Below are positions 1 through 61,416 of a stretch of 61,416 bases of DNA, one piece after another. The notes below the pieces were generated by a model. It did no database searches. It was not told the DNA's origin and saw nothing but the letters and a program-made list of their open reading frames with translations. Position numbers and translations under genes: made by a program. Location of the stretch: contig CACZMI010000005.1 of NCBI GenBank assembly GCA_902782245.1, positions 1 through 61,416 on the forward strand, read 5' to 3'. Within the stretch, counting starts at the first letter, position 1, and each line of letters starts with the position of its first letter. The DNA comes from an uncultured Bacteroidales bacterium. Lineage in GTDB: Bacteria > Bacteroidota > Bacteroidia > Bacteroidales > Bacteroidaceae.

Positions 1-39
1 GGATTCGAGGCCCTTTACAAGCGCTATTTCGGCAAGTAA
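1..39 (+). CDS. C-terminal end of an unidentified protein (cut by window start)
   Basis: The first 39 bases read as an open frame ending in ALYKRYFGK and a TAA stop, followed at once by a strong terminator. Only twelve residues are visible, so the family cannot be named. The following terminator suggests it is the last gene of its transcription unit. Confidence 0.55.
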   Translation, partial: GFEALYKRYFGK

Positions 40-66
40 TTACTAAAAAGAGTTATCAAACCGGCT

Positions 67-110
67 AAAGGCCGTATCGGGGCGGAAATTAGACCCCGAT
101 ACGGCCTTTT
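67..110 (+). terminator. Rho-independent terminator
   Basis: A perfect 16-bp stem (67-82 with 94-109, core GGCCGTATCGGGG) closes an 11-nt loop and runs into TTTT. It separates the upstream gene from the tsaB unit. Confidence 0.9.
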
Positions 111-128
111 CCTTTGGAAAAATATCCT

Positions 129-138
129 TAACTTCGCA
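129..138 (+). promoter_or_regulatory. Candidate -7 promoter element for the tsaB unit
   Basis: TAACTTCGCA differs from the Bacteroidota TAnnTTTGC element by one base (C for T). It lies 23 bp before the tsaB ATG and just after the terminator. No good -33 TTTG is seen at the usual 19-21 nt spacing. Confidence 0.45.
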
Positions 139-161
139 AATTAATACGTAGATAAGAAGGG

Positions 162-851
162 ATGAGTGTGATAATGCACATAGAATCTGCCACCGACGGC
201 TGTTCGGTTGCAGTGAGTGATGAGGGACACCTGGTGTTTGACAAGGCCGACCGCGAGGGTCATAACAATGCCGTATCGCTTGGAGTCCTGGTCGATGAGG
301 CTTTGTCTCTGGTGGACAGCCGTGGGCTTAAACTGGATGCCGTCGCCGTAAGTGAGGGCCCGGGTTCATATACCGGCCTGCGTATAGGCGTATCCATGGC
401 CAAGGGCGTATGCTACGGCCGCGCCATAAAACTGATATCGGTCTCAACCCTCAAACTGCTCTGCGTGCAGCCTCTGCTCTCACTGGAACTGCCCGATGAC
501 GCTCTGCTCTGTCCTATGATCGATGCCCGCCGCATGGAGGTCTATAGCGCCATCTATGACCGTGCCTTGAATGAGGTCCGTGAGATAAGAGCCGATATAG
601 TGGAGGCCGATACCTACAGGGAATTCCTTGACAAGCATCCCGTATGGTTCATGGGCAACGGCGCCGCCAAGTGCCGCGAGACCATCAATCACCCCAACGC
701 CCACTTCCTGGATGACATCAACCCCGAGGCCCGCTGGATGTTCCCGCTGGCCGAGCAGTCGTTCAACAGGGAGGAGTTCCGTGACGTGGCCTATTTTGAG
801 CCCTACTATCTGAAAGATTTTATTGCTGTTAAACCTAAAAAACTGGTTTGA
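162..851 (+). CDS. tsaB: tRNA threonylcarbamoyladenosine biosynthesis protein TsaB
   Basis: TsaB partners with TsaD and TsaE in the cytoplasm to make the t6A37 modification of ANN-decoding tRNAs; it is the non-catalytic ASKHA-fold partner of TsaD. The 229-residue protein starts MSVIMHIESATDG, the usual phosphate-1-like opening, and carries the family motif GPGSYTGLR at residues 67-74. An internal ATG at 174 is possible, but the longer start matches the family's N-terminal strand. It is the first gene of the unit running to 8207 and its stop overlaps the next start by one base (TGATG). Confidence 0.93.
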   Translation: MSVIMHIESATDGCSVAVSDEGHLVFDKADREGHNNAVSLGVLVDEALSLVDSRGLKLDAVAVSEGPGSYTGLRIGVSMAKGVCYGRAIKLISVSTLKLLCVQPLLSLELPDDALLCPMIDARRMEVYSAIYDRALNEVREIRADIVEADTYREFLDKHPVWFMGNGAAKCRETINHPNAHFLDDINPEARWMFPLAEQSFNREEFRDVAYFEPYYLKDFIAVKPKKLV

Positions 852-1453
852 TGAACTACAATACCCAACGAGAAAAGATGCCGATGCCCGAGTACGGACG
901 TGCCGTACAGGAGATGGTTGAGTATGCCGTGACAATCCCTGACCGCGCCGAGCGTCAGCGTTGCGCCAACACCATCATCAACATCATGGGCAGTATGTTC
1001 CCCACACTTCGTGACGTGCCTGATTTTCAGGGCAAACTGTGGGATCATCTGGCATTCATGTCGGACTATAAACTGGATATAGACTATCCGTTTGAGATAA
1101 CCCGTCTGGAAAAGACCCAGCAGAAACCGGATCATATTGACTATCCGGCCGGCGATATCCGTTACCGTCATTACGGACATATACTGCCCTCGCTGATCAA
1201 GGAGGCTGTGAATATGCCCGAGGGACCTGAGCGCAGCCAGTTGGTTCGCCTGCTTGCAGTGCAGATGAAAAAGGATCTGATGACCTGGAACAAGGAGATG
1301 GTAAGCGATGAGCGCATAGCCGATGACTTTGCCTATTTCTCACACGGCCGTCTTATGCTCCAGGATGGTGATCTGGACGTACAGTTTGCACAGGCTCCGC
1401 CCCAGCAGCGTCAGGGGCAGCACGGAAAGAAAAAGAACAAACGCAGATATTGA
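851..1453 (+). CDS. DUF4290 domain-containing protein
   Basis: A protein of about 200 residues of the Bacteroidota-restricted DUF4290 family, whose function is not known. The start is ATG 851 (MNYNTQREKMPMPEYGR), sharing one base with the tsaB stop; a TTG three bases upstream is less likely. The protein is soluble, with no signal peptide or membrane segment, and ends in a basic, glutamine-rich tail (QQRQGQHGKKKNKRRY) that could bind nucleic acid; that is inference. Its fixed place between tsaB and murA suggests co-expression with RNA-modification and cell-wall genes. Confidence 0.85.
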   Translation: MNYNTQREKMPMPEYGRAVQEMVEYAVTIPDRAERQRCANTIINIMGSMFPTLRDVPDFQGKLWDHLAFMSDYKLDIDYPFEITRLEKTQQKPDHIDYPAGDIRYRHYGHILPSLIKEAVNMPEGPERSQLVRLLAVQMKKDLMTWNKEMVSDERIADDFAYFSHGRLMLQDGDLDVQFAQAPPQQRQGQHGKKKNKRRY

Positions 1454-1462
1454 TATAACGCT

Positions 1463-2770
1463 ATGCCGTCATTTCTTGTAGAGGGAGGTCACAGACTTAA
1501 GGGGACCATCTGTCCGCAGGGTGCTAAGAACGAGGTCCTGCAGATTCTTTGTGCCGTACTGCTCACTCCGGACGAGGTGACGGTACAGAACGTTCCGGAC
1601 ATCCTGGATGTAAGGAACCTGATAGACATGCTGGCCAATCTGGGTGTCAAGGTAAATAACACCGCTCCCGGATGCTGGAGTTTCAAGGCCGATACCATTG
1701 ACCGCAGTTATGCCGAGAGCATGGACTTTGTTGCCAAGAGCGCCGGACTGCGCGGATCGGTGATGCTGCTTGGACCGCTGCTGGCCCGTCTGGGACACGC
1801 CACGGTGAGCAAACCCGGAGGAGACAAGATTGGCCGTCGCCGCGTGGATACCCACATCAAGGGCTTCCAGGCACTGGGCGCCACATTCCTTCTCAACGAG
1901 GAGCGCGGTTACTTTGAACTCAAGGCTGATAGGCTTAAGGGTACCTACATGCTTCTGGATGAGGCATCGGTAACCGGTACCGCCAACATAATCATGGCCG
2001 CAGTCCTGGCCGATGGCGTAACCACCATCTACAATGCCGCCTGCGAGCCGTACGTGCAGCAACTCTGCCGAATGCTGGTACGCATGGGGGCCCGTATAGA
2101 CGGCATAGGCAGCAACCTGCTTACCATAACCGGCGTAAAGGAACTTCACGGAACATCCCATAAGGTTCTGCCCGATATGATTGAGGTGGGCAGCTTCATC
2201 GGTATGGCCGCCATGACCCAGAGTGAGATAACCATCAAGGATGTATCATACCAGAACCTGGGAATCATCCCCGAGAGTTTTGCCCGTCTGGGAATCATGA
2301 TGGAGCAGCGCGGAGATGATATATTCATACCTGCACAGGAGCACTATCAGATAGAATCATTCATTGACGGCTCCATAATGACATTGGCCGATGCACCCTG
2401 GCCGGGACTTACCCCGGACCTTCTGAGCGTGCTGCTGGTAACCGCCACGCAGGCCAAGGGCAGCGTGCTCATACATCAGAAGATGTTTGAGAGCCGCCTG
2501 TTCTTTGTGGACAAGCTCATTGACATGGGTGCCCAGGTAATACTGTGTGACCCGCACCGCGTGGTTGTCATCGGCCATGACCGTCAGTTCCCGCTTACCG
2601 CCCGCCGTATGTCATCGCCCGATATCCGTGCCGGTATAGCACTGCTTATTGCGGCCATGAGTGCCAAGGGTACCAGCCGCATAGACAACATCGGCCAGAT
2701 AGACCGTGGTTATCAGAACATTGACGGCCGCCTTAACGCACTGGGCGCAAACATAAAGAGAGAGGATTGA
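1463..2770 (+). CDS. murA: UDP-N-acetylglucosamine 1-carboxyvinyltransferase MurA
   Basis: First committed step of peptidoglycan synthesis: transfer of enolpyruvate from PEP to UDP-GlcNAc in the cytoplasm. The 435-residue length is normal for the family. Lys22 and Asn23 in GAKN match the substrate-binding residues of other MurA enzymes. The mobile active-site loop reads KPGGDKIGRRRVD, so the position that is catalytic Cys115 in E. coli is Asp121 here. In other bacteria Cys-to-Asp at this site gives an active enzyme that fosfomycin cannot alkylate. It sits 9 bp after DUF4290 and 1 bp before rimM. Confidence 0.95.
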   Translation: MPSFLVEGGHRLKGTICPQGAKNEVLQILCAVLLTPDEVTVQNVPDILDVRNLIDMLANLGVKVNNTAPGCWSFKADTIDRSYAESMDFVAKSAGLRGSVMLLGPLLARLGHATVSKPGGDKIGRRRVDTHIKGFQALGATFLLNEERGYFELKADRLKGTYMLLDEASVTGTANIIMAAVLADGVTTIYNAACEPYVQQLCRMLVRMGARIDGIGSNLLTITGVKELHGTSHKVLPDMIEVGSFIGMAAMTQSEITIKDVSYQNLGIIPESFARLGIMMEQRGDDIFIPAQEHYQIESFIDGSIMTLADAPWPGLTPDLLSVLLVTATQAKGSVLIHQKMFESRLFFVDKLIDMGAQVILCDPHRVVVIGHDRQFPLTARRMSSPDIRAGIALLIAAMSAKGTSRIDNIGQIDRGYQNIDGRLNALGANIKRED

Positions 2771-2771
2771 T

Positions 2772-3290
2772 ATGATTGAGCAGAGCGAGGTACAGAGAAT
2801 AGGACAGATAGTCAAGCCGCACGGAGTAGGCGGCGAGATGGCTGTAACCGTACTCGCATCACTTGATTGGACCGATGACATTGACTGCCTGGTATGCTCG
2901 CTTGACGGCATTCTGGTACCGTTTTTCCTGGAGTCTATACGCCCTAAGAGCAATACTACCATTCTGGTTAAGTTTGAAGGGTATGACACGGTTGAATCAA
3001 CGGCCCGTTTTATGGGAGTTACCGTCTATATGCCACTAAAGTATCTGGCAGAGGCCGATGATGAAGAACCCACATGGAGTGCATTCCTGGACTGGAAGGT
3101 GGTTGATTCAAAAGCCGGACCGCTGGGTACCATAAACGCTGTTGATGACAGCACTCCCAATATCCTGTTTCAGGTACGTGACGGCGAGCGTGAGCGCATC
3201 ATACCCGCCAACCCCGAATGGATCACCAAGGTGGACCGTAAGAACAGAACTTTAATGTATAACCTCCCCGAGGGGCTTACAGAACTATAA
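2772..3290 (+). CDS. rimM: Ribosome maturation factor RimM
   Basis: RimM binds ribosomal protein S19 and helps mature the 30S head. The 172-residue protein opens with the family pattern RIGQIVKPHGVGGEM (residues about 10-24), followed by the N-terminal barrel and a C-terminal PRC-barrel containing PNPEWI-like sequence (ANPEWITKVD). It lies 1 bp after murA and 7 bp before the M23 gene. The usual rimM-trmD pairing is not present here. Confidence 0.93.
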   Translation: MIEQSEVQRIGQIVKPHGVGGEMAVTVLASLDWTDDIDCLVCSLDGILVPFFLESIRPKSNTTILVKFEGYDTVESTARFMGVTVYMPLKYLAEADDEEPTWSAFLDWKVVDSKAGPLGTINAVDDSTPNILFQVRDGERERIIPANPEWITKVDRKNRTLMYNLPEGLTEL

Positions 3291-3297
3291 GAGATTT

Positions 3298-4182
3298 ATG
3301 AAGAGCATCCGTCAGAAACGCAAGGAGGTGGGCCGCAAAAGCCTTTTCCGTCGTTTTGTCTATCTGTACAGACTCACTGTGGTCAATGAGGATGAACAGC
3401 GCCGTGTATTCAGGATGAAGATATCACACTTTATCCTGTTCCTGGCCGTGATTGTCATTGCCGGTCTCGGGGCATGGGGAGGCATTGCGGTATTCCGCAG
3501 TCTGCCCAAGCAGAAAGGAACCACCCTTGAAGATTACCGCATACGTCAGGCCATCGTTAATGAGGCCCTGCGCATAGACTCTTTGGAACAGGTATTTGAG
3601 ATGCAGAACAGATATGTATCGGTGTTGCAGGATATCATATCCGGATCAATATCACTTGATACCGTTTATTCGGTCGATTCACTGGCCCGCGTACGTACGG
3701 AACTGCTTATGGAGCGCACCGAGCGTGAGGAGACTTTCATGCGCCAGTATGAGGAAGCCGAGCGATATAATATCACGTCACAGTCACAGCCGGTAACTGA
3801 TGTGAGGAACATCGGTATGTTCCGTCCTACTGCGGGTTTGGTAACCAAGAGCTATGATGCCCTTGAACAGCATCTTGGAGTGGATATCGCCGCAAGTCCC
3901 AACCAGAGCGTGGTCTCTGTGCTTGACGGAACGGTGCTCATGTCAACATATACATCGGATATGGGTTATACCATTTGCATCGTGCACCCGGGCGAACTCA
4001 TATCGGTATATAAACACTGTGAGTCTCTGCTCAAGAAATCCGGTGACCGTGTCAAGCAGGGAGATGTGGTGGCTTTGGTAGGCCGTGGAACCGACCGTGC
4101 CCTGCAGGGCTCACACCTTCATTTTGAACTGTGGTATCAGGGACAGCCCCTTGATCCCGAAAAATATATATTGTTCCAGTGA
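3298..4182 (+). CDS. Membrane-anchored M23 (LytM-type) peptidase
   Basis: A 294-residue protein with a basic N-terminus, one membrane segment (about 43-66), a helical, charge-rich middle (about 78-158) and a C-terminal M23 domain. The zinc-site patterns are intact: H192-x3-D196 (QHLGVD) and H273-L-H275 (GSHLHFEL). It is therefore likely an active murein endopeptidase facing the periplasm, although similar proteins can act only as activators. Its stop overlaps dxr by 4 bp (GTGA). Confidence 0.9.
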   Translation: MKSIRQKRKEVGRKSLFRRFVYLYRLTVVNEDEQRRVFRMKISHFILFLAVIVIAGLGAWGGIAVFRSLPKQKGTTLEDYRIRQAIVNEALRIDSLEQVFEMQNRYVSVLQDIISGSISLDTVYSVDSLARVRTELLMERTEREETFMRQYEEAERYNITSQSQPVTDVRNIGMFRPTAGLVTKSYDALEQHLGVDIAASPNQSVVSVLDGTVLMSTYTSDMGYTICIVHPGELISVYKHCESLLKKSGDRVKQGDVVALVGRGTDRALQGSHLHFELWYQGQPLDPEKYILFQ

Positions 4183-5327
4183 AACAGATAGCCATATTAG
4201 GTTCAACAGGCTCAATAGGGAAGCAGGCGCTTGACGTCATTGCCTCCCATCCCGATGAATATGAGGTTTATGCCTTGACTGCCAATAACAGCGTCGATCT
4301 GCTGATTGAACAGGCTCTCAGGTTTAAACCCGAAGCGGTGGTGATAGCGAACGAACAGCACTATGCAAAATTAAAAGAGGCTCTTGCCGGACAACCCGTA
4401 AAGGTTTACGCAGGAGCCGATGCCATCAGCCAGATAGTGACGGCATCCCCAATAGACATAGTGCTGGCATCGATGGTGGGATTTGCAGGCCTGTGCCCCA
4501 CGATAGAGGCCATAAAGGCAGGTAAGACCATAGCATTGGCCAACAAGGAGACAATGGTTGTGGCAGGTGAACTCATCACATCGCTTGCTCTCCAGTACAA
4601 GACGCCCATTTTGCCGGTTGATTCAGAACACTCGGCCATATTCCAGTGTCTGAGCGGTGAAACCATGAACCCTGTCGAGAAGATTCTGCTCACAGCATCG
4701 GGTGGCCCGTTCCGCATTCTGGGAATGGACCAGCTCAAGACCGTTACCAAGGCGCAGGCCCTGAAACATCCCAATTGGGATATGGGTGCCAAGATTACGA
4801 TAGACTCGGCCACCATGATGAATAAGGGCTTTGAGGTTATTGAGGCCAAGTGGCTGTTCGGTGTTCCGTACAGTAAGATACAGGTGGTGGTACATCCGCA
4901 GTCAGTCATCCATTCCATGGTTCAGTTTGCCGACGGTGCGATAAAGGCCCAACTGGGTGCCCCGGATATGCGTCTGCCCATACAGTATGCATTCTCATAT
5001 CCGCGTCGTCTTAAGGCCGATTTCCCCAGAGTGGATTTCACTACCTTGAGTACACTCACGTTCGAGGAACCCGATACCGACCGTTTCCGCAATCTGGCGC
5101 TGGCATACAAGGCAATAGAGCGGGGCGGAAACATGCCTTGTATCCTGAACGCGGCAAATGAGGTTTGTGTAGCCGCATTCCTGCAGGACCGCATAGGTTT
5201 CCTTGAGATGAGTGATGTCATAGCGGAGACCATGGAGCGTGCTGAATTCAGAGAGAAATCCACACTTGATGAGTATATAGAAACCGATGCCCAGGCACGC
5301 CGTCTGGCAGCATCACTGATTAAATGA
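4179..5327 (+). CDS. dxr: 1-deoxy-D-xylulose 5-phosphate reductoisomerase
   Basis: Converts DXP to 2-C-methyl-erythritol 4-phosphate with NADPH, the committed step of the MEP isoprenoid pathway and the target of fosmidomycin. The start is GTG 4179, overlapping the M23 stop; the protein begins MKQIAILGSTGSIGKQ, the NADPH-binding loop. NKETMVVAGE, PVDSEHSAIFQ and the SATMMNKGFEVIEA metal/substrate region are all present. At 382 residues it is of normal length. Confidence 0.96.
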   Translation: MKQIAILGSTGSIGKQALDVIASHPDEYEVYALTANNSVDLLIEQALRFKPEAVVIANEQHYAKLKEALAGQPVKVYAGADAISQIVTASPIDIVLASMVGFAGLCPTIEAIKAGKTIALANKETMVVAGELITSLALQYKTPILPVDSEHSAIFQCLSGETMNPVEKILLTASGGPFRILGMDQLKTVTKAQALKHPNWDMGAKITIDSATMMNKGFEVIEAKWLFGVPYSKIQVVVHPQSVIHSMVQFADGAIKAQLGAPDMRLPIQYAFSYPRRLKADFPRVDFTTLSTLTFEEPDTDRFRNLALAYKAIERGGNMPCILNAANEVCVAAFLQDRIGFLEMSDVIAETMERAEFREKSTLDEYIETDAQARRLAASLIK

Positions 5328-5346
5328 ACATTTAAACCAAATCAAT

Positions 5347-6840
5347 ATGTCTACTTTTTGGATCCGTTTTATCCAACTTGTCCTTTCACTTACCATTCTT
5401 GTTGTATTCCATGAATTCGGTCATTTCCTGTTCTCACGCCTTTTTGGAGTGAGGGTGGAGAAATTCTACGCTTTTTTCAACCCCCGTTTCTCCCTGTTCA
5501 GGATCAAACGTGTCAACGGCAGGATCCGTGTCAGGTTCTTTGCCCCAAACGTACCTGAGAGTTATGAGGAAGTAAAACATTACAATTTTGAGGGTAAGGA
5601 AGAGGTTACATACAAGCCCGTGGATTTGGAATCCCTGCCCGAGGACGACTGGCGCCGTTCACCCGAGAACACTGAGTTCGGTGTGGGCTGGGTACCTTTT
5701 GGCGGTTACTGTAAGATTGCCGGTATGATAGATGAGTCTATGGATGTAGCCTCAATGCAGCAGGAACCCAAACCATGGGAGTTCCGTACCAAGAATGCAT
5801 GGCAACGTCTGCTCATCATGGTGGGAGGTGTGCTTTTCAACCTCATCCTGGCCTTCTTCATCTATTCTATGGTGCTGTGCCACTGGGGAGACAGTTATAT
5901 CCCGGCACAGGGCCTCAAGTACGGAATGGAGTTCAACGAATATGCCGAGTCATTGGGATTCCGTGACGGAGATGTCATAATAGAAACTGACGGAAAGGCA
6001 ACTCGTGAATTTGACGGAGACCTGTATCGGGCCATAGCAAAAGCAGAGAATGTTACGGTACTGCGTGACGGCAGGGAGGTGATACTTGAAATGCCCCAGG
6101 AGTTGTCCCTCTTTGATTTTACCCGTACCGTCCCGTTCGTCTCTATCCTGAGCCCAATGACTATAGACAGTGTCATAACCGGTGGGGACGTAACAGGTGC
6201 TGCCGCCGCCGGACTGATGGCAGGTGATACTATCCTTTATGTGAACGGGCAGAGCGCCTGCACTTGGACATCGTTCCAGACCATTCTGGCCGATATGCGT
6301 ACACGTGCGCAGGATTCGTATGTGGACAGGAACCTTCAGGTGGTGATAGGTCGTCCCGGCGCAGGACGTGATACGCTGTCTGTAACTGCCGATGACAATT
6401 TCCGCATAGGCATAATACATCTGACCGATGAGTATGAACCGGTAGAATTGGATTACGGTTTCTTCAGTTCCATACCTGCCGGCATCAGTTACGGCTGGAA
6501 TACCCTGAAAGGATACGTGGGCGATTTCCGTTACGTGTTTACCAAGGAGGGAGCCAAGAGCCTGGGCGGATTCGGAACCATTGGCAGCATATTCCCCGAG
6601 AAGTGGAACTGGCATGCCTTCTGGCTTATGACAGCGTTCCTGTCAATCATCCTGGCTTTCATGAACATACTGCCCATACCTGCACTGGACGGCGGATATG
6701 TATTGTTCCTGCTGGTCGAGGTTATAACCGGCAAGAAACCGGGAGACAAGTTCCTGGAAGTTGCCAATACCATAGGTATGATTATACTGTTCGGGTTGCT
6801 TATCTTTGCCAACCTTAACGACATAATAAGACTGTTCTGA
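5347..6840 (+). CDS. rseP: RseP-like site-2 intramembrane zinc metalloprotease
   Basis: A 497-residue multi-pass S2P protease. The zinc motif HEFGH (H22-E23-H26) lies in the first membrane segment, and the second metal motif is in NILPIPALDGGYV near residue 445. A PDZ-like region lies between. A charged insertion after the first helix (about residues 55-110) makes it longer than the E. coli protein. It probably cleaves membrane-bound regulators such as anti-sigma factors; no such partner is encoded nearby. Its stop overlaps the next start by one base (TGATG). Confidence 0.93.
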   Translation: MSTFWIRFIQLVLSLTILVVFHEFGHFLFSRLFGVRVEKFYAFFNPRFSLFRIKRVNGRIRVRFFAPNVPESYEEVKHYNFEGKEEVTYKPVDLESLPEDDWRRSPENTEFGVGWVPFGGYCKIAGMIDESMDVASMQQEPKPWEFRTKNAWQRLLIMVGGVLFNLILAFFIYSMVLCHWGDSYIPAQGLKYGMEFNEYAESLGFRDGDVIIETDGKATREFDGDLYRAIAKAENVTVLRDGREVILEMPQELSLFDFTRTVPFVSILSPMTIDSVITGGDVTGAAAAGLMAGDTILYVNGQSACTWTSFQTILADMRTRAQDSYVDRNLQVVIGRPGAGRDTLSVTADDNFRIGIIHLTDEYEPVELDYGFFSSIPAGISYGWNTLKGYVGDFRYVFTKEGAKSLGGFGTIGSIFPEKWNWHAFWLMTAFLSIILAFMNILPIPALDGGYVLFLLVEVITGKKPGDKFLEVANTIGMIILFGLLIFANLNDIIRLF

Positions 6841-8207
6841 TGACACGTAAGCCCCGCGAGACATTCGGAAGCCGTATGGGTATGCTTCTGGCTATGGCAG
6901 GTTCTGCCATCGGCCTGGGCAACATATGGCGTTTCCCTTATATGATGGGTAAGAACGGAGGTGCAGCATTCATACTCCTGTATGTGATAATGCTGGTTTT
7001 TCTCTGCCTGCCGGTCATGGTCTCCGAGTATCTGATAGGCCGTCGCGGTGCATCCAATCCGTTCAGCAGTTTTGACCGCCTGGCTCCCGGCTCCAAATGG
7101 CGCTGGATAGGTTTTCTGGCGGTATTGGCATCGGCCTGCATCCTGTCTTTCTACTGCGTTGTGGGCGGTTGGTCGGTCAAATATCTGGCCGATTCGTGCA
7201 TCCTTGCTTTCTCGGATGCGCAGGGTAATTATGCGCTCAGTTTCGAGTCATTCATCAGCAACCCGTGGAAACCATTGCTTTACACACTGATTTTCCTGGG
7301 CCTGACCGGAGCGATAATAGTATTCGGCGTACGTAAAGGAATTGAGCGGATGTCAAAGGTCATGATCACTATGTTGTTTGTCATCATAGTGATGGTGGTT
7401 ATACGTTCGCTAACCCTTCCTGGTGCCATGGAGGGGGTCAAGTATATGTTAGTACCTGATTTCAGTAAGGTTACGGCCGATACCTGTATCGCGGCTATGG
7501 GACAGGCATTCTTTTCACTCAGCATAGGCTGCGGCACCATACTTACGTATGCATCGTATGTAAAGAAAGAGGAGAATATACTGGCATCATCAGCATGGAT
7601 ATCATTCTTTGATACCACGTTTGCCATAATTGCCGGTCTGGCCATCATACCTGCCGTATATGCGATAGCCTATATGAACGGTGTGGAACCCGATGTGAGC
7701 GCAGGTCCCGGACTGGTGTTCATCACGCTGCCCGGCGTGTTCAGTCAGATGCCCTTGGGTAATTTGGCTGCAATACTGTTCTTCCTGGCATTGCTGCTGG
7801 CTGCAGTGACATCGGCCATATCCCTTATGGAGGTGGTTGTGGCATTCATCATTGAGGAGATGCACCGTTCACGCAAGAGGGCAGTTGCCTTGTGCTTTGC
7901 CGTGTGTGGCGTGGTGGGAGCGTTCTGCTCGCTGTCTTTCGGCCCGCTTTCGGGGTTCAAACTGTTCTCTCTGAGTGTGTTTGATTTCTTTGACTACATC
8001 ACGTCCAATATAATGCTGCCAATAGGCGGCCTGTTGCTTGCGGTATTTGCCGGCTGGCGTTTAAGGCGTGCCAACTTTCTGGATGAACTTACCAACAGCG
8101 GTAAACTCAGGATTCCCCGCTGGATAAGCCTTACTTTATATTATCTGGTAAAACTGGTAGCGCCTATAGGCATACTACTTATCTTCCTGAACACCTTCTT
8201 CAGCTGA
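6840..8207 (+). CDS. Sodium-dependent transporter, neurotransmitter:sodium symporter family
   Basis: A 455-residue, roughly 11-helix membrane protein. Helix 1 carries the signature GSAIGLGNIWRFPYM, where NSS proteins bind Na+ and an amino-acid-like substrate. The short length fits bacterial members such as the tryptophan/hydrophobic amino acid symporters. The substrate cannot be read from sequence. It is the last gene of the tsaB-to-symporter unit, and its 3' end overlaps the convergent lipoprotein gene by 33 bp. Confidence 0.92.
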   Translation: MTRKPRETFGSRMGMLLAMAGSAIGLGNIWRFPYMMGKNGGAAFILLYVIMLVFLCLPVMVSEYLIGRRGASNPFSSFDRLAPGSKWRWIGFLAVLASACILSFYCVVGGWSVKYLADSCILAFSDAQGNYALSFESFISNPWKPLLYTLIFLGLTGAIIVFGVRKGIERMSKVMITMLFVIIVMVVIRSLTLPGAMEGVKYMLVPDFSKVTADTCIAAMGQAFFSLSIGCGTILTYASYVKKEENILASSAWISFFDTTFAIIAGLAIIPAVYAIAYMNGVEPDVSAGPGLVFITLPGVFSQMPLGNLAAILFFLALLLAAVTSAISLMEVVVAFIIEEMHRSRKRAVALCFAVCGVVGAFCSLSFGPLSGFKLFSLSVFDFFDYITSNIMLPIGGLLLAVFAGWRLRRANFLDELTNSGKLRIPRWISLTLYYLVKLVAPIGILLIFLNTFFS

Positions 8208-9041
8208 TTCATCCTTCATCTTGGAACGGATGAACATTAGGTGGCGCTGTGCCTCTTCACGCAGGTTTTTGTGCTCGTTGAGCGATAGCAGCACCTGTGA
8301 CAGTTCGTACAGGCTTGCTATCGCATATCGGTCATCCTTGTTAAGTTTCAGGTTACGGTAAACGGGACGGCTTTCCTCCTGACCGGCTTTGCGGTAAAGG
8401 GTGTATCGGATATCGGCATCCTTGTTGGCGCTTATGAATGCGGCGGCACCTCCGTCATTGCCGTTTATAAAACTCAGCCACTCGTAATATACGCCCAGGT
8501 CAGTGAATTCATGGCGGTCATTTGACTCGGGAGTATCCACATAAACATCGCCTACGCTCAGTTTGAGCCAGTCATGATGAATGTATGAACTTCCGCGATA
8601 TGATGAAATAAGTGTCATCCTGCCCAACTCATCCACCTGCGCACGGATATAAGTGCGGTCTGTATTACGCTGAGGTGCCTGGCTCTTTATGGTGTAGAGG
8701 CCTATATCCTGATAGCGCTCATCTTTCTCAAAAGCATAACCAGCCTTGATCTTGTCAAAAGCAGCCTGAGCCACGGCAATCATGCTGTCCTCATATTCAA
8801 TGATACGCATCTGCTCGGCCTCCTCAATCTGCTGCATCAACTTAATGCCCTGCCTGCGGGTCTCAAAGGCCTTGGGGTAGAGAATCTTTATGCTGTCAAT
8901 CTCCTGCTTGGCCACATTATAGTTACCCATGCTGAACGCCTCCTTTGCATTATCCAGGTGGTGTCCGGCTTTCTGCTCTATGCTCTCCTGGCATGAGATA
9001 ACAAATATGCACAATGCCACTAATGCAAGTATCTTTTTCAT
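8175..9041 (-). CDS. Putative lipoprotein, function unknown
   Basis: A 288-residue protein with a lipoprotein signal (MKKILALVALCIFVISC, lipobox VISC). The first third is charged and helical (AFSMGNYNVAKQEIDSI), resembling a tetratricopeptide-like hairpin; the rest is mixed with several Tyr-rich strands. No family is recognised. It has its own promoter (9061-9069), and its last 33 bp lie inside the end of the convergent symporter gene, so the two transcripts are antisense there. Confidence 0.8.
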   Translation of the reverse strand: MKKILALVALCIFVISCQESIEQKAGHHLDNAKEAFSMGNYNVAKQEIDSIKILYPKAFETRRQGIKLMQQIEEAEQMRIIEYEDSMIAVAQAAFDKIKAGYAFEKDERYQDIGLYTIKSQAPQRNTDRTYIRAQVDELGRMTLISSYRGSSYIHHDWLKLSVGDVYVDTPESNDRHEFTDLGVYYEWLSFINGNDGGAAAFISANKDADIRYTLYRKAGQEESRPVYRNLKLNKDDRYAIASLYELSQVLLSLNEHKNLREEAQRHLMFIRSKMKDESAEEGVQEDK

Positions 9042-9060
9042 CTCAGTTGTTTTATCCGAT

Positions 9061-9069
9061 GCAAAAGTA
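9061..9069 (-). promoter_or_regulatory. -7 promoter element for the lipoprotein gene
   Basis: On the minus strand TACTTTTGC matches TAnnTTTGC and ends about 20 bp before the ATG at 9041. A copy of the GGCCATACTTG motif (9082-9092) lies 12 bp upstream, in the position of the upstream promoter region. Confidence 0.7.
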
Positions 9070-9096
9070 CTTGTTTTTCTTCAAGTATGGCCGGAT

Positions 9097-9963
9097 TTAT
9101 CTCAAGAGCTTCTTTTCTGTACGGATAGTGCCGTCACTGTAGCGCGTCACCACTATTGTCAGTCCGGATGGAGAATCTATCTTCTGGCCCGACAGATTGT
9201 AATATTCAACTGTTGTATCCGTAATGCTGGCAGCTATGCTTTCTGCATTTGTTGTGCCACCTGTTGAGAAGCCTTTCCTTATGGCATACTGCACAAACTT
9301 ATCCTGAGAATCAAGAACGTGAGTCTTGTTCCTGAAATAGATGTTGTACTCCTGGGCATTACAGTTCTCTATCTCCAGGCTGAAAGGCTGAGGATAGAAC
9401 ATCTTTGTGGAGTCCTCATAGTTGATTTCAAACCACAGGTAAATGCACTGGTCCGTTACGATGTAATTAAGGTGGTTGGTCTGGGCCCCGCTTCCATAGT
9501 ATGCACCTTCTGCCTTGAAATGGCCGTTGTTGTCAAGTGTGAACTTGGCTTCGGTCCATTCGCATTCATCCACAGGGGCAAATGATTTCTTGTCTTTCAG
9601 AATGCTGCCTTCATCCAGAACCGTGACTTTGCACAGTTTACGGACACTGCCATCCAATGATTCCGCGCCAACGGTCGTAATGCCGCCCATAATGGTGTTT
9701 GCAGAGGTTGGCTTCAATGCTGTTACCAAACCATTCATGTCAACGGTAACATAATTGTCAAGTGGATGCATGCTCTCCATCCATCTAATCTTGGCATCAG
9801 CCGGACTTACATGCAACTGATAGCTTTCACCCACCTTAAGGGTAATGCTTTGCTCCTCAAGTGTAAATCCATCAACCACATGGGTTGTATCAGTCTGTGC
9901 ATTTGCAATACTGCCCATACACATTATTACAAGCGAAAACAGAATTGTAGTAATCCTTTTCAT
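9097..9963 (-). CDS. Secreted Big_2 (bacterial Ig-like) protein with T9SS-like C-terminal tail
   Basis: A 288-residue protein with a signal peptide (residues 1-22, cleaved near IANAQ). Residues about 33-115 form a Big_2 domain (ITLKVGESYQLHVSP, then VTVDMNGLVTALKP), a fold common in surface adhesins and glycan-binding proteins. The final ~45 residues, including YYNLSGQKIDSPSGL and ending in a basic EKKLLR, resemble the C-terminal sorting sequence of type IX secretion cargo. That reading is inference, supported by sprA and porT in the same window. The substrate or partner is unknown. Confidence 0.75.
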   Translation of the reverse strand: MKRITTILFSLVIMCMGSIANAQTDTTHVVDGFTLEEQSITLKVGESYQLHVSPADAKIRWMESMHPLDNYVTVDMNGLVTALKPTSANTIMGGITTVGAESLDGSVRKLCKVTVLDEGSILKDKKSFAPVDECEWTEAKFTLDNNGHFKAEGAYYGSGAQTNHLNYIVTDQCIYLWFEINYEDSTKMFYPQPFSLEIENCNAQEYNIYFRNKTHVLDSQDKFVQYAIRKGFSTGGTTNAESIAASITDTTVEYYNLSGQKIDSPSGLTIVVTRYSDGTIRTEKKLLR

Positions 9964-10049
9964 AACTCAAGTTTTTAAAAGGTCCAACAATCATTTTTTA
10001 TACAATCCATAATCACAATCTGGTTCGATGAAGACAGCCGTCCTCTTTG

Positions 10050-12368
10050 TCATAAGTTGCCGATGGCCGGGAAGTTCTGATCCTCAGCGATGGTGAACTG
10101 AGCCTGGCAGCGGATATCCTGTGAGGATGCTGCAAAGTCGGCCTTGTAATCACCATTGACTGTCTGCCAGCAGGATTCACTGAGATTAAATGAAGCCAGG
10201 TCATACTCAGAGAGTTTGAACTCCAGGGTCTCACTTTCACCCGGCTGGAGCAGAGCGGTTTTTCCGTAGGTCTTGAGTTCCTTGGTCAGTTTGTTCAGAC
10301 CGCCTTTGGGAGCCTCGATATATACCTGAACTGCTTCCTTTCCGGCAACTGCACCGGTGTTGGTAACCTTGATTGAAAGGCTGATTACGCCTTCTTCAAC
10401 AGTTGCCTGAGGCTCACTGTACTGGAATGTGGTGTAGCTTAGACCGAATCCGAACGGATATGAAACCTGCTCGGGATGACGGTCATAGTAGCGGTAGCCT
10501 ATGTCCAGACGCTCCTTGTACTCTGTGTAGTCATACAGTGAGACGGGCTTGGCGTCGGGATTGCCGCGGTTGGCGCGGGCCTTTGACTGCAGGTCACGTG
10601 CATTGACCGGGAAGTTTGCGGTCGAAGGCATCTTGTTTAAGTCAACAACATATGTGTCAACCAGCTTTCCTGAAGGATTTACAGCACCCTTCAGAATATC
10701 AGTGATGGCATGACCGGCCTCCTGTCCGGGCAGTCCGGCCAGAAGGATTGCATCGGGCTGTGATTTCCAGCTGGCAGTTTCAATGGGAGCGCCGATATTC
10801 AGGATAACCACAACCTTCTTGCCTTTTGAATGGAATGCGTCACATACGTCCTTGATCAGCCCCTGCTCAATGTCGGTCAGTGTATAATCACCTTCAATAC
10901 CACGGTCGGCAGACTCACCGCAACTGCGGCCTATGGTGATGACAGCAATGTCACTTGATATAGCATCGGCACGGTACTGGTAGGGCTTGCGAACCAAAGA
11001 CTGCGGAATGACATGGTTGGTCAGACCTGTGCGCATAAAGTTCTGTGCACTTACTCGTCGGTTGTTCTCCTGAACGTATTTGGTATAGGCCGATGAAACC
11101 GACGGCTCCAGTTTGTATCCGGCTGCGGTAAGTCCCTCATTGAGTCCCACGGCATGCTCGTAGTTGACACTGCCGCTACCGGTACCTACAACATACAAAT
11201 CATATGAACTTGTTCCGTAAAGTGCAATCATCCTGCAATCCTTGGCAAAAGGCAGGGCACCGTTATTCTTGAGCAGGACTATACCCTCGGTAGCGCTTGA
11301 ACGTGATACCTGGGCATGTGCCTTAAGGTCGGGATCATTCTGGAACTCATAACCCTGCATCTTGGGTGAGCGGGCAATGAATTCAAGGATTCTGGTTACG
11401 TTACGGTCAATTATCTTCTCATCAAGAATACCGTTACGGACAGCCTCTATGATGCTGTTTATCTGATTTGCGCTACCAGGCATGAGCAGGTCGTTTCCGG
11501 CATTGACGGTGGCAACTGCATCGCGTCCGCCGCCCCAGTCAGTCATAACCATACCCTCAAATCCCCACTCCTCACGAAGTATGCCTTCAATCAGAGTTTC
11601 GTTCTCTGGTGCGTAAGTACCGTTTATCTTATTGTATGATGTCATAACTGCCCAAGGCTGTGACTCACGTACTGCAATCTCAAAACCTTTGAGATAGATT
11701 TCACGTGATGTCTGCTGGTCAACCTGTGCGTCATTGGCCATACGGTTGGTCTCCTGGTTGTTCAGGGCAAAGTGCTTTATGGTTGCACCTACACCGTTTG
11801 TCTGCACGCCACGTACCATTGCGGCTGCGGTCTTACCCGATATGACAGGATCCTCTGAATAGTACTCAAAGTTACGTCCCAGAAGAGGGTTACGGTGAAT
11901 GTTAAGTGCAGGAGCAAGCAGGCAGTCAGCACCGTAGCGCTTAACCTCATCACCTATGGCTACACCCACCTCCTCTACAAGCTGCTGGTTCCAGGTCTGG
12001 GCAAGCATGGTTGCTACAGGGAATGAAGTACAGTAATATGTCTTATCCTCACCCTGACGTGTGGGGTTGATCCTGAGTCCGCCGGGGCCATCGGGCAACA
12101 TTACAGAAGGAATCCCCAGACGTGGTATAGGATAGGTCTGACCGGCACAACCGGGAATAAGGTTCTTTGCATCCTGAATCTCCTGAGCAATGTCACCTCC
12201 GTTCCAGGCACCTACGCCTACAAGCAGGTTGACCTTCTCCTCAAGAGTCATGGCAGCCACCACCTTCTTTACAGGTGACTTGCCTAACTTAACCTCACGG
12301 CTACATGATACGGTTGCAAATACCATTAATACGGCACAAGCAATAGAAATAATAGATTTTCTTGTCAT
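10050..12368 (-). CDS. Glycoside hydrolase family 3 (beta-glucosidase-like) lipoprotein
   Basis: A 772-residue GH3 enzyme with a lipoprotein signal (lipobox ATVSC, Cys22), so likely anchored in the outer membrane or periplasm. The N-terminal barrel contains GATIKHFALNNQE and the nucleophile motif GMVMTDWGG, with Asp277 as the expected nucleophile. A GH3 C-terminal sandwich and a fibronectin-type-III-like domain (YPFGFGLSYTTF onward) follow. Such enzymes release glucose or related sugars from the non-reducing end of beta-linked oligosaccharides; the exact linkage cannot be told. It lies 6 bp downstream of cca, so probably shares its transcript. Confidence 0.93.
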   Translation of the reverse strand: MTRKSIISIACAVLMVFATVSCSREVKLGKSPVKKVVAAMTLEEKVNLLVGVGAWNGGDIAQEIQDAKNLIPGCAGQTYPIPRLGIPSVMLPDGPGGLRINPTRQGEDKTYYCTSFPVATMLAQTWNQQLVEEVGVAIGDEVKRYGADCLLAPALNIHRNPLLGRNFEYYSEDPVISGKTAAAMVRGVQTNGVGATIKHFALNNQETNRMANDAQVDQQTSREIYLKGFEIAVRESQPWAVMTSYNKINGTYAPENETLIEGILREEWGFEGMVMTDWGGGRDAVATVNAGNDLLMPGSANQINSIIEAVRNGILDEKIIDRNVTRILEFIARSPKMQGYEFQNDPDLKAHAQVSRSSATEGIVLLKNNGALPFAKDCRMIALYGTSSYDLYVVGTGSGSVNYEHAVGLNEGLTAAGYKLEPSVSSAYTKYVQENNRRVSAQNFMRTGLTNHVIPQSLVRKPYQYRADAISSDIAVITIGRSCGESADRGIEGDYTLTDIEQGLIKDVCDAFHSKGKKVVVILNIGAPIETASWKSQPDAILLAGLPGQEAGHAITDILKGAVNPSGKLVDTYVVDLNKMPSTANFPVNARDLQSKARANRGNPDAKPVSLYDYTEYKERLDIGYRYYDRHPEQVSYPFGFGLSYTTFQYSEPQATVEEGVISLSIKVTNTGAVAGKEAVQVYIEAPKGGLNKLTKELKTYGKTALLQPGESETLEFKLSEYDLASFNLSESCWQTVNGDYKADFAASSQDIRCQAQFTIAEDQNFPAIGNL

Positions 12369-12374
12369 AACAGG

Positions 12375-13808
12375 TTAGTATTTGGGTTCAAGGCCACGTT
12401 TGCGCGCCTCTTCAATCAGAAAGTTGTAAGCGGCATCATGTTCATTGGGAATCACTCCATCCAGAATGGCATCCTTTATAGAAGCTTTGAGTTCACCCAC
12501 TATGGCGGTTGGCTCAAGTCCAAAGACCCGCATTATTTCCAATCCGTCAATAGGGGGCTGGAAATTGCGGATACGGTCCTTCTCCTCAAGGTCAACCATC
12601 TTCTGGCGTACCAGTTTGAAGTTCTCCAGATGACGTTTTTTCTTCTGCTCGTTCTTGGAGGTGATATCGGCCTCACACAGAGTCATCAGGTCATCTATGT
12701 CATCGCCGGCATCAAAGAGCAGACGGCGAACGGCTGAGTCTGTCACCTCATCATCGACGATTGCAATGGGACGCATATGCAGTTCAACCATCTTCTGCAC
12801 ATACTTCATCTTCTCGTTCTTGGGAAGTTTCATGCGCTCAAAAATGCCGGGAATCATCTTCATGCCCACATAGTTGTGGTTGTAGAATGTCCAGCCGTGG
12901 GTGGGTTCCCATTTCTTGGTGCGCGGCTTGCCAATGTCATGGAGCAAGGCAGCCCAGCGCAACCACAGGTCACTGCTGTTTCGGGCCACGTTGTCCAGCA
13001 CCTCAAGAGTATGGAAAAAAACATCCTTGTGTCCGCGTCCGTTGACCGTCTCCACACCCTGGAGTGCTGCAAGTTCCGGGAATATCAGTTGGAGCAGTCC
13101 GCATCGGTCCAGGTCAATGAATCCCTTGGACGGAACAGGAGCCAAAAGAATCTTGTTGAGTTCTTCCGATATACGCTCCTTGGATATTATGTTTATGCGC
13201 TCGCGGTTCTTCTCAAGTGATGCAAATGTCTCATCATCAATATAGAAGTTGAGTTGAGTGGCAAACCTTATGCAGCGCATCATGCGCAAAGGGTCGTCAC
13301 TGAATGTTATCTCGGGATCCAGGGGAGTACGGATAATACGGTCCTGCAGGTCATCAATTCCGCCAAACGGGTCAACCAGCTCACCGAACCGGTCGGCATT
13401 CAGGCATATGGCCATTGCGTTTATGGTAAAGTCACGACGGTTCTGGTCATCCTCAAGAGTGCCGTCCTCAACAATCGGATTTCTTGATTCGCGATGATAT
13501 GACTCCTTCCGTGCTCCCACAAACTCCACCTCCAGGTCACCGCGCTTTACCTGTGCCGTACCAAAGTTTTTGAACAGGCTCACATGAGCGCCGCGACCCA
13601 ACGCCTTGCCGTAAGCCTTGGCCATCTCCAAACCGCTGCCCACAACCACCACATCAATATCCTTGCTGGGACGCTCCAAAAACAGGTCTCGCACATATCC
13701 ACCCACCACATAACACTCCAGCCCCAGACTGTCGGCAGTCTGAGACAGCAGCCTGAACTCCTTGCGGTCAAGCAGCCTGGCCAGTTCCTCGTCGCTGTAT
13801 ATCTTCAT
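12375..13808 (-). CDS. cca: CCA tRNA nucleotidyltransferase with HD domain
   Basis: Adds or repairs the 3' CCA end of tRNAs. The class II nucleotidyltransferase core is at the N-terminus (VVGGYVRD then KDIDVVVVG; metal Asp50 and Asp52), followed by an RNA-binding region and an HD domain (ALLHDIGKP). I choose ATG 13808 (MKIYSDEELARLL), giving 477 residues. An in-frame ATG at 13859 would add 17 residues, but it lies upstream of the -7 element at 13815-13822, and the added residues do not resemble the family. The transcript would be almost leaderless. The tRNAs in this window lack encoded CCA, which fits a need for this enzyme. Confidence 0.93.
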   Translation of the reverse strand: MKIYSDEELARLLDRKEFRLLSQTADSLGLECYVVGGYVRDLFLERPSKDIDVVVVGSGLEMAKAYGKALGRGAHVSLFKNFGTAQVKRGDLEVEFVGARKESYHRESRNPIVEDGTLEDDQNRRDFTINAMAICLNADRFGELVDPFGGIDDLQDRIIRTPLDPEITFSDDPLRMMRCIRFATQLNFYIDDETFASLEKNRERINIISKERISEELNKILLAPVPSKGFIDLDRCGLLQLIFPELAALQGVETVNGRGHKDVFFHTLEVLDNVARNSSDLWLRWAALLHDIGKPRTKKWEPTHGWTFYNHNYVGMKMIPGIFERMKLPKNEKMKYVQKMVELHMRPIAIVDDEVTDSAVRRLLFDAGDDIDDLMTLCEADITSKNEQKKKRHLENFKLVRQKMVDLEEKDRIRNFQPPIDGLEIMRVFGLEPTAIVGELKASIKDAILDGVIPNEHDAAYNFLIEEARKRGLEPKY

Positions 13809-13814
13809 CTGGTA

Positions 13815-13822
13815 CAAAGATA
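13815..13822 (-). promoter_or_regulatory. -7 promoter element for cca, 6 nt from the start codon
   Basis: On the minus strand TATCTTTG matches the TAnnTTTG element exactly and is followed by TACCAG and the ATG at 13808. Transcription would start within one or two bases of the start codon. No clear -33 TTTG is seen. Confidence 0.65.
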
Positions 13823-13869
13823 GCAAATAGCACAATAGGGACGTTTCCTTATGTGTCATTTTATAATTT

Positions 13870-13964
13870 GGCCATACTTGTCACGAGAAGGCGTACAGAG
13901 CCTCTTTTATGCAAGTATGGCCATTATTTTGCCCATTTTGGCCGTTTTTGATGCCATACTTGCA
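13870..13964. repeat. Three copies of GCCATACTTG in alternating orientation
   Basis: Copies lie at 13870-13880 (GGCCATACTTG), 13912-13922 (its exact reverse complement) and 13953-13962. The first two form an 11-bp inverted repeat with a 31-nt spacer. The second and third form a 12-bp inverted repeat (TGCAAGTATGGC at 13910-13921, GCCATACTTGCA at 13953-13964). The interval between sprA and cca has no gene. A fourth copy is at 9082-9092 in another promoter region. The role is unknown: a protein binding site or a small dispersed repeat. Confidence 0.7.
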
Positions 13965-14009
13965 GGAAATCTACATTACACGGCTTGTGGTAAGAGGTAT
14001 GGCCACAAA

Positions 14010-17000
14010 TTATCTGGTCAGAGTGAACTTCAGCGTAAAGCCAGCATCATGAGTAGATGTGGGGTAGGCCGATGTGGATACCAGCGGGAAGTTGCTCTGG
14101 AAATCGTAGTAGAAATTCAGGGTGAGCATGCGGCTGTAGGTGTAGTCGGCACTGAACGATAACTTGAATGCACGGTTGCCGCTGGTGGCTTGGGTAATTT
14201 CCTCACGCAGGTTACGGCATAGGGCATTCTGGTTACGGTATGAGAGGTCCAGATTCATGTTCAGGTCATTGCTTACCTGATTACGTCCAGTTCCGGATTG
14301 AGCCCCGAACAGTTTCACTCCTGTTATTTTGTAACCGGCACCCGCGGTAATGTCATCGGACGATGTCTCAACAACCTGTACGGCTGTAGTGCTGAGTGTA
14401 AGCACTCGTGTCTTGCGGAATTCCAGATGTGCCGATATATCATTGAGGAAAGTCATGCTCACGCCGCACAGCGGTGCGAAAGACTCGTTGATTGATACTG
14501 AACTGATATTGTACATGCTGCTCGGTATAGGATTGCCGGTGGTTACATCTTCAATGAATCCTCGGCCGTTCATATACTCCATGTAACTGTTGAAAGTGTT
14601 GAAACTGCCTACTGAGTAAACGCTCTTGTAAGCGTGAGTCAGGTTGAAACTCTTGAAATGTTTCCTGAAGAAAGGCAGTTTGCTCAGTCCGCTGTATGTG
14701 AGTGTCCAGTTGGGCAACATGCTCAGTATATTTGGGAACAGGTCTAACGTGGCTTTATGAGCGTCGCGACCGGTGTATGCCGACAGGAATGCCGGTATCA
14801 GCACATCCGATGAGTACATGTCAACACCGCCGTTGGCGGGATCATAAGCCTGACCGGCCAAAGAACTGAGAGACGGGTAACGGGCTCCTTCATATTGGGA
14901 CTCTATCCGGTCGCGTATTACAGGCAGTGAAGCGGTCAGACGCTCAAAACTGCGTGAACTGTAGTTCCTCTTTGATGAATGTCTTTCAAATGCACTTGAG
15001 ATGCTGACAGTGGTCATGCTGAAATTGCCGCCTCTGTTGGTCGGCATACCAGCATACATATACTGAATACGGCTGTTGGCCGATCTGCTCCAACTGGCAT
15101 TGGCATCTATCTTTATGTCGCGGAACGGCTCAAGGGTCATCTTTATCTGCAGGTCCTCACTTGCGGTGGATGTTGCAGTGTGGGCGATGCTGTCACCGCT
15201 CAGCAACCATCCGTTACCCATGGCTTTATGCAGGTAACTGTCATCGGTAAGACCGAACGCAAAGTCAAGTCCCGGGGTAAGCATGCCCGACATCTTACTC
15301 TGTCCGAATGTCCTTGAGTCAGGCATGAATCCCGGAAGGGTCATGTTATAGTCATTGCGGTATGAAACGGATACGTTACGTACCATCATAAGGGCACGAA
15401 GTCCCATTTCCATTCCCTCCCTCATGCTGAACCTCTGCTTGCGTTCTGGTGCATCCGGATCCTGAATAATCCTGAGCACCACATTCAGGGTATCCTTGAC
15501 TTTGATTGAAACACTGTCTGGGCTGAGTTTGCGGAACTTGATCTTAACTGTCTTGCCATCTTCTGTGGTGGCGGTCAGCTTAGGCGTTAAGGTACCCAGG
15601 GAATGAACTACTACATTACGCTGCCCGGGCAGAAGTGTCAATTCCTGCTGGTAACGTCTTATGCGGTTTGATGTATATGTGCTTGATGACCTGCCGTTGG
15701 ATGAATACCGGTTGTTCAGGAGGTGCAGATAATTAACCTTGTTATACAGATTAAGCAGGTTGAATCTTCCGTTCAATGATATGGAACGTCTGTTGCTGAT
15801 GATATTTCCGTAGTTGGTGCCGTCGGCATATGTGGTACCGCGGTTCCATGAATAACCGGAGTTGAAGCCAGCATCGGCCGTAATCCAATCCAGCACGGGT
15901 ATTTTATTAATAGGTATGGTGTATGCGGCGTTGAATGACTGGTTGTAGTCAAGCGGACGTCCCATATTCATAAGACTCATCTTTACGGAGTCTTTCCATA
16001 ACTGATAACTGTCAGGGTACAGGTCTTTGTTGACCACGGTGTATGGCTCTTCTATCTCGGCTCTTGTCCTGGCACTGAATGAGAGCCTGAGCAACTGCAG
16101 CGGATTCCAGTTTACAGACATGTCACGGTTCATGTAGAACTGTTGAGAGAATATTACAGGAATACCTTCAGAACCTTCCAGGTCACGTTCCTGCAACTCG
16201 TGGTAACTGCGTTGCAGTCCTGCATTGAATGATATGCTCTGCGGAAGCCAGCCTATTTTGGTGTCCTTTACGATAGAGAACCACTTGGCATCATACGGTA
16301 AGGCTGCAAACGGAGACCATCCCTGACTGGCCGGTGCATAACTGTAATCGACTGCCGCCCTCCAGTTGTCATCGTGCTCGTAGTCTATGGTGCTGTTGCT
16401 GCGGTCACTCTTGTTCTCGGAGTAACTGAACGAGAAGTTGGCGGGGTCATAAGGCATGGGCGTTTCGCTGCTTATGTTGACCTTGGCACCCGATATGCTG
16501 AAATTCTGACTCTCCCTGAGATCCTGTGAGATGCTTTGTATCGAGTCTCGCTGTGAGCCTTCGGGGAATGACTCTATGACATCATCCAATAGCAGGTCTG
16601 TGTCATATGGACTGTACTTGGGTGATGTCTTCTCTCTGGTGAAAGAGTAGTAGACAGGTATCGATATACGGGACTTTTCCGGAAGGAAACGTCCTACGTT
16701 GGTGCTTGTCGTTACGGAGTATTTATAGTAGTCATCTGTCTTGCGGTCCTTTACACTCTGTTCAAGTCCACCGTAACCGGCAGTAGTCATCTGTCCCGCC
16801 AGGTCTACTGATGCCACATCTGACAGCCTGAGTCCCAGTGTGCTGAGTGCCGCCATTCCTCCTTTGCTCTCGTAACCCACCAGACGCAGTTCATTGACCC
16901 ATACCTCGGCGTTCTTGGCGCTCATGGAGTTGTTCCTGACGCCTATCATTATGGCTCTTACATTGCCGATAGACGGGTTACCCACTACGGTAATACGGTT

Positions 17001-20000
17001 CTCCGGGTGGTTGGGGTCATATTCACTATAGACAGTTGAAGCGCTGATGGCACCCAGGTTTTTCTGTATGTTGCGGTTGTTCTTTACCTGAGTGAGTATG
17101 TCGAATTCTATGTCCAGCATGTTTTTCTCGGGCCAAACCATCCTGCGGTCATTCTCGTTTGTGCCGCTGTAATGTCCTGCGGGAGTGAGGTCAAGCGGGA
17201 TTTCATACTCGTAGTAGTTGCCGGAGTAGTCCGAACCCAAGCGTATGAACACCGAGATGTCTCCGTTGTTCAGGCTCCCGTCATCGGGCAGTACAGCTTC
17301 AGCGTGGCTGAACATCTGAATGCGCCGGTATTTGCGCAGGTCCAGTGAACTCTTCTTGTAGATACCGCGTGCCTCGCCGGCTCCGAGTCCTGTAACCTTA
17401 AGACTCATTGCCTGCTCGTTGTCCTGTACCAACTGCACCTGGTTGGGGTCCAGTATGCGAGTTACGCCGGGAGGAACCACATAGTTCACGGGAGCGCGGT
17501 CTCCGTTCTCCTCAATATTGACCGATGTGGCAGAGAATTTGCCCGATATGGTGGGGGTGCGGTTGGTGGCACTGTAAATGGGCTGCTCGTAGTTGCGCCA
17601 TTGGCTGGTCATAAGTTCAAGTGATCCGAAACGCACATGAACCTCCTCCTGGAATCCGGTCAGATACATGCGCATGAAACGGATTGAACTGAAGTCACGT
17701 ATACCGCCCTCGGCTTTCTCATATTCATTGACAGGTATGCGGAAACAATACCAGTTGACAGTCTCGGTATTGCCGTTGCGCAGTTTTACCTTAACCTCCC
17801 TTTTATCGGATATATAGTTACGGCCTATCTCAAGGTCACCCGGACGCAGGGATATACGGTACTGGAAGAATTTCTCATACTCATCCATTGTATAGTCACC
17901 GTTGGCATCCTCCACATCGGGAGTGGTACGGGCCGACTGGTCATACCTGCTGCCGCTTTCGGCATTGTTGGGCGAGTTGCCTTCCGTTCCGTTATACTTG
18001 CGATAACGGTCCAGGACAGACATGTTGACATCGTCGTAATCGGCTCCGCGGTAGTAATGGTAGTTATCGGCAGCCGGATCATCGTAGATGTTCCTGTATA
18101 CTTCAGGTTTTACCTTGCTGCGGATCTGGCTCAGGTATGTGGCATATGCGGGCCAACTGCGTTCTTCGTCCGAGTTCAGTCCGTTCAGACCTACATCCTG
18201 ACGGTCACGGCTGTCGGCGGCATTGTTGTCAAATGCATATACCAGGCTTTTGCCTGTGGGAACCTTACCCCATACTGTCGGTGCCCACTTGGCCGAATCG
18301 CCGTCCACGGGAATTCCGTTCTCATAGAATTTCTTTCCGTCCAGCAGGACATCTTCCGAGACCTCACCCAGATTCATGTACAGGTCACCACCTGCCGCAC
18401 TCTGGTTATATATGAACGGGTCCAGCATCCAGAACTCTATGTATTCAATGTTAGCAGCCTCAAAGTCAGTCGTGGTGAGACGTCGCATGATACCGCCCCA
18501 GTTGTCTTGGGGATCGGGCAGATGACCGTCGGCATCCAGGTCCGGATTCAGGTTGTACGGTCCGCGCTCGTTGGGGTAATATGCCAGATTGAGTATCTGC
18601 AGAGTCGTAGACTCACTTGATGTGGACTCCTTGTTGGGGTAGAGCTCACGCTCATAGACTTCACGTACATAATGGTTGGAGAGCTGCTCCAGGTCTGTCT
18701 TTATGTGGGCCGGGGTGAGCGGTGAGTTGCGGCGGGTGAACAGCGGGTCTATGGTAAACCAGTTCAACAGGGCGCGGTTGAATCCGGCCTCAACCTGACC
18801 TGATTTGCCGTATCCCTTCATGCCCTTGGGTACGGCCGACAGAGTCCAGGCCGATGGTTGCAGGATACTTATCCCGCTCTCGGCACTTTCAAAATCATCG
18901 ATGTATGATGCGCTTCCCTGTACCTTATCTGATACTGATGACTGCAGTGCGGCCATTTCGGCCTTGAAGTTTATGCTTGACGGTTGAGTGGCGTTCACAA
19001 ACGGAATCCGGTTTATTATGTTTGTGATAGCCTGGCTTTCGTGCCTCCAGTTCATGTTGAGTCCGTACATGGTGTTGACCAGAGGCTCGTCGCCCATGGT
19101 GACCTTGCTGGTCAACGGTTTCTCATTCAGGTGCATGAAAGTACCGCCCATCTGGAAATTGGGAGTGAAATCATACATCCAGTTGAGTCCGGCCATGGTC
19201 TTGCGCTGCATACTGTACTGGGTGTTGCTTTCCAACTGGACATTTACGCTGGTGCCTGCGTCAATAATACTCTGGTTGATAATGGTGACCGTTCCCATGC
19301 TGTAATCTACGGTATAGTCACTGTTCTCAAGCAGGGTGGTGCCGCCGGCTGTTACCACAACCGATCCGCGTGGTATGTTGTATGAACCCAATTGTATTAC
19401 ATTTCCGCTTGTGCCCGAATACTGGCCTATAAGCATGAACTTGTCCTTGTTGGCAATACGCTTGGCAACCACTCTCGTGGAGTCATAGAGTTCCTGGAAA
19501 ACGTATTTGTCTGCTACAGCGTCATTGTCAATCGCTTTCCTCAGATGGCTTCCGAACGGTTCCACTACCGGGAATATAATCTTTCCGTTTGACGCCTGTA
19601 CAGTGTATTTCTCTATAAAGTCAAACTTGCCGTTGGGGTGCGGATTGTTGTTGTCATCCAGACGGTCCAGATTCATCAGACGCAGCAGTGGCGTGTTCTT
19701 GAGTCCGGCTTCCGGTATGTATGTCAGACGGCTGCCGGTGCTGTCACTGTTGTAGTATATTCCCAGCTTGAACTGCGCATTCTGTATGTTTCCCTGAGTG
19801 ATGGAGTATATGTTCTTCATCATGAGGTCCCAGGTGCCGCTTCCGGGTGAATTGGAGTTGGATTTAAGCAATTTGACAAACAGCGTCTCCCTGGCATCGG
19901 TCTTGTCCGATGAGAATTCACCCACCTGATAACTGTTGCCTCCGTAAGTATATTCAAAAGCCACGGCCAGCACCTCGTCCGATGCCAGAGCGCTCTTGAG

Positions 20001-21248
20001 TGATATGTAACCCAGTTCGCTGTTAAGGGTATAGTCCGATGAGTTCAGTTTACGCGCGTTAGAGATTTTCTCATAGTCGGTGCTTCCTTCCAGGAATGAT
20101 CCGATGGAGGTTGCCACCTGATCTATGTCGCGAGCGTCCGGATAATCATTGGTAATACGTCTGTACAGGTCATTGGCCGCATTGGCCGGAGCGGGACCGC
20201 CCTGAGCGTTCCAGATGGAGTTGCTTATATGGCCGGTCTCACCCAGGTCCGTGAATGCCACTATGTTGCGCGGGTTGTCATAGTTGCTCCTCTTGTTGGT
20301 GACCCATACCTCAATTCGTGTTATCTGAACGCCGGAGACTATGCTGGGCAGCATAGCCATGTTGGCGTCATAGTTGTCACGGAAGAAATGTGCCAGGAAG
20401 AAGTGACGGTTCTCATCATAACTGCTGGCATCTATCTCAAAGTCATTGATCTGCTGTCCTCCCTGTGAACTTACAGAGGCCGATGTGGACTCTTTCTGTG
20501 AAAGGACCATCTGTAACTTGAGTTTTCCGAACTGAAGGTCGGACCTGATGCCGAACAGTGACGATGCCCCCTGTATGAGCGATGAGTTGGTGGGGAAACT
20601 TATGTTTCCTGCCTCCAGAAGCCTGATAATCTCATCCTCCTTACCCTCATAGCGTAATTTAATCGTCTTGGCGTCAATTTCAAACGTGGCCTCGGTATTG
20701 TAGTTGAGGTTCATGTTTATCTTGTCACCTACGCGTGCATTGATGTTCAGGTTTATCTGCTCGTCAAAGTCAAATCCTCCTGTGGTGCGGTTCTGGACTG
20801 AAAGCGAAGGATTGTTTACCTTGTTGCGGTTGTAGCCGAATTTGATTGCGGCCGATCCGCTTGTCTTGACCTGCACTCCGCCCGGGCCGAATATCTTCTC
20901 GGCCGGTCCCAGGTCAAACTTCATATCGGTAAAATCAAACTTGTTGTCTCCCTGAGCGTTGAACTCCTCGGTATACTTGTCACGGTAGAATGACTGCAGC
21001 GAACGCTGCATCATCATGCGGTTATACTCATTGGGCGTCATGACCGTTGGGACATCAATGTAATAATCACCCAATTTATAACCTATGCTGAACGTCTCGT
21101 CATTTTCATCGTAGGTAATCTCTTCTGTTATGTTTTCGGGGTTGGGGAGAGTTCTGCTGACACCCTGCGCATAAAGGCAGTGGGGGCCCCCGCAGAAGCA
21201 GGAGCCCAAGAGCAGCAATACTGCAGCAAGGTGTCTTACCTTAATCAT
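14010..21248 (-). CDS. sprA: SprA/Sov, type IX secretion outer-membrane translocon
   Basis: A 2412-residue protein with a signal peptide (about residues 1-28, HLAAVLLLLGSCFC) and the length and pattern of SprA, the giant 36-strand barrel that forms the T9SS outer-membrane channel (Sov in Porphyromonas). Early residues (EEITYDENDETFSIGYKLG, then AAIKFGYNRNKVNNPSLS) match the conserved N-terminal region, and the whole is rich in alternating beta strands, ending TLKFTLTR. The start overlaps the ruvA stop by one base, an order (ruvA-sprA) I associate with Bacteroidota. With PorT at 48652 it implies a working T9SS; the motor genes (gldK-N, porV) are not in this window. Confidence 0.93.
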   Translation of the reverse strand: MIKVRHLAAVLLLLGSCFCGGPHCLYAQGVSRTLPNPENITEEITYDENDETFSIGYKLGDYYIDVPTVMTPNEYNRMMMQRSLQSFYRDKYTEEFNAQGDNKFDFTDMKFDLGPAEKIFGPGGVQVKTSGSAAIKFGYNRNKVNNPSLSVQNRTTGGFDFDEQINLNINARVGDKINMNLNYNTEATFEIDAKTIKLRYEGKEDEIIRLLEAGNISFPTNSSLIQGASSLFGIRSDLQFGKLKLQMVLSQKESTSASVSSQGGQQINDFEIDASSYDENRHFFLAHFFRDNYDANMAMLPSIVSGVQITRIEVWVTNKRSNYDNPRNIVAFTDLGETGHISNSIWNAQGGPAPANAANDLYRRITNDYPDARDIDQVATSIGSFLEGSTDYEKISNARKLNSSDYTLNSELGYISLKSALASDEVLAVAFEYTYGGNSYQVGEFSSDKTDARETLFVKLLKSNSNSPGSGTWDLMMKNIYSITQGNIQNAQFKLGIYYNSDSTGSRLTYIPEAGLKNTPLLRLMNLDRLDDNNNPHPNGKFDFIEKYTVQASNGKIIFPVVEPFGSHLRKAIDNDAVADKYVFQELYDSTRVVAKRIANKDKFMLIGQYSGTSGNVIQLGSYNIPRGSVVVTAGGTTLLENSDYTVDYSMGTVTIINQSIIDAGTSVNVQLESNTQYSMQRKTMAGLNWMYDFTPNFQMGGTFMHLNEKPLTSKVTMGDEPLVNTMYGLNMNWRHESQAITNIINRIPFVNATQPSSINFKAEMAALQSSVSDKVQGSASYIDDFESAESGISILQPSAWTLSAVPKGMKGYGKSGQVEAGFNRALLNWFTIDPLFTRRNSPLTPAHIKTDLEQLSNHYVREVYERELYPNKESTSSESTTLQILNLAYYPNERGPYNLNPDLDADGHLPDPQDNWGGIMRRLTTTDFEAANIEYIEFWMLDPFIYNQSAAGGDLYMNLGEVSEDVLLDGKKFYENGIPVDGDSAKWAPTVWGKVPTGKSLVYAFDNNAADSRDRQDVGLNGLNSDEERSWPAYATYLSQIRSKVKPEVYRNIYDDPAADNYHYYRGADYDDVNMSVLDRYRKYNGTEGNSPNNAESGSRYDQSARTTPDVEDANGDYTMDEYEKFFQYRISLRPGDLEIGRNYISDKREVKVKLRNGNTETVNWYCFRIPVNEYEKAEGGIRDFSSIRFMRMYLTGFQEEVHVRFGSLELMTSQWRNYEQPIYSATNRTPTISGKFSATSVNIEENGDRAPVNYVVPPGVTRILDPNQVQLVQDNEQAMSLKVTGLGAGEARGIYKKSSLDLRKYRRIQMFSHAEAVLPDDGSLNNGDISVFIRLGSDYSGNYYEYEIPLDLTPAGHYSGTNENDRRMVWPEKNMLDIEFDILTQVKNNRNIQKNLGAISASTVYSEYDPNHPENRITVVGNPSIGNVRAIMIGVRNNSMSAKNAEVWVNELRLVGYESKGGMAALSTLGLRLSDVASVDLAGQMTTAGYGGLEQSVKDRKTDDYYKYSVTTSTNVGRFLPEKSRISIPVYYSFTREKTSPKYSPYDTDLLLDDVIESFPEGSQRDSIQSISQDLRESQNFSISGAKVNISSETPMPYDPANFSFSYSENKSDRSNSTIDYEHDDNWRAAVDYSYAPASQGWSPFAALPYDAKWFSIVKDTKIGWLPQSISFNAGLQRSYHELQERDLEGSEGIPVIFSQQFYMNRDMSVNWNPLQLLRLSFSARTRAEIEEPYTVVNKDLYPDSYQLWKDSVKMSLMNMGRPLDYNQSFNAAYTIPINKIPVLDWITADAGFNSGYSWNRGTTYADGTNYGNIISNRRSISLNGRFNLLNLYNKVNYLHLLNNRYSSNGRSSSTYTSNRIRRYQQELTLLPGQRNVVVHSLGTLTPKLTATTEDGKTVKIKFRKLSPDSVSIKVKDTLNVVLRIIQDPDAPERKQRFSMREGMEMGLRALMMVRNVSVSYRNDYNMTLPGFMPDSRTFGQSKMSGMLTPGLDFAFGLTDDSYLHKAMGNGWLLSGDSIAHTATSTASEDLQIKMTLEPFRDIKIDANASWSRSANSRIQYMYAGMPTNRGGNFSMTTVSISSAFERHSSKRNYSSRSFERLTASLPVIRDRIESQYEGARYPSLSSLAGQAYDPANGGVDMYSSDVLIPAFLSAYTGRDAHKATLDLFPNILSMLPNWTLTYSGLSKLPFFRKHFKSFNLTHAYKSVYSVGSFNTFNSYMEYMNGRGFIEDVTTGNPIPSSMYNISSVSINESFAPLCGVSMTFLNDISAHLEFRKTRVLTLSTTAVQVVETSSDDITAGAGYKITGVKLFGAQSGTGRNQVSNDLNMNLDLSYRNQNALCRNLREEITQATSGNRAFKLSFSADYTYSRMLTLNFYYDFQSNFPLVSTSAYPTSTHDAGFTLKFTLTR

Positions 21249-21844
21249 CAGATGCGTTTGAGTGCTTCGCGGATGACTGCTTCAACCGTCAGCCCCTCCT
21301 GTTCCTTAAGGATTGCCTGTACTACTTTCTGTGAGGCGGCCTGCGGGAAGCCTAATGTAACCATGGCTGTTACGGCTTCTGTTGCTATCTGTCCGGTCTG
21401 TATGCCGTCCTGTATGCCAAGCGGCATCTCATCGGACTGGCTCTTGGCTATCTTGTCATGCAGATCCACTATGATGCGCTGTGCGGTCTTGGCACCTATG
21501 CCTTTTACCTTCTTGAGCAGCGAGTCATTACCGGAACTTATGATGCCGGTCAGTTCGGCGGGAGTGAAAGATGACAGTATCATCCTGGCCGATGCACCGC
21601 CTATGCCCGAAACCGATATGAGCATAAGGAACAGTTCGCGTTCCTGCCTGCCGCTGAATCCGTACAGGACGTATGCATCCTCGCGTATGGCTTCATAAAC
21701 ATACAGACGTGCATTGTCCTTGCCCTGAATGGCCGAATATGTATACAGTGAAATGTTCAGATCATATGCAACGCCGCCCTGGGTGAGCAGGACCGCCTGG
21801 GTGGGGGTGAGTTCCTCAATCTTTCCCTGAATGAATTCAATCAT
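21248..21844 (-). CDS. ruvA: Holliday junction DNA helicase subunit RuvA
   Basis: RuvA tetramers bind Holliday junctions and load the RuvB motor for branch migration. The 198-residue protein has the N-terminal OB fold ([14 protein letters not shown]), two helix-hairpin-helix motifs ([13 protein letters not shown] and [13 protein letters not shown]) and a C-terminal RuvB-binding domain (ALVTLGF-like AMVTLGFPQ). It is the first gene of the minus-strand unit continuing into sprA. Confidence 0.95.
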
Positions 21845-21880
21845 GATAAATATGCGTTTGTTATGTAAGTGTTGCTTAGA

Positions 21881-21903
21881 AATAACGTACTCCCTGCGTT
21901 ATT
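21881..21903. promoter_or_regulatory. Inverted repeat upstream of ruvA/ddh, possible operator
   Basis: AATAACG (21881-21887) and CGTTATT (21897-21903) form a perfect 7-bp dyad with a 9-bp spacer in the 132-bp gap between the divergent ruvA and ddh genes. It may be a repressor or activator site; the protein is unknown. Confidence 0.4.
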
Positions 21904-21939
21904 ATTGCACGCACGCGTACTATATAAAGCACTTTTTTA

Positions 21940-21948
21940 TAACTTCGC
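21940..21948 (+). promoter_or_regulatory. Candidate -7 promoter element for ddh
   Basis: TAACTTCGC, the same one-base variant of TAnnTTTGC seen before tsaB, lies 28 bp before the ddh ATG. No clear -33 box is seen. Confidence 0.5.
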
Positions 21949-21976
21949 CCCCCGAAAACCTTAATAATTAAGACCT

Positions 21977-22876
21977 ATGGAAAAGATCAAAGCAGCAATT
22001 GTAGGCTATGGAAACATCGGAAAGTATGTACTTGAAGCCCTTGAGACAGCACCTGATTTTGAGGTGGCAGGCATAGTACGCCGTAACGGCGGAGCCGATG
22101 CTCCCAAGGAACTTTCGGGATATAAGATTGTAAAGAATATTTCAGAACTCCCCAAGCCCGATGTGGCTATCCTGTGCGTGCCTTCACGCAAGACCGAAGA
22201 GTATGCCCGTGATATTCTTCCACTCGGCATAAATACAGTTGACAGTTTTGATATACATACACTCATTCCTGAGACCCGCAAGCGTCTTATGCAGGTCGCC
22301 CAGGAAGCAGGAAAGGTGGCTGTGATATCTGCGGGATGGGATCCCGGTACGGATTCGATAGTACGTTCGCTGATGCAGGCCATGGCTCCCAAAGGTGTCA
22401 GTTACACCAATTTCGGACCTGGAATGTCAATGGGCCATTCGGTTGCGGTAAAGGCCGTTCCGGGTGTAAAAGACGCACTCTCCATGACTATTCCGGTAGG
22501 CACAGGCATACATCGCCGTATGGTATATGTTGAGATTCTTGACGGTTATCGCTTTGAGGATGTAGCAGCCGCAATCAAGGCCGATCCCTACTTTGTCAAC
22601 GATGAGACACACGTAATGCAGGTGGAATCGGTAGATGCACTCAAGGATATGGGACACGGTGTGAATCTGACACGCAAGGGCGTATCGGGCAAGACACAGA
22701 ACCAACTGTTTGAATTTGACATGAAGATTAACAATCCGGCACTTACAGGTCAGATACTGGTATGCGCCGCCCGTGCATCAATGCTCCAGAAGCCCGGTTG
22801 CTATACAATGATAGAGATGCCGGTTATAGATTACCTGTATGGAGACAGGGAGGATCTTGTAAGACATCTGGTTTGA
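21977..22876 (+). CDS. ddh: meso-Diaminopimelate D-dehydrogenase
   Basis: An NADP-dependent enzyme that aminates tetrahydrodipicolinate directly to meso-DAP, giving DAP for peptidoglycan and lysine in one step. The 299-residue protein begins with a Rossmann fold (AAIVGYGNIGKYVLEAL, residues about 6-22) and has the Ddh-type ISAGWDPGTDS and NFGPGMSMGHS segments. It ends 2 bp before the convergent MORN gene. Confidence 0.93.
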   Translation: MEKIKAAIVGYGNIGKYVLEALETAPDFEVAGIVRRNGGADAPKELSGYKIVKNISELPKPDVAILCVPSRKTEEYARDILPLGINTVDSFDIHTLIPETRKRLMQVAQEAGKVAVISAGWDPGTDSIVRSLMQAMAPKGVSYTNFGPGMSMGHSVAVKAVPGVKDALSMTIPVGTGIHRRMVYVEILDGYRFEDVAAAIKADPYFVNDETHVMQVESVDALKDMGHGVNLTRKGVSGKTQNQLFEFDMKINNPALTGQILVCAARASMLQKPGCYTMIEMPVIDYLYGDREDLVRHLV

Positions 22877-22878
22877 TA

Positions 22879-23967
22879 TCACAGTTGGAACGCCAGCCCC
22901 AGAAACAGTTCTTCGGGCTTGCCATACCCAAGGTATAAATATGCCTTGGGTTCTTTTTTTATGTGAAACGAGTATCTGAGATACCCTCTGTATACCAATG
23001 GCATGCCGTCAATCATCGTCCTGTGATACGCCTCTCCGTATGATAACTGATCTTTGTCAAAATATGAGCCGATACTGACATTTGCCTTGCAGTTGGAATA
23101 CAGTTTCCTGAACCCCTTGCCTATGGAACCTCCTATGGCAAAATTCTTCCGGACAAGACCGGCCTCAACCATATATACCGATGATATGTAACTGCCGGTA
23201 AAATGAATGTCTTCTGGATATTGGTACCATCCCATCGAAGTGGGAATACCTTTGGTGGGCGGCTGGACGTCAGCACCCATGGATAAACCCCAGAAAAATG
23301 TTTCATTGATTTCATAGAATAAACTGGCGGTCATTATTCCGGTAGTGCTCAATGAAACACCGAAAGAGATGGAAGGAGGAGTATAAGGCTCCTCTTTTTC
23401 AAACCCCCATGCTTTGAGCTCTTCGGTTAAGGTGCTGTCCTGATCAATCTTTGTGTCTGGCGGCATACCCAGGTATTCGTCATAATAGAAATAACCGGCA
23501 AAGGTTTGCCTTTGGGCATCGACAAGTTTGCCGTATCCGTGTTTCATGTCGTCTTTCCACTCTCCGTCATAGACTCCTCCGTCTTCAAACCGGAGTTTGC
23601 CGTACCCGTTGAATCTGTCATTTTTCCATCGTCCTTCATATCGGGCTCCACTGGCGTAGATGTATATTCCCGTACCCTCTTTGACATGATTGCGGAAATC
23701 ACCTTTGTAAATATCTCCGTCGGGATAGACCAAGGTACCCTGGCCGTTCCAGAGCCCGTCTTTCCAACCTCCTTCATATACGGTGCCGTCGGTATATATG
23801 CATGTCCCGTACCCGTTGAACAGCGAGTCCTGAATCTGCCCCATATACAGCGAACCGTCATCCAGCAGTAATGTGTCAATAGGGATACTGTCATTGGGAC
23901 TCCATGCATACACCGTAAGGTTGGCTAGGATGGATGCCGATAATATTATGATTCTACCCGATATCAT
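22879..23967 (-). CDS. MORN-repeat protein with predicted C-terminal beta-barrel (second of a pair)
   Basis: A 362-residue protein with a signal peptide (about 1-22, ending VYAWS). Residues about 42-170 hold five full 23-residue MORN repeats plus a partial one, for example VYEGGWKDGLWNGQGTLVYP. The C-terminal half (about 195-362) is a series of amphipathic strands ending LFLGLAFQL, a pattern typical of outer-membrane barrels. It is a paralogue of the gene at 23978, 10 bp away and upstream in transcription. Function unknown; MORN repeats form flat beta sheets that bind lipids or proteins. Confidence 0.8.
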   Translation of the reverse strand: MISGRIIILSASILANLTVYAWSPNDSIPIDTLLLDDGSLYMGQIQDSLFNGYGTCIYTDGTVYEGGWKDGLWNGQGTLVYPDGDIYKGDFRNHVKEGTGIYIYASGARYEGRWKNDRFNGYGKLRFEDGGVYDGEWKDDMKHGYGKLVDAQRQTFAGYFYYDEYLGMPPDTKIDQDSTLTEELKAWGFEKEEPYTPPSISFGVSLSTTGIMTASLFYEINETFFWGLSMGADVQPPTKGIPTSMGWYQYPEDIHFTGSYISSVYMVEAGLVRKNFAIGGSIGKGFRKLYSNCKANVSIGSYFDKDQLSYGEAYHRTMIDGMPLVYRGYLRYSFHIKKEPKAYLYLGYGKPEELFLGLAFQL

Positions 23968-23977
23968 ATTCCCAAAA

Positions 23978-25111
23978 TCAGAAGGTCACGCCGGCCCCTA
24001 TGAAAAAGCCGTCAATGTTGCCGTATCCTGTCCTGAAGGAACAGGAATACAGATACGGTATTGAGCGGCTTATCACAAAGTCGGTGAATAAGTCATAAGC
24101 AAACCTGACTCCTGTCATTTTCTCCCTGTAATAGAGAGTTCCCGGCTCATAGTAACTGTCGTTGTGCTCCAGGCTGCGGCAGTTGCGTATAGTGTTCTTC
24201 AGGCCTATTCCGACGGCTCCGCCTATCGAGAACCATCCCAAACTAACTCCGCATTGGCCGGTCAGTTTAAAGAAGTTGTAGGTATTCTCTGTCATTATCT
24301 CGTCAGGAAAGTCATTCCAATCTATGAGAATGATCTTTTCACTTGTTTCATCGTCGTAAGTAACGGATTCCTTGCCAATCCTTTTGTTCACGGTGTTGAT
24401 TCCAAGCGAGAAACCGGCAAAAAAACGTTCCGATGTGTGAAAATCGGCATGCAGCGAAAGGATATGATTGATTCCGTAAGACATGAATATGGTTGCGTCA
24501 TCCGTGTCATGCCAGGATGATTTGCTCTTTTTCCCGGATTTATCCGACTGATTCCAACCGAAATCATTATTGTTGTCAAAGGCACTGGTTTGGATGCTGG
24601 GCGGCAAGATAAAAAGATCATCCATGAATTCACCTTTCTGCAATGCTCCGGTACCTGCATCGTAATAAACACCTAAACCGTGTTTCCTGTCATCTCTCCA
24701 CTCGCCGGCATAGATACTGCCGTCGGCATAGTTCATAGTGCCTGAGCCGTTGAACCTGTTATTCTGCCAGTAGCCTTCATAACGGCTTCCGTCAGAGTAG
24801 GAGTATTCTCCGTACCCGCTGAACTGATGTTTGCTGAATTCTCCGCTGTATGAGTCTCCGTCCGGGTAATACAGATCGCCCTTTCCGTCCCACATGCCGT
24901 CTTTCCATTCTCCCTGATAAACAGTGCTGTCGGCATATACCATCTTGCCGTATCCGTTGAACAGTGAATCGGCTATCTGTCCCAGATACCATGCTCCGTC
25001 ATCAAACCATATGGTATCGGCCCTGGCTATGGTGTCATTTGTTGCTGAAGCGTATGCTACAAGGGTGCTTACAGACATTATTGAGAGTATAACAAAGCGT
25101 TTGAGTGACAT
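23978..25111 (-). CDS. MORN-repeat protein with predicted C-terminal beta-barrel (first of a pair)
   Basis: I choose ATG 25111 (MSLKRFVILSIMSVSTLVAYA), which gives a signal peptide and about 377 residues. An in-frame ATG at 25210 would add 33 residues and lie beyond the promoter and inside the divergent DUF2007 gene. Five MORN repeats follow, such as VYQGEWKDGMWDGKGDLYYP and RYEGYWQNNRFNGSGTMNY. The C-terminal half has a Ser/Lys/Asp linker, then alternating strands ending DGFFIGAGVTF, again barrel-like. It shares architecture and repeat number with its downstream neighbour, so the pair arose by duplication. Confidence 0.78.
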   Translation of the reverse strand: MSLKRFVILSIMSVSTLVAYASATNDTIARADTIWFDDGAWYLGQIADSLFNGYGKMVYADSTVYQGEWKDGMWDGKGDLYYPDGDSYSGEFSKHQFSGYGEYSYSDGSRYEGYWQNNRFNGSGTMNYADGSIYAGEWRDDRKHGLGVYYDAGTGALQKGEFMDDLFILPPSIQTSAFDNNNDFGWNQSDKSGKKSKSSWHDTDDATIFMSYGINHILSLHADFHTSERFFAGFSLGINTVNKRIGKESVTYDDETSEKIILIDWNDFPDEIMTENTYNFFKLTGQCGVSLGWFSIGGAVGIGLKNTIRNCRSLEHNDSYYEPGTLYYREKMTGVRFAYDLFTDFVISRSIPYLYSCSFRTGYGNIDGFFIGAGVTF

Positions 25112-25118
25112 ATCGGTG

Positions 25119-25126
25119 TAAAGGTA
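25119..25126 (-). promoter_or_regulatory. -7-like promoter element for the MORN pair, 7 nt from the start codon
   Basis: Minus-strand TACCTTTA (one mismatch to TAnnTTTG) is followed by CACCGAT and the ATG at 25111, so the message would be almost leaderless, as for cca. It lies only 12 bp from the divergent DUF2007 element, so the two promoters overlap face to face. Confidence 0.5.
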
Positions 25127-25138
25127 TGGAAAAATCAT

Positions 25139-25147
25139 TAACTTTGC
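25139..25147 (+). promoter_or_regulatory. -7 promoter element for DUF2007-proB-proA
   Basis: TAACTTTGC is an exact TAnnTTTGC match, 28 bp before the DUF2007 start. No clear -33 TTTG is present at normal spacing. Confidence 0.7.
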
Positions 25148-25175
25148 GAGTTCACAATAGTTAAACACCGCAGTT

Positions 25176-25394
25176 ATGAATGAAAAACAGGATTTGGTAT
25201 GCGTTTTCAAGGGTCAGGCCTTTGAAGCTGAGGTGGTACGCGCCCGTTTGGAGTCAGACGGCATACCGGCAATGGTAATGAACAATACTATGAGTGCTAT
25301 TTTTTCAACATATACCGCAATGGCCGGTGCGTTCTCGGTTCTTGTCAATCCCCAGGACAGGGAGCATGCCGAACAACTTTTACAGGAACAATGA
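25176..25394 (+). CDS. DUF2007 domain-containing protein
   Basis: A 72-residue soluble protein of the DUF2007 family (putative signal-transducing protein), with the characteristic opening LVCVFKGQAFEAEVVRARLESDGIPAM-like pattern and VLVNPQDREHAEQLL near the end. The fold resembles small ferredoxin-like domains and no activity is known. Its stop overlaps the proB start by 4 bp (ATGA), so translation is probably coupled. Confidence 0.85.
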   Translation: MNEKQDLVCVFKGQAFEAEVVRARLESDGIPAMVMNNTMSAIFSTYTAMAGAFSVLVNPQDREHAEQLLQEQ

Positions 25395-26170
25395 AATATC
25401 CCGAACGTATAGCTGTCAAGGTGGGCAGCAATGTGCTGACCCGTCCCGACGGCCGTCTTGACATATCACGTATGGCAGCTCTGGTGGACCAGATTGCCGA
25501 ACTCAGACATCGCGGCATCGAGGTGCTTCTCATTTCATCGGGTGCCGTGGCATCGGGCAGGGGAGCGCTTCCCAACCTCAAGGATGAGAGCGTGACCGGC
25601 CGTCAGCTTTTTGCCGCAGTAGGTCAGGCCAAACTGATAGAGCACTACTATGACCTTTTTCAGGAATATGGAATAACCGTAGGCCAGATTCTCACCACAA
25701 AGGAGAATTTTACTAATGAGACTCTACATGCCAATCAGATGCGTTGCATGACCGCAATGCTTGATAACGGGGTAGTACCGGTAATCAATGAGAATGATAC
25801 CGTATCGGTAGAGGAACTTATGTTTACCGACAACGATGAACTCTCAGGTCTGGTAGCCCGCATGATGAAAGCTGAGATACTGGTTATCCTGAGTAATGTG
25901 GACGGTGTGTTCACCGGTAACCCTGATGAGCCCGGATCGGAACTCATCCATGACGTTTACCCCGACGATGATTACTCCGGCTGCGTAAGCACCAGCAAGT
26001 CCCAGTACGGACGCGGCGGAATGATGACCAAGATGAAGACCGCTCTCGGAGTGGCTGCCGACGGTATTGAGGTGCGTATTGCAAACGGCCGCCGTCAGGA
26101 TGTCCTGCTGGAGGTCCTTACGGATCCGGAGAACGCCCGCTGCACACGTTTCCATGCTTCAAAGAAATAA
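25391..26170 (+). CDS. proB: Glutamate 5-kinase
   Basis: Phosphorylates glutamate, the first step of proline synthesis. The 259-residue protein has the amino acid kinase fold ([38 protein letters not shown]) and ends after [10 protein letters not shown] and RRQDVLLEV. It lacks the C-terminal PUA domain found in the ~367-residue E. coli enzyme; short forms are known. It is followed 2 bp later by proA. Confidence 0.94.
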
Positions 26171-26172
26171 CC

Positions 26173-27417
26173 ATGATAGAAAAGACATTAGAACTACTTA
26201 AAGATGCTTCATATTCTCTTCCCATGCTGGAGGAGAATCAGATAAATGACCTGCTGCTCACATTGGCCGATGCCATTGAGATCAACTCGGCCGCATTGCT
26301 TGAGGCCAATGCCAGGGATCTGGCACGCATGGACCACAGTAATCCGGTCTATGACCGCCTGCTCCTTACTGAGGACCGCCTCAAGGGCATAGCATCCGAT
26401 ATGCGCCATGTTGCGGAACTTGAAAGCCCGGTAGGAAAGGTCATCGATGAGCGTGTACGCCCCAACGGTATGAAACTTACCCGCGTACGTGTCCCGTTCG
26501 GTGTGATAGGCGTCATTTATGAGGCCCGCCCCAACGTAAGTTTCGATGTGTTCTCGCTCTGTTTCAAGTCACGCAACGCCTGCGCCCTCAAAGGCGGCAG
26601 CGATGCCTATGACTCCAACTGCGCCATAGTTGACCTGATACACCGCGTACTGGAGCAGAAGGGTATTGATCCCCATGTGGTGGAGCTGCTTCCCGCCGGC
26701 CATGAGGCTGCCGCCGAACTCATGAAGGCAGTGGGTATGGTTGACCTTCTCATACCCCGCGGCAGCGCACGTCTTATTAGGTCGGTACGCGAGCAGGCTC
26801 AGGTTCCCTGCATTGAGACCGGAGCCGGAGTATGCCACACATATTTTGACAAGGAGGGTGACCTTAAGAAGGGAGCCGATATCATATTCAACTCCAAGAC
26901 CCGTCGCGTAAGCGTATGCAATGCGCTTGACTCTCTGGTAATTCATGCCGACCGTCTGAGCGACCTGCCTGAACTCTGCATCCGCATGGCCGCCAAGAAC
27001 GTGGTAATTGAGGCCGATGAGCAGGCATACGCAGCACTTGACGGCAAGTATCCCGCAGAACTCCTTGAGCATGCAACAGCAGACAGTTTCGGGAAGGAGT
27101 TCCTTGCATACCGTATGTCAATCAAGACAGTGCCCTCTTTTGAGGATGCCCTTATGCATATCCGCCGATACACATCACATCACAGCGAGTGTATCGTAAC
27201 GGAGAATGCGGAGCACGGACATAAGTTCCAGCAGTATACCGATGCCGCCTGCGTATATGTAAACGTATCGACCGCATTTACTGACGGTGCACAGTTCGGA
27301 CTGGGAGCCGAGATAGGCATCAGCACCCAGAAGATGCATGCTCGCGGTCCCATGGGACTTGAAGAGATTACAACATACAAATGGCTCATCAACGGTGATG
27401 GCCAGACAAGACAATAA
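26173..27417 (+). CDS. proA: Glutamate-5-semialdehyde dehydrogenase
   Basis: Reduces glutamyl-5-phosphate to glutamate semialdehyde, the second proline step, receiving the unstable product of ProB. The 414-residue aldehyde-dehydrogenase-fold protein has [30 protein letters not shown] and the catalytic Cys region [15 protein letters not shown]. Length is normal. Only 12 bp separate it from the carbamoyltransferase start. Confidence 0.95.
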
Positions 27418-27429
27418 ACCCTATTGACG

Positions 27430-28386
27430 ATGAGACACTTTACTTGCGTTAAGGATCTGGGCGATCTGCATCAGGCGTTGCAGGAGGCCCTTGAGATAAA
27501 GAGAGACCGTTTCAAATATGTTGAGCTGGGACGTAACAAGACCTTGCTCATGGTATTCTTCAACTCCAGCCTGCGTACCCGTCTGAGTACACAGAAGGCT
27601 GCCCTCAATCTGGGCATGAACGTGATTGTCCTGGATGTCAACCAGGGAGCCTGGAAACTGGAGACCGAACGTGGCGTGATAATGGACGGCGATAAGTCCG
27701 AGCATCTGCTCGAGGCAATTCCTGTTATGGGCTGCTATTGCGATGTCATAGGAGTACGCTCCTTTGCCCGTTTCGAGAGCCGTCAGGATGACTATGAGGA
27801 GAAGATACTCAACCAGTTTATCCAGTACTCCGGTCGCCCCGTATTCTCGATGGAGGCTGCCACCGGACATCCGCTGCAGAGTTTTGCTGACTGGATCACT
27901 ATTGAGGAGCACAAGACCGTAGAGCGTCCCAAGGTGGTCATGAGCTGGGCTCCGCATCCCAAGGCTCTGCCGCAGGCCGTGCCCAACTCATTCGCACAGT
28001 GGATGGTTGCCGCCGGTTATGAGGTGGTCATCACGCATCCGCACGGATATGAGCTTGATCCCAAGTTCACTGCCGGCGCAACAATAGAATATGATCAGAT
28101 GAAAGCCTTTGAGGGCGCCCATTTCATATATGGAAAGAACTGGTCATGTGCCAGCCCCGAACATTACGGAGAGGTTCTTTGCAAGGACCGCAGTTGGACT
28201 ATCAGTGACCGTCAGATGGCGGTAACTGACAATGCGTTCTTCATGCACTGTCTGCCGGTACGCCGTAACATGATCGTTACCGATGATGTTATTGAGAGCC
28301 CCCGCTCGCTTGTAATACCTGAGGCCGCCAACAGAGAGATATCGGCAACAGTAGTCCTTAAGAAGATTCTTGAGGGGCTGAAATAA
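27430..28386 (+). CDS. argF': N-succinyl/N-acetylornithine carbamoyltransferase
   Basis: Carbamoylates a blocked ornithine in the Bacteroidota arginine pathway instead of free ornithine. I take ATG 27430 (MRHFTCVKDLGD), 318 residues, rather than a TTG at 27424. The carbamoyl-phosphate loop is FFNSSLRTRLS, and HCLPVRRN is near the C-terminus. The family resembles the B. fragilis succinyl enzyme (QGAWKLETERGVIMDGDK), but the residue after DGDK, position 90, is Ser, whereas from memory the succinyl enzyme has Pro and the acetyl enzyme Glu there. Substrate choice is therefore uncertain. It converges on a NigD-like gene, 2 bp away. Confidence 0.92.
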   Translation: MRHFTCVKDLGDLHQALQEALEIKRDRFKYVELGRNKTLLMVFFNSSLRTRLSTQKAALNLGMNVIVLDVNQGAWKLETERGVIMDGDKSEHLLEAIPVMGCYCDVIGVRSFARFESRQDDYEEKILNQFIQYSGRPVFSMEAATGHPLQSFADWITIEEHKTVERPKVVMSWAPHPKALPQAVPNSFAQWMVAAGYEVVITHPHGYELDPKFTAGATIEYDQMKAFEGAHFIYGKNWSCASPEHYGEVLCKDRSWTISDRQMAVTDNAFFMHCLPVRRNMIVTDDVIESPRSLVIPEAANREISATVVLKKILEGLK

Positions 28387-28388
28387 GC

Positions 28389-29021
28389 TTACTTGAATAT
28401 CAGTTTATAGTCATAGTCTTCCTTATAGCCCTTGCAGCTGAGGAAGACTGTGTCTTTTTTGGCCAGTCCGTAACCCGAAAGCGGAATGGATATATAGGCA
28501 TACTTGGTGTAAACAGGCTGGTCACCGTACGCATTGTGGTATATGGTGAACTTGAGTTTGCCGGGACTGTCCAGATGTGTATAGAAAAGCCTGTGGGCTG
28601 CACTCTCCTTAGACACCTTGATACCCATGTTGATATTGAGATATCCGCCTCCTATGTACAGACTGTGAATCTCTACCGGATCCTGGACATGGAGTGAATC
28701 GGGTATGATAGAGTCTTCGGGGGCCTTGTATGATATGGTGGGAACCATCTGCAGTATGCGTGCGGTCCTGTTTTCTTCAAGTGCTACCGATGCGACCAGC
28801 CTGTACAGGGTGTCCGGATTCAGTTTGTCGGTTTTTTCACTTACCATATACTGCGTTCCGTAATCGTCATTGAGGATGGTTACATATCCTTCGGCGTCAG
28901 TATATCCGGTCATAAAACCGGAAAACATGGTTTCTACCTTCTCTTTGTCATCGTCGCATGAGATAAAGGCGGTTGCCGACAGCGCGGCCATGGCCAGTAA
29001 CAGGGCGGAGGTTGCTTTCAT
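28389..29021 (-). CDS. NigD-like lipoprotein
   Basis: A 210-residue protein with a lipoprotein signal (lipobox AFISC, Cys22) and the NigD-like layout: an N-terminal OB-like domain (GYVTILNDDYGTQYMVSEK) and a C-terminal beta domain ending KEDYDYKLIFK. NigD-like proteins are widespread in Bacteroidales with mostly unknown roles. It overlaps the acyltransferase stop by 4 bp, so is the last gene of the unit from the PASTA protein. Confidence 0.8.
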   Translation of the reverse strand: MKATSALLLAMAALSATAFISCDDDKEKVETMFSGFMTGYTDAEGYVTILNDDYGTQYMVSEKTDKLNPDTLYRLVASVALEENRTARILQMVPTISYKAPEDSIIPDSLHVQDPVEIHSLYIGGGYLNINMGIKVSKESAAHRLFYTHLDSPGKLKFTIYHNAYGDQPVYTKYAYISIPLSGYGLAKKDTVFLSCKGYKEDYDYKLIFK

Positions 29022-30190
29022 TGTTCCGATACGCTTAATTGGTTAATGAGCGGGTTCGCATACATGGTCAGTATACGCTCTCTGAGAAAATCCCAGTCCG
29101 GATCCGGAATGTCAATCTTGGCAAGTTGTCCGTCCAGATAATCCAGGAATTCCTGCTTCTGCCCGGCGGTGTACCAGTTTGCTTGAGAGTTGTCTCCGCG
29201 CAGCAGATCCAGCGCTATACGGTTGCATGGGTATATGCGGTATCCCTTGAAAATGTGTCTGTCTATGATCTGTGCCACCTGGTCAAGGAACTGATTTCGT
29301 GGCATGGATGTATCAATTGCAGCAATCTCGTCATCAATCGGGGCGGCTACCGTATAGTGCAGATGTCCCTTGAATCCGAATATGCCGGTCTTCATGTTGT
29401 CCAGATCGGCCTGTTCGCTCTTTACGTAGTCGGGGTTGTCACGTTTCAGTTGGAACTCGGCGGCCTTGAGCCAGTCACAAGGGTCATACTCGTAACTGAT
29501 GGTGAGCGGGCAGATATGCAGTGACTGCAGTTTTTCCGACAGCGTCATGTCATCGGGACCGGACATGGCCAGCATTTTGAGCACGCTTTTCTGAGTGCGG
29601 TCATCGGAATCCTTGGCACGGCCCTCACGCTGAGCCAGCCATACGGGGCTTTTTTTCTGTTCAATGACAAAACGGATGTATCTGGACAGCTGTTTTGATG
29701 ATTCCAACAGTTCTGCCGCAGTGGCCGAACGGTTAACCACGAAACTGCGGTTAAGCCTTACCAGTGTCTCAATCCATGGGTGAATAAGCAGATTGTTGCC
29801 TATTCCTATCTCTACCGATTTTCTCCCCATCAACACCAGGAGTATATAATCCAGATATGCCGAATCCAGTACTATGTCCCTGTGGTTGGACAGATAAATG
29901 AAATCCTCGCGTCCATCGGGCAATGCCGAGAAATCATTCGTAAATCCGGTAGTTGCCTTTTTGAGTATTCTTGTCAGGAACGGACAAATCATTCCCATCT
30001 GGAAACTGTTGACGGTCTTGAACCGTCTGGTGTAGAGTTTGTGCACCCAGATAGGTACACCCTTGATTATACCCTTTACAATCTTTACAAAAGCAGGGTC
30101 ATCAAGCAATGAGAGCACGGCACCGCGCACCTCATCGTCCTCAAGGGACCGCATTTTTTCAAATTCGGCGGGAATATCTGTCGTTTTCAT
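29018..30190 (-). CDS. 1-acyl-glycerol-3-phosphate-acyltransferase-like protein
   Basis: A 390-residue acyltransferase of the PlsB/PlsC superfamily, probably in phospholipid or lipid A-related acylation at the inner membrane. The active-site block reads NHRDIVLDS, where His is followed by Asp after five residues rather than the usual four (HX4D). Later blocks include RSFVVNRSA and PVWLAQREGRAKDSDD, matching the acceptor-binding motifs. No membrane helix is obvious. It lies 1 bp from ddl. Confidence 0.8.
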   Translation of the reverse strand: MKTTDIPAEFEKMRSLEDDEVRGAVLSLLDDPAFVKIVKGIIKGVPIWVHKLYTRRFKTVNSFQMGMICPFLTRILKKATTGFTNDFSALPDGREDFIYLSNHRDIVLDSAYLDYILLVLMGRKSVEIGIGNNLLIHPWIETLVRLNRSFVVNRSATAAELLESSKQLSRYIRFVIEQKKSPVWLAQREGRAKDSDDRTQKSVLKMLAMSGPDDMTLSEKLQSLHICPLTISYEYDPCDWLKAAEFQLKRDNPDYVKSEQADLDNMKTGIFGFKGHLHYTVAAPIDDEIAAIDTSMPRNQFLDQVAQIIDRHIFKGYRIYPCNRIALDLLRGDNSQANWYTAGQKQEFLDYLDGQLAKIDIPDPDWDFLRERILTMYANPLINQLSVSEQ

Positions 30191-30191
30191 A

Positions 30192-31166
30192 TCAGAAACT
30201 GTCCTCTATGATCTCAGTAAGTACATCGGTCAGATTCAGTCCTGCGGCTCTTATCTGCTGCGGTATGAAACTGGTGGCGGTCATGCCCGGGGTGGTGTTC
30301 ACCTCAAGCAGGTTGATTTTGTCACCATCGGTTATGATGTAGTCGTTGCGGATTATTCCGTGACAGCCCAGCAAGTCGTAAATCTTTGCAGTCAGATCCT
30401 GGATTCGGTCGCGCAGTTCATCAGGAATACGGGCGGGGGTAATCTCCTCAACCTTGCCGTTGTACTTGGCGTCGTAGTCAAAGAAATCGGTCTTGGGAAC
30501 CACCTCGGTAACAGGCAGCTTAACCTCACGCTTGCGGGTCTTGTAGTAACCGTTGGTAACCTCAATACCCTGCATGAATGATTCTATCATGATCTCGCTG
30601 TTCTCCTTGAAAGCCTCCTCAACGGCCGGGATTATCTGTTCGCGGGTCTTTACCTTTGTAGTACCGAAACTTGAACCGCCGTCAGTGGGCTTGATAAAGC
30701 AGGGCAGTCCCACCTTGCTTATAATCTTGTCGGGGTCCACCTTGTCTCCCTTGCGCAGGCGGCGGGAGTTGGCTACGTTTACCTTGCAGCTCTTCATGGT
30801 CTTGTTGAGCACGAACTTGTTGAAGGTCAGGGCCGACGGCAGCACGTCACATGTGGAGAAGGGTATGCGCATAAGGCGCAGATAGCCTTCAAATACACCG
30901 TTCTCGCCGGGAGTACCGTGAATGATTATGTATGCGTAGTCAAAAACAGTCTTAACTCCGTTGTGAGTAAAACTGAAGTCGTTACGGTCAACCGGGGCGT
31001 TTATGCCTTCACTTACATGTACCTGCCAGTTTTTGCCCTCAATCTCCAGGATATAGGGCTCGTACTTATCCTTGTCCATGTACTCAAGGATGGTTGCGGC
31101 GCTACGCAGAGAAACCGGATTCTCGCTTGAGTCGCCGCCGGCTACGATTGCAATCTTGCGTTTCAT
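30192..31166 (-). CDS. ddl: D-alanine--D-alanine ligase
   Basis: Joins two D-Ala for the peptidoglycan stem peptide; the target of D-cycloserine. The 324-residue ATP-grasp protein begins KIAIVAGGDSSENPVSLRS and has GTPGENGVFEGYL, PCFIKPTDGGSSFGTTKV and the metal/ATP region LLEVNTTPGMTATSFIPQ. It lies between rluD-like and acyltransferase genes on one transcript. Confidence 0.95.
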   Translation of the reverse strand: MKRKIAIVAGGDSSENPVSLRSAATILEYMDKDKYEPYILEIEGKNWQVHVSEGINAPVDRNDFSFTHNGVKTVFDYAYIIIHGTPGENGVFEGYLRLMRIPFSTCDVLPSALTFNKFVLNKTMKSCKVNVANSRRLRKGDKVDPDKIISKVGLPCFIKPTDGGSSFGTTKVKTREQIIPAVEEAFKENSEIMIESFMQGIEVTNGYYKTRKREVKLPVTEVVPKTDFFDYDAKYNGKVEEITPARIPDELRDRIQDLTAKIYDLLGCHGIIRNDYIITDGDKINLLEVNTTPGMTATSFIPQQIRAAGLNLTDVLTEIIEDSF

Positions 31167-31178
31167 TCTATGTTGTTT

Positions 31179-32249
31179 TTATTTCTCAAAATCCCTTGAA
31201 CTCACATAATCCCTCCACCTCTGTATGAGCGTCTGCATGTCGGCCGGCAACTCGGAGTTGAAAAACATCTCCTGCCTTGTGATGGGATGTACGAATCCCA
31301 GAGTCTTGGCATGCAGGGCCTGACGCGGACATATCTCAAAACAGTTCTGAACAAACTGGCGATAGCGGCTGTAAGTGGTGCCTTTCAGTATCTGATTACC
31401 GCCGTAACGCTCATCGCTAAACAGCGGATGGCCCAGATGCTTCATGTGCACCCTTATCTGATGCGTGCGTCCAGTCTCCAGGCGGCACTCCACCAGTGAC
31501 GTATATCCAAAACGCTCCAGGACCGTGTAGTGTGTCACTGCGTGCTTGCCCACTTCGGGGTCAAATGACACTGCCATCTGCAGGCGGTCCTTGGGGTTGC
31601 GTGTTATCTGGCTCTCAACCGTCCCTTCGGCAGGCTGGGGAACGCCCCAGACCAGAGCCTGGTATGCGCGTTTGGTGGTTTTGTCAAAGAACTGCTTGCC
31701 CAGAGAGGTCTTGGCATCGGGCGTTTTGGCCACAACCAGCAGACCGCTGGTGTCCTTGTCTATGCGGTGTACAAGTCCTACCTGAGGGCTGTTGGGGTCA
31801 TAATCCTTATTGTCGCGCAGATGCCAGGCAACTGCATTCACCAGCGTACCGTGAAAGTTACCGCATCCCGGGTGGACCACAAGACCGGCCGGCTTGTTTA
31901 CCACCATCAGGCAGTCGTCCTCGTAAACTATGTCCAGCGGAATATCTTCGGGCTCTATGTCACTGCTGTAACGCGGACGGTCCATCATGACCGTTATGAC
32001 GTCCAGCGGTTTTACCTTGTAGTTGCTCTTGACCGGGCGGCCGTTAGCCATTACCATTCCGGCATCGGCGGCCTTCTGTATACGGTTGCGGGAGGAGTGC
32101 TCCAGGTGGTCAAACAGGAATTTGTCAACCCTGAGCAGACTCTGCCCCTTGTCGGCTACCACGCGGAAATGCTCATAAAGCTCCGCCGCATCAGGGGTGG
32201 GCTCCAGGTCGTCAAGTGACTCTTCAATCTCGTCTTCCAGTTCAACCAT
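31179..32249 (-). CDS. rluD: RluD-type ribosomal large-subunit pseudouridine synthase
   Basis: Isomerises uridines in 23S rRNA. I take ATG 32249 (MVELEDEIEESLDD), 356 residues, over a TTG 15 bp upstream. An acidic N-terminal extension (1-24) precedes an S4 RNA-binding domain (about 38-100) and the RluA-family catalytic domain with HRIDKDTSG, catalytic Asp164. Whether it acts on positions 1911/1915/1917 as in E. coli RluD or elsewhere cannot be told. It lies 4 bp after the PASTA gene. Confidence 0.88.
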   Translation of the reverse strand: MVELEDEIEESLDDLEPTPDAAELYEHFRVVADKGQSLLRVDKFLFDHLEHSSRNRIQKAADAGMVMANGRPVKSNYKVKPLDVITVMMDRPRYSSDIEPEDIPLDIVYEDDCLMVVNKPAGLVVHPGCGNFHGTLVNAVAWHLRDNKDYDPNSPQVGLVHRIDKDTSGLLVVAKTPDAKTSLGKQFFDKTTKRAYQALVWGVPQPAEGTVESQITRNPKDRLQMAVSFDPEVGKHAVTHYTVLERFGYTSLVECRLETGRTHQIRVHMKHLGHPLFSDERYGGNQILKGTTYSRYRQFVQNCFEICPRQALHAKTLGFVHPITRQEMFFNSELPADMQTLIQRWRDYVSSRDFEK

Positions 32250-32253
32250 GAGG

Positions 32254-32871
32254 TTATTCTTCAAAGAAATCGGAGTCTATTATGGTGGTTGAATCAACCT
32301 CTTCAATGTGTTCGACAGGGTTGCCGTTACCTGCAACTATGGTGAGGGTGGAACCTTCGGGTATCTGAGTCCCGGCTTCTATCTTTTCACCCTGGTACCT
32401 TATTTCATATACCCAGTCCAGATCTCCGTCAACATATACCGTCCTGCCCAATTTGAATCCTGCGGCATTCAGCCTGGATTCGGCGGCACGCAGTGAACTG
32501 TTGTCGGCCACATCGGGGACGGCTCTCAGAGGTTCCCGTCCCGAGTTGAGCGTAAGGTAAATGGTTCGCCCGTCTTTGACATATGATCCGGATTTGGGCT
32601 TCTGCTCGATAACGCCGCCCTCAACCGTCATCCTGTCGTATTTGTAGTCCAGGACTTCATACTTGAGTCCCACTGCGGCAAGGGCCTGGCCGGCTTCTTC
32701 CTCAAACATTCCGCTTACATCGGGCACTGAGATGTATTGCCCGTGACGGGTATAGGATTTTATCCAACTGAAAGTGATGACAATCAAAAGGCATGACAGC
32801 CCTATCATCAAGAAAAGATTAAGCAGAATCCAGCCTATTGTCCGCTTCCTGTTGCCTGTGTCCTTACCCAT
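32254..32871 (-). CDS. Membrane-anchored PASTA-domain protein
   Basis: A 205-residue protein with one N-terminal membrane helix (about 14-33, LNLFLMIGLSCLLIVITF) and two PASTA domains (about 37-102 and 103-180; VPDVSGMFEEEAGQAL and VPDVADNSSLRAAESRL). There is no kinase or transpeptidase domain. PASTA domains bind peptidoglycan or beta-lactams in other proteins, so a wall-sensing or scaffold role is likely, in keeping with ddl downstream. It is the first gene of the five-gene minus-strand unit. Confidence 0.88.
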   Translation of the reverse strand: MGKDTGNRKRTIGWILLNLFLMIGLSCLLIVITFSWIKSYTRHGQYISVPDVSGMFEEEAGQALAAVGLKYEVLDYKYDRMTVEGGVIEQKPKSGSYVKDGRTIYLTLNSGREPLRAVPDVADNSSLRAAESRLNAAGFKLGRTVYVDGDLDWVYEIRYQGEKIEAGTQIPEGSTLTIVAGNGNPVEHIEEVDSTTIIDSDFFEE

Positions 32872-32897
32872 ACAATACAGTTGATATTATTTGTGTA

Positions 32898-32905
32898 CAA
32901 AGATA
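32898..32905 (-). promoter_or_regulatory. -7 promoter element for the PASTA-rluD-ddl unit
   Basis: Minus-strand TATCTTTG matches TAnnTTTG and ends 26 bp before the ATG at 32871. All five genes down to 28389 are spaced by 12 bp or less or overlap, so this is probably their main promoter. Confidence 0.65.
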
Positions 32906-33099
32906 GTGTATTTTTCTCTTTTTCCATGGTGTATTTATATAAGGTGTTATTACATCGCTGCATTACAACTCCGTTTTTCCTTTATCTGACAGGTGTGATT
33001 CTGGTGTAAGAATTGCGCTTTCTCTGTCGGAAGGTATCCTAAAATGATAGGTTTTTTGCATTTTTTTTAAAAATATGACTAACATATCATCAATTTGTT
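32906..33099. other. AT-rich intergenic region between divergent units
   Basis: Between the PASTA promoter and the SusC promoter lie about 190 bases with no coding potential that I can support. The part near 33045-33080 is runs of T and A. A weak CCTA/TAGG hairpin before TTTTTT near 33040-33057 is too short to call a terminator. Confidence 0.5.
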
Positions 33100-33108
33100 T
33101 ACTTTTGC
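33100..33108 (+). promoter_or_regulatory. -7 promoter element for the SusC-SusD unit
   Basis: TACTTTTGC matches TAnnTTTGC and leaves a long 5' leader of about 105 nt before the SusC ATG. The leader contains a weak AGAGT/ACTCT hairpin. No convincing -33 box is seen. Confidence 0.65.
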
Positions 33109-33222
33109 CCCATTGTAGGTAAGTTTTTTGATATTTATGCAACAATAAAGACGCAGAGTTTTTAACCCGACTCTCAAGTACATGCTGCATTGAAAACTAT
33201 TGTCAAACTAAATAAATTGTCT

Positions 33223-36200
33223 ATGAGAAAAATTCTCTTAATGATGACTGCTGTTCTGTGTGCAGGACTTGCCTATGCTCAGAATGTGCAAGTTACAGGT
33301 ATTGCAACCGCAGCGGACGACGGAAGTCCCATGCCGGCTGTTACAGTATCTGTAGAGGGAACGACAACCGGAACAACCACAGATCTGGATGGTGCTTACA
33401 CGATTACCGCTCCTTCAAACGGTTCTTTGGTTTTCTCTTTCATGGGTTATGAGTCCAAGACTGTTCCTGTGAACGGAAGACGAGTTATCAACGTAACCTT
33501 GAACCCCGGTTCAATTGAGGTTGACGAGGTGCTGATTACCGCCGTAGGTATCCAGCGTTCAGAACGTTCTCTGGGTTATACAGTAACAAAAGTTGATGCT
33601 GAAGAGGCCGTCATGAAAGCTGAGCCCGATATGCTTCGTGCATTGGAGGGTAAGATTGCCGGTGTGCAGATCAGTGCTCCTAGCGGTGATGCCGGTAGTG
33701 CTACACGTATCACTATCCGCGGTAACTCATCATTCAGCGGTAATAACCAGCCTCTGTATGTAGTGGATGGTATACCTTACAGTAATGACGGTACAAGCGC
33801 AAGTGGTCGCGGATCCGGTAACAGTGGTGCTTTCGGCTCCGGTATTTCAACTCTTGACCCCAATGACATTGAGTCTATGAGCGTTCTTAAGGGTGCTGCT
33901 GCAGCTGTACTTTACGGTTCACGTGCCGCTAACGGTGTGATTCTCATCACCACCAAGTCCGGCTCCAAGAAGGCTGGCGCCAAGAGCGGTTTCTCTGTAA
34001 ACGTGAATTCATCATACGCTATCGAGACAATAGCTTCACTGCCCGACTATCAGAACAGTTACGGACAGGGTTCTGACTTCAATATTGCCGGATCAAACGG
34101 TTCATGGGGTGCTCCATTCGAGGATGGTATGACCATTCCTATGTATGCTGCAATTGCTGCTGAGTATCCTGAACTGGCACTTGAGCTCTATCCCGACCTT
34201 GCAGGCAACGTACCTTACAAGGCATATCCCAACAACGTAAAGGACCTTTTCAAGAAAGGTCACGTATTTGATCTGTCTGCAAATGTCCAGAAAGTAACAG
34301 ATGAGGGTAACTTCAACATGACACTGTCACGTACTGATCAGGACAGTTACATTCCCGGATCAGAGTTTGACCGTTACTCATTCTCAGTTGGTGGTAACCA
34401 GAAGTTCGGAAAGAGATTCCGCGCAGGTGGTAACCTGGCTTATTCTTATACAGACCAGTTCTCACCTATGTATGGTAATAACCAGTCACAGGCTTCGAAC
34501 GGAGGTATGAACTCTCTTGCCCGTGCATTCATTATGCCTCGTAGCTGGGATATCCAGAACTACCCCTATCAGAAGAAGGATGGCAGCAACCTGCTGTTCC
34601 AGCTCTCTTCACAGGCCAACAACCCCTATTGGGCATGGGAGAATGATAAGTTCCAGACTATTCAGAGACGTATCGTTGCCAATGCAAACTTCTCATTCGA
34701 GTTTACCAAGTGGCTCACATTGGATTACACTCTGGGTGTAAACGAGTATATGTTCCAGCGTAAGACCATCGTAAACCTTGGTTCACGCGGTTATGCAGGA
34801 AAGGGTTATCTGAGCAAGTCAGAGTCAAGTGATCAGGAGATAGAGTCAACATTGCTGCTCACATTCAACAAGAGATTCTCTGATCTGGGTGTAAGGGCAA
34901 CCTTCGGTCACAACTACAACCAGGATACCTACGAGTCAATGGGTGCTTCAGGTACAGATATTATCAACCCCAAGATATTCGATCTTGCCAATACAAAGGG
35001 TCAGACCGCCAGCGAGTCTTACTCAAGAACCCGCAAGTACGGTCTGTTCGCCGATATCCTTTTGGATTACAAGCAGTGGGCATTCCTGAATATTTCAGGT
35101 CGTAATGATGTCTCTTCAACACTTCCTATAGAGCATAACAGCTTCTTCTATCCCGCTGTATCAGGATCTATCGTATTCACAGATGCCCTTGGCATGAGCG
35201 ACAGCTTCATGAATTTCGGTAAGATCCGTGCAGGTTGGGCTAAGGTCGGTAATGATGCAGGTGCTTACTATAACAACGGTACTTATGTAGTTGGTTCTCC
35301 TTATATGGGCCAGGGTATGATGGAACTTCCCACCGTTCTGTACGATCCTGAACTTGAGCCTGAGTTTACCACTGAGGTTGAGGCAGGACTTGAACTTAAG
35401 TTCTTTGACAGCCGTATAGGTATCGACGCTACAGTTTATAACCGTCTCTCAGAGAATCAGATCGGCGCCAAGTCATCTGCTCCTTCTACCGGTTACAACT
35501 CATTCGTTACCAATTTCGGTTCTATCAGCAACAAGGGTTTCGAACTTGGTGTTGACCTTTATCCTGTAGTAACCAAGGACTTCACCTGGAGCATGTATCT
35601 TACATACACCAAGAACAAGTCAGAGATTGTTGAACTTGCCGACGGTGTTGAAGAGATCGTAATCGGTGGTGACTTTGCCGCTCCTCAGGCAGTCCTGATC
35701 AAGGGACAGCCTTACGGTATCCTTAAGGGTGAGAAACTTGCCCGCACAGCCGATGGTATTCCACTCGTTAATCCTGCAACAGGTATGTACATCAATGATA
35801 CCGAGAACGGAATCATAGGTGATCCTAACCCCGATTTCAAGACCGCCCTTACCAATACATTCAAGTACAAGGACGTATCTCTCAGCTTCATGGTTGACTA
35901 TCAGAAGGGTGGCTGCGTATTCAGTTCCTATCTGACTGACCTTCTGGGCCGTGGTGTTACCAAGGATACCGAGGATCGTCTTGGAACCCGCATCATTAAG
36001 GGTGTTTACGGTGATGCCAACACTCTCCAGCCTATCCTTGACGCTCAAGGCAATTATATCTGGAATACCACCGCAATCGGTGAGTCCGATCTCTGGTTCT
36101 CAGATGGTACATATTCAACCTTCGCTATCAACTCTTGCGATGAGGTTGCTACATATGATGCAACTGTATGGCGCTTGAGAGAGGTAACTCTTGCTTATAG

Positions 36201-36414
36201 CCTTCCCAAGAATTTCATAAGCAAGCTTAAACTCTCAAATGCTGAGGTTTCAGTTGTAGGACGTAACCTCTGGTACTTTGCCCCCAATGTTCCCAGACAT
36301 TCCAACTATGATCCTGTTGTGAATACATTCGGTAACACAAACGTTCAGGGTATTGATTACACTGGTGCTCCTTCAACCAGGAGAGTTGCTTTCAACCTGA
36401 GTTTCACTTTCTAA
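33223..36414 (+). CDS. SusC-family TonB-dependent outer-membrane transporter
   Basis: A 22-strand TonB-dependent barrel that imports substrate captured by its SusD lid. I take ATG 33223 (MRKILLMMTAVLCAGLAYAQ, a clean signal peptide), 1063 residues, rather than a TTG at 33190. A carboxypeptidase-regulatory-like domain (about 22-100, PMPAVTVSVEGTTTGTTTDLDG) is followed by the plug (LRALEGKIAGVQISAPSGDAGS) and the barrel, ending VAFNLSFTF. Codon choice (many GGT, GTT, AAC) resembles that of the ribosomal genes in this window, suggesting strong expression. The substrate is unknown. Confidence 0.95.
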   Translation: MRKILLMMTAVLCAGLAYAQNVQVTGIATAADDGSPMPAVTVSVEGTTTGTTTDLDGAYTITAPSNGSLVFSFMGYESKTVPVNGRRVINVTLNPGSIEVDEVLITAVGIQRSERSLGYTVTKVDAEEAVMKAEPDMLRALEGKIAGVQISAPSGDAGSATRITIRGNSSFSGNNQPLYVVDGIPYSNDGTSASGRGSGNSGAFGSGISTLDPNDIESMSVLKGAAAAVLYGSRAANGVILITTKSGSKKAGAKSGFSVNVNSSYAIETIASLPDYQNSYGQGSDFNIAGSNGSWGAPFEDGMTIPMYAAIAAEYPELALELYPDLAGNVPYKAYPNNVKDLFKKGHVFDLSANVQKVTDEGNFNMTLSRTDQDSYIPGSEFDRYSFSVGGNQKFGKRFRAGGNLAYSYTDQFSPMYGNNQSQASNGGMNSLARAFIMPRSWDIQNYPYQKKDGSNLLFQLSSQANNPYWAWENDKFQTIQRRIVANANFSFEFTKWLTLDYTLGVNEYMFQRKTIVNLGSRGYAGKGYLSKSESSDQEIESTLLLTFNKRFSDLGVRATFGHNYNQDTYESMGASGTDIINPKIFDLANTKGQTASESYSRTRKYGLFADILLDYKQWAFLNISGRNDVSSTLPIEHNSFFYPAVSGSIVFTDALGMSDSFMNFGKIRAGWAKVGNDAGAYYNNGTYVVGSPYMGQGMMELPTVLYDPELEPEFTTEVEAGLELKFFDSRIGIDATVYNRLSENQIGAKSSAPSTGYNSFVTNFGSISNKGFELGVDLYPVVTKDFTWSMYLTYTKNKSEIVELADGVEEIVIGGDFAAPQAVLIKGQPYGILKGEKLARTADGIPLVNPATGMYINDTENGIIGDPNPDFKTALTNTFKYKDVSLSFMVDYQKGGCVFSSYLTDLLGRGVTKDTEDRLGTRIIKGVYGDANTLQPILDAQGNYIWNTTAIGESDLWFSDGTYSTFAINSCDEVATYDATVWRLREVTLAYSLPKNFISKLKLSNAEVSVVGRNLWYFAPNVPRHSNYDPVVNTFGNTNVQGIDYTGAPSTRRVAFNLSFTF

Positions 36415-36427
36415 TTGACTGATGATT

Positions 36428-38110
36428 ATGAAAAATAAATTATTCTATTTACTTGGAGCTGGAGTCATGGCTTTCTCACTGACCGGCTGTGACCTGGATA
36501 TTAACCAGGATCCGTACGCAGTGACAGACCTTGATGTTTCTCAGCTGCTTACCTGCACGGAATATGAGGTAGGTGCTACTTTCTCCGAGGGTTATTATAT
36601 CAATACTCATCTGGAATCATATGTTCAGCACACCACAAGCCGTGAGGTAGATAACTATTCTTTGGTTGCCGGTTATTCCACACTTGGCAATACATGGGAT
36701 CAGGCATACAGGTATGCCATCAAGAACTGTGATGAGCTTATCAAACAGGGCGATGCAGTTAATGACGCTGTTTATGCCGGTATAGGCCGCGTCCTCAGGG
36801 TTTACACTTATATGAATCTGGTAGACCTTTGGGGTGATATTCCTTATTCAGAGGCAAACGTAGCCGGTATTGAGACTCCTAAGGCTGATGCCAGCAAGGA
36901 TATCTACAATGACCTTCTTGTTGTAATCAATCAGGCAATTGCCAATTTCAAGGACACAAGTGCAGATAATCCTCTGGCTATAGGCGCCAATGACCTTTTC
37001 TACGGTGGTGACGCTGCAAAATGGCTTAAGGCTGCAAATACCCTCAAACTCAAATTGCTGGTTCAGTCCCGTAAGGCCAAGGCCGATATTACCGGATGGC
37101 AGACAGAGTTGAACGCTCTCCTGACAGAGGACAATTTCATTGGTGACGGTGAGGATCTCCAGTTCCCGCACTCAGCAACCAAGACTCCTTCAGACGAGCG
37201 TAAATTCGGTTATGTTGATGAATACGAGGGCGGTCAGAAGAGCGTTTGGATCAATCCTTGGTTCTATGAGGTTCTTAACGGTAAGACCTACAACTTCAAG
37301 CAGAATCCTCTTGCAGGTGTAGTTGACCCCCGTATCCCTTACTATTATGTAAATCAGATTACAGCAACCGCTAATGCTAACAATGAGACCGATTATCGTG
37401 ACGGTGCCTTCGTTTCAATCTTTACAGGCAGTAATTCCGGTAAGACATCTATGTCTCAGGAATCTGCAATGACATGTATCGGTATCTATCCCGTAGGCGG
37501 TAAGTTCGATGACGGTCTGGGCGGTAGTGTTGCCGGTAAGGGTAACGGTATTGCTCCCGACAGAATGCTTCAGGCTTATTCGGTACCTTTCATGAAGGCT
37601 GAACTTGTGCTTACCGAGGGTGTTGCAGGTGATGCAAAACAACTTCTTGAGCAGGGAATCAGAGCCTCTATCGCACACGTAAATTCTGTTGCTAAGGCTT
37701 CAGATGCTACTGTTCCTGCTATCACTGAGACTCAAATAACAGGTTTCCTGCTTGGTGTAAACAGTGCTTATGATAATGCCGCAACAAATGATAAGAAACT
37801 TGAGATTGTCATGACCGAGAAGTGGGTTGCCAATTTCTTCAATTCTGTTGAGGCTTACAATGATATCCGTCGTACCGGTTATCCCGTACTCTTCAAGGGA
37901 AATGATGATAGAAAGATCTATACTCCTTATGATCAGACTCAAGCAGCCTCTCCGCTGCCTCAGCCTCTTGCATATGACTGCGCTGTAATTCTGGATTATC
38001 CCAGAATCATGTGGTACCCGGATTCGGAGACTCAGCTCAATAATGCGAATATCAACAACAAGAATCGTACAGTTAGCGCATATACTAACGTATTCTGGGA
38101 TGTTCAGTGA
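36428..38110 (+). CDS. SusD-family surface lipoprotein (RagB/SusD)
   Basis: A 560-residue outer-membrane lipoprotein that caps the SusC channel. ATG 36428 gives MKNKLFYLLGAGVMAFSLTGC with lipobox SLTGC; an ATG 6 bp upstream is also possible. The helical TPR-like repeats (RVLRVYTYMNLVDLWGDIPY, KLKLLVQSRKAKADI) and the C-terminal ADLYNDIRRTGYP-like segment (VEAYNDIRRTGYP) are diagnostic. It starts 13 bp after susC. Confidence 0.94.
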   Translation: MKNKLFYLLGAGVMAFSLTGCDLDINQDPYAVTDLDVSQLLTCTEYEVGATFSEGYYINTHLESYVQHTTSREVDNYSLVAGYSTLGNTWDQAYRYAIKNCDELIKQGDAVNDAVYAGIGRVLRVYTYMNLVDLWGDIPYSEANVAGIETPKADASKDIYNDLLVVINQAIANFKDTSADNPLAIGANDLFYGGDAAKWLKAANTLKLKLLVQSRKAKADITGWQTELNALLTEDNFIGDGEDLQFPHSATKTPSDERKFGYVDEYEGGQKSVWINPWFYEVLNGKTYNFKQNPLAGVVDPRIPYYYVNQITATANANNETDYRDGAFVSIFTGSNSGKTSMSQESAMTCIGIYPVGGKFDDGLGGSVAGKGNGIAPDRMLQAYSVPFMKAELVLTEGVAGDAKQLLEQGIRASIAHVNSVAKASDATVPAITETQITGFLLGVNSAYDNAATNDKKLEIVMTEKWVANFFNSVEAYNDIRRTGYPVLFKGNDDRKIYTPYDQTQAASPLPQPLAYDCAVILDYPRIMWYPDSETQLNNANINNKNRTVSAYTNVFWDVQ

Positions 38111-38133
38111 TTAACTTAAACTGATTCAACATT

Positions 38134-39135
38134 ATGAAAACATCAAAAATATTATTGGCATTAGCCATTCCTGCAGTACTTGCAAGTTGCAGTAAGGAGC
38201 CTGAGCTTCCTTATGATCTCCAAGGTACTGTACACTCATTTGCCGTTTCAGTTAGTAAATCAACACAGCATGACCTTTTGTTGAATGCAGGTTCTACTGA
38301 TGGCGATTTCTACGTCAAACTGGATGTGCCCAAGTATATGGGTGATTATACTTCCTATCTTAAGGAGGTTCAGCTTCTTTGTGTTTACACTGCCGTTAAC
38401 GGTGACGTTTCTTCAGCTATCGCTGCCGAAGGCATCAAGACTCTTCCCAGTGAGGCAAAGATTGACATGGTATCTTTGTGTGATAAACTCGGTATCGCTT
38501 CTCCGTCTATAGGTGACAAGATGCAGTTTACTGCAAATATCATACACAATGACGGTACAGTCGTTCCCGGTTGGACATCGACAATGGGATTCAACTATCG
38601 TAATCCTACTTTCATGGTAATGCCTGATGGCTCAAGCTTCAGCTATTGCGCTACATTTACTGCTGCAGCTCCTTTGAATGAGACTCTCTTCGCTGGTGGT
38701 AATACAATTCAATGCACAGAAAGTGTAGGCTCTGCATATGAGGCATCATATGGCGCTGATATTACCAGAATGGCAACTGCCGATATACCTGCCGAAATAT
38801 ATGGAAACGATTTTACTGCCGATGATATCATTGGTCTTATCATTACATTTGACTGGTATGGCTGGGGATATGACGAGCAGATGAAGGTTTACATCAACAA
38901 GAAAGACTATTCGGTTATTATTCCGGACCAGGTGGTTGGAACTACTGATGAAAATTTCTACTACTATGGTACATATCCCTACCTTGGTGAGTTTAAATTC
39001 TCCAATGCCAATGCTGAGCTTGATACCCAAACCAGCAAGCTTTATGTTACTATGAATGCTGCTTGGATCATTGAGCTGGGTACTTTGTCATTCGGTAGTG
39101 ATGACTATATCTTTGATTTCTCAACAGTGCTTTAA
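38134..39135 (+). CDS. Putative surface lipoprotein of the SusC-SusD unit
   Basis: A 333-residue lipoprotein (lipobox VLASC, Cys19) in the position where SusE/SusF-type glycan-binding proteins usually lie. It looks all-beta, with two or three Ig-like modules, but I recognise no family. Tyr- and Trp-rich strands near residue 245 (TFDWYGWGYDEQM) could form a ligand platform. It starts 23 bp after SusD and ends before a strong terminator. Confidence 0.75.
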   Translation: MKTSKILLALAIPAVLASCSKEPELPYDLQGTVHSFAVSVSKSTQHDLLLNAGSTDGDFYVKLDVPKYMGDYTSYLKEVQLLCVYTAVNGDVSSAIAAEGIKTLPSEAKIDMVSLCDKLGIASPSIGDKMQFTANIIHNDGTVVPGWTSTMGFNYRNPTFMVMPDGSSFSYCATFTAAAPLNETLFAGGNTIQCTESVGSAYEASYGADITRMATADIPAEIYGNDFTADDIIGLIITFDWYGWGYDEQMKVYINKKDYSVIIPDQVVGTTDENFYYYGTYPYLGEFKFSNANAELDTQTSKLYVTMNAAWIIELGTLSFGSDDYIFDFSTVL

Positions 39136-39155
39136 ACTGTAGAAATACTATTTAG

Positions 39156-39192
39156 AATTAGGGCCGGACATTCATCCGGCCCTAATTTGTTT
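39156..39192 (+). terminator. Rho-independent terminator after the SusC-SusD unit
   Basis: A perfect 13-bp stem (39156-39168 with 39175-39187, core GGGCCGGA) has a 6-nt loop and is followed by TGTTTTTG. Confidence 0.9.
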
Positions 39193-39212
39193 TTGTGCAA
39201 TATATGGAAACA

Positions 39213-39244
39213 TAAAAGGCCGGATAATGATATCCAGCCTTTTA
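39213..39244 (-). terminator. Hairpin between rpmH and the SusC-SusD unit, likely rpmH terminator
   Basis: TAAAAGGC and GGATA pair with TATCC and GCCTTTTA around a 4-nt loop, with one internal mismatch. Read on the minus strand it lies just past rpmH and ends in TTTTA, so it can end rpmH transcription; it could also work on the plus strand. Confidence 0.7.
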
Positions 39245-39267
39245 TATATACCTTAATGTATAAAGGA

Positions 39268-39429
39268 TTACTTCTTGTTTCCGCAGTACTCGTCAGATAC
39301 TGTCAGTTTCTTGCGGCCCTTTGCTCTGCGTGAAGCAAGTACTCTGCGGCCGTTAGCTGATGCCATTCTCTCACGGAAACCGTGTTTGTTCTTTCTCTTC
39401 CTGTTGGAAGGCTGAAATGTTCTTTTCAT
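39268..39429 (-). CDS. rpmH: 50S ribosomal protein L34
   Basis: A 53-residue basic protein, [18 protein letters not shown] at the start and [20 protein letters not shown] at the end. The [18 protein letters not shown] opening is the L34 signature. The tail after RKKLTV is a few residues longer than in E. coli (46 residues), as is common in Bacteroidota. It has its own promoter and is divergent from efp. Confidence 0.95.
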
Positions 39430-39475
39430 CGTTATATATTTTTATTGTTTTCCTATCTGTTTCGGGAATCGGAGG

Positions 39476-39508
39476 GCAAAGGTAGTTTGTTTTTTCATAA
39501 TATGCAAA
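39476..39508 (-). promoter_or_regulatory. Promoter of rpmH (-7 and -33 elements)
   Basis: On the minus strand TTTG (39505-39508), 20 nt, then TACCTTTGC (39476-39484): an excellent match to the Bacteroidota consensus. Confidence 0.8.
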
Positions 39509-39533
39509 TTGCATCTCTTTTTTTGTCTAAAGT

Positions 39534-39565
39534 TTTGTCTATTTGTCTCATTGCACTACTTTTGC
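39534..39565 (+). promoter_or_regulatory. Promoter of efp (-33 and -7 elements)
   Basis: TTTG (39534-39537), 19 nt, then TACTTTTGC (39557-39565), 45 bp before the efp ATG. The rpmH and efp promoters are back to back about 25 bp apart. Confidence 0.8.
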
Positions 39566-39610
39566 ATTCCAGAAACGATTCATTATTAATAATAGAACTA
39601 ACAGACTTTT

Positions 39611-40177
39611 ATGATTCTTTGTCAAGACATCAAAATCGGCACCTGCATCAATCTGGAGGGCCAGCTCTATTTCTGCATTGATTTCCTTCATGTAAAACCC
39701 GGTAAGGGCAATACATTCGTACGCACCAAACTCAAGAACGTGGTTAACGGCCGCGTACTGGAGCGCACTTTCCAGATCGGTTTCAAGCTTGAGGATGTCC
39801 GTGTAGAGCGTCGTCCGTACCAGTACCTGTATCAGGACGAAATGGGTTACATATTCATGAACCAGGAGGATTTTGAGCAGGTTACCATCATCAAGGACCT
39901 GATCAACGGTGTTGATTACCTCAAGGAAGGTGAGATCGTTGACGTTGTTACCAACGCCAATACCGGTGAGATTCTTTTTGCAGACCTGCCTGTAAAGGTG
40001 GTTCTTAAGGTTACATATACTGAGCCCGGCCTTAAGGGTGATACAGCTACCAACGCTACCAAGCCCGCTAAGGTTGAGACCGGTTGCGAGGTTCGCGTAC
40101 CTCTGTTCATCAATGAGGGTGAACTTATCGAGGTCGATACCCGCGACGGATCATACCAGGGCCGCGTAAAGGCATAA
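39611..40177 (+). CDS. efp: Elongation factor P
   Basis: EF-P relieves ribosome stalling at polyproline stretches. The 188-residue protein has the three expected beta domains. The tip of domain I that reaches the peptidyl centre reads [14 protein letters not shown], with Lys32 at the position that is modified in E. coli; no modifying enzyme is encoded nearby. Domain III ends with the signature [16 protein letters not shown]. It is followed 8 bp later by radC. Confidence 0.96.
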
Positions 40178-40185
40178 GGAAATGA

Positions 40186-40881
40186 ATGACTAAGCCAGAC
40201 AAGCTGAATCTTAAGCAGTGGGCCGCTGAGGATCGCCCCCGTGAAAAGATGAAGCAAAAAGGCGCAGGTGCGCTTACAAACGCTGAGTTATTGGCGATTC
40301 TGATACACACTGGAAACACTGAAGATTCGGTGGTGGCTTTAACACAAAAGGTGATGGCTTCCTGCCGCAACAGTCTTTCCGAACTTGGAAAACTTAGCGT
40401 CGGGGAGCTTTGCTCTTTTAAAGGAATAGGTGAGGCCAAGGCAATAACAATCCTGGCCGCATGTGAACTGGGCAGACGTCGCAAGGAGGAGGAACCTGTG
40501 CGTAAGCCTGTAATCAGGACGTCGCGTGACATATATGACTGGTTCTACCCCGTAATGGCCGACAAGCAGGTTGAGGAGTGCCATGTGTTGCTGCTCAATC
40601 AGGCCGGCAGGGTAATAGACAGTATGCTTGTGAGCCGGGGAGGTCTGGCGAGCGCATCGGTTGATGTCCGCCTGATTGTACGTGAAGCGATTGTACACAG
40701 GGCTACGGCTGTGGTCATGTGCCATAATCATCCTTCGGGCAATCTGATACCCAGCCGTCAGGACGACGGTCTGACAACGGCTGTCCGTCAGGCATGCTAC
40801 ACGATGGATATATCGCTGCTGGACCATGTGATATTCACAGACAGTGGCTATTACAGTTACGCCGACCATGGTCGGATATGA
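40186..40881 (+). CDS. radC: RadC-family (JAB/MPN) protein
   Basis: A 231-residue protein with an N-terminal helix-hairpin-helix-like region (ELCSFKGIGEAKAITILAACELG) and a C-terminal JAMM metal site (MCHNHPSGNLIPSRQDD), which binds zinc in the family. The old DNA-repair name is not well supported; a nuclease or deubiquitinase-like role has been proposed. It lies between efp and the SufT-like gene. Confidence 0.92.
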   Translation: MTKPDKLNLKQWAAEDRPREKMKQKGAGALTNAELLAILIHTGNTEDSVVALTQKVMASCRNSLSELGKLSVGELCSFKGIGEAKAITILAACELGRRRKEEEPVRKPVIRTSRDIYDWFYPVMADKQVEECHVLLLNQAGRVIDSMLVSRGGLASASVDVRLIVREAIVHRATAVVMCHNHPSGNLIPSRQDDGLTTAVRQACYTMDISLLDHVIFTDSGYYSYADHGRI

Positions 40882-40887
40882 TAAGAG

Positions 40888-41202
40888 ATGAGTGAAAAGT
40901 TTGATATAGAGGAGAAAGTCGTTGAGGTACTCAAGACCGTTTATGATCCTGAGATACCTGTCGATATATACAACCTTGGCCTTATCTACAAGGTCGATGT
41001 CGATGATGACGCCAATGTCAGCATTGATATGACGCTGACAGCGCCCGGCTGCTCTCTGGCGGATTTCATAGTCGAGGATGTCCGTCTTAGGGTAGAGGGT
41101 CTGGAATGTGTCAAATCGGCCACTGTAAATCTGGTCTTTGAACCCGAGTGGGACAAGGATATGATGTCCGATGAGGCCAAACTTGAACTGGGGCTTATAT
41201 GA
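40888..41202 (+). CDS. SufT/MIP18-family iron-sulfur assembly protein
   Basis: A 104-residue DUF59 protein with the family motifs DPEIPVDIYNLGLIY (about 20-34) and LTAPGCSLAD, whose Cys is the conserved residue. Family members help deliver Fe-S clusters to client proteins, or are part of phenylacetate oxygenase (PaaD). The absence of paa genes favours Fe-S maturation. It overlaps lpxH by 4 bp. Confidence 0.88.
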   Translation: MSEKFDIEEKVVEVLKTVYDPEIPVDIYNLGLIYKVDVDDDANVSIDMTLTAPGCSLADFIVEDVRLRVEGLECVKSATVNLVFEPEWDKDMMSDEAKLELGLI

Positions 41203-41963
41203 AACAGGTTTATTTTATCTCCGATGCTCATCTGGGCTCATGGGCTATAGACCATAAGCGGATGCAGGAGCGCCGTCTGGTGCGTTTCCTTGATGACATC
41301 AAGGACAAGGCTCAGGCAATCTATATGCTGGGCGACATGTTTGACTACTGGTATGAGTTCAAATATGTTGTTCCCAAAGGCTACACCCGTTTCCTGGGCA
41401 AGATTTCCGAGTTGACCGATATGGGCATAGAGGTGCACTATTTCATAGGCAACCACGACATCTGGTCTTTCGGATACCTGGAGCGTGAGTGCGGTGTGAT
41501 ACTCCACAGGGAGCCCGTAACGGTTGAGATCATGGGTAAGGAGTTTTTCCTGGCTCATGGTGACGGAATGGGGGATCCCAGCCGTACGTTCCGTTTCCTA
41601 AGAGGCATATTCCGCAGCCGCGTATGCCAGTTTCTCTATTCCCTGCTGCCTACACGCTGGAGTATGTGGTTCGGCCTCACCTGGGCCAAGAAAAGTATGG
41701 AGAATCACCGCTTGAACGGAGTTGACAAATATCTGGGCGAGGATAAGGAGTTTCAGGTAATCTATGCCAAGGAGTATCTTAAATCCCATCCTGACATCAA
41801 TTACTTTATGTTCGGTCATCGTCACATAGAACTTGACCTGATGCTGACCCACTCCTGTCGCCTGATGATTCTGGGCGATTGGATAACTCACTACACCTAC
41901 GCCGTGTTTGACGGCAAGACTCTCACAATGCACAATTACCTCGAAGGAGGTGACAATAAATAA
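41199..41963 (+). CDS. lpxH: UDP-2,3-diacylglucosamine diphosphatase LpxH-like
   Basis: Calcineurin-like phosphoesterase that cleaves UDP-2,3-diacylglucosamine to lipid X in lipid A synthesis. The 254-residue protein shows the metal motifs DAHLG (DxH), LGDMFDYW, GNHDIW and FGHRHIEL. The broader insert between GNHD and GHRH is typical of Bacteroidota members. Other phosphoesterase substrates cannot be excluded, but the DYW and GNHDIWSFGYLE segments favour LpxH. Confidence 0.88.
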   Translation: MKQVYFISDAHLGSWAIDHKRMQERRLVRFLDDIKDKAQAIYMLGDMFDYWYEFKYVVPKGYTRFLGKISELTDMGIEVHYFIGNHDIWSFGYLERECGVILHREPVTVEIMGKEFFLAHGDGMGDPSRTFRFLRGIFRSRVCQFLYSLLPTRWSMWFGLTWAKKSMENHRLNGVDKYLGEDKEFQVIYAKEYLKSHPDINYFMFGHRHIELDLMLTHSCRLMILGDWITHYTYAVFDGKTLTMHNYLEGGDNK

Positions 41964-41991
41964 AAAAGCTGCCTCGAAAGGCAGCTCTTTT
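41962..41991. terminator. Bidirectional terminator between lpxH and ackA
   Basis: AGCTGCC (41967-41973) and GGCAGCT (41980-41986) flank a 6-nt loop, with AAAAA before and CTTTTA after. It serves the converging lpxH and ackA transcripts. Confidence 0.85.
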
Positions 41992-42009
41992 ATTATATAT
42001 GGTGATGGT

Positions 42010-43209
42010 TTATTTCACCAGAGCCATGGTGTCTTGAGCAATCATCAGCTCTTCATCGGTAGGCAGTACAACTACCTTGACCTTTGAGTCAGGGGTAGAG
42101 ATGATACCGTCTTTACCGAACATGATCTTGGCGTTCTGCTCCTTGTCCAGCTTGATGCCCAGGAACTCCAGACCCTCACAAACGGCCTCGCGGACCTCGT
42201 GACGGTTCTCGCCAACACCGCCGGTGAATACAACTACGTCAACGCCACCCATCGCGGCTGCAAAGGCGCCAATGTATTTCTTGATGCGGTAAGCGTACAT
42301 CTTCTTGGCCAGAGCAGCACGCTCGTTACCTGCCTCCATTGAAGCGGTAACCTCACGCATATCGCTCGATGCGCCCGATATACCCAGCAGACCTGACTTC
42401 TTATTCAGAAGATTTGACATGCCTGTGCTGTCCAGGTGCTCCTTCTCCATAAGGAATGTAACTGCACCTGCGTCAATATCGCCGCTGCGTGTACCCATCA
42501 TGATGCCCTCCAGAGGAGTGAGTCCCATGGTGGTATCCACGCTCTTGCCATCCTTTACAGCTGTGATTGAACCGCCGTTGCCTATGTGACAGGTGATTAT
42601 CTTTGAGCCCTCGGCCTTGATGCCCAGATACTTGCATATCTCGCCCGATACAAAACGGTGTGATGTTCCGTGGAAGCCGTAACGGCGAACGCCGTACTTC
42701 TGATACAGCTCATAAGGAATTGCATACAGATATGCGTAATCGGGCATGGTCTGATGGAATGCGGTATCAAATACACCCACCTGCGGAACGTTAGGCAGCA
42801 ACTCGCTTACTGCGTTCACACCCTTCAGGTTTGCGGGATTGTGCAGGGGAGCCAGGTCATTGCAGGCTGCGAATGCCTCCAGAACCTCCGGTGTCAGGAT
42901 AACGCTCTTGTTGAACTTCTCGCCTCCGTGTACCATGCGGTGACCAACGGCATTGATCTCACTTAGAGACTTGATAACGCCGTACTGGCTGCCGGTAAGT
43001 ATCTCGAATATGAACTTTACACCTACTGTATGCTCGGGAATCTCTTTTTCAATAACAACCTTGTTGCCGTCCTTATCGGTCAGTTTAAGGAAAGAGCCCT
43101 TCATGCCTATCTTCTCAATGCCACCCTGTGCAATGACATCGTTGCGGTCCATGTCAAACAGCTTGTACTTGATTGACGAACTGCCGCAGTTAAGTACCAG
43201 AATCTTCAT
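42010..43209 (-). CDS. ackA: Acetate kinase
   Basis: Makes acetate and ATP from acetyl phosphate, the energy-yielding end of anaerobic sugar fermentation. The 399-residue ASKHA kinase opens MKILVLNCGSSSIKYKLF and has VFDTAFHQTMP, ITCHIGNGGS and the VVFTGGVGENRHEVRE ATP-site region. It lies 6 bp after pta on the same transcript. Confidence 0.97.
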   Translation of the reverse strand: MKILVLNCGSSSIKYKLFDMDRNDVIAQGGIEKIGMKGSFLKLTDKDGNKVVIEKEIPEHTVGVKFIFEILTGSQYGVIKSLSEINAVGHRMVHGGEKFNKSVILTPEVLEAFAACNDLAPLHNPANLKGVNAVSELLPNVPQVGVFDTAFHQTMPDYAYLYAIPYELYQKYGVRRYGFHGTSHRFVSGEICKYLGIKAEGSKIITCHIGNGGSITAVKDGKSVDTTMGLTPLEGIMMGTRSGDIDAGAVTFLMEKEHLDSTGMSNLLNKKSGLLGISGASSDMREVTASMEAGNERAALAKKMYAYRIKKYIGAFAAAMGGVDVVVFTGGVGENRHEVREAVCEGLEFLGIKLDKEQNAKIMFGKDGIISTPDSKVKVVVLPTDEELMIAQDTMALVK

Positions 43210-43215
43210 CTTGTC

Positions 43216-44229
43216 TTATGCTTTCTTGGCTGCCATTGCCTGGTTGGAGGTGACAGCTATCATTTTATAAACGTCATCAACAGAGCAGCCGCGTGAAAGG
43301 TCGTTCACGGGGCGTGCTATACCCTGAAGGATAGGTCCGATGGCCTCGGCGTTACCTATGCGCTGTACCAGTTTGTATGCTATGTTGCCTACCTCAAGGT
43401 TGGGGAATACAAGCACGTTGGCCTTACCAGCAATCTCTGATCCGGGAGCCTTGCTGGCACCTACGGACGGTACGATAGCTGCATCGGCCTGGAGCTCACC
43501 GTCAATCTTGAGGGCGGGGGCCAGTTCCTTTGCCTTGGCAAGTGCGATGGTAACCTTATCTACAACCTCATGTTTGGCCGATCCCTTGGTTGAAAAACTC
43601 AGCATAGCCACGCGGGGCTCTGCAAAACCTGCAACTGCGGTTGCTGTGCCTGCTGATGCAACTGCAATCTGTGCCAGCTGGTCAGCATCGGGAACGGGAG
43701 TAACTGCGCAATCGGCAAATACCATAATGCCGTTCTCTCCGTACTGCGGAGTCTTGGTTATCATGATGAATGCACCCGATACGACTGATATGCCGGGAGC
43801 GGTCTTGATTATCTGGAGAGCGGGGCGGAGTACATTGCCTGTGGTGTTGCGGGCGCCTGCCAGCTGACCGTCGGCATCGCCGTTTTTGATGATAAGGCAA
43901 CCCAGGTAAAGCGGGTCAAGCACCTTCTGCTGTGCCTCCTCTATGGTCATACCCTTGTTCTTGCGCAGCTCGAACAGCAGGTTTGCATAAAAATCCTTCT
44001 TGGGGTTGTTCTCCGGGTCAATGATTGTGGCCTTTGAGATATTCTTGAGTCCCCACTGTGCGGCTAATCCCTCAATCTCTGATTTATTACCTATTATGAT
44101 AAGGTCTGCCACACCGTCGGCCAGAACCCTGTCAGCTGCCTTAAGTGTACGTTCCTCAGTACCCTCGGGCAACACAATGCGCTGCTTGTTCTGCTTAGCC
44201 CGCGCAATAATCTCCTCCATTAATTCCAT
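43216..44229 (-). CDS. pta: Phosphate acetyltransferase
   Basis: Converts acetyl-CoA and phosphate to acetyl phosphate, feeding AckA. The 337-residue short-form enzyme consists only of the PTA_PTB domain ([54 protein letters not shown]) and lacks the N-terminal regulatory domains of the E. coli protein. First gene of pta-ackA. Confidence 0.96.
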
Positions 44230-44271
44230 ATATAAATGCTTAAATTGTAAACTCCACTTAGCAAAAGCACC

Positions 44272-44280
44272 GCAAAATTA
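44272..44280 (-). promoter_or_regulatory. -7 promoter element for pta-ackA
   Basis: Minus-strand TAATTTTGC matches TAnnTTTGC and lies 42 bp before the pta ATG. No clear -33 box is seen. Confidence 0.65.
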
Positions 44281-44355
44281 CACTTTTTCCAATTACCATC
44301 CACCTTAATAAATAATAAATGGTAAAACGCAGGTGTATACGCATGTTCAATAGTA

Positions 44356-44430
44356 TTGGAGCGAGCGAATGCTTGGAGCGAGACCGCGGTCCCGGAGGGC
44401 CGCCCGTTCGCTGTGGCGAACTAAAAAAAG
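44356..44430. other. GC-rich structured island upstream of a tRNA fragment
   Basis: Within an AT-rich gap this block is GC-rich and non-coding. It holds two direct copies of TTGGAGCGAG (44356-44365, 44373-44382), the 10-bp palindrome GACCGCGGTC (44382-44391), a GCGG-CCC/GGG-CCGC hairpin (44386-44403) and a GTTCGC/GCGAAC hairpin with a 4-nt loop (44406-44421). AGCGAA at 44364-44369 can instead pair with TTCGCT at 44407-44412, an alternative to the last hairpin. Function unknown. Confidence 0.6.
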
Positions 44431-44434
44431 GACC

Positions 44435-44466
44435 AGAGGTCCTCGGTTCAAGCCCGGGTTCTGCGG
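44435..44466 (+). pseudogene. Orphan tRNA 3' half (T arm and acceptor strand)
   Basis: The piece holds a complete T arm: stem CTCGG (44442-44446), loop TTCAAGC and stem CCGGG (44454-44458), preceded by a variable-loop-like AGGTC and followed by a seven-base acceptor strand TTCTGCG and a G discriminator. No matching D arm, anticodon arm or CGCAGAA 5' strand lies just upstream, so it is not a full tRNA. It may be a relic of a tRNA or of integration at a tRNA 3' end. Confidence 0.55.
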
Positions 44467-44476
44467 AGGAAAAGAA

Positions 44477-44508
44477 AAAGAGAGGTTGTTAGACCTCTCT
44501 TTCTTTTA
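44477..44508. terminator. Bidirectional terminator beside tRNA-Met
   Basis: A 10-bp stem (44477-44486 with 44493-44502, core GAGAGGT/ACCTCTC) with a 6-nt loop. On the minus strand it lies just past the tRNA-Met 3' end and runs into TTTCTTTTCC; on the plus strand it ends in CTTTTA after the tRNA half. Confidence 0.85.
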
Positions 44509-44510
44509 CG

Positions 44511-44584
44511 TAGCGGGACCCGGGATTGAACCGGGGACCTCATGATTATGAATCATGCGCTCTAACCAGCTGAGCTATCCCGCC
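44511..44584 (-). tRNA. tRNA-Met (CAT), elongator type
   Basis: On the minus strand a 74-nt cloverleaf: acceptor GGCGGGA/TCCCGCT (first pair G-U), D arm GCTCAGCTGGTTAGAGC, anticodon arm CATGA-TTCATAA-TCATG with anticodon CAT, and T arm CCCGG-TTCAATC-CCGGG, discriminator A. CCA is not encoded. The G1-U72 wobble resembles an initiator-like weak first pair, but the anticodon stem lacks the three G-C pairs of an initiator, so elongator Met is favoured. A tRNA-Ile with lysidine-modified CAT cannot be fully excluded. Confidence 0.93.
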
Positions 44585-44734
44585 ATCGCCATATAAGCGG
44601 GTGCAAAGGTAATGCCGATTTTTGACACCTGCAACATTTTAAATGCATATTTTTGTTAGAAATTTATGCTGCTTTCTCTTGGAAATTAAAGGATTTTAAT
44701 ATTTCTTTGCAATATAACATAAGTGAATAATGCT

Positions 44735-45136
44735 ATGGCAACAGATAAGACTATACCGGATAAGAAGAAAGTCGTTATTGAATATGGACTTAGTTCTCAG
44801 TCAGTACCAATGATATGGGAGGCTATCTCAACAGCTCCCGGTCTGACATCATGGTTTGCCGATGATGTGCGTTCCGATGGCAAGAATTTCAGTTTTATTT
44901 GGGGTAAACACGAATCCCGCGACGCGGAACTCATCAATTGCCGCCAAAACACCTATGTACGTTTTCATTGGCTTGATGAAGAGCCGGGAACATACTTTGA
45001 AATGCGCATTCTCAAGAATGATCTTACATCCAACTATTCACTTGAAATAACGGATTTCGCAGACCCCGATGCTGATGAGGAGGTCCGTAGTCTTTGGGAT
45101 ACTTCAATGGATGCCCTGCGTCGTTGCGGTCTGTAG
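44735..45136 (+). CDS. START-like/SRPBCC domain protein
   Basis: A 133-residue soluble protein from ATG 44735 (MATDKTIPDKKKVVIEYGL); a GTG at 44723 would add four residues. The pattern of an N-terminal strand, IWEAISTAPGLTSWFADDV, FIWGKHESRDAEL and YSLEITDFADPD matches the small Bacteroidota START-like (AHSA1-related) family, which has a hydrophobic ligand cavity. Role unknown. A promoter-like TTTCTTTGC lies just upstream (44702-44710) but lacks the TA. Confidence 0.82.
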   Translation: MATDKTIPDKKKVVIEYGLSSQSVPMIWEAISTAPGLTSWFADDVRSDGKNFSFIWGKHESRDAELINCRQNTYVRFHWLDEEPGTYFEMRILKNDLTSNYSLEITDFADPDADEEVRSLWDTSMDALRRCGL

Positions 45137-45182
45137 AAACCTGAAATATTTCTAACTGGTCATATTACATGCGATTTTTTCC

Positions 45183-45191
45183 TACCTTTGC
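45183..45191 (+). promoter_or_regulatory. -7 promoter element for the LptF/G-aminotransferase unit
   Basis: TACCTTTGC matches the consensus and lies 24 bp before ATG 45216. It argues against the in-frame TTG at 45195, which would fall at about the transcription start. Confidence 0.75.
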
Positions 45192-45215
45192 AAGTTGGAA
45201 AATTTTGCATCTCAT

Positions 45216-47105
45216 ATGAGGCCGAAAAGACTTGATATCTTTATCTTAAAAAGCTTCCTGCTGCTGTTTGTGGCGGCGTTTGCTATCTGTCTTTTTGTCC
45301 TCCTGATGAATGTGGTCTGGCGTTACGCCGAGGATCTGGTGGGTAAGGGTCTCAACTTTGGCCTCCTGGCCAGTTTCTTCTGGGAGTTTGCGCTTACTCT
45401 TGTGCCTCAGGCGCTTCCGCTGGCTGTTCTGATGGCATCACTTATCACATTCGGAAACTTTGGCGAACGCCTGGAACTGCTTGCCATGAAGACTTCAGGC
45501 ATTCCGCTCCTCAGGATTATGCGTCCTGTCATGATCTTTTCCGTATTGCTGGCGGGCGTGTCATTCTATTTCCAGAATGTCACCGTGCCACGTGCCGCCA
45601 AGAATCTTTATGCCCTCATATACTCCATAAATGAGAAGAATCCCGAACTGGAAATCCCCGAGGGTGTGTTCTACACCCAGATCAGCGGTTTCAATATGTA
45701 TGTCAAGCATAAGGATTTCAATACCGGAACTCTTTATGATGTCACGATATATGACCATCGTGACGGTTATGAGAATCTGAGCGTGATAGTATCGGACTCA
45801 GCTTATATGGAGACTACTGCCGATAAGCAGCATATTTATCTGCATCTGTTCAGCGGTGAGCAGTTCTGCCAGGAAAAGGATATGAACAGTGAGGGGAAAC
45901 CTTACCGTCGCGAGGGCTTCCGCGAAAAACATATCCTGCTTGAGTTCAATTCCGATATGAAGGAGGCTCCCGATGCACTGGTCAGTTCGCAGGCAATGAG
46001 CAAGAACATGAACGAGATCAAACATACCATTGACTCCCTGTCCAACAATCAGGACAGTGTGGGACGTGGAAATATGGCCGAGTTCAAAGTCACGGCGATG
46101 GCCACCTATCGGATGCAGAAATCGGATTCATTGGCATTTGAGAAATTGCCGTCCAAGATCATCAGCGCCGATAGCGTTTTTGCGGTTTCAAGCCGCAACC
46201 GGCAGGTCGATATCAAGAACGATATGCGCTCCAAGATTCAGACCCTGGCCAGTGACCTGGCTATCAAAAGTTCCAACATGTACTACGGAGACAAGACCAT
46301 ACGCCGTCACTGGATAGAATGGATGAAAAAGATAACCAATTCACTCTCAATCCTCATATTTTTCTTCATCGGTGCTCCTCTGGGTGCTATCATAAGGAAA
46401 GGAGGCCTGGGTATTCCGGTGATAGTATCGGTGCTGACTTTCATCCTGTTCTATATCACATCCGTATCGGGTGACAAGATGTACCGCGAGGGCGAATGGA
46501 GTATAATAGGAACCTGGTTCAGCGTGATGGTGCTCACGCCTTTGAGCGTCTTCTTTACGGTCAAGGCAAACGGTGATTCCACTCTGTTCCAGTGGGATGT
46601 GGTTCTGGAATTCTTCCGTTACTGGTTCGGCACCAAGGTAAAACGCAACATTGTACGTAAGGAAGTGGTTATCAATGATCCGGACAGGGCAAAGTGTCTT
46701 GCGACATTGTCTGATGTAAAACGCATGAGTGTGGAACTTGAAAATACCGCTCTGCTCAATACTGTTCCCAGTTACCGTGACCTGTTCTTCGGTAGCGTTG
46801 ATTCATCCCGGATGACTGCTTTGAGTGATGAACTGGAACAGCTTGTGACGGAACTTGGCAACAGCCGAGACCGTGTGGAACTGGATTATCTTAACGGTTT
46901 CCCATTGCTCCAGAGCCATGGGGTGCAGCCTCCTTTTGAGAAAGCATGGGCCGATAAGTTCGTGGGGGTAGTATTCCCGCTCGGTCTGCTGTTTGAACTC
47001 AGGGCATGGCTTTTTACACGCAAGCTTAAACGTCAGATGCAGAAGATATCACAGACGGCTGACAGCCTGATTGATTATATGACAAACAACAAACAAACAA
47101 GATAA
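45216..47105 (+). CDS. LptF/LptG-family lipopolysaccharide export permease
   Basis: A 629-residue YjgP/YjgQ-type permease that, with LptB, extracts LPS from the inner membrane. The start is ATG 45216 (MRPKRLDIFILKSFLLLF). Two helices lie near the N-terminus and around residue 65, a periplasmic beta-jellyroll domain follows (about 130-330), then a helix cluster (about 385-465) with IGAPLGAIIRKGG, the family signature. A cytoplasmic helical tail of about 130 residues is longer than in E. coli. It touches the aminotransferase start with no gap. Confidence 0.9.
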   Translation: MRPKRLDIFILKSFLLLFVAAFAICLFVLLMNVVWRYAEDLVGKGLNFGLLASFFWEFALTLVPQALPLAVLMASLITFGNFGERLELLAMKTSGIPLLRIMRPVMIFSVLLAGVSFYFQNVTVPRAAKNLYALIYSINEKNPELEIPEGVFYTQISGFNMYVKHKDFNTGTLYDVTIYDHRDGYENLSVIVSDSAYMETTADKQHIYLHLFSGEQFCQEKDMNSEGKPYRREGFREKHILLEFNSDMKEAPDALVSSQAMSKNMNEIKHTIDSLSNNQDSVGRGNMAEFKVTAMATYRMQKSDSLAFEKLPSKIISADSVFAVSSRNRQVDIKNDMRSKIQTLASDLAIKSSNMYYGDKTIRRHWIEWMKKITNSLSILIFFFIGAPLGAIIRKGGLGIPVIVSVLTFILFYITSVSGDKMYREGEWSIIGTWFSVMVLTPLSVFFTVKANGDSTLFQWDVVLEFFRYWFGTKVKRNIVRKEVVINDPDRAKCLATLSDVKRMSVELENTALLNTVPSYRDLFFGSVDSSRMTALSDELEQLVTELGNSRDRVELDYLNGFPLLQSHGVQPPFEKAWADKFVGVVFPLGLLFELRAWLFTRKLKRQMQKISQTADSLIDYMTNNKQTR

Positions 47106-48296
47106 ATGGCACAGATTTCAGATCGAGTCAACAGACTCGCAGCATCGGCCACTTTCGCCATGCTGCAAAAGAGTAATGAACTGTCGGCACAGGGTGTCGA
47201 TGTTGTAAACATGAGTGTGGGCGAGCCCGACTTCAATACACCTGATTACGTAAAGAAGGCTGCTGTTGAGGCCGTGGAGCAGAACTACTCCAAGTATTCT
47301 CCCGTTCCGGGTTACATGTGGCTGCGCAAGGCCTGCGCCGATAAACTCAAGCGTGAGAATGGTCTTGACTACGCCCCCGCCGAGATTCTTGTTTCAACCG
47401 GTGCCAAACAGTCACTCTGCAATGTCATCATGGCCATCATTAACCCGGGCGATGAGGTGCTTCTGCCTTCACCCTGCTGGGTAAGTTACCCCGAGATGGT
47501 TAAACTGGCCGGCGGTGTTCCCGTGGTTATCAAGGCCGGTATTGATCAGGACTTCAAGGTAACAGCCGCTCAGGTTGAGGCTGCCATCACTCCCAAGACC
47601 AAGGCTATCATGATCTGCTCACCCTCAAACCCCACCGGTTCGGTTTATACTAAGGAGGAACTTGAGTCAATCGCAAAGGTTCTTAACAAGTACCCCGATG
47701 TATTTATCGTGTCCGATGAGATCTACGAGCATATCAACTTCATTGGCGGACACCAGAGTCTTGCCCAGTTCGTTGACAAGGACCGCATCGCAGTCATCAA
47801 CGGCGTTTCGAAGGCATATGCCATGACCGGATGGCGTATCGGCTTCATGGCCGGTCCCGAGTGGCTTGTAAAGGCTTGCAACAAGCTGCAGGGCCAGTAT
47901 ACCAGTGGTACATGCTCGGTTGCCCAGAAGGCTGCTCAGGTAGCTTTTGACGGTCCGCAGGATGATGTTGAGAAAATGCGTCAGGTATTCCAGAAGCGTC
48001 GTGACCTGATTGTTTCTCTTGCCAAGGAAGTTCCCGGCTTCGAGGTCAACAACCCGCAGGGTGCATTCTATCTCTTCCCCAAGTGTGATTCATACTTCGG
48101 CAAGCGTTACGGTGACAAGGTGATTAACAGCGCCGAGGATCTGGCTATGTATCTGCTTGAGGTAGGTCATGTGGCTACCGTAGGCGGTACCGCTTTCGGC
48201 TCACCCGAGTGCATCCGTTTCAGTTACGCCACCAGCGAGGACAAGATTGTTGAGGCTTTCCGTCGCGTAAAGGAGGCTCTTGCCGCTCTCAAGTAA
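47106..48296 (+). CDS. aspC: Aspartate/aromatic-type PLP aminotransferase
   Basis: Class I aminotransferase, probably converting aspartate and 2-oxoglutarate to oxaloacetate and glutamate. The 396-residue protein shows MSVGEPDFNTPDYV, SPSNPTGSVYT and the PLP lysine in NGVSKAYAMTGWRIG, with Arg for substrate carboxylate in IRFSYATS near the C-terminus. The exact amino acid preference cannot be read. It follows LptF/G directly and ends at a terminator. Confidence 0.92.
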   Translation: MAQISDRVNRLAASATFAMLQKSNELSAQGVDVVNMSVGEPDFNTPDYVKKAAVEAVEQNYSKYSPVPGYMWLRKACADKLKRENGLDYAPAEILVSTGAKQSLCNVIMAIINPGDEVLLPSPCWVSYPEMVKLAGGVPVVIKAGIDQDFKVTAAQVEAAITPKTKAIMICSPSNPTGSVYTKEELESIAKVLNKYPDVFIVSDEIYEHINFIGGHQSLAQFVDKDRIAVINGVSKAYAMTGWRIGFMAGPEWLVKACNKLQGQYTSGTCSVAQKAAQVAFDGPQDDVEKMRQVFQKRRDLIVSLAKEVPGFEVNNPQGAFYLFPKCDSYFGKRYGDKVINSAEDLAMYLLEVGHVATVGGTAFGSPECIRFSYATSEDKIVEAFRRVKEALAALK

Positions 48297-48314
48297 ACAG
48301 AGAGCTATACAATA

Positions 48315-48350
48315 AAAGAGAGGGTTCCTTTTGGGGACCCTCTCTTTATT
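48315..48350. terminator. Bidirectional terminator between aminotransferase and ferredoxin
   Basis: A 14-bp stem (48315-48328 with 48334-48347, core GAGAGGGT/ACCCTCTC, one G-U pair) has a 5-nt loop, preceded by A-rich and followed by T-rich bases. Confidence 0.85.
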
Positions 48351-48366
48351 GTCTTTACCGTCGGAA

Positions 48367-48537
48367 TTATTCTCCCGGATGGATAGCCTCTGAAGGGCAG
48401 ACACCGGCGCAAGTGCCGCAGTCTACGCACAGATCAGGGTTGATTGAATACTTATCGCCCTCTGAGATAGCCTCTGACGGGCACTCATCGATGCAAGTTC
48501 CGCAAGCGATGCAGTCGTCACCAATTACGTATGCCAT
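48367..48537 (-). CDS. 2[4Fe-4S] ferredoxin
   Basis: A 56-residue small ferredoxin (MAYVIGDDCIACGTCIDECP). Two CxxCxxCxxxCP motifs place eight cluster cysteines at 9, 12, 15, 19 and 37, 40, 43, 47. It serves as a low-potential electron carrier in anaerobic metabolism, such as pyruvate:ferredoxin oxidoreductase. It has its own strong promoter. Confidence 0.96.
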   Translation of the reverse strand: MAYVIGDDCIACGTCIDECPSEAISEGDKYSINPDLCVDCGTCAGVCPSEAIHPGE

Positions 48538-48568
48538 AGTTGTCTTATGTTTTTAGGTTGTTGTGGGG

Positions 48569-48601
48569 GCAAAAATACATACTTTTAGGTACTCCACCAA
48601 A
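48569..48601 (-). promoter_or_regulatory. Promoter of the ferredoxin gene (-33 and -7)
   Basis: On the minus strand TTTG (48598-48601), 20 nt, then TATTTTTGC (48569-48577), 31 bp before the ATG. Confidence 0.8.
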
Positions 48602-48651
48602 TGGCTTGGCCAAAATTACAATAACTTGGACTTTTATTCGTTTTTATACCG

Positions 48652-49398
48652 ATGAATATGAACCGTAGCAATACCTGGGCGATACTTGCTGTCGTCCTGC
48701 TTCTGCTTGCCCCCTTGCAGGGTGCGGGCTCTGTTTTTGCGCAGGAACGCAAGATACAGAACCGTCCTTTCCTGGACGACAGGGTATGGCATTACGGCTT
48801 TCTTGTGGGCTTCAATATCCAGGATATGAGGCTGGCCAACAACGGCAACGCTTATGTGAACCAGAACCATGATGTTGAGTATTGGTATGCCGATGTCCCC
48901 GAATACACCCCCGGATTCAGTGTGGGCGTTCTGGGCGAGCTCAAGGCTAATGACTGGTTATCGGTCAGGATAATTCCTACCATGCATTTCGGTGACAAGA
49001 AGGTTGTGTTCAAGGAGCAGCGAAGCGGAAAGTTTGTAGAGCAGTATGTCAAGTCTACATACCTGTCAGTTCCGTTTGACCTTAAGATAAGTGCAGCCCG
49101 TTTCAATAATTATCGGCCCTATGTCGTCACCGGTCTGGCGCCTACACTTGACCTGACGGTAAAGAAAGGAAAGGAGCTGCTGGTCCGTAAGACCGATGTC
49201 ATGTTCGAGGTGGGAATGGGTCTGGACCTCTATTATCCGTTCTTCAAGATGATACCTGAACTCAAGTTCTGTTTCGGTCTTAACAATATTCTGGATAGAA
49301 ACCGCACAGATCTTAAAGATGCTTCACTACTCAAATATAGTGATGCGCTCGATAAGGCTCAGAACGGTATGATTGTACTCACTCTCTATTTTGAGTGA
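48652..49398 (+). CDS. porT: PorT-family outer-membrane protein, T9SS component
   Basis: A 248-residue protein with a signal peptide (about 1-31, ending SVFAQ) and an eight-strand barrel (OMP_b-brl_2-like). The pattern HYGFLVGFNIQDM, DVPEYTPGFSVGVLGEL, NNYRPYVVTGLAP and the C-terminal IVLTLYFE resembles PorT of Porphyromonas and Flavobacterium, needed for type IX secretion. It is divergent from ferredoxin. Together with sprA it supports a T9SS, though barrel families of this type can be confused. Confidence 0.8.
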   Translation: MNMNRSNTWAILAVVLLLLAPLQGAGSVFAQERKIQNRPFLDDRVWHYGFLVGFNIQDMRLANNGNAYVNQNHDVEYWYADVPEYTPGFSVGVLGELKANDWLSVRIIPTMHFGDKKVVFKEQRSGKFVEQYVKSTYLSVPFDLKISAARFNNYRPYVVTGLAPTLDLTVKKGKELLVRKTDVMFEVGMGLDLYYPFFKMIPELKFCFGLNNILDRNRTDLKDASLLKYSDALDKAQNGMIVLTLYFE

Positions 49399-49404
49399 TT
49401 TTAT

Positions 49405-49436
49405 TTTGCTTGGAAAGAAAAAGATAGTATCTTTGC
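49405..49436 (+). promoter_or_regulatory. Promoter of rplS (-33 and -7)
   Basis: TTTG (49405-49408), 19 nt, then TATCTTTGC (49428-49436). About 80 nt of leader follow before the rplS ATG; no clear leader hairpin was found in it. Confidence 0.8.
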
Positions 49437-49519
49437 GCCGCTTTATGCGATCGCTGTCAAGGAAGAGTAACTTGGTATGTCGCTCTAGCGTATGATAAAC
49501 TTTGAAAATTTCCAGAACA

Positions 49520-49879
49520 ATGGATTTAATCAAAATTGCAGAACAGGCATTTGCTACCGGTAATGAGGGTAAGTTCCCTGCTTTCAAGTCAGGTGACACC
49601 GTAACTGTAGCATACAAGATCATTGAGGGTAACAAGGAACGTATCCAGCTCTATCGTGGTGTGGTTATCAAGATCAGCGGACATGGTGACAACCGTCGTT
49701 TCACCGTTCGTAAGATGTCAGGTACCGTAGGTGTAGAGCGTATTTTCCCCATTAGCTCACCGGCTATTGACAGCATTGAGGTGAACAAGGTTGGTAAGGT
49801 ACGTCGTGCCAAGCTGTACTACCTGCGTAACCTCACAGGTAAGAAGGCCCGTATCCGCGAGAAGAGAGCAAACGCCTGA
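49520..49879 (+). CDS. rplS: 50S ribosomal protein L19
   Basis: A 119-residue protein from ATG 49520 ([11 protein letters not shown]); a TTG at 49502 is rejected. The L19 pattern is clear: [65 protein letters not shown]19 sits at the 30S-50S interface. It ends at a strong terminator. Confidence 0.96.
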
Positions 49880-49896
49880 TTCCGGGATATCAAACA

Positions 49897-49930
49897 AAGG
49901 ACGGCAGCCGCAAGGTTGCCGTTCTTTTTT
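49897..49930 (+). terminator. Rho-independent terminator of rplS
   Basis: A 13-bp stem (49897-49909 with 49914-49926, core GACGGCAGCC, two G-U pairs) with a GCAA tetraloop, followed by a T run to 49930. Confidence 0.92.
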
Positions 49931-49932
49931 AT

Positions 49933-49941
49933 TACCTTTGC
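49933..49941 (+). promoter_or_regulatory. -7 promoter element for the Wzi-like gene
   Basis: TACCTTTGC begins 3 bp after the rplS terminator T run and lies 17 bp before ATG 49959. Confidence 0.7.
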
Positions 49942-49958
49942 CCCATCAGACTGTATTA

Positions 49959-51473
49959 ATGAGAATCTCTTTCAGACATATACTGCCCATCCTGGCGATG
50001 GCTTTTGTGCCGGTTTGCCTTGGGGCTCAGAATGACCTTGTTTTCAAGTTTGAGACTGCAGGCGCGGCGGGCGGGGGAGAGCATGCCCCCTTCTGGCATA
50101 CGTCCAACCGTCAGGGCCTTTCGTCAACAAATCCTAATAACGCATATGCCCGTTTCGCTGCGCTTGGCAGTGTGCATCGGCCCTCAGGATTCGGTGTAGA
50201 CTACGGCGCGGATCTGGGAGGCGGTGCCGGACTTGAAAGCAACCTGTTTGTCCATCAGCTGTATGCGGATATCAGCTTCAGGTGGCTGGGTATGTCAGTG
50301 GGTATGAAGGAGCGTTGGAGCGACAAGAACTCATATTTGAGTACTGGTGCCCTTACCTGGTCGGGTAACAGCAAGCCTGTCCCTGAGGTTCGGGCGGGCA
50401 TTCCGGATTTTGTCTGCATTCCGTTTACGGGTAATTGGGTCGCACTTAAAGGCCATATCGGTTACGGACGAATGACCGATGATCTGTGGCGCCGTGAGCA
50501 TGGCGGAAACCTTTACATGAATGGTGTGCTGTTCCATAGCAAATCGGCATTCCTCAGGTTCGGTGACAGTTCACGTTTCCCGTTGCAAGTGACCATCGGA
50601 CTTGAGATGAATAATCTGTTCGGCGGTACAAGGTATAATGTGGCTACGGGAGTTGAGACTCCGTATCCTTCAAATGCAGCCGCATTCTGGACTGCGCTGT
50701 TCCCGTTCCACGAGGTTGAGCAGCAGGGCAATGAGGATGGCGACAACCTGGGTAGCTGGCATCTGAACTTTGACTATGATGTTAACGACTGGCATATCGG
50801 CGCCTATTACGAGCACTTTTATGAGGACCACTCTTCATGGCTGGGCATTGAGTACAAGAATGATATGGAGGGTAACAAGGATTTCATATTCTTCGGGTTC
50901 CGACGTAACTGGTTTGACGGTCTGTTCAGCGTTGAGGTGAATGCTCCGGACAACATACGTTTCTTCCGTAATGCCGTCCTTGAGTTCATGAATACCCGCG
51001 GTCTCTGTGGTCCCATATGCCATAGTGCGTCCTGCAATACTGACGGAATGTATGTTATTGAGGAGGTCGATGGCCGCGACGGTATGTACAACCACGGAAT
51101 CTATGATTCCTATACCCATCACGGATATGCAATCGGTAACCCGGTTCTGATATCACCTGCATACAACGGTGCTGGCAACCGTTTCCGCAGCAACCGCGTG
51201 CAGATGTTCCATCTGGGAGTGGACGGCGGGATAACCGATGATATTGATTATCGTGTGCTGGCTACTACAACGCGTCACTGGGGCTGTTACGGAGCACCGC
51301 TTAAGGAGGTGGAGCGCGTCACATCACTCATGCTGGAGTGCTCATACAGAATGGGCGGAACCTATGGGTGGAAGTTCTCTCTTTCAGGTTCCATGGATAT
51401 TGACAGCGGCAATCTGATAGGTAACAACAAGGGCGTAATGCTCACAATCTCTAAACTCTGGAAAGTGTTATGA
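49959..51473 (+). CDS. Wzi-family capsule assembly outer-membrane protein
   Basis: A 504-residue protein from ATG 49959 (MRISFRHILPILAMAF), with a signal peptide cleaved near LGAQN. Upstream in-frame codons overlap rplS and its terminator and are rejected. The long beta-rich body (PFWHTSNRQGLSSTNPNNAYARF, AYYEHFYEDHSSWLG, DGLFSVE) matches Caps_assemb_Wzi, an 18-strand barrel that anchors capsule in other bacteria. No capsule genes adjoin it. It overlaps the next gene by 4 bp. Confidence 0.85.
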   Translation: MRISFRHILPILAMAFVPVCLGAQNDLVFKFETAGAAGGGEHAPFWHTSNRQGLSSTNPNNAYARFAALGSVHRPSGFGVDYGADLGGGAGLESNLFVHQLYADISFRWLGMSVGMKERWSDKNSYLSTGALTWSGNSKPVPEVRAGIPDFVCIPFTGNWVALKGHIGYGRMTDDLWRREHGGNLYMNGVLFHSKSAFLRFGDSSRFPLQVTIGLEMNNLFGGTRYNVATGVETPYPSNAAAFWTALFPFHEVEQQGNEDGDNLGSWHLNFDYDVNDWHIGAYYEHFYEDHSSWLGIEYKNDMEGNKDFIFFGFRRNWFDGLFSVEVNAPDNIRFFRNAVLEFMNTRGLCGPICHSASCNTDGMYVIEEVDGRDGMYNHGIYDSYTHHGYAIGNPVLISPAYNGAGNRFRSNRVQMFHLGVDGGITDDIDYRVLATTTRHWGCYGAPLKEVERVTSLMLECSYRMGGTYGWKFSLSGSMDIDSGNLIGNNKGVMLTISKLWKVL

Positions 51474-51901
51474 AAAGGTTTTTATACATAACTGCTTTGT
51501 CAATGCTGACATTGGCCGTCTGCTCGGGATGTATGGAGAAGGCTTTCCCGGATGATGACCTTGATTTCTACTGGCGTCTGGACAGAATTGAATACAGGGA
51601 CGGAAAGGACTTTCAGGGACAACCATGCCAGTCTAAGGATGTGGACAATATCATGTTTGGATTTGCCCGTCACATAGTGCTGATAGAGGCTCCCGGACTA
51701 TCACAGCAGCACGGCATCACCACAGAGACTGGTGACTCCATAAAACTGGATTATTCAATATATAACAATCCGGCCCTTAAAGACCAACTTCAGGATTGCG
51801 GTCTGGATAGTGTGGTGTCTGTGTTCAGGATTGAATATCCCGACCGTCAGCGAATGGTCCTGTCGGGAAAGAAGACCGTCTTGCGTTTCCGCAAGTGGTA
51901 A
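51470..51901 (+). CDS. Small lipocalin-like lipoprotein
   Basis: A 143-residue protein with a lipoprotein signal (lipobox VCSGC, Cys21). The remainder has an early FYWRLDRIEYRDG strand and late strands FRIEYPDRQRMVLSG and TVLRFRKW, a layout resembling small lipocalin-like Bacteroidales lipoproteins (from memory DUF4847). Function unknown. Its overlap with the Wzi-like gene suggests a shared role at the envelope. Confidence 0.7.
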   Translation: MKRFLYITALSMLTLAVCSGCMEKAFPDDDLDFYWRLDRIEYRDGKDFQGQPCQSKDVDNIMFGFARHIVLIEAPGLSQQHGITTETGDSIKLDYSIYNNPALKDQLQDCGLDSVVSVFRIEYPDRQRMVLSGKKTVLRFRKW

Positions 51902-51904
51902 AAA

Positions 51905-52558
51905 TCACTTTAGGATAGAACCGTCAAGCAGACGTATAGTACGGTCTGTCATGGCTGCGAGTGACTCATCGTGTGTCACTATCACAAACGTCTGTCCCAG
52001 CTGGTCACGCAGGCTGAAAAAGAGTTTGTGCAGTTCCTCTTTGTTTTTGGTGTCCAGACTGCCCGATGGCTCATCGGCCAGTATTACGTCAGGCTGGTTG
52101 GCCAGTGCGCGGGCAACTGCAATCCTCTGCTTCTCGCCTCCAGAGAGCTCTGACGGCTTGTGATCGGCCCTGTCGGCCAGTCCCAGCAGTTGCAGTAGTT
52201 CCTTGGCTCTTGTGTTGGCCTGGCGCATGCCCTGTCCCCCAATCAGCATGGGTATGGTTATGTTCTCCTGTGCGGTAAATTCCGGCAACAACTGATGGAA
52301 CTGGAATACGAACCCGATATGTCTGTTACGGAAGGCAGATATCTCCTTCTCGCTCATTCTGGTTATATCCTGTCCGTCGTAGAGAACCCTGCCGCCGTCG
52401 GGTTTGTCAAGTGAGCCCATGATCTGGAGCAGGGTGGTCTTTCCAGCTCCGCTGGGGCCTGTTATGCTCACTACTTCTCCGCGGTTTATGTTCAGGCTTA
52501 TGCCTTTGAGTACCTGAAGTGAACCGAAGCTGCGGGTTATATTGTCAAGTTCAATCAT
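51905..52558 (-). CDS. ABC transporter ATP-binding protein, LolD-like
   Basis: A 217-residue ATPase of the MacB/LolD type with Walker [11 protein letters not shown]-loop [10 protein letters not shown], signature [14 protein letters not shown] and Walker [11 protein letters not shown]-loop VTHDES. Such proteins drive lipoprotein release (LolCDE) or efflux. No permease gene is next to it, so its partner is encoded elsewhere. Confidence 0.9.
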
Positions 52559-52577
52559 CCGTTGAATTATTAATGAT

Positions 52578-52586
52578 GCAAAAATA
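52578..52586 (-). promoter_or_regulatory. -7 promoter element for the LolD-like gene
   Basis: Minus-strand TATTTTTGC lies 19 bp before the ATG at 52558. No clear -33 box. Confidence 0.6.
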
Positions 52587-52662
52587 TACGCTTTTGGCCG
52601 ATTTCGCTCTAATATTTTGAGTTTTTATGCTTTTTAAGATGTCATTTTTACGCGTAAAACAC

Positions 52663-52671
52663 TAATTTTGC
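52663..52671 (+). promoter_or_regulatory. -7 promoter element for asd
   Basis: TAATTTTGC matches the consensus, 33 bp before the asd ATG. Confidence 0.65.
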
Positions 52672-52704
52672 GGCCAAATTATTCAAACTATAACAGATTA
52701 TCCT

Positions 52705-53715
52705 ATGCGAGTAGCAATTGTTGGAGCCAGCGGTGCTGTAGGACAGGAGTTCCTGCGTGTGCTGGAAGAGCGTAAATTCCCGCTCGATGAGTTGGTTTTG
52801 TTCGGGTCATCCCGTAGTGCCGGATCTTATTACACCTATGGCGGTAAGAAGATCCAGGTCAAGCTTCTTCAGCATAACGATGATTTCAAGGGAATAGACA
52901 TTGCATTCGTATCGGCCGGCGGCAGCACTTCCGAGGAGTTTGCCGAGACCATCACCAAGTACGGTGCCATCATGATTGATAACTCCAGCGCTTTCCGTAT
53001 GGATCCGCAGGTTCCTCTGGTAGTTCCCGAGGTTAACCCCGAGGATGCACTGGTTCGTCCCAAGGGCATCATTGCCAATCCTAACTGCTCAACCATCATG
53101 ATGATTGTGGCTCTTAAGGCTTTGAATGACCTTTCACCCGTCAAGAACGTGCAGGTATCTACCTACCAGGCTGCCAGCGGCGCCGGTGCAGCTGCCATGA
53201 AAGAACTTGAGGAGCAGTACCGTCAGGCCTTGGCAGGTGAGGAGGTAACCGTAAACAAGTTCGCCTACCAGTTGGCTTTCAATCTGATTCCCCATATCGA
53301 TGTATTCAAGGAGAGCGGTTATACCAAGGAGGAGGAGAAAATGTTCTATGAGACCCGCAAGATGTTCCACAACGACATCAAGTGCAGCGCTACATGCGTA
53401 CGCGTTCCTGCTCTGCGTTGTCACTCAGAGGCTATATGGGCAGAGACCGAGGAGCCTGTATCCGTTGAGGCTTTCCGTGAGGCTGTAAAGAACGGTGAGG
53501 GCCTTGTGCTGATGGATGACCCTTCAAAGAAAGAATACCCCATGCCTCTGTTCCTGTCAGGAACCGACCCGGTTTACGTGGGCCGTATCCGCAAGGACAT
53601 TGCCAATCCTAACGTGATGTGCTTCTGGATCGTGGGTGACCAGATCCGAAAAGGCGCCGCACTGAACGCCGTTCAGATAGCGGAATACCTGATAAAACAG
53701 GGAGTAGTTAAGTAA
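52705..53715 (+). CDS. asd: Aspartate-semialdehyde dehydrogenase
   Basis: Reduces aspartyl phosphate to aspartate semialdehyde, the branch point to lysine/DAP, threonine and methionine. The 336-residue protein starts with a Rossmann fold ([14 protein letters not shown]), has the catalytic Cys in NPNCSTIMM and [13 protein letters not shown], and His/Arg in [11 protein letters not shown]. It supplies the Ddh pathway at 21977. It ends at a terminator. Confidence 0.96.
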
Positions 53716-53720
53716 AAAAA

Positions 53721-53748
53721 AGGCCCGCAAGCGCGGGCCTCTTTTTTT
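53721..53748. terminator. Bidirectional terminator between asd and the sugar porter
   Basis: AGGCCCGC and GCGGGCCT pair around AAGC (53721-53740), with an A run before and a T run after, serving both converging genes. Confidence 0.92.
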
Positions 53749-53752
53749 GTCA

Positions 53753-55198
53753 TCACTTTTTCATTTTGCTTCTCCACAGAGAACTCATCTCCTCCAGAGT
53801 CTTGCCCTTGGTCTCGGGAACCATCTTCAGTACAAAGAGTGCTGAGAGAATCGAGAAACCTGCATAGATCAGATATGTACCGCCTATGCTCCACTCGCAG
53901 AGTGAGGGGAATGTGGATGATATCACATAGTTTGAAATCCACTGAGCGGCAACTGCTATTGCTACGGCATTGCCACGTATGGTATTGGGGAATATCTCTG
54001 AAATAAGTACCCAGCAGATGGGGCCCCATGACATCATGAACGATGCGGTGTAGATGATGATGAATACAAGAGCGGCAACTCCGATTACATCGCAGAATGA
54101 CAGGATACTCAGAGCTATCATGCCGATAGCCATGCCTATTGAACCTACAATGAGCAGAGGTCTGCGGCCCCACTTGTCGACGGTCAGGATGGCTACGACG
54201 GTGAACAGGATATTTACAACACCCATAACCACTGTCTGTATCATTGCTGCGTCACCGCTTGAACCCATGTTCTGGAATATACGCGGAGCGTAGTAGAGAA
54301 CTACGTTGATACCTACTGCCTGCTGGAAGAATGAAAGCAGTACACCTACTATGATAACCAGGATACCGTATGAAAAGAGTTTCTCCTTCTTCTCTACCAG
54401 GGTGTCCTTGATTTCCTGAAGGATTTCCTGGGCGCGTCCCTCTCCGTTGATACGGGTAAGAACCTCCATGGCCTTCTGGGTGTTTCCACGCATAACCAGG
54501 TAACGCGGAGTCTTGGGCACCAGAAGCAGAAGCAGTCCGAATGCGCCTGCCGGGAAAGCCTCGCTTACGAACATCCTGCGCCAGCCGATATTGACCATTG
54601 CTGCCTGTATGAGTTCGGGTGTATCGGCCAATCCGCTACGGATAAGAGTGTTGATGGCGTAAACTACCAACTGGCCGAAAATGATGGCGAACTGGTTGCA
54701 TGATACCAATGTTCCACGAATCTGTGCGGGTGCAACCTCGGCGATATACATGGGGCAGATGGCCGATGCCATACCTACGCCGATACCTCCAAGTACTCTG
54801 TAGAGAATGAATGCCCACATGAGTCCCTTGGTGGCCTCGCCGGGCTGGAAGAACTCAAAGTTGGGGCGGAAAAGGAACTCCGGCATGTAGCTTCCCAGTG
54901 CTGACAGGAAGAACAGCACAGATGCAAAGATCAGCGCGTTTCTGCGGCCCAGTCTGGTGGCCATGATACCTGAGATAAGTCCTCCGATGATACATCCTAT
55001 CAAGGCTGAAGAGGTTACGAAACCGTGTATTCCGGTTGAATAGAAATCTCCAAGTCCGCTGACGAAGAATTTCTGCAATGCCTGCTCGGCGCCGGAAATG
55101 ACAGCGGTGTCATAACCGAACAGCAGTCCGCCTATAACGGCTACTGCGCAGATTCCATACAGATAGGCTTTGCTACCTGTCTCTTTGTAATTACTCAT
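53753..55198 (-). CDS. MFS sugar porter (XylE/GLUT type)
   Basis: A 481-residue 12-helix proton:sugar symporter. The family motifs are present: GGLLFGYDTAVISGA at helix 1, RLGRRNALI between helices 2 and 3, PMYIAEVAPAQIRGTLVS, PETKGKTLEEM at the end, and KWGRRPLL. Closest in pattern to xylose or glucose porters; the sugar cannot be told. No sugar kinase or isomerase adjoins it. Confidence 0.92.
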   Translation of the reverse strand: MSNYKETGSKAYLYGICAVAVIGGLLFGYDTAVISGAEQALQKFFVSGLGDFYSTGIHGFVTSSALIGCIIGGLISGIMATRLGRRNALIFASVLFFLSALGSYMPEFLFRPNFEFFQPGEATKGLMWAFILYRVLGGIGVGMASAICPMYIAEVAPAQIRGTLVSCNQFAIIFGQLVVYAINTLIRSGLADTPELIQAAMVNIGWRRMFVSEAFPAGAFGLLLLLVPKTPRYLVMRGNTQKAMEVLTRINGEGRAQEILQEIKDTLVEKKEKLFSYGILVIIVGVLLSFFQQAVGINVVLYYAPRIFQNMGSSGDAAMIQTVVMGVVNILFTVVAILTVDKWGRRPLLIVGSIGMAIGMIALSILSFCDVIGVAALVFIIIYTASFMMSWGPICWVLISEIFPNTIRGNAVAIAVAAQWISNYVISSTFPSLCEWSIGGTYLIYAGFSILSALFVLKMVPETKGKTLEEMSSLWRSKMKK

Positions 55199-55234
55199 AT
55201 TCGTTAGTTTGTAGAATTAGACTAGCAAGTTGTT

Positions 55235-55251
55235 TCCCGGAGTATCCGGGA
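55235..55251 (-). promoter_or_regulatory. Stable hairpin in the sugar-porter leader
   Basis: TCCCGGA and TCCGGGA pair perfectly around a 3-nt loop, between the promoter at 55262 and the start codon. There is no T run, so it is not a terminator. It could block translation or bind a regulator. Confidence 0.45.
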
Positions 55252-55261
55252 TAGTGGTTCA

Positions 55262-55270
55262 GCAAATATA
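55262..55270 (-). promoter_or_regulatory. -7 promoter element for the sugar porter
   Basis: Minus-strand TATATTTGC matches the consensus, about 63 bp before the ATG at 55198, giving a leader that includes the hairpin at 55235-55251. Confidence 0.6.
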
Positions 55271-55434
55271 GCAATAGATAATGAACATAGAAAGAATAAT
55301 CCTTTTTTTATTAGTCGCAGTTTTTTGACGTGTTCTTTACGATGTAAGAATATTTTATCATTACGTGGCGGCGGATGCCCGGTTCTCCGTTTCTCTTTTG
55401 TCGCGATAGTCTTGCAGTTCTCGTCGATATGCGT

Positions 55435-55443
55435 TATATTCGC
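55435..55443 (+). promoter_or_regulatory. Candidate -7 promoter element for DUF3467
   Basis: TATATTCGC, the TTCGC variant also seen before tsaB and ddh, lies 36 bp before the start. Confidence 0.4.
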
Positions 55444-55479
55444 ATGAAAATAGACATTTAACAAAATACATACATAACG

Positions 55480-55797
55480 ATGGAACAGAACGGAAACGGA
55501 CAGAAACAACTGCAGATAGAACTTAAGGAAGAGGTGGCTCAGGGATTATATTCCAATCTCGCGATGATAACTCATTCATCATCTGAATTCGTGATGGATT
55601 TTATAAGCATTCTTCCCGGTATGGCCAAGGCCCAGGTTAAGTCCCGCGTCATCATGTCACCCGAGCATGCCAAGCGCCTGCTCATGGCGCTTCAGGATAA
55701 CGTTGCCAAGTACGAGAACGCCTTCGGGGCCATCGAGATGAAAGCTCAGAAAGGAACATACATGCCTCCGATTTCCGACTTCCACGGAGAGGCCTGA
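55480..55797 (+). CDS. DUF3467 domain-containing protein
   Basis: A 105-residue soluble protein of the DUF3467 family, with IELKEEVAQGLYSNLAMITHSSSEFVMDF-type pattern (YSNLAMITHSSSEF), ILPGMAKAQVKSRVIMSPEHAKRLL and a Gly/Pro-rich tail. The family is conserved in Bacteroidota and others, with no known activity. It stands alone between a weak promoter and a strong terminator. Confidence 0.85.
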   Translation: MEQNGNGQKQLQIELKEEVAQGLYSNLAMITHSSSEFVMDFISILPGMAKAQVKSRVIMSPEHAKRLLMALQDNVAKYENAFGAIEMKAQKGTYMPPISDFHGEA

Positions 55798-55823
55798 ATT
55801 CTCTTTTTCCTGAGTGCTTTTAG

Positions 55824-55854
55824 GGCGGATATTTTTGAGTATCCGCCTTTTTTT
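55824..55854 (+). terminator. Rho-independent terminator of DUF3467
   Basis: GGCGGATA (55824-55831) and TATCCGCC (55840-55847) pair around an 8-nt loop, followed by seven T. Confidence 0.92.
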
Positions 55855-55897
55855 ATGCCTTTTTGCCGTTAAAAGTTCAAAAACAACGAGTTTTCCC

Positions 55898-55928
55898 TTG
55901 TGTTATAAAAAATTAGGCGTATCTTTGC
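55898..55928 (+). promoter_or_regulatory. Promoter of the rpsL ribosomal unit (-33 and -7)
   Basis: TTG (55898-55900), 19 nt, then TATCTTTGC (55920-55928). The leader to the rpsL ATG is about 50 nt and AT-rich. Confidence 0.8.
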
Positions 55929-55982
55929 ACGCCAAAATTCTGGATTTACTATTTAATATATAATAATTAAAAACAAACAAAC

Positions 55983-56366
55983 ATGCCAACAATTCAGCAG
56001 TTAGTACGCAAAGGACGTCAGGTCCTGGAGGACAAGAGTAAGTCTCCGGCCCTGGATTCCTGCCCTCAGAGAAGAGGCGTTTGCGTAAGAGTTTACACAA
56101 CGACACCTAAGAAGCCTAACTCAGCCATGAGAAAGGTTGCACGTGTCCGTCTTACCAACCAGAAGGAGGTTAACTCCTACATCCCCGGTGAGGGTCACAA
56201 CCTGCAGGAGCACTCAATCGTGCTTGTACGCGGAGGTCGTGTCAAGGACCTTCCCGGTGTACGTTACCACATCATCCGCGGTACACTTGATACCGCCGGC
56301 GTTAACGGTCGTCTCCAGAGACGTTCCAAGTATGGTGCAAAACGTCCTAAAGCAGCAAAGAAGTAA
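55983..56366 (+). CDS. rpsL: 30S ribosomal protein S12
   Basis: Decoding-site protein of the 30S subunit. The 127-residue protein starts [13 protein letters not shown] and has the conserved [11 protein letters not shown] and [12 protein letters not shown] loops. Lys at the streptomycin positions (KKPNS and RVKD) is unchanged, so no resistance mutation is seen. Asp in VKDLP is the usual methylthio site. First gene of the str/S10 cluster. Confidence 0.97.
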
Positions 56367-56403
56367 TCATTAACAGTTTTGGTCAGTAGATTGAGGTTGA
56401 GTA

Positions 56404-56423
56404 AATGTCCAAGCGTGGACGTT
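56404..56423 (+). promoter_or_regulatory. Hairpin in the rpsL-rpsG gap, candidate S7 binding site
   Basis: AATGTCCA and TGGACGTT form an 8-bp stem (one G-U) with an AGCG tetraloop, 43 bp before the rpsG start. In E. coli S7 represses its operon at this same gap, so a similar role is possible; it is inference. Confidence 0.5.
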
Positions 56424-56466
56424 GAAGAATCAAAAACGACAGCCCGAACAAAACAAACGATTTAAA

Positions 56467-56943
56467 ATGAGAAAAGCAAAACCGAGAAAGCACGTCATCC
56501 TTCCGGATCCCGTATTCGGCGACGTTGCAGTGACCAAGTTCGTGAACCATCTCATGTACGATGGTAAGAAGAACACATCTTTCGAGATTTTCTACGAGAG
56601 TCTGGACAAGGTAAAGGCAAAACTTCCCAATGAGGAGATGTCTGCACTTGAGATTTGGAAGAAGGCTCTTGATAACGTAACTCCTCAGGTAGAGGTTAAG
56701 TCCCGCCGTATTGGTGGTGCTACTTTCCAGGTTCCTACTGAGATCCGTGCTGACCGAAAGGAATCAATCTCTATGAAGAACCTTATCTCATTCGCCCGCA
56801 AGCGCGGTGGCAAGTCTATGTCAGACAAGCTGTCAGCTGAGATAGTTGACGCATTCAACAGCACCGGTGGTGCTTTCAAGCGTAAGGAGGATATGCATCG
56901 TATGGCCGAGGCCAACAGAGCTTTTGCACACTTTAGATTCTAA
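56467..56943 (+). CDS. rpsG: 30S ribosomal protein S7
   Basis: A 158-residue protein from ATG 56467 ([19 protein letters not shown]); the in-frame TTG at 56422 falls in the leader hairpin and is rejected. The S7 pattern [38 protein letters not shown]-type block and [15 protein letters not shown] is complete. S7 organises the 30S head. Confidence 0.96.
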
Positions 56944-56956
56944 TTTATAACACTGC

Positions 56957-57997
56957 ATGGCAGATCAGGATTTACATCTCACGAGAAACATCGGTATCAT
57001 GGCTCACATTGATGCCGGAAAGACTACGACTTCAGAGCGTATTCTTTACTATACAGGTTTAACACATAAAATAGGTGAGGTACATGACGGTTCCGCTACC
57101 ATGGACTGGATGGTTCAGGAGCAGGAGCGCGGTATAACCATTACCTCAGCTGCCGTTACCACTCATTGGAAGTGGCAGGAAAACACATATAAGATCAACC
57201 TTATTGACACTCCGGGACACGTTGACTTCACAGCCGAGGTTGAGCGTTCACTCCGAGTTCTTGACGGTGCTGTTGCAGTATTCTGTGCAGTAGGCGGCGT
57301 ACAGCCCCAGTCTGAGACCGTTTGGCATCAGGCCAGCAAGTACGGCGTACCCCGTCTGGGTTATGTCAATAAGATGGACCGCTCCGGTGCTGACTTCTTT
57401 GGAGTCATCACACAGATGAAGGATATCCTTAAGGCTAATGCCTGCCCGATTGAAATTCCTATCGGTCAGGAAGAGTCTTTCAAGGGTGTTATAGACCTTA
57501 TTAAAATGAAGGCCATCTACTGGCGCGATGAGTCACTTGGTGCCGAGTATACCGTTGAGGATATACCCGCCGATCAGGTAGACGAGGCTCAGCAGTGGCG
57601 TGACAACCTTCTTGAGAAGGCTGCCGATTTTGATGACGAAATGATGGAGAAGTATCTTGAGGATCCTTCAACCATCACACAGGATGAGATTCTCCGTGCA
57701 GTACGCAAGGGTTGCATCAGCCAGAAGCTTGTTCCCGTTGTTTGCGGTACTTCTTTCCGCAACAAGGGCGTTCAGCCTCTGCTTGACTACGTTTGCGCAT
57801 TCCTACCTTCACCTATCGATTGCGGTGGTGTGGATGGTTTCCTGCCCGGTACGGATGAGCTCACACACCGTGATCCCCGTTCTGATGAGAAGACCGCAGC
57901 TCTTGCATTCAAGATCGCAGTTGATCCCTATGTAGGCCGTCTTATCCTGCCGGAAGCTACATCTTCAATACCCGTTCAGGTAAGAAGGAGCGCGTAA
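56957..57997 (+). CDS. EF-G N-terminal fragment (G domain and start of domain II)
   Basis: 346 residues from [19 protein letters not shown]. It holds the GTPase motifs G1 AHIDAGKT (16-23), G3 DTPGH and G4 NKMD. The last ~17 residues ([17 protein letters not shown]) are out of frame with EF-G. Without domains III-V it could bind GTP but not translocate ribosomes. Confidence 0.7.
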
Positions 57998-58011
57998 GCC
58001 GTCTCTTCCAG

Positions 58012-59043
58012 ATGTACTCTAAGAAGCAGATTCAGGTTGATGAGGTTGCTGCAGGTGATATAGGTGCAGTAGTTGCTCTTAAGGATATCCGTACCGGTGA
58101 TACTCTCTGCGATGAGACAGCACCTCTGGTACTTGAGAGCATGGATTTCCCGGATCCCGTTATCAGCATCGCTGTTGAGCCCAAGACCGAGAAGGATATG
58201 AGCAAACTCTCTGATGGTCTGGCACGTCTGGCCGAGGAGGATCCCACATTCACCGTTAAGGTTGATGAGGAGTCAGGACAGACACTGATCTCAGGTATGG
58301 GTGAGCTTCACCTTGATATTATTATTGACCGTCTGAAACGTGAGTTCGGCGTCGAGTGCAACCAGGGTCGTCCCCAGGTTAGCTACAAAGAGTCTATCTC
58401 ACAGACCGTTCAGCTCCGTGAAGAGTATAAGAAGCAGACTGGTGGTAAGGGTCACTACGCTTGCATTGTCGTTGAAATCGGACCCGCTGATCCCGATTGG
58501 AAGGGTGGACTTCAGTTCATCGATGCCACCAAGGGTGAGGCTCTGCCTAAGACCTACCTGCCTGCTATCGAGAAGGGTTTCATCAACGCTATGAAGAACG
58601 GTGTCCTGATGGGTGCTCCCATGGATTCGCTCAAGGTTACTGTTCTGGATGGTAAGTATCATCCGGTTGATTCCGATGCCCTCTCATTCGAGGTTTGCGC
58701 AACCAACGCGTTCCGTAACGCTTGCGTCAAGGCCGGTCCCGGTCTGACCGAGCCTATCATGGCACTTGAGGTTGTAACTCCCGAGGAGAGCATGGGTAAC
58801 GTTATCGGTGACCTTAACAAGCGTCGCGGTCAGGTTGAGGGTATGGAGACAAACCATTCAGGTGCTAAGGTCGTAAAGGCTCACGTACCCCTGGCAGAGA
58901 TGTTCGGCTACGTAACGGCTCTTCGTACAATAACTTCAGGTCGTGCTACTTCTTCAATGTCTTACGAGCGTCATGCCGAGGTATCCAAGGCTCTCGCACG
59001 TCAGGTTGTTGAGGAGCAGGGCGGAAACGTTTCACTGTTATAA
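58012..59043 (+). CDS. EF-G C-terminal fragment (domains II end to V)
   Basis: 343 residues from ATG 58012 ([16 protein letters not shown]), though the EF-G frame is open from about 57946. It contains [42 protein letters not shown] and the C-terminal [14 protein letters not shown], all normal for EF-G. There is no good ribosome-binding context for this ATG, and it lacks a GTPase domain. Confidence 0.7.
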
Positions 59044-59068
59044 TATATAATAGGTAAAAGAGAGAACC

Positions 59069-59105
59069 GCGGCTTTTGATAGCAAATGACTCTTATCGGA
59101 GCCGC
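59069..59105 (+). promoter_or_regulatory. Structured hairpin in the fusA-rpsJ gap
   Basis: GCGGCT (59069-59074) pairs with AGCCGC (59100-59105), and inside it GATA with TATC, around a 12-nt loop. AAAAA rather than T follows, so it is not a terminator. A translational leader for S10 is possible. Confidence 0.4.
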
Positions 59106-59139
59106 AAAAAATGAATAATAACAAATTAAAACTTAGACA

Positions 59140-59445
59140 ATGAGTCAGAAAATCAGAATCAAACTGAAGTCTTACGACCACAATCTCGTAGACAAGTCAG
59201 CCGAGAAGATCGTTAAGACAGTTAAGGCTACCGGTGCTGTAGTAAGCGGTCCTATTCCACTTCCCACACACAAGCGTATCTTCACTGTTAACCGTTCAAC
59301 ATTCGTAAACAAGAAGTCACGCGAGCAGTTCCAGCTCTCTTCATTCAAGAGACTGATTGACATCTACAGCTCAACTGCCAAGACTGTTGACGCACTGATG
59401 AAGCTCGAGCTCCCCAGCGGTGTTGAGGTAGAGATCAAGGTTTGA
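59140..59445 (+). CDS. rpsJ: 30S ribosomal protein S10
   Basis: A 101-residue protein of normal length ([20 protein letters not shown]). It has the S10 blocks [20 protein letters not shown] and [18 protein letters not shown]. It is in the 30S head and, in other bacteria, also the NusE antitermination factor. No tuf gene lies between fusA and rpsJ. Confidence 0.97.
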
Positions 59446-59496
59446 TAACCAAGTGAGTAAAACAAATTATTTACAGTAACTTAATTTATATTTGAA

Positions 59497-60114
59497 ATGC
59501 CAGGATTATTAGGAAAAAAGATCGGTATGACATCGGTCTTCGGTGCTGATGGAAAGAATGTTCCATGCACCGTTATCGAAGCAGGTCCTTGCGTAGTTAC
59601 TCAGATCAAGAGTGTTGAGAAGGATGGCTATGAGGCTGTTCAGCTCGGTTTCGAGGATGCAAAGGAGAAGAACACTTCTGCTCCTCTGATGGGACACTTC
59701 AAGAAAGCTGGTGTAACTCCCAAGAGACACTTGGCCGAGTTCAAGGATTTTGACGGTTCACTCAATCTGGGTGATGTAATTACCGTCGAGTTGTTCAACG
59801 ACGCAAACTTTGTTGACGTTGTTGCAGTATCAAAAGGTCATGGTTACCAGGGTGTTGTTAAGAGACACGGTTTCGGTGGCGTAGGTCAGCAGACCCACGG
59901 TCAGCACAACCGCGGTCGTAAGCCCGGTTCAATCGGTGCCTGCTCTTACCCTGCAAAGGTATTCAAGGGCATGCGCATGGCCGGTCACATGGGTAATGAG
60001 CGTGTGACTACTCAGAACCTCCAGGTTCTTAAGGTTATTCCGGAGCACAACCTCCTTCTTATCAAGGGTTCTATTCCGGGTTATAAAGGTTCAATCGTTT
60101 CAATTCTGAGGTAA
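59497..60114 (+). CDS. rplC: 50S ribosomal protein L3
   Basis: A 205-residue protein starting [16 protein letters not shown], with the conserved central loop [22 protein letters not shown] and [14 protein letters not shown]3 reaches toward the peptidyl-transferase centre. It overlaps rplD by one base. Confidence 0.97.
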
Positions 60115-60749
60115 TGGAAGTAAGTGTATTAAATATAAAAGGTGAGGATACCGGAAGAAAGGTAGTCCTTAACGATGCTATTTTCGGCATTGAGCCCAAT
60201 GATCACGCCATCTACCTGGATGTGAAGCAGTTCATGGCTAACCAGCGCCAGGGCACACATAAGTCAAAAGAGAGAAGTGAAATCAGCGGTTCAACCAAGA
60301 AACTGGGCCGTCAGAAAGGTGGTGGCGGCGCTCGTCGCGGTGACATCAACTCACCTGTATTGGTGGGTGGTGCACGTGTATTCGGTCCCAAGCCCCGTGA
60401 TTACAGCTTCAAGGTAAACAAGAAAGAGAAGCAGCTTGCCCGCAAGTCAGCTCTTTCATATAAGGTTCAGGAGAACGCTCTTATCGTAGTCGAGGACTTC
60501 AGTTTTGATGCTCCTAAAACCAAGAACTTTGTAGAAATCTTAAACAATCTTAAAGTTTGTGATAAGAAATCTCTGTTCGTCCTGCCCGAGAGCAATAATG
60601 TCGTAACTTTGTCGGCCCGAAATTTGGAGGGCACCAAGGTCGTCAACGCTTCATCAGTAAATACTTACAGTATCCTGAACGCTGACGCTCTTGTCGTGAC
60701 TGAGAATGCGATTAATGTCATCAACGGTATTTTAGATAAGGAGGCTTGA
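60114..60749 (+). CDS. rplD: 50S ribosomal protein L4
   Basis: A 211-residue protein beginning [14 protein letters not shown]. The exit-tunnel loop [20 protein letters not shown] is present with the basic residues near macrolide-contact sites unchanged. In E. coli L4 also represses its operon. It ends 2 bp before rplW. Confidence 0.96.
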
Positions 60750-60751
60750 TC

Positions 60752-61045
60752 ATGGGATATATAGTTAAACCCCTTGTAACGGAGAAAATGAACTCCATTA
60801 CTGAAAAGTTCCCCAACAGGTTCGGTTTCATCGTTCGCCCTGAAGCCAACAAACTGGAGATTAAGAAAGAGGTAGAGGACCTGTACAATGTCACTGTCGT
60901 TGATGTCAATACATCATACTACATGGGCAAGACAAAGTCCCGTTACACCCGCAGAGGTTTGTCAAAGGGCCAGGCTAACGCCTACAAGAAGGCCATTGTG
61001 ACACTTAAGGAGGGTGATACAATTGATTTTTATAGCAACATTTAA
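60752..61045 (+). CDS. rplW: 50S ribosomal protein L23
   Basis: A 97-residue protein from ATG 60752 ([17 protein letters not shown]), at the exit of the peptide tunnel where trigger factor and SRP bind. An in-frame TTG six bases upstream overlaps rplD and is rejected. [13 protein letters not shown] and [16 protein letters not shown] are typical. Confidence 0.96.
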
Positions 61046-61050
61046 TAAAG

Positions 61051-61416
61051 ATGGCAGTACGTAAATTTAAACCCACAACCCCGGGTCAAAGACACAAGAT
61101 TATTGGTACTTTTGAGGAGATTACTGCATCGGTACCAGAAAAGTCTCTTGTATTCGGAAAGCTCGCTACCGGCGGTCGTAACAACGACGGTAAGATGACT
61201 GCACGCTACATCGGCGGTGGTCACAAGCGCAAATTCCGTGTCATAGATTTCAAGAGAAATAAGGATGGGGTTCCGGCAACTGTCAAGACAATCGAGTACG
61301 ATCCGAACCGTTCGGCCCGTATCGCTCTGTTGTTCTATGCAGACGGAGAGAAGAGGTATATCATTGCACCTAACGGTCTTGAGGTAGGCGCTACACTGAT
61401 GTCAGGTGAGAAAGCA
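61051..61416 (+). CDS. rplB: 50S ribosomal protein L2, N-terminal part (cut by window end)
   Basis: The first 122 residues ([18 protein letters not shown]) match L2, with [27 protein letters not shown] and [22 protein letters not shown]. The rest, about 150 residues, lies past the end. L2 helps assemble the peptidyl-transferase centre. Confidence 0.95.

What the first reader, a model, noticed from the sequence alone, without database searches (positions are those of the whole stretch)
57938..57960. Apparent ~28-bp deletion splits the elongation factor G gene
Two EF-G halves lie in different frames. The 5' half is true EF-G through GRL, and the 3' half resumes at PAGSYIF in the next frame. Between GRL and PAG only two bases remain where EF-G needs about ten residues. 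The total length is short of a 705-codon gene by exactly 28 bases. EF-G is essential, so the window is either misassembled here or the genome has another fusA.
Basis: partly seen in the sequence, partly recalled or inferred. Interest (0 to 1): 0.8.

Follow-up and report, generated by a model that had tools for sequence, protein, structure and literature searches.

The report
Broken EF-G gene: likely assembly error
An essential protein-synthesis gene looks cut in two because 28 bases are missing, but the same draft genome lacks short pieces of several other conserved genes too, so this is most likely an ordinary assembly mistake and not biology.

Summary
fusA (window 56957-59043) is 2087 bp; its two closest relatives have 2115. 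Exactly 28 bp are missing after base 57946, which breaks the frame and removes ten residues of EF-G domain II. None of 29 relatives in the genus lacks them.

The window is a whole contig of a 98-contig draft genome (85.7% complete). The same genome has other private losses: 25 bp in ileS and 16 bp in an hpf/S30AE gene (frames broken), and 39 bp in EF-G2 (in frame). Sister assemblies have their own losses of 5 to about 115 bp in fusA, rplC, rpoC, rpoB, valS and ileS, some beside N runs.

No second canonical fusA was found in the assembled genome, only the EF-G2 paralog that 36 of 37 genomes of the genus show in whole or part.

Best reading: a local metagenome-assembly error of a published kind (PMC7111523, passages). 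No reads were available, so this is inferred, not shown.

The parts
56957..57946 (+). 5' part of fusA (EF-G): G domain and start of domain II, in frame
   Evidence: TIGR00484 positions 5-325; PF00009; aligned with the two closest relatives up to 57946 without a private gap
57946..57947 (+). junction where 28 bp present in 29 of 29 relatives are missing
   Evidence: no bases shared by the two ends of the gap, as read from the alignment
57947..59043 (+). 3' part of fusA: rest of domain II, domains III, IV, V, in another frame
   Evidence: TIGR00484 positions 337-689; PF03144, PF22042, PF14492, PF03764, PF00679; scanned from 57949
56957..57997 (+). ORF as it now reads: 346 aa, the last 16 out of frame
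58012..59043 (+). ORF as it now reads from its first ATG: 343 aa
55983..56943 (+). upstream neighbours 55983-56366 and 56467-56943, rpsL- and rpsG-like (names recalled from the sequence, not scanned)
   Evidence: open frames; no gap of 4 bases or more in them against G002
59140..61416 (+). downstream neighbours rpsJ-, rplC-, rplD-, rplW- and rplB-like (names recalled, not scanned); the contig ends inside the last
   Evidence: contig length 61416; no gap of 4 bases or more against G002

Best explanation
The 28-bp loss is a local assembly error in a draft genome from a community with many close relatives; the organism most likely carries an intact fusA. Shown: the loss is private; the same assembly has other private short losses in unrelated conserved genes, two of which also break frames; sister assemblies have the same kind of loss at other places; two sister genomes carry N runs at such places; and stretches of 300-460 bp in this operon are identical between genomes that stand for different species, which would tangle a short-read assembly. 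Inferred: that ends were joined across an unresolved gap and the bases between were dropped. Which sequencing and assembler made this genome is not known from any call.
For: Gap absent from 29 of 29 related fusA loci; 15 of 15 pattern hits in genome contigs have intact spacing (at least six of these contigs have the same length as contigs of the 29, so the two counts overlap). Other private losses in the same genome: ileS 25 bp, frame broken, present in 4 of 4 relatives compared, where the frame is 1164-1167 aa; hpf/S30AE 16 bp, frame broken, intact in the 4 relatives in which I found the gene among 5 stretches looked at, one of them (G020) differing by one mismatch over the other 800 aligned bases; EF-G2 39 bp, present in 3 of 3 compared. 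Sister assemblies: fusA 52 bp (G036), 60 bp in frame (G019) and an N run (G014); rplC 37 bp (G021); rpoB 52 bp (G021) and 41 N for about 61 bases (G014); rpoC 45 and about 70 bp (G036) and about 73 bp (G021); valS 16 bp beside 4 N and rpoC 5 bp beside 2 N (G022); ileS about 115 bp (G020). Identity to G002 of up to 464 bp in this operon. Selection has not visibly relaxed: against G002, base changes are 24 synonymous and 2 non-synonymous in the 3' part, 29 and 15 in the 5' part. PMC7111523 (passages) describes local assembly errors and suspects that they are prominent in IDBA-UD assemblies; PMC6785717 (passages) states that RUG rumen genomes came from idba_ud single-sample and MEGAHIT co-assemblies.
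Against: No reads were seen. The two ends of the gap share no bases, which an overlap error would usually leave; a scaffold join without N would fit. rpoB, rpoC, valS and gyrA of the same genome are intact. The reference genome G010 also lacks a few short pieces in or beside open frames, two of them frame-changing, so not each such gap need be an error of the window's genome. My idea that fusA is a chimera joined at the break failed its control: the divergent stretch before the break is also divergent in several other pairs.
Confidence: 0.93

Rival explanations
1. The loss is a real mutation in some cells of the population, and the assembler picked that variant.
For: The junction is clean and has no N. 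The gene shows no clear relaxed selection, which also fits a very recent loss.
Against: fusA is described as essential in Bacteroides thetaiotaomicron (PMC6989115, passages). The same assembly also has broken ileS and hpf frames.
Confidence: 0.04
2. The loss is real and a second EF-G carries the function: EF-G2, or a canonical copy in the unassembled part of the genome.
For: An EF-G2 gene over the NF058620 cut-off is present; the genome is only 85.7% complete.
Against: 36 of 37 genomes of the genus show EF-G2 in whole or part, also where fusA is intact, so it is no special back-up (the only match in G023 is its fusA). EF-G2 has DCPGS where EF-G has DTPGH in 4 of 4 genomes compared, and here lacks 13 residues. 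PMC6989115 calls fusA essential and fusA2 dispensable (passages). No other long fusA match in the assembly and no copy of the missing stretch.
Confidence: 0.02
3. The gene is expressed as two pieces, or by a recoding event such as frameshifting or bypassing.
For: Both halves are open and near-complete.
Against: Recoding could not supply the ten lost residues of domain II, which 29 of 29 relatives have. No relative aligned shows a split here.
Confidence: 0.01

Closest known systems
Local assembly errors and scaffold gaps in metagenome-assembled genomes (PMC7111523, passages seen)
   Same: Short wrong stretches in draft genomes that leave incomplete or incorrect coding sequences; N runs at such places in sister assemblies
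Canonical EF-G (TIGR00484)
   Same: Both halves match in order
   Different: 28 bp of domain II are missing and the frame is broken; neither half reaches the 659.4-bit cut-off alone
Bacteroides EF-G2 / fusA2 (NF058620; PMC6989115 passages; PMC10294740 passages)
   Same: A paralog of this family is on contig C58 of the same genome
   Different: It is a separate gene elsewhere, not the split one

Membership tests
Canonical EF-G gene (fusA) | EF-G domains in order, at the rpsL-rpsG-fusA-rpsJ place | tested here: met
   domain II is split and short; neighbour names recalled, not scanned
Canonical EF-G gene (fusA) | One open frame of about 705 codons | tested here: not met
   Frame broken by a 28-bp gap
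Local assembly error | Private to one assembly, absent from relatives | tested here: met
   0 of 29 relatives share it; 0 of 15 pattern hits, which overlap with the 29
Local assembly error | Similar losses elsewhere in the same assembly | tested here: met
   ileS, hpf, EF-G2
Local assembly error | Sequence at the junction not supported by reads | not testable with these tools
   No reads held
Real loss compensated by a second EF-G | A second intact canonical fusA in the genome | tested here: not met
   None found in the held assembly, which is 85.7% complete
Real loss shared by a lineage | Same gap in a close relative | tested here: not met
   0 of 29; no second genome of the window's own species was examined

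The most novel reading that the evidence does not exclude
The losses are real: this lineage has lost pieces of domain II in both of its EF-G paralogs (ten residues in EF-G, with the frame broken, and thirteen residues a little further on in EF-G2) and translates with a two-piece or otherwise rebuilt EF-G system.
Probability: 0.01. Interest if true: 0.9.

Novelty: not a real feature. Interest (0 to 1): 0.06.

Why it matters
As biology it does not. As a caution it does: a draft genome held as the one representative of a species can lack short pieces of conserved genes, here in four genes of one genome, and such breaks can be misread as gene loss, split genes or pseudogenes. If it were real, an organism without intact EF-G would be extraordinary.

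Tried and rejected
Second fusA: a domain search, a DNA search and a search for the missing stretch in the own genome gave only EF-G2 and one 44-bp match on C47. Shared break: no relative has it. Chimera joined at the break: mismatches to G002 cluster just before it, but several other pairs show more divergence in the same stretch, so I do not use this.

Rate control: in 116,350 aligned bases of this genome against G010, 13 gaps of 10 bases or more fell in an open frame of at least one of the two. Six change the frame: four lacking in this genome (fusA 28, ileS 25, hpf 16, and 17 bp at window 53713, which is open there only in the relative) and two lacking in G010 (19 and 44 bp, not followed up). 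Seven are in frame: two lacking in this genome (EF-G2 39 bp and one of 12 bp) and five lacking in G010. 23,788 of those bases came from pieces put in because a gap was already known there, so this is no unbiased rate. In the window, no other gap of 15 bases or more on the window's side was seen inside its open frames, against pieces of G036, G019, G021, G002 and G010 that leave parts of the window uncovered. G002's stretch did not hold the hpf gene.

Literature: paper searches on EF-G2 and on assembly errors; the EMBO J paper on EF-G2 is not held.

Full report
What is there. The window is the whole of contig C5 (61,416 bp) of a 2.51-Mb, 98-contig genome that is 85.7% complete with 4.2% contamination. 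Near its end lies fusA, 56957-59043, between rpsL/rpsG-like and rpsJ-like genes (names recalled; frames). Two frames hold the two halves of EF-G. Against the two closest relatives, at 95% and 94% identity, the gene is 28 bp short, and the gap follows base 57946. Ten residues of domain II, 331-340 of the G002 protein, are lost.

Is it shared? The held genus has 37 genomes; 31 have a fusA match at E 1e-100 or better. I aligned the window's gene with 29 relatives: none has the gap. Of the 29, one has its own 52-bp frame-breaking gap (G036), one its own 60-bp in-frame gap (G019), one a mis-sized N run (G014), and the other 26 are single frames of 705-720 codons. A scan of genome contigs with a pattern that allows both spacings returned 15 stretches, all with the intact 88-bp spacing; the tool notes that the window's own record may be left out, and at least six of the 15 lie on contigs of the same length as contigs of the 29. 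The 15 records are titled as uncultured Bacteroidales, Bacteroidaceae or Prevotellaceae genome assemblies, several from ruminant or horse samples.

Is the genome broken elsewhere? Yes. ileS on C7 lacks 25 bp that 4 of 4 relatives have; its open frame is 888 aa, shortened at the 5' end by the contig's start as well. An hpf/S30AE gene on C16 lacks 16 bp that are present in the 4 relatives in which I found it; in G020 the other 800 aligned bases differ by one. The EF-G2 gene on C58 lacks 39 bp, in frame, that 3 of 3 relatives have. The first 1.5 kb of C16 are 99.8-100% identical to G020; beyond that, identity varies from about 70% to 98%, and 14 and 39 bp are missing at the first step, beside a tRNA-Gly gene. 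rpoB, rpoC, valS and gyrA of this genome are intact.

Are sister assemblies broken too? Yes, at other places: rplC 37 bp in G021; rpoB 52 bp in G021 and 41 N for about 61 bases in G014; rpoC 45 and about 70 bp in G036 and about 73 bp in G021; valS 16 bp and rpoC 5 bp in G022, beside 4 and 2 N; ileS about 115 bp in G020. These were each measured against one reference genome; that the breaks are private rests on the full-length frames of most other genomes. gyrA was the clean control: 36 genomes with a gyrA match, 33 full length and 3 partial, none split within a contig (the only match in G028 is to a paralog). Three affected genomes have contigs equal in length to RUG records (G036 RUG14391, G019 RUG11955, G021 RUG10916). 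The RUG compendium says its genomes came from single-sample idba_ud assemblies and MEGAHIT co-assemblies (PMC6785717, passages). Which pipeline made the window's genome is not known.

Mechanism. A paper on curating metagenome genomes describes local assembly errors that leave incorrect coding sequences, and suspects that they are prominent in IDBA-UD assemblies (PMC7111523, passages). This operon is a natural trouble spot: runs of up to 464 bp are identical to G002. I infer that ends were joined across an unresolved gap and the bases between were dropped. The two ends of the gap share no bases, which suits a scaffold join better than a graph overlap. A first idea, that the gene is a chimera joined at the break, failed its control.

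Could it be real? Against G002 the 3' part has 24 synonymous and 2 non-synonymous base changes, the 5' part 29 and 15, so there is no sign of a long-dead gene. EF-G2 is no special back-up: 36 of 37 genomes show it in whole or part. It has DCPGS for DTPGH in 4 of 4 compared and itself lacks 13 residues here. In Bacteroides thetaiotaomicron fusA is described as essential and fusA2 as dispensable (PMC6989115, passages). A real genome would have to live without intact fusA and with a broken ileS frame at once. I put the assembly error at 0.93. What is missing is the reads.

Noticed in passing
G000 C58, L086 about 2328: EF-G2 of the same genome lacks 13 residues of domain II, in frame, a little downstream of the place lost in EF-G; probably another assembly error, the closeness probably chance.
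   Followed up: partly
G000 C7:2546 (L061): ileS lacks 25 bp and its frame is broken near the 3' end.
   Followed up: yes
G000 C16:804 and 1503-1512 (L105): An hpf/S30AE gene lacks 16 bp; 14 and 39 bp more are missing beside a tRNA-Gly gene. The first 1.5 kb of the contig are 99.8-100% identical to G020, the rest 70-98%: chimeric contig, contamination, recent transfer or strong conservation.
   Followed up: partly
L005 (G002), EF-G start: The G1 motif reads AHIGAGKTT; the two other proteins printed with that region (L021, L029) have AHIDAGKTT, as has the window.
   Followed up: no
L054 (G021), opposite window 59984: 37 bp missing in the rplC-like gene of G021.
   Followed up: no
L072 (G036), opposite window 52886: 30 bp missing, in frame, in the gene at 52705-53715.
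   Followed up: no
G018 C90:6534-9386: ileS match with one TAG inside.
   Followed up: no
window 53713: 17 bp present in G010 are missing at the end of the gene at 52705-53715.
   Followed up: no
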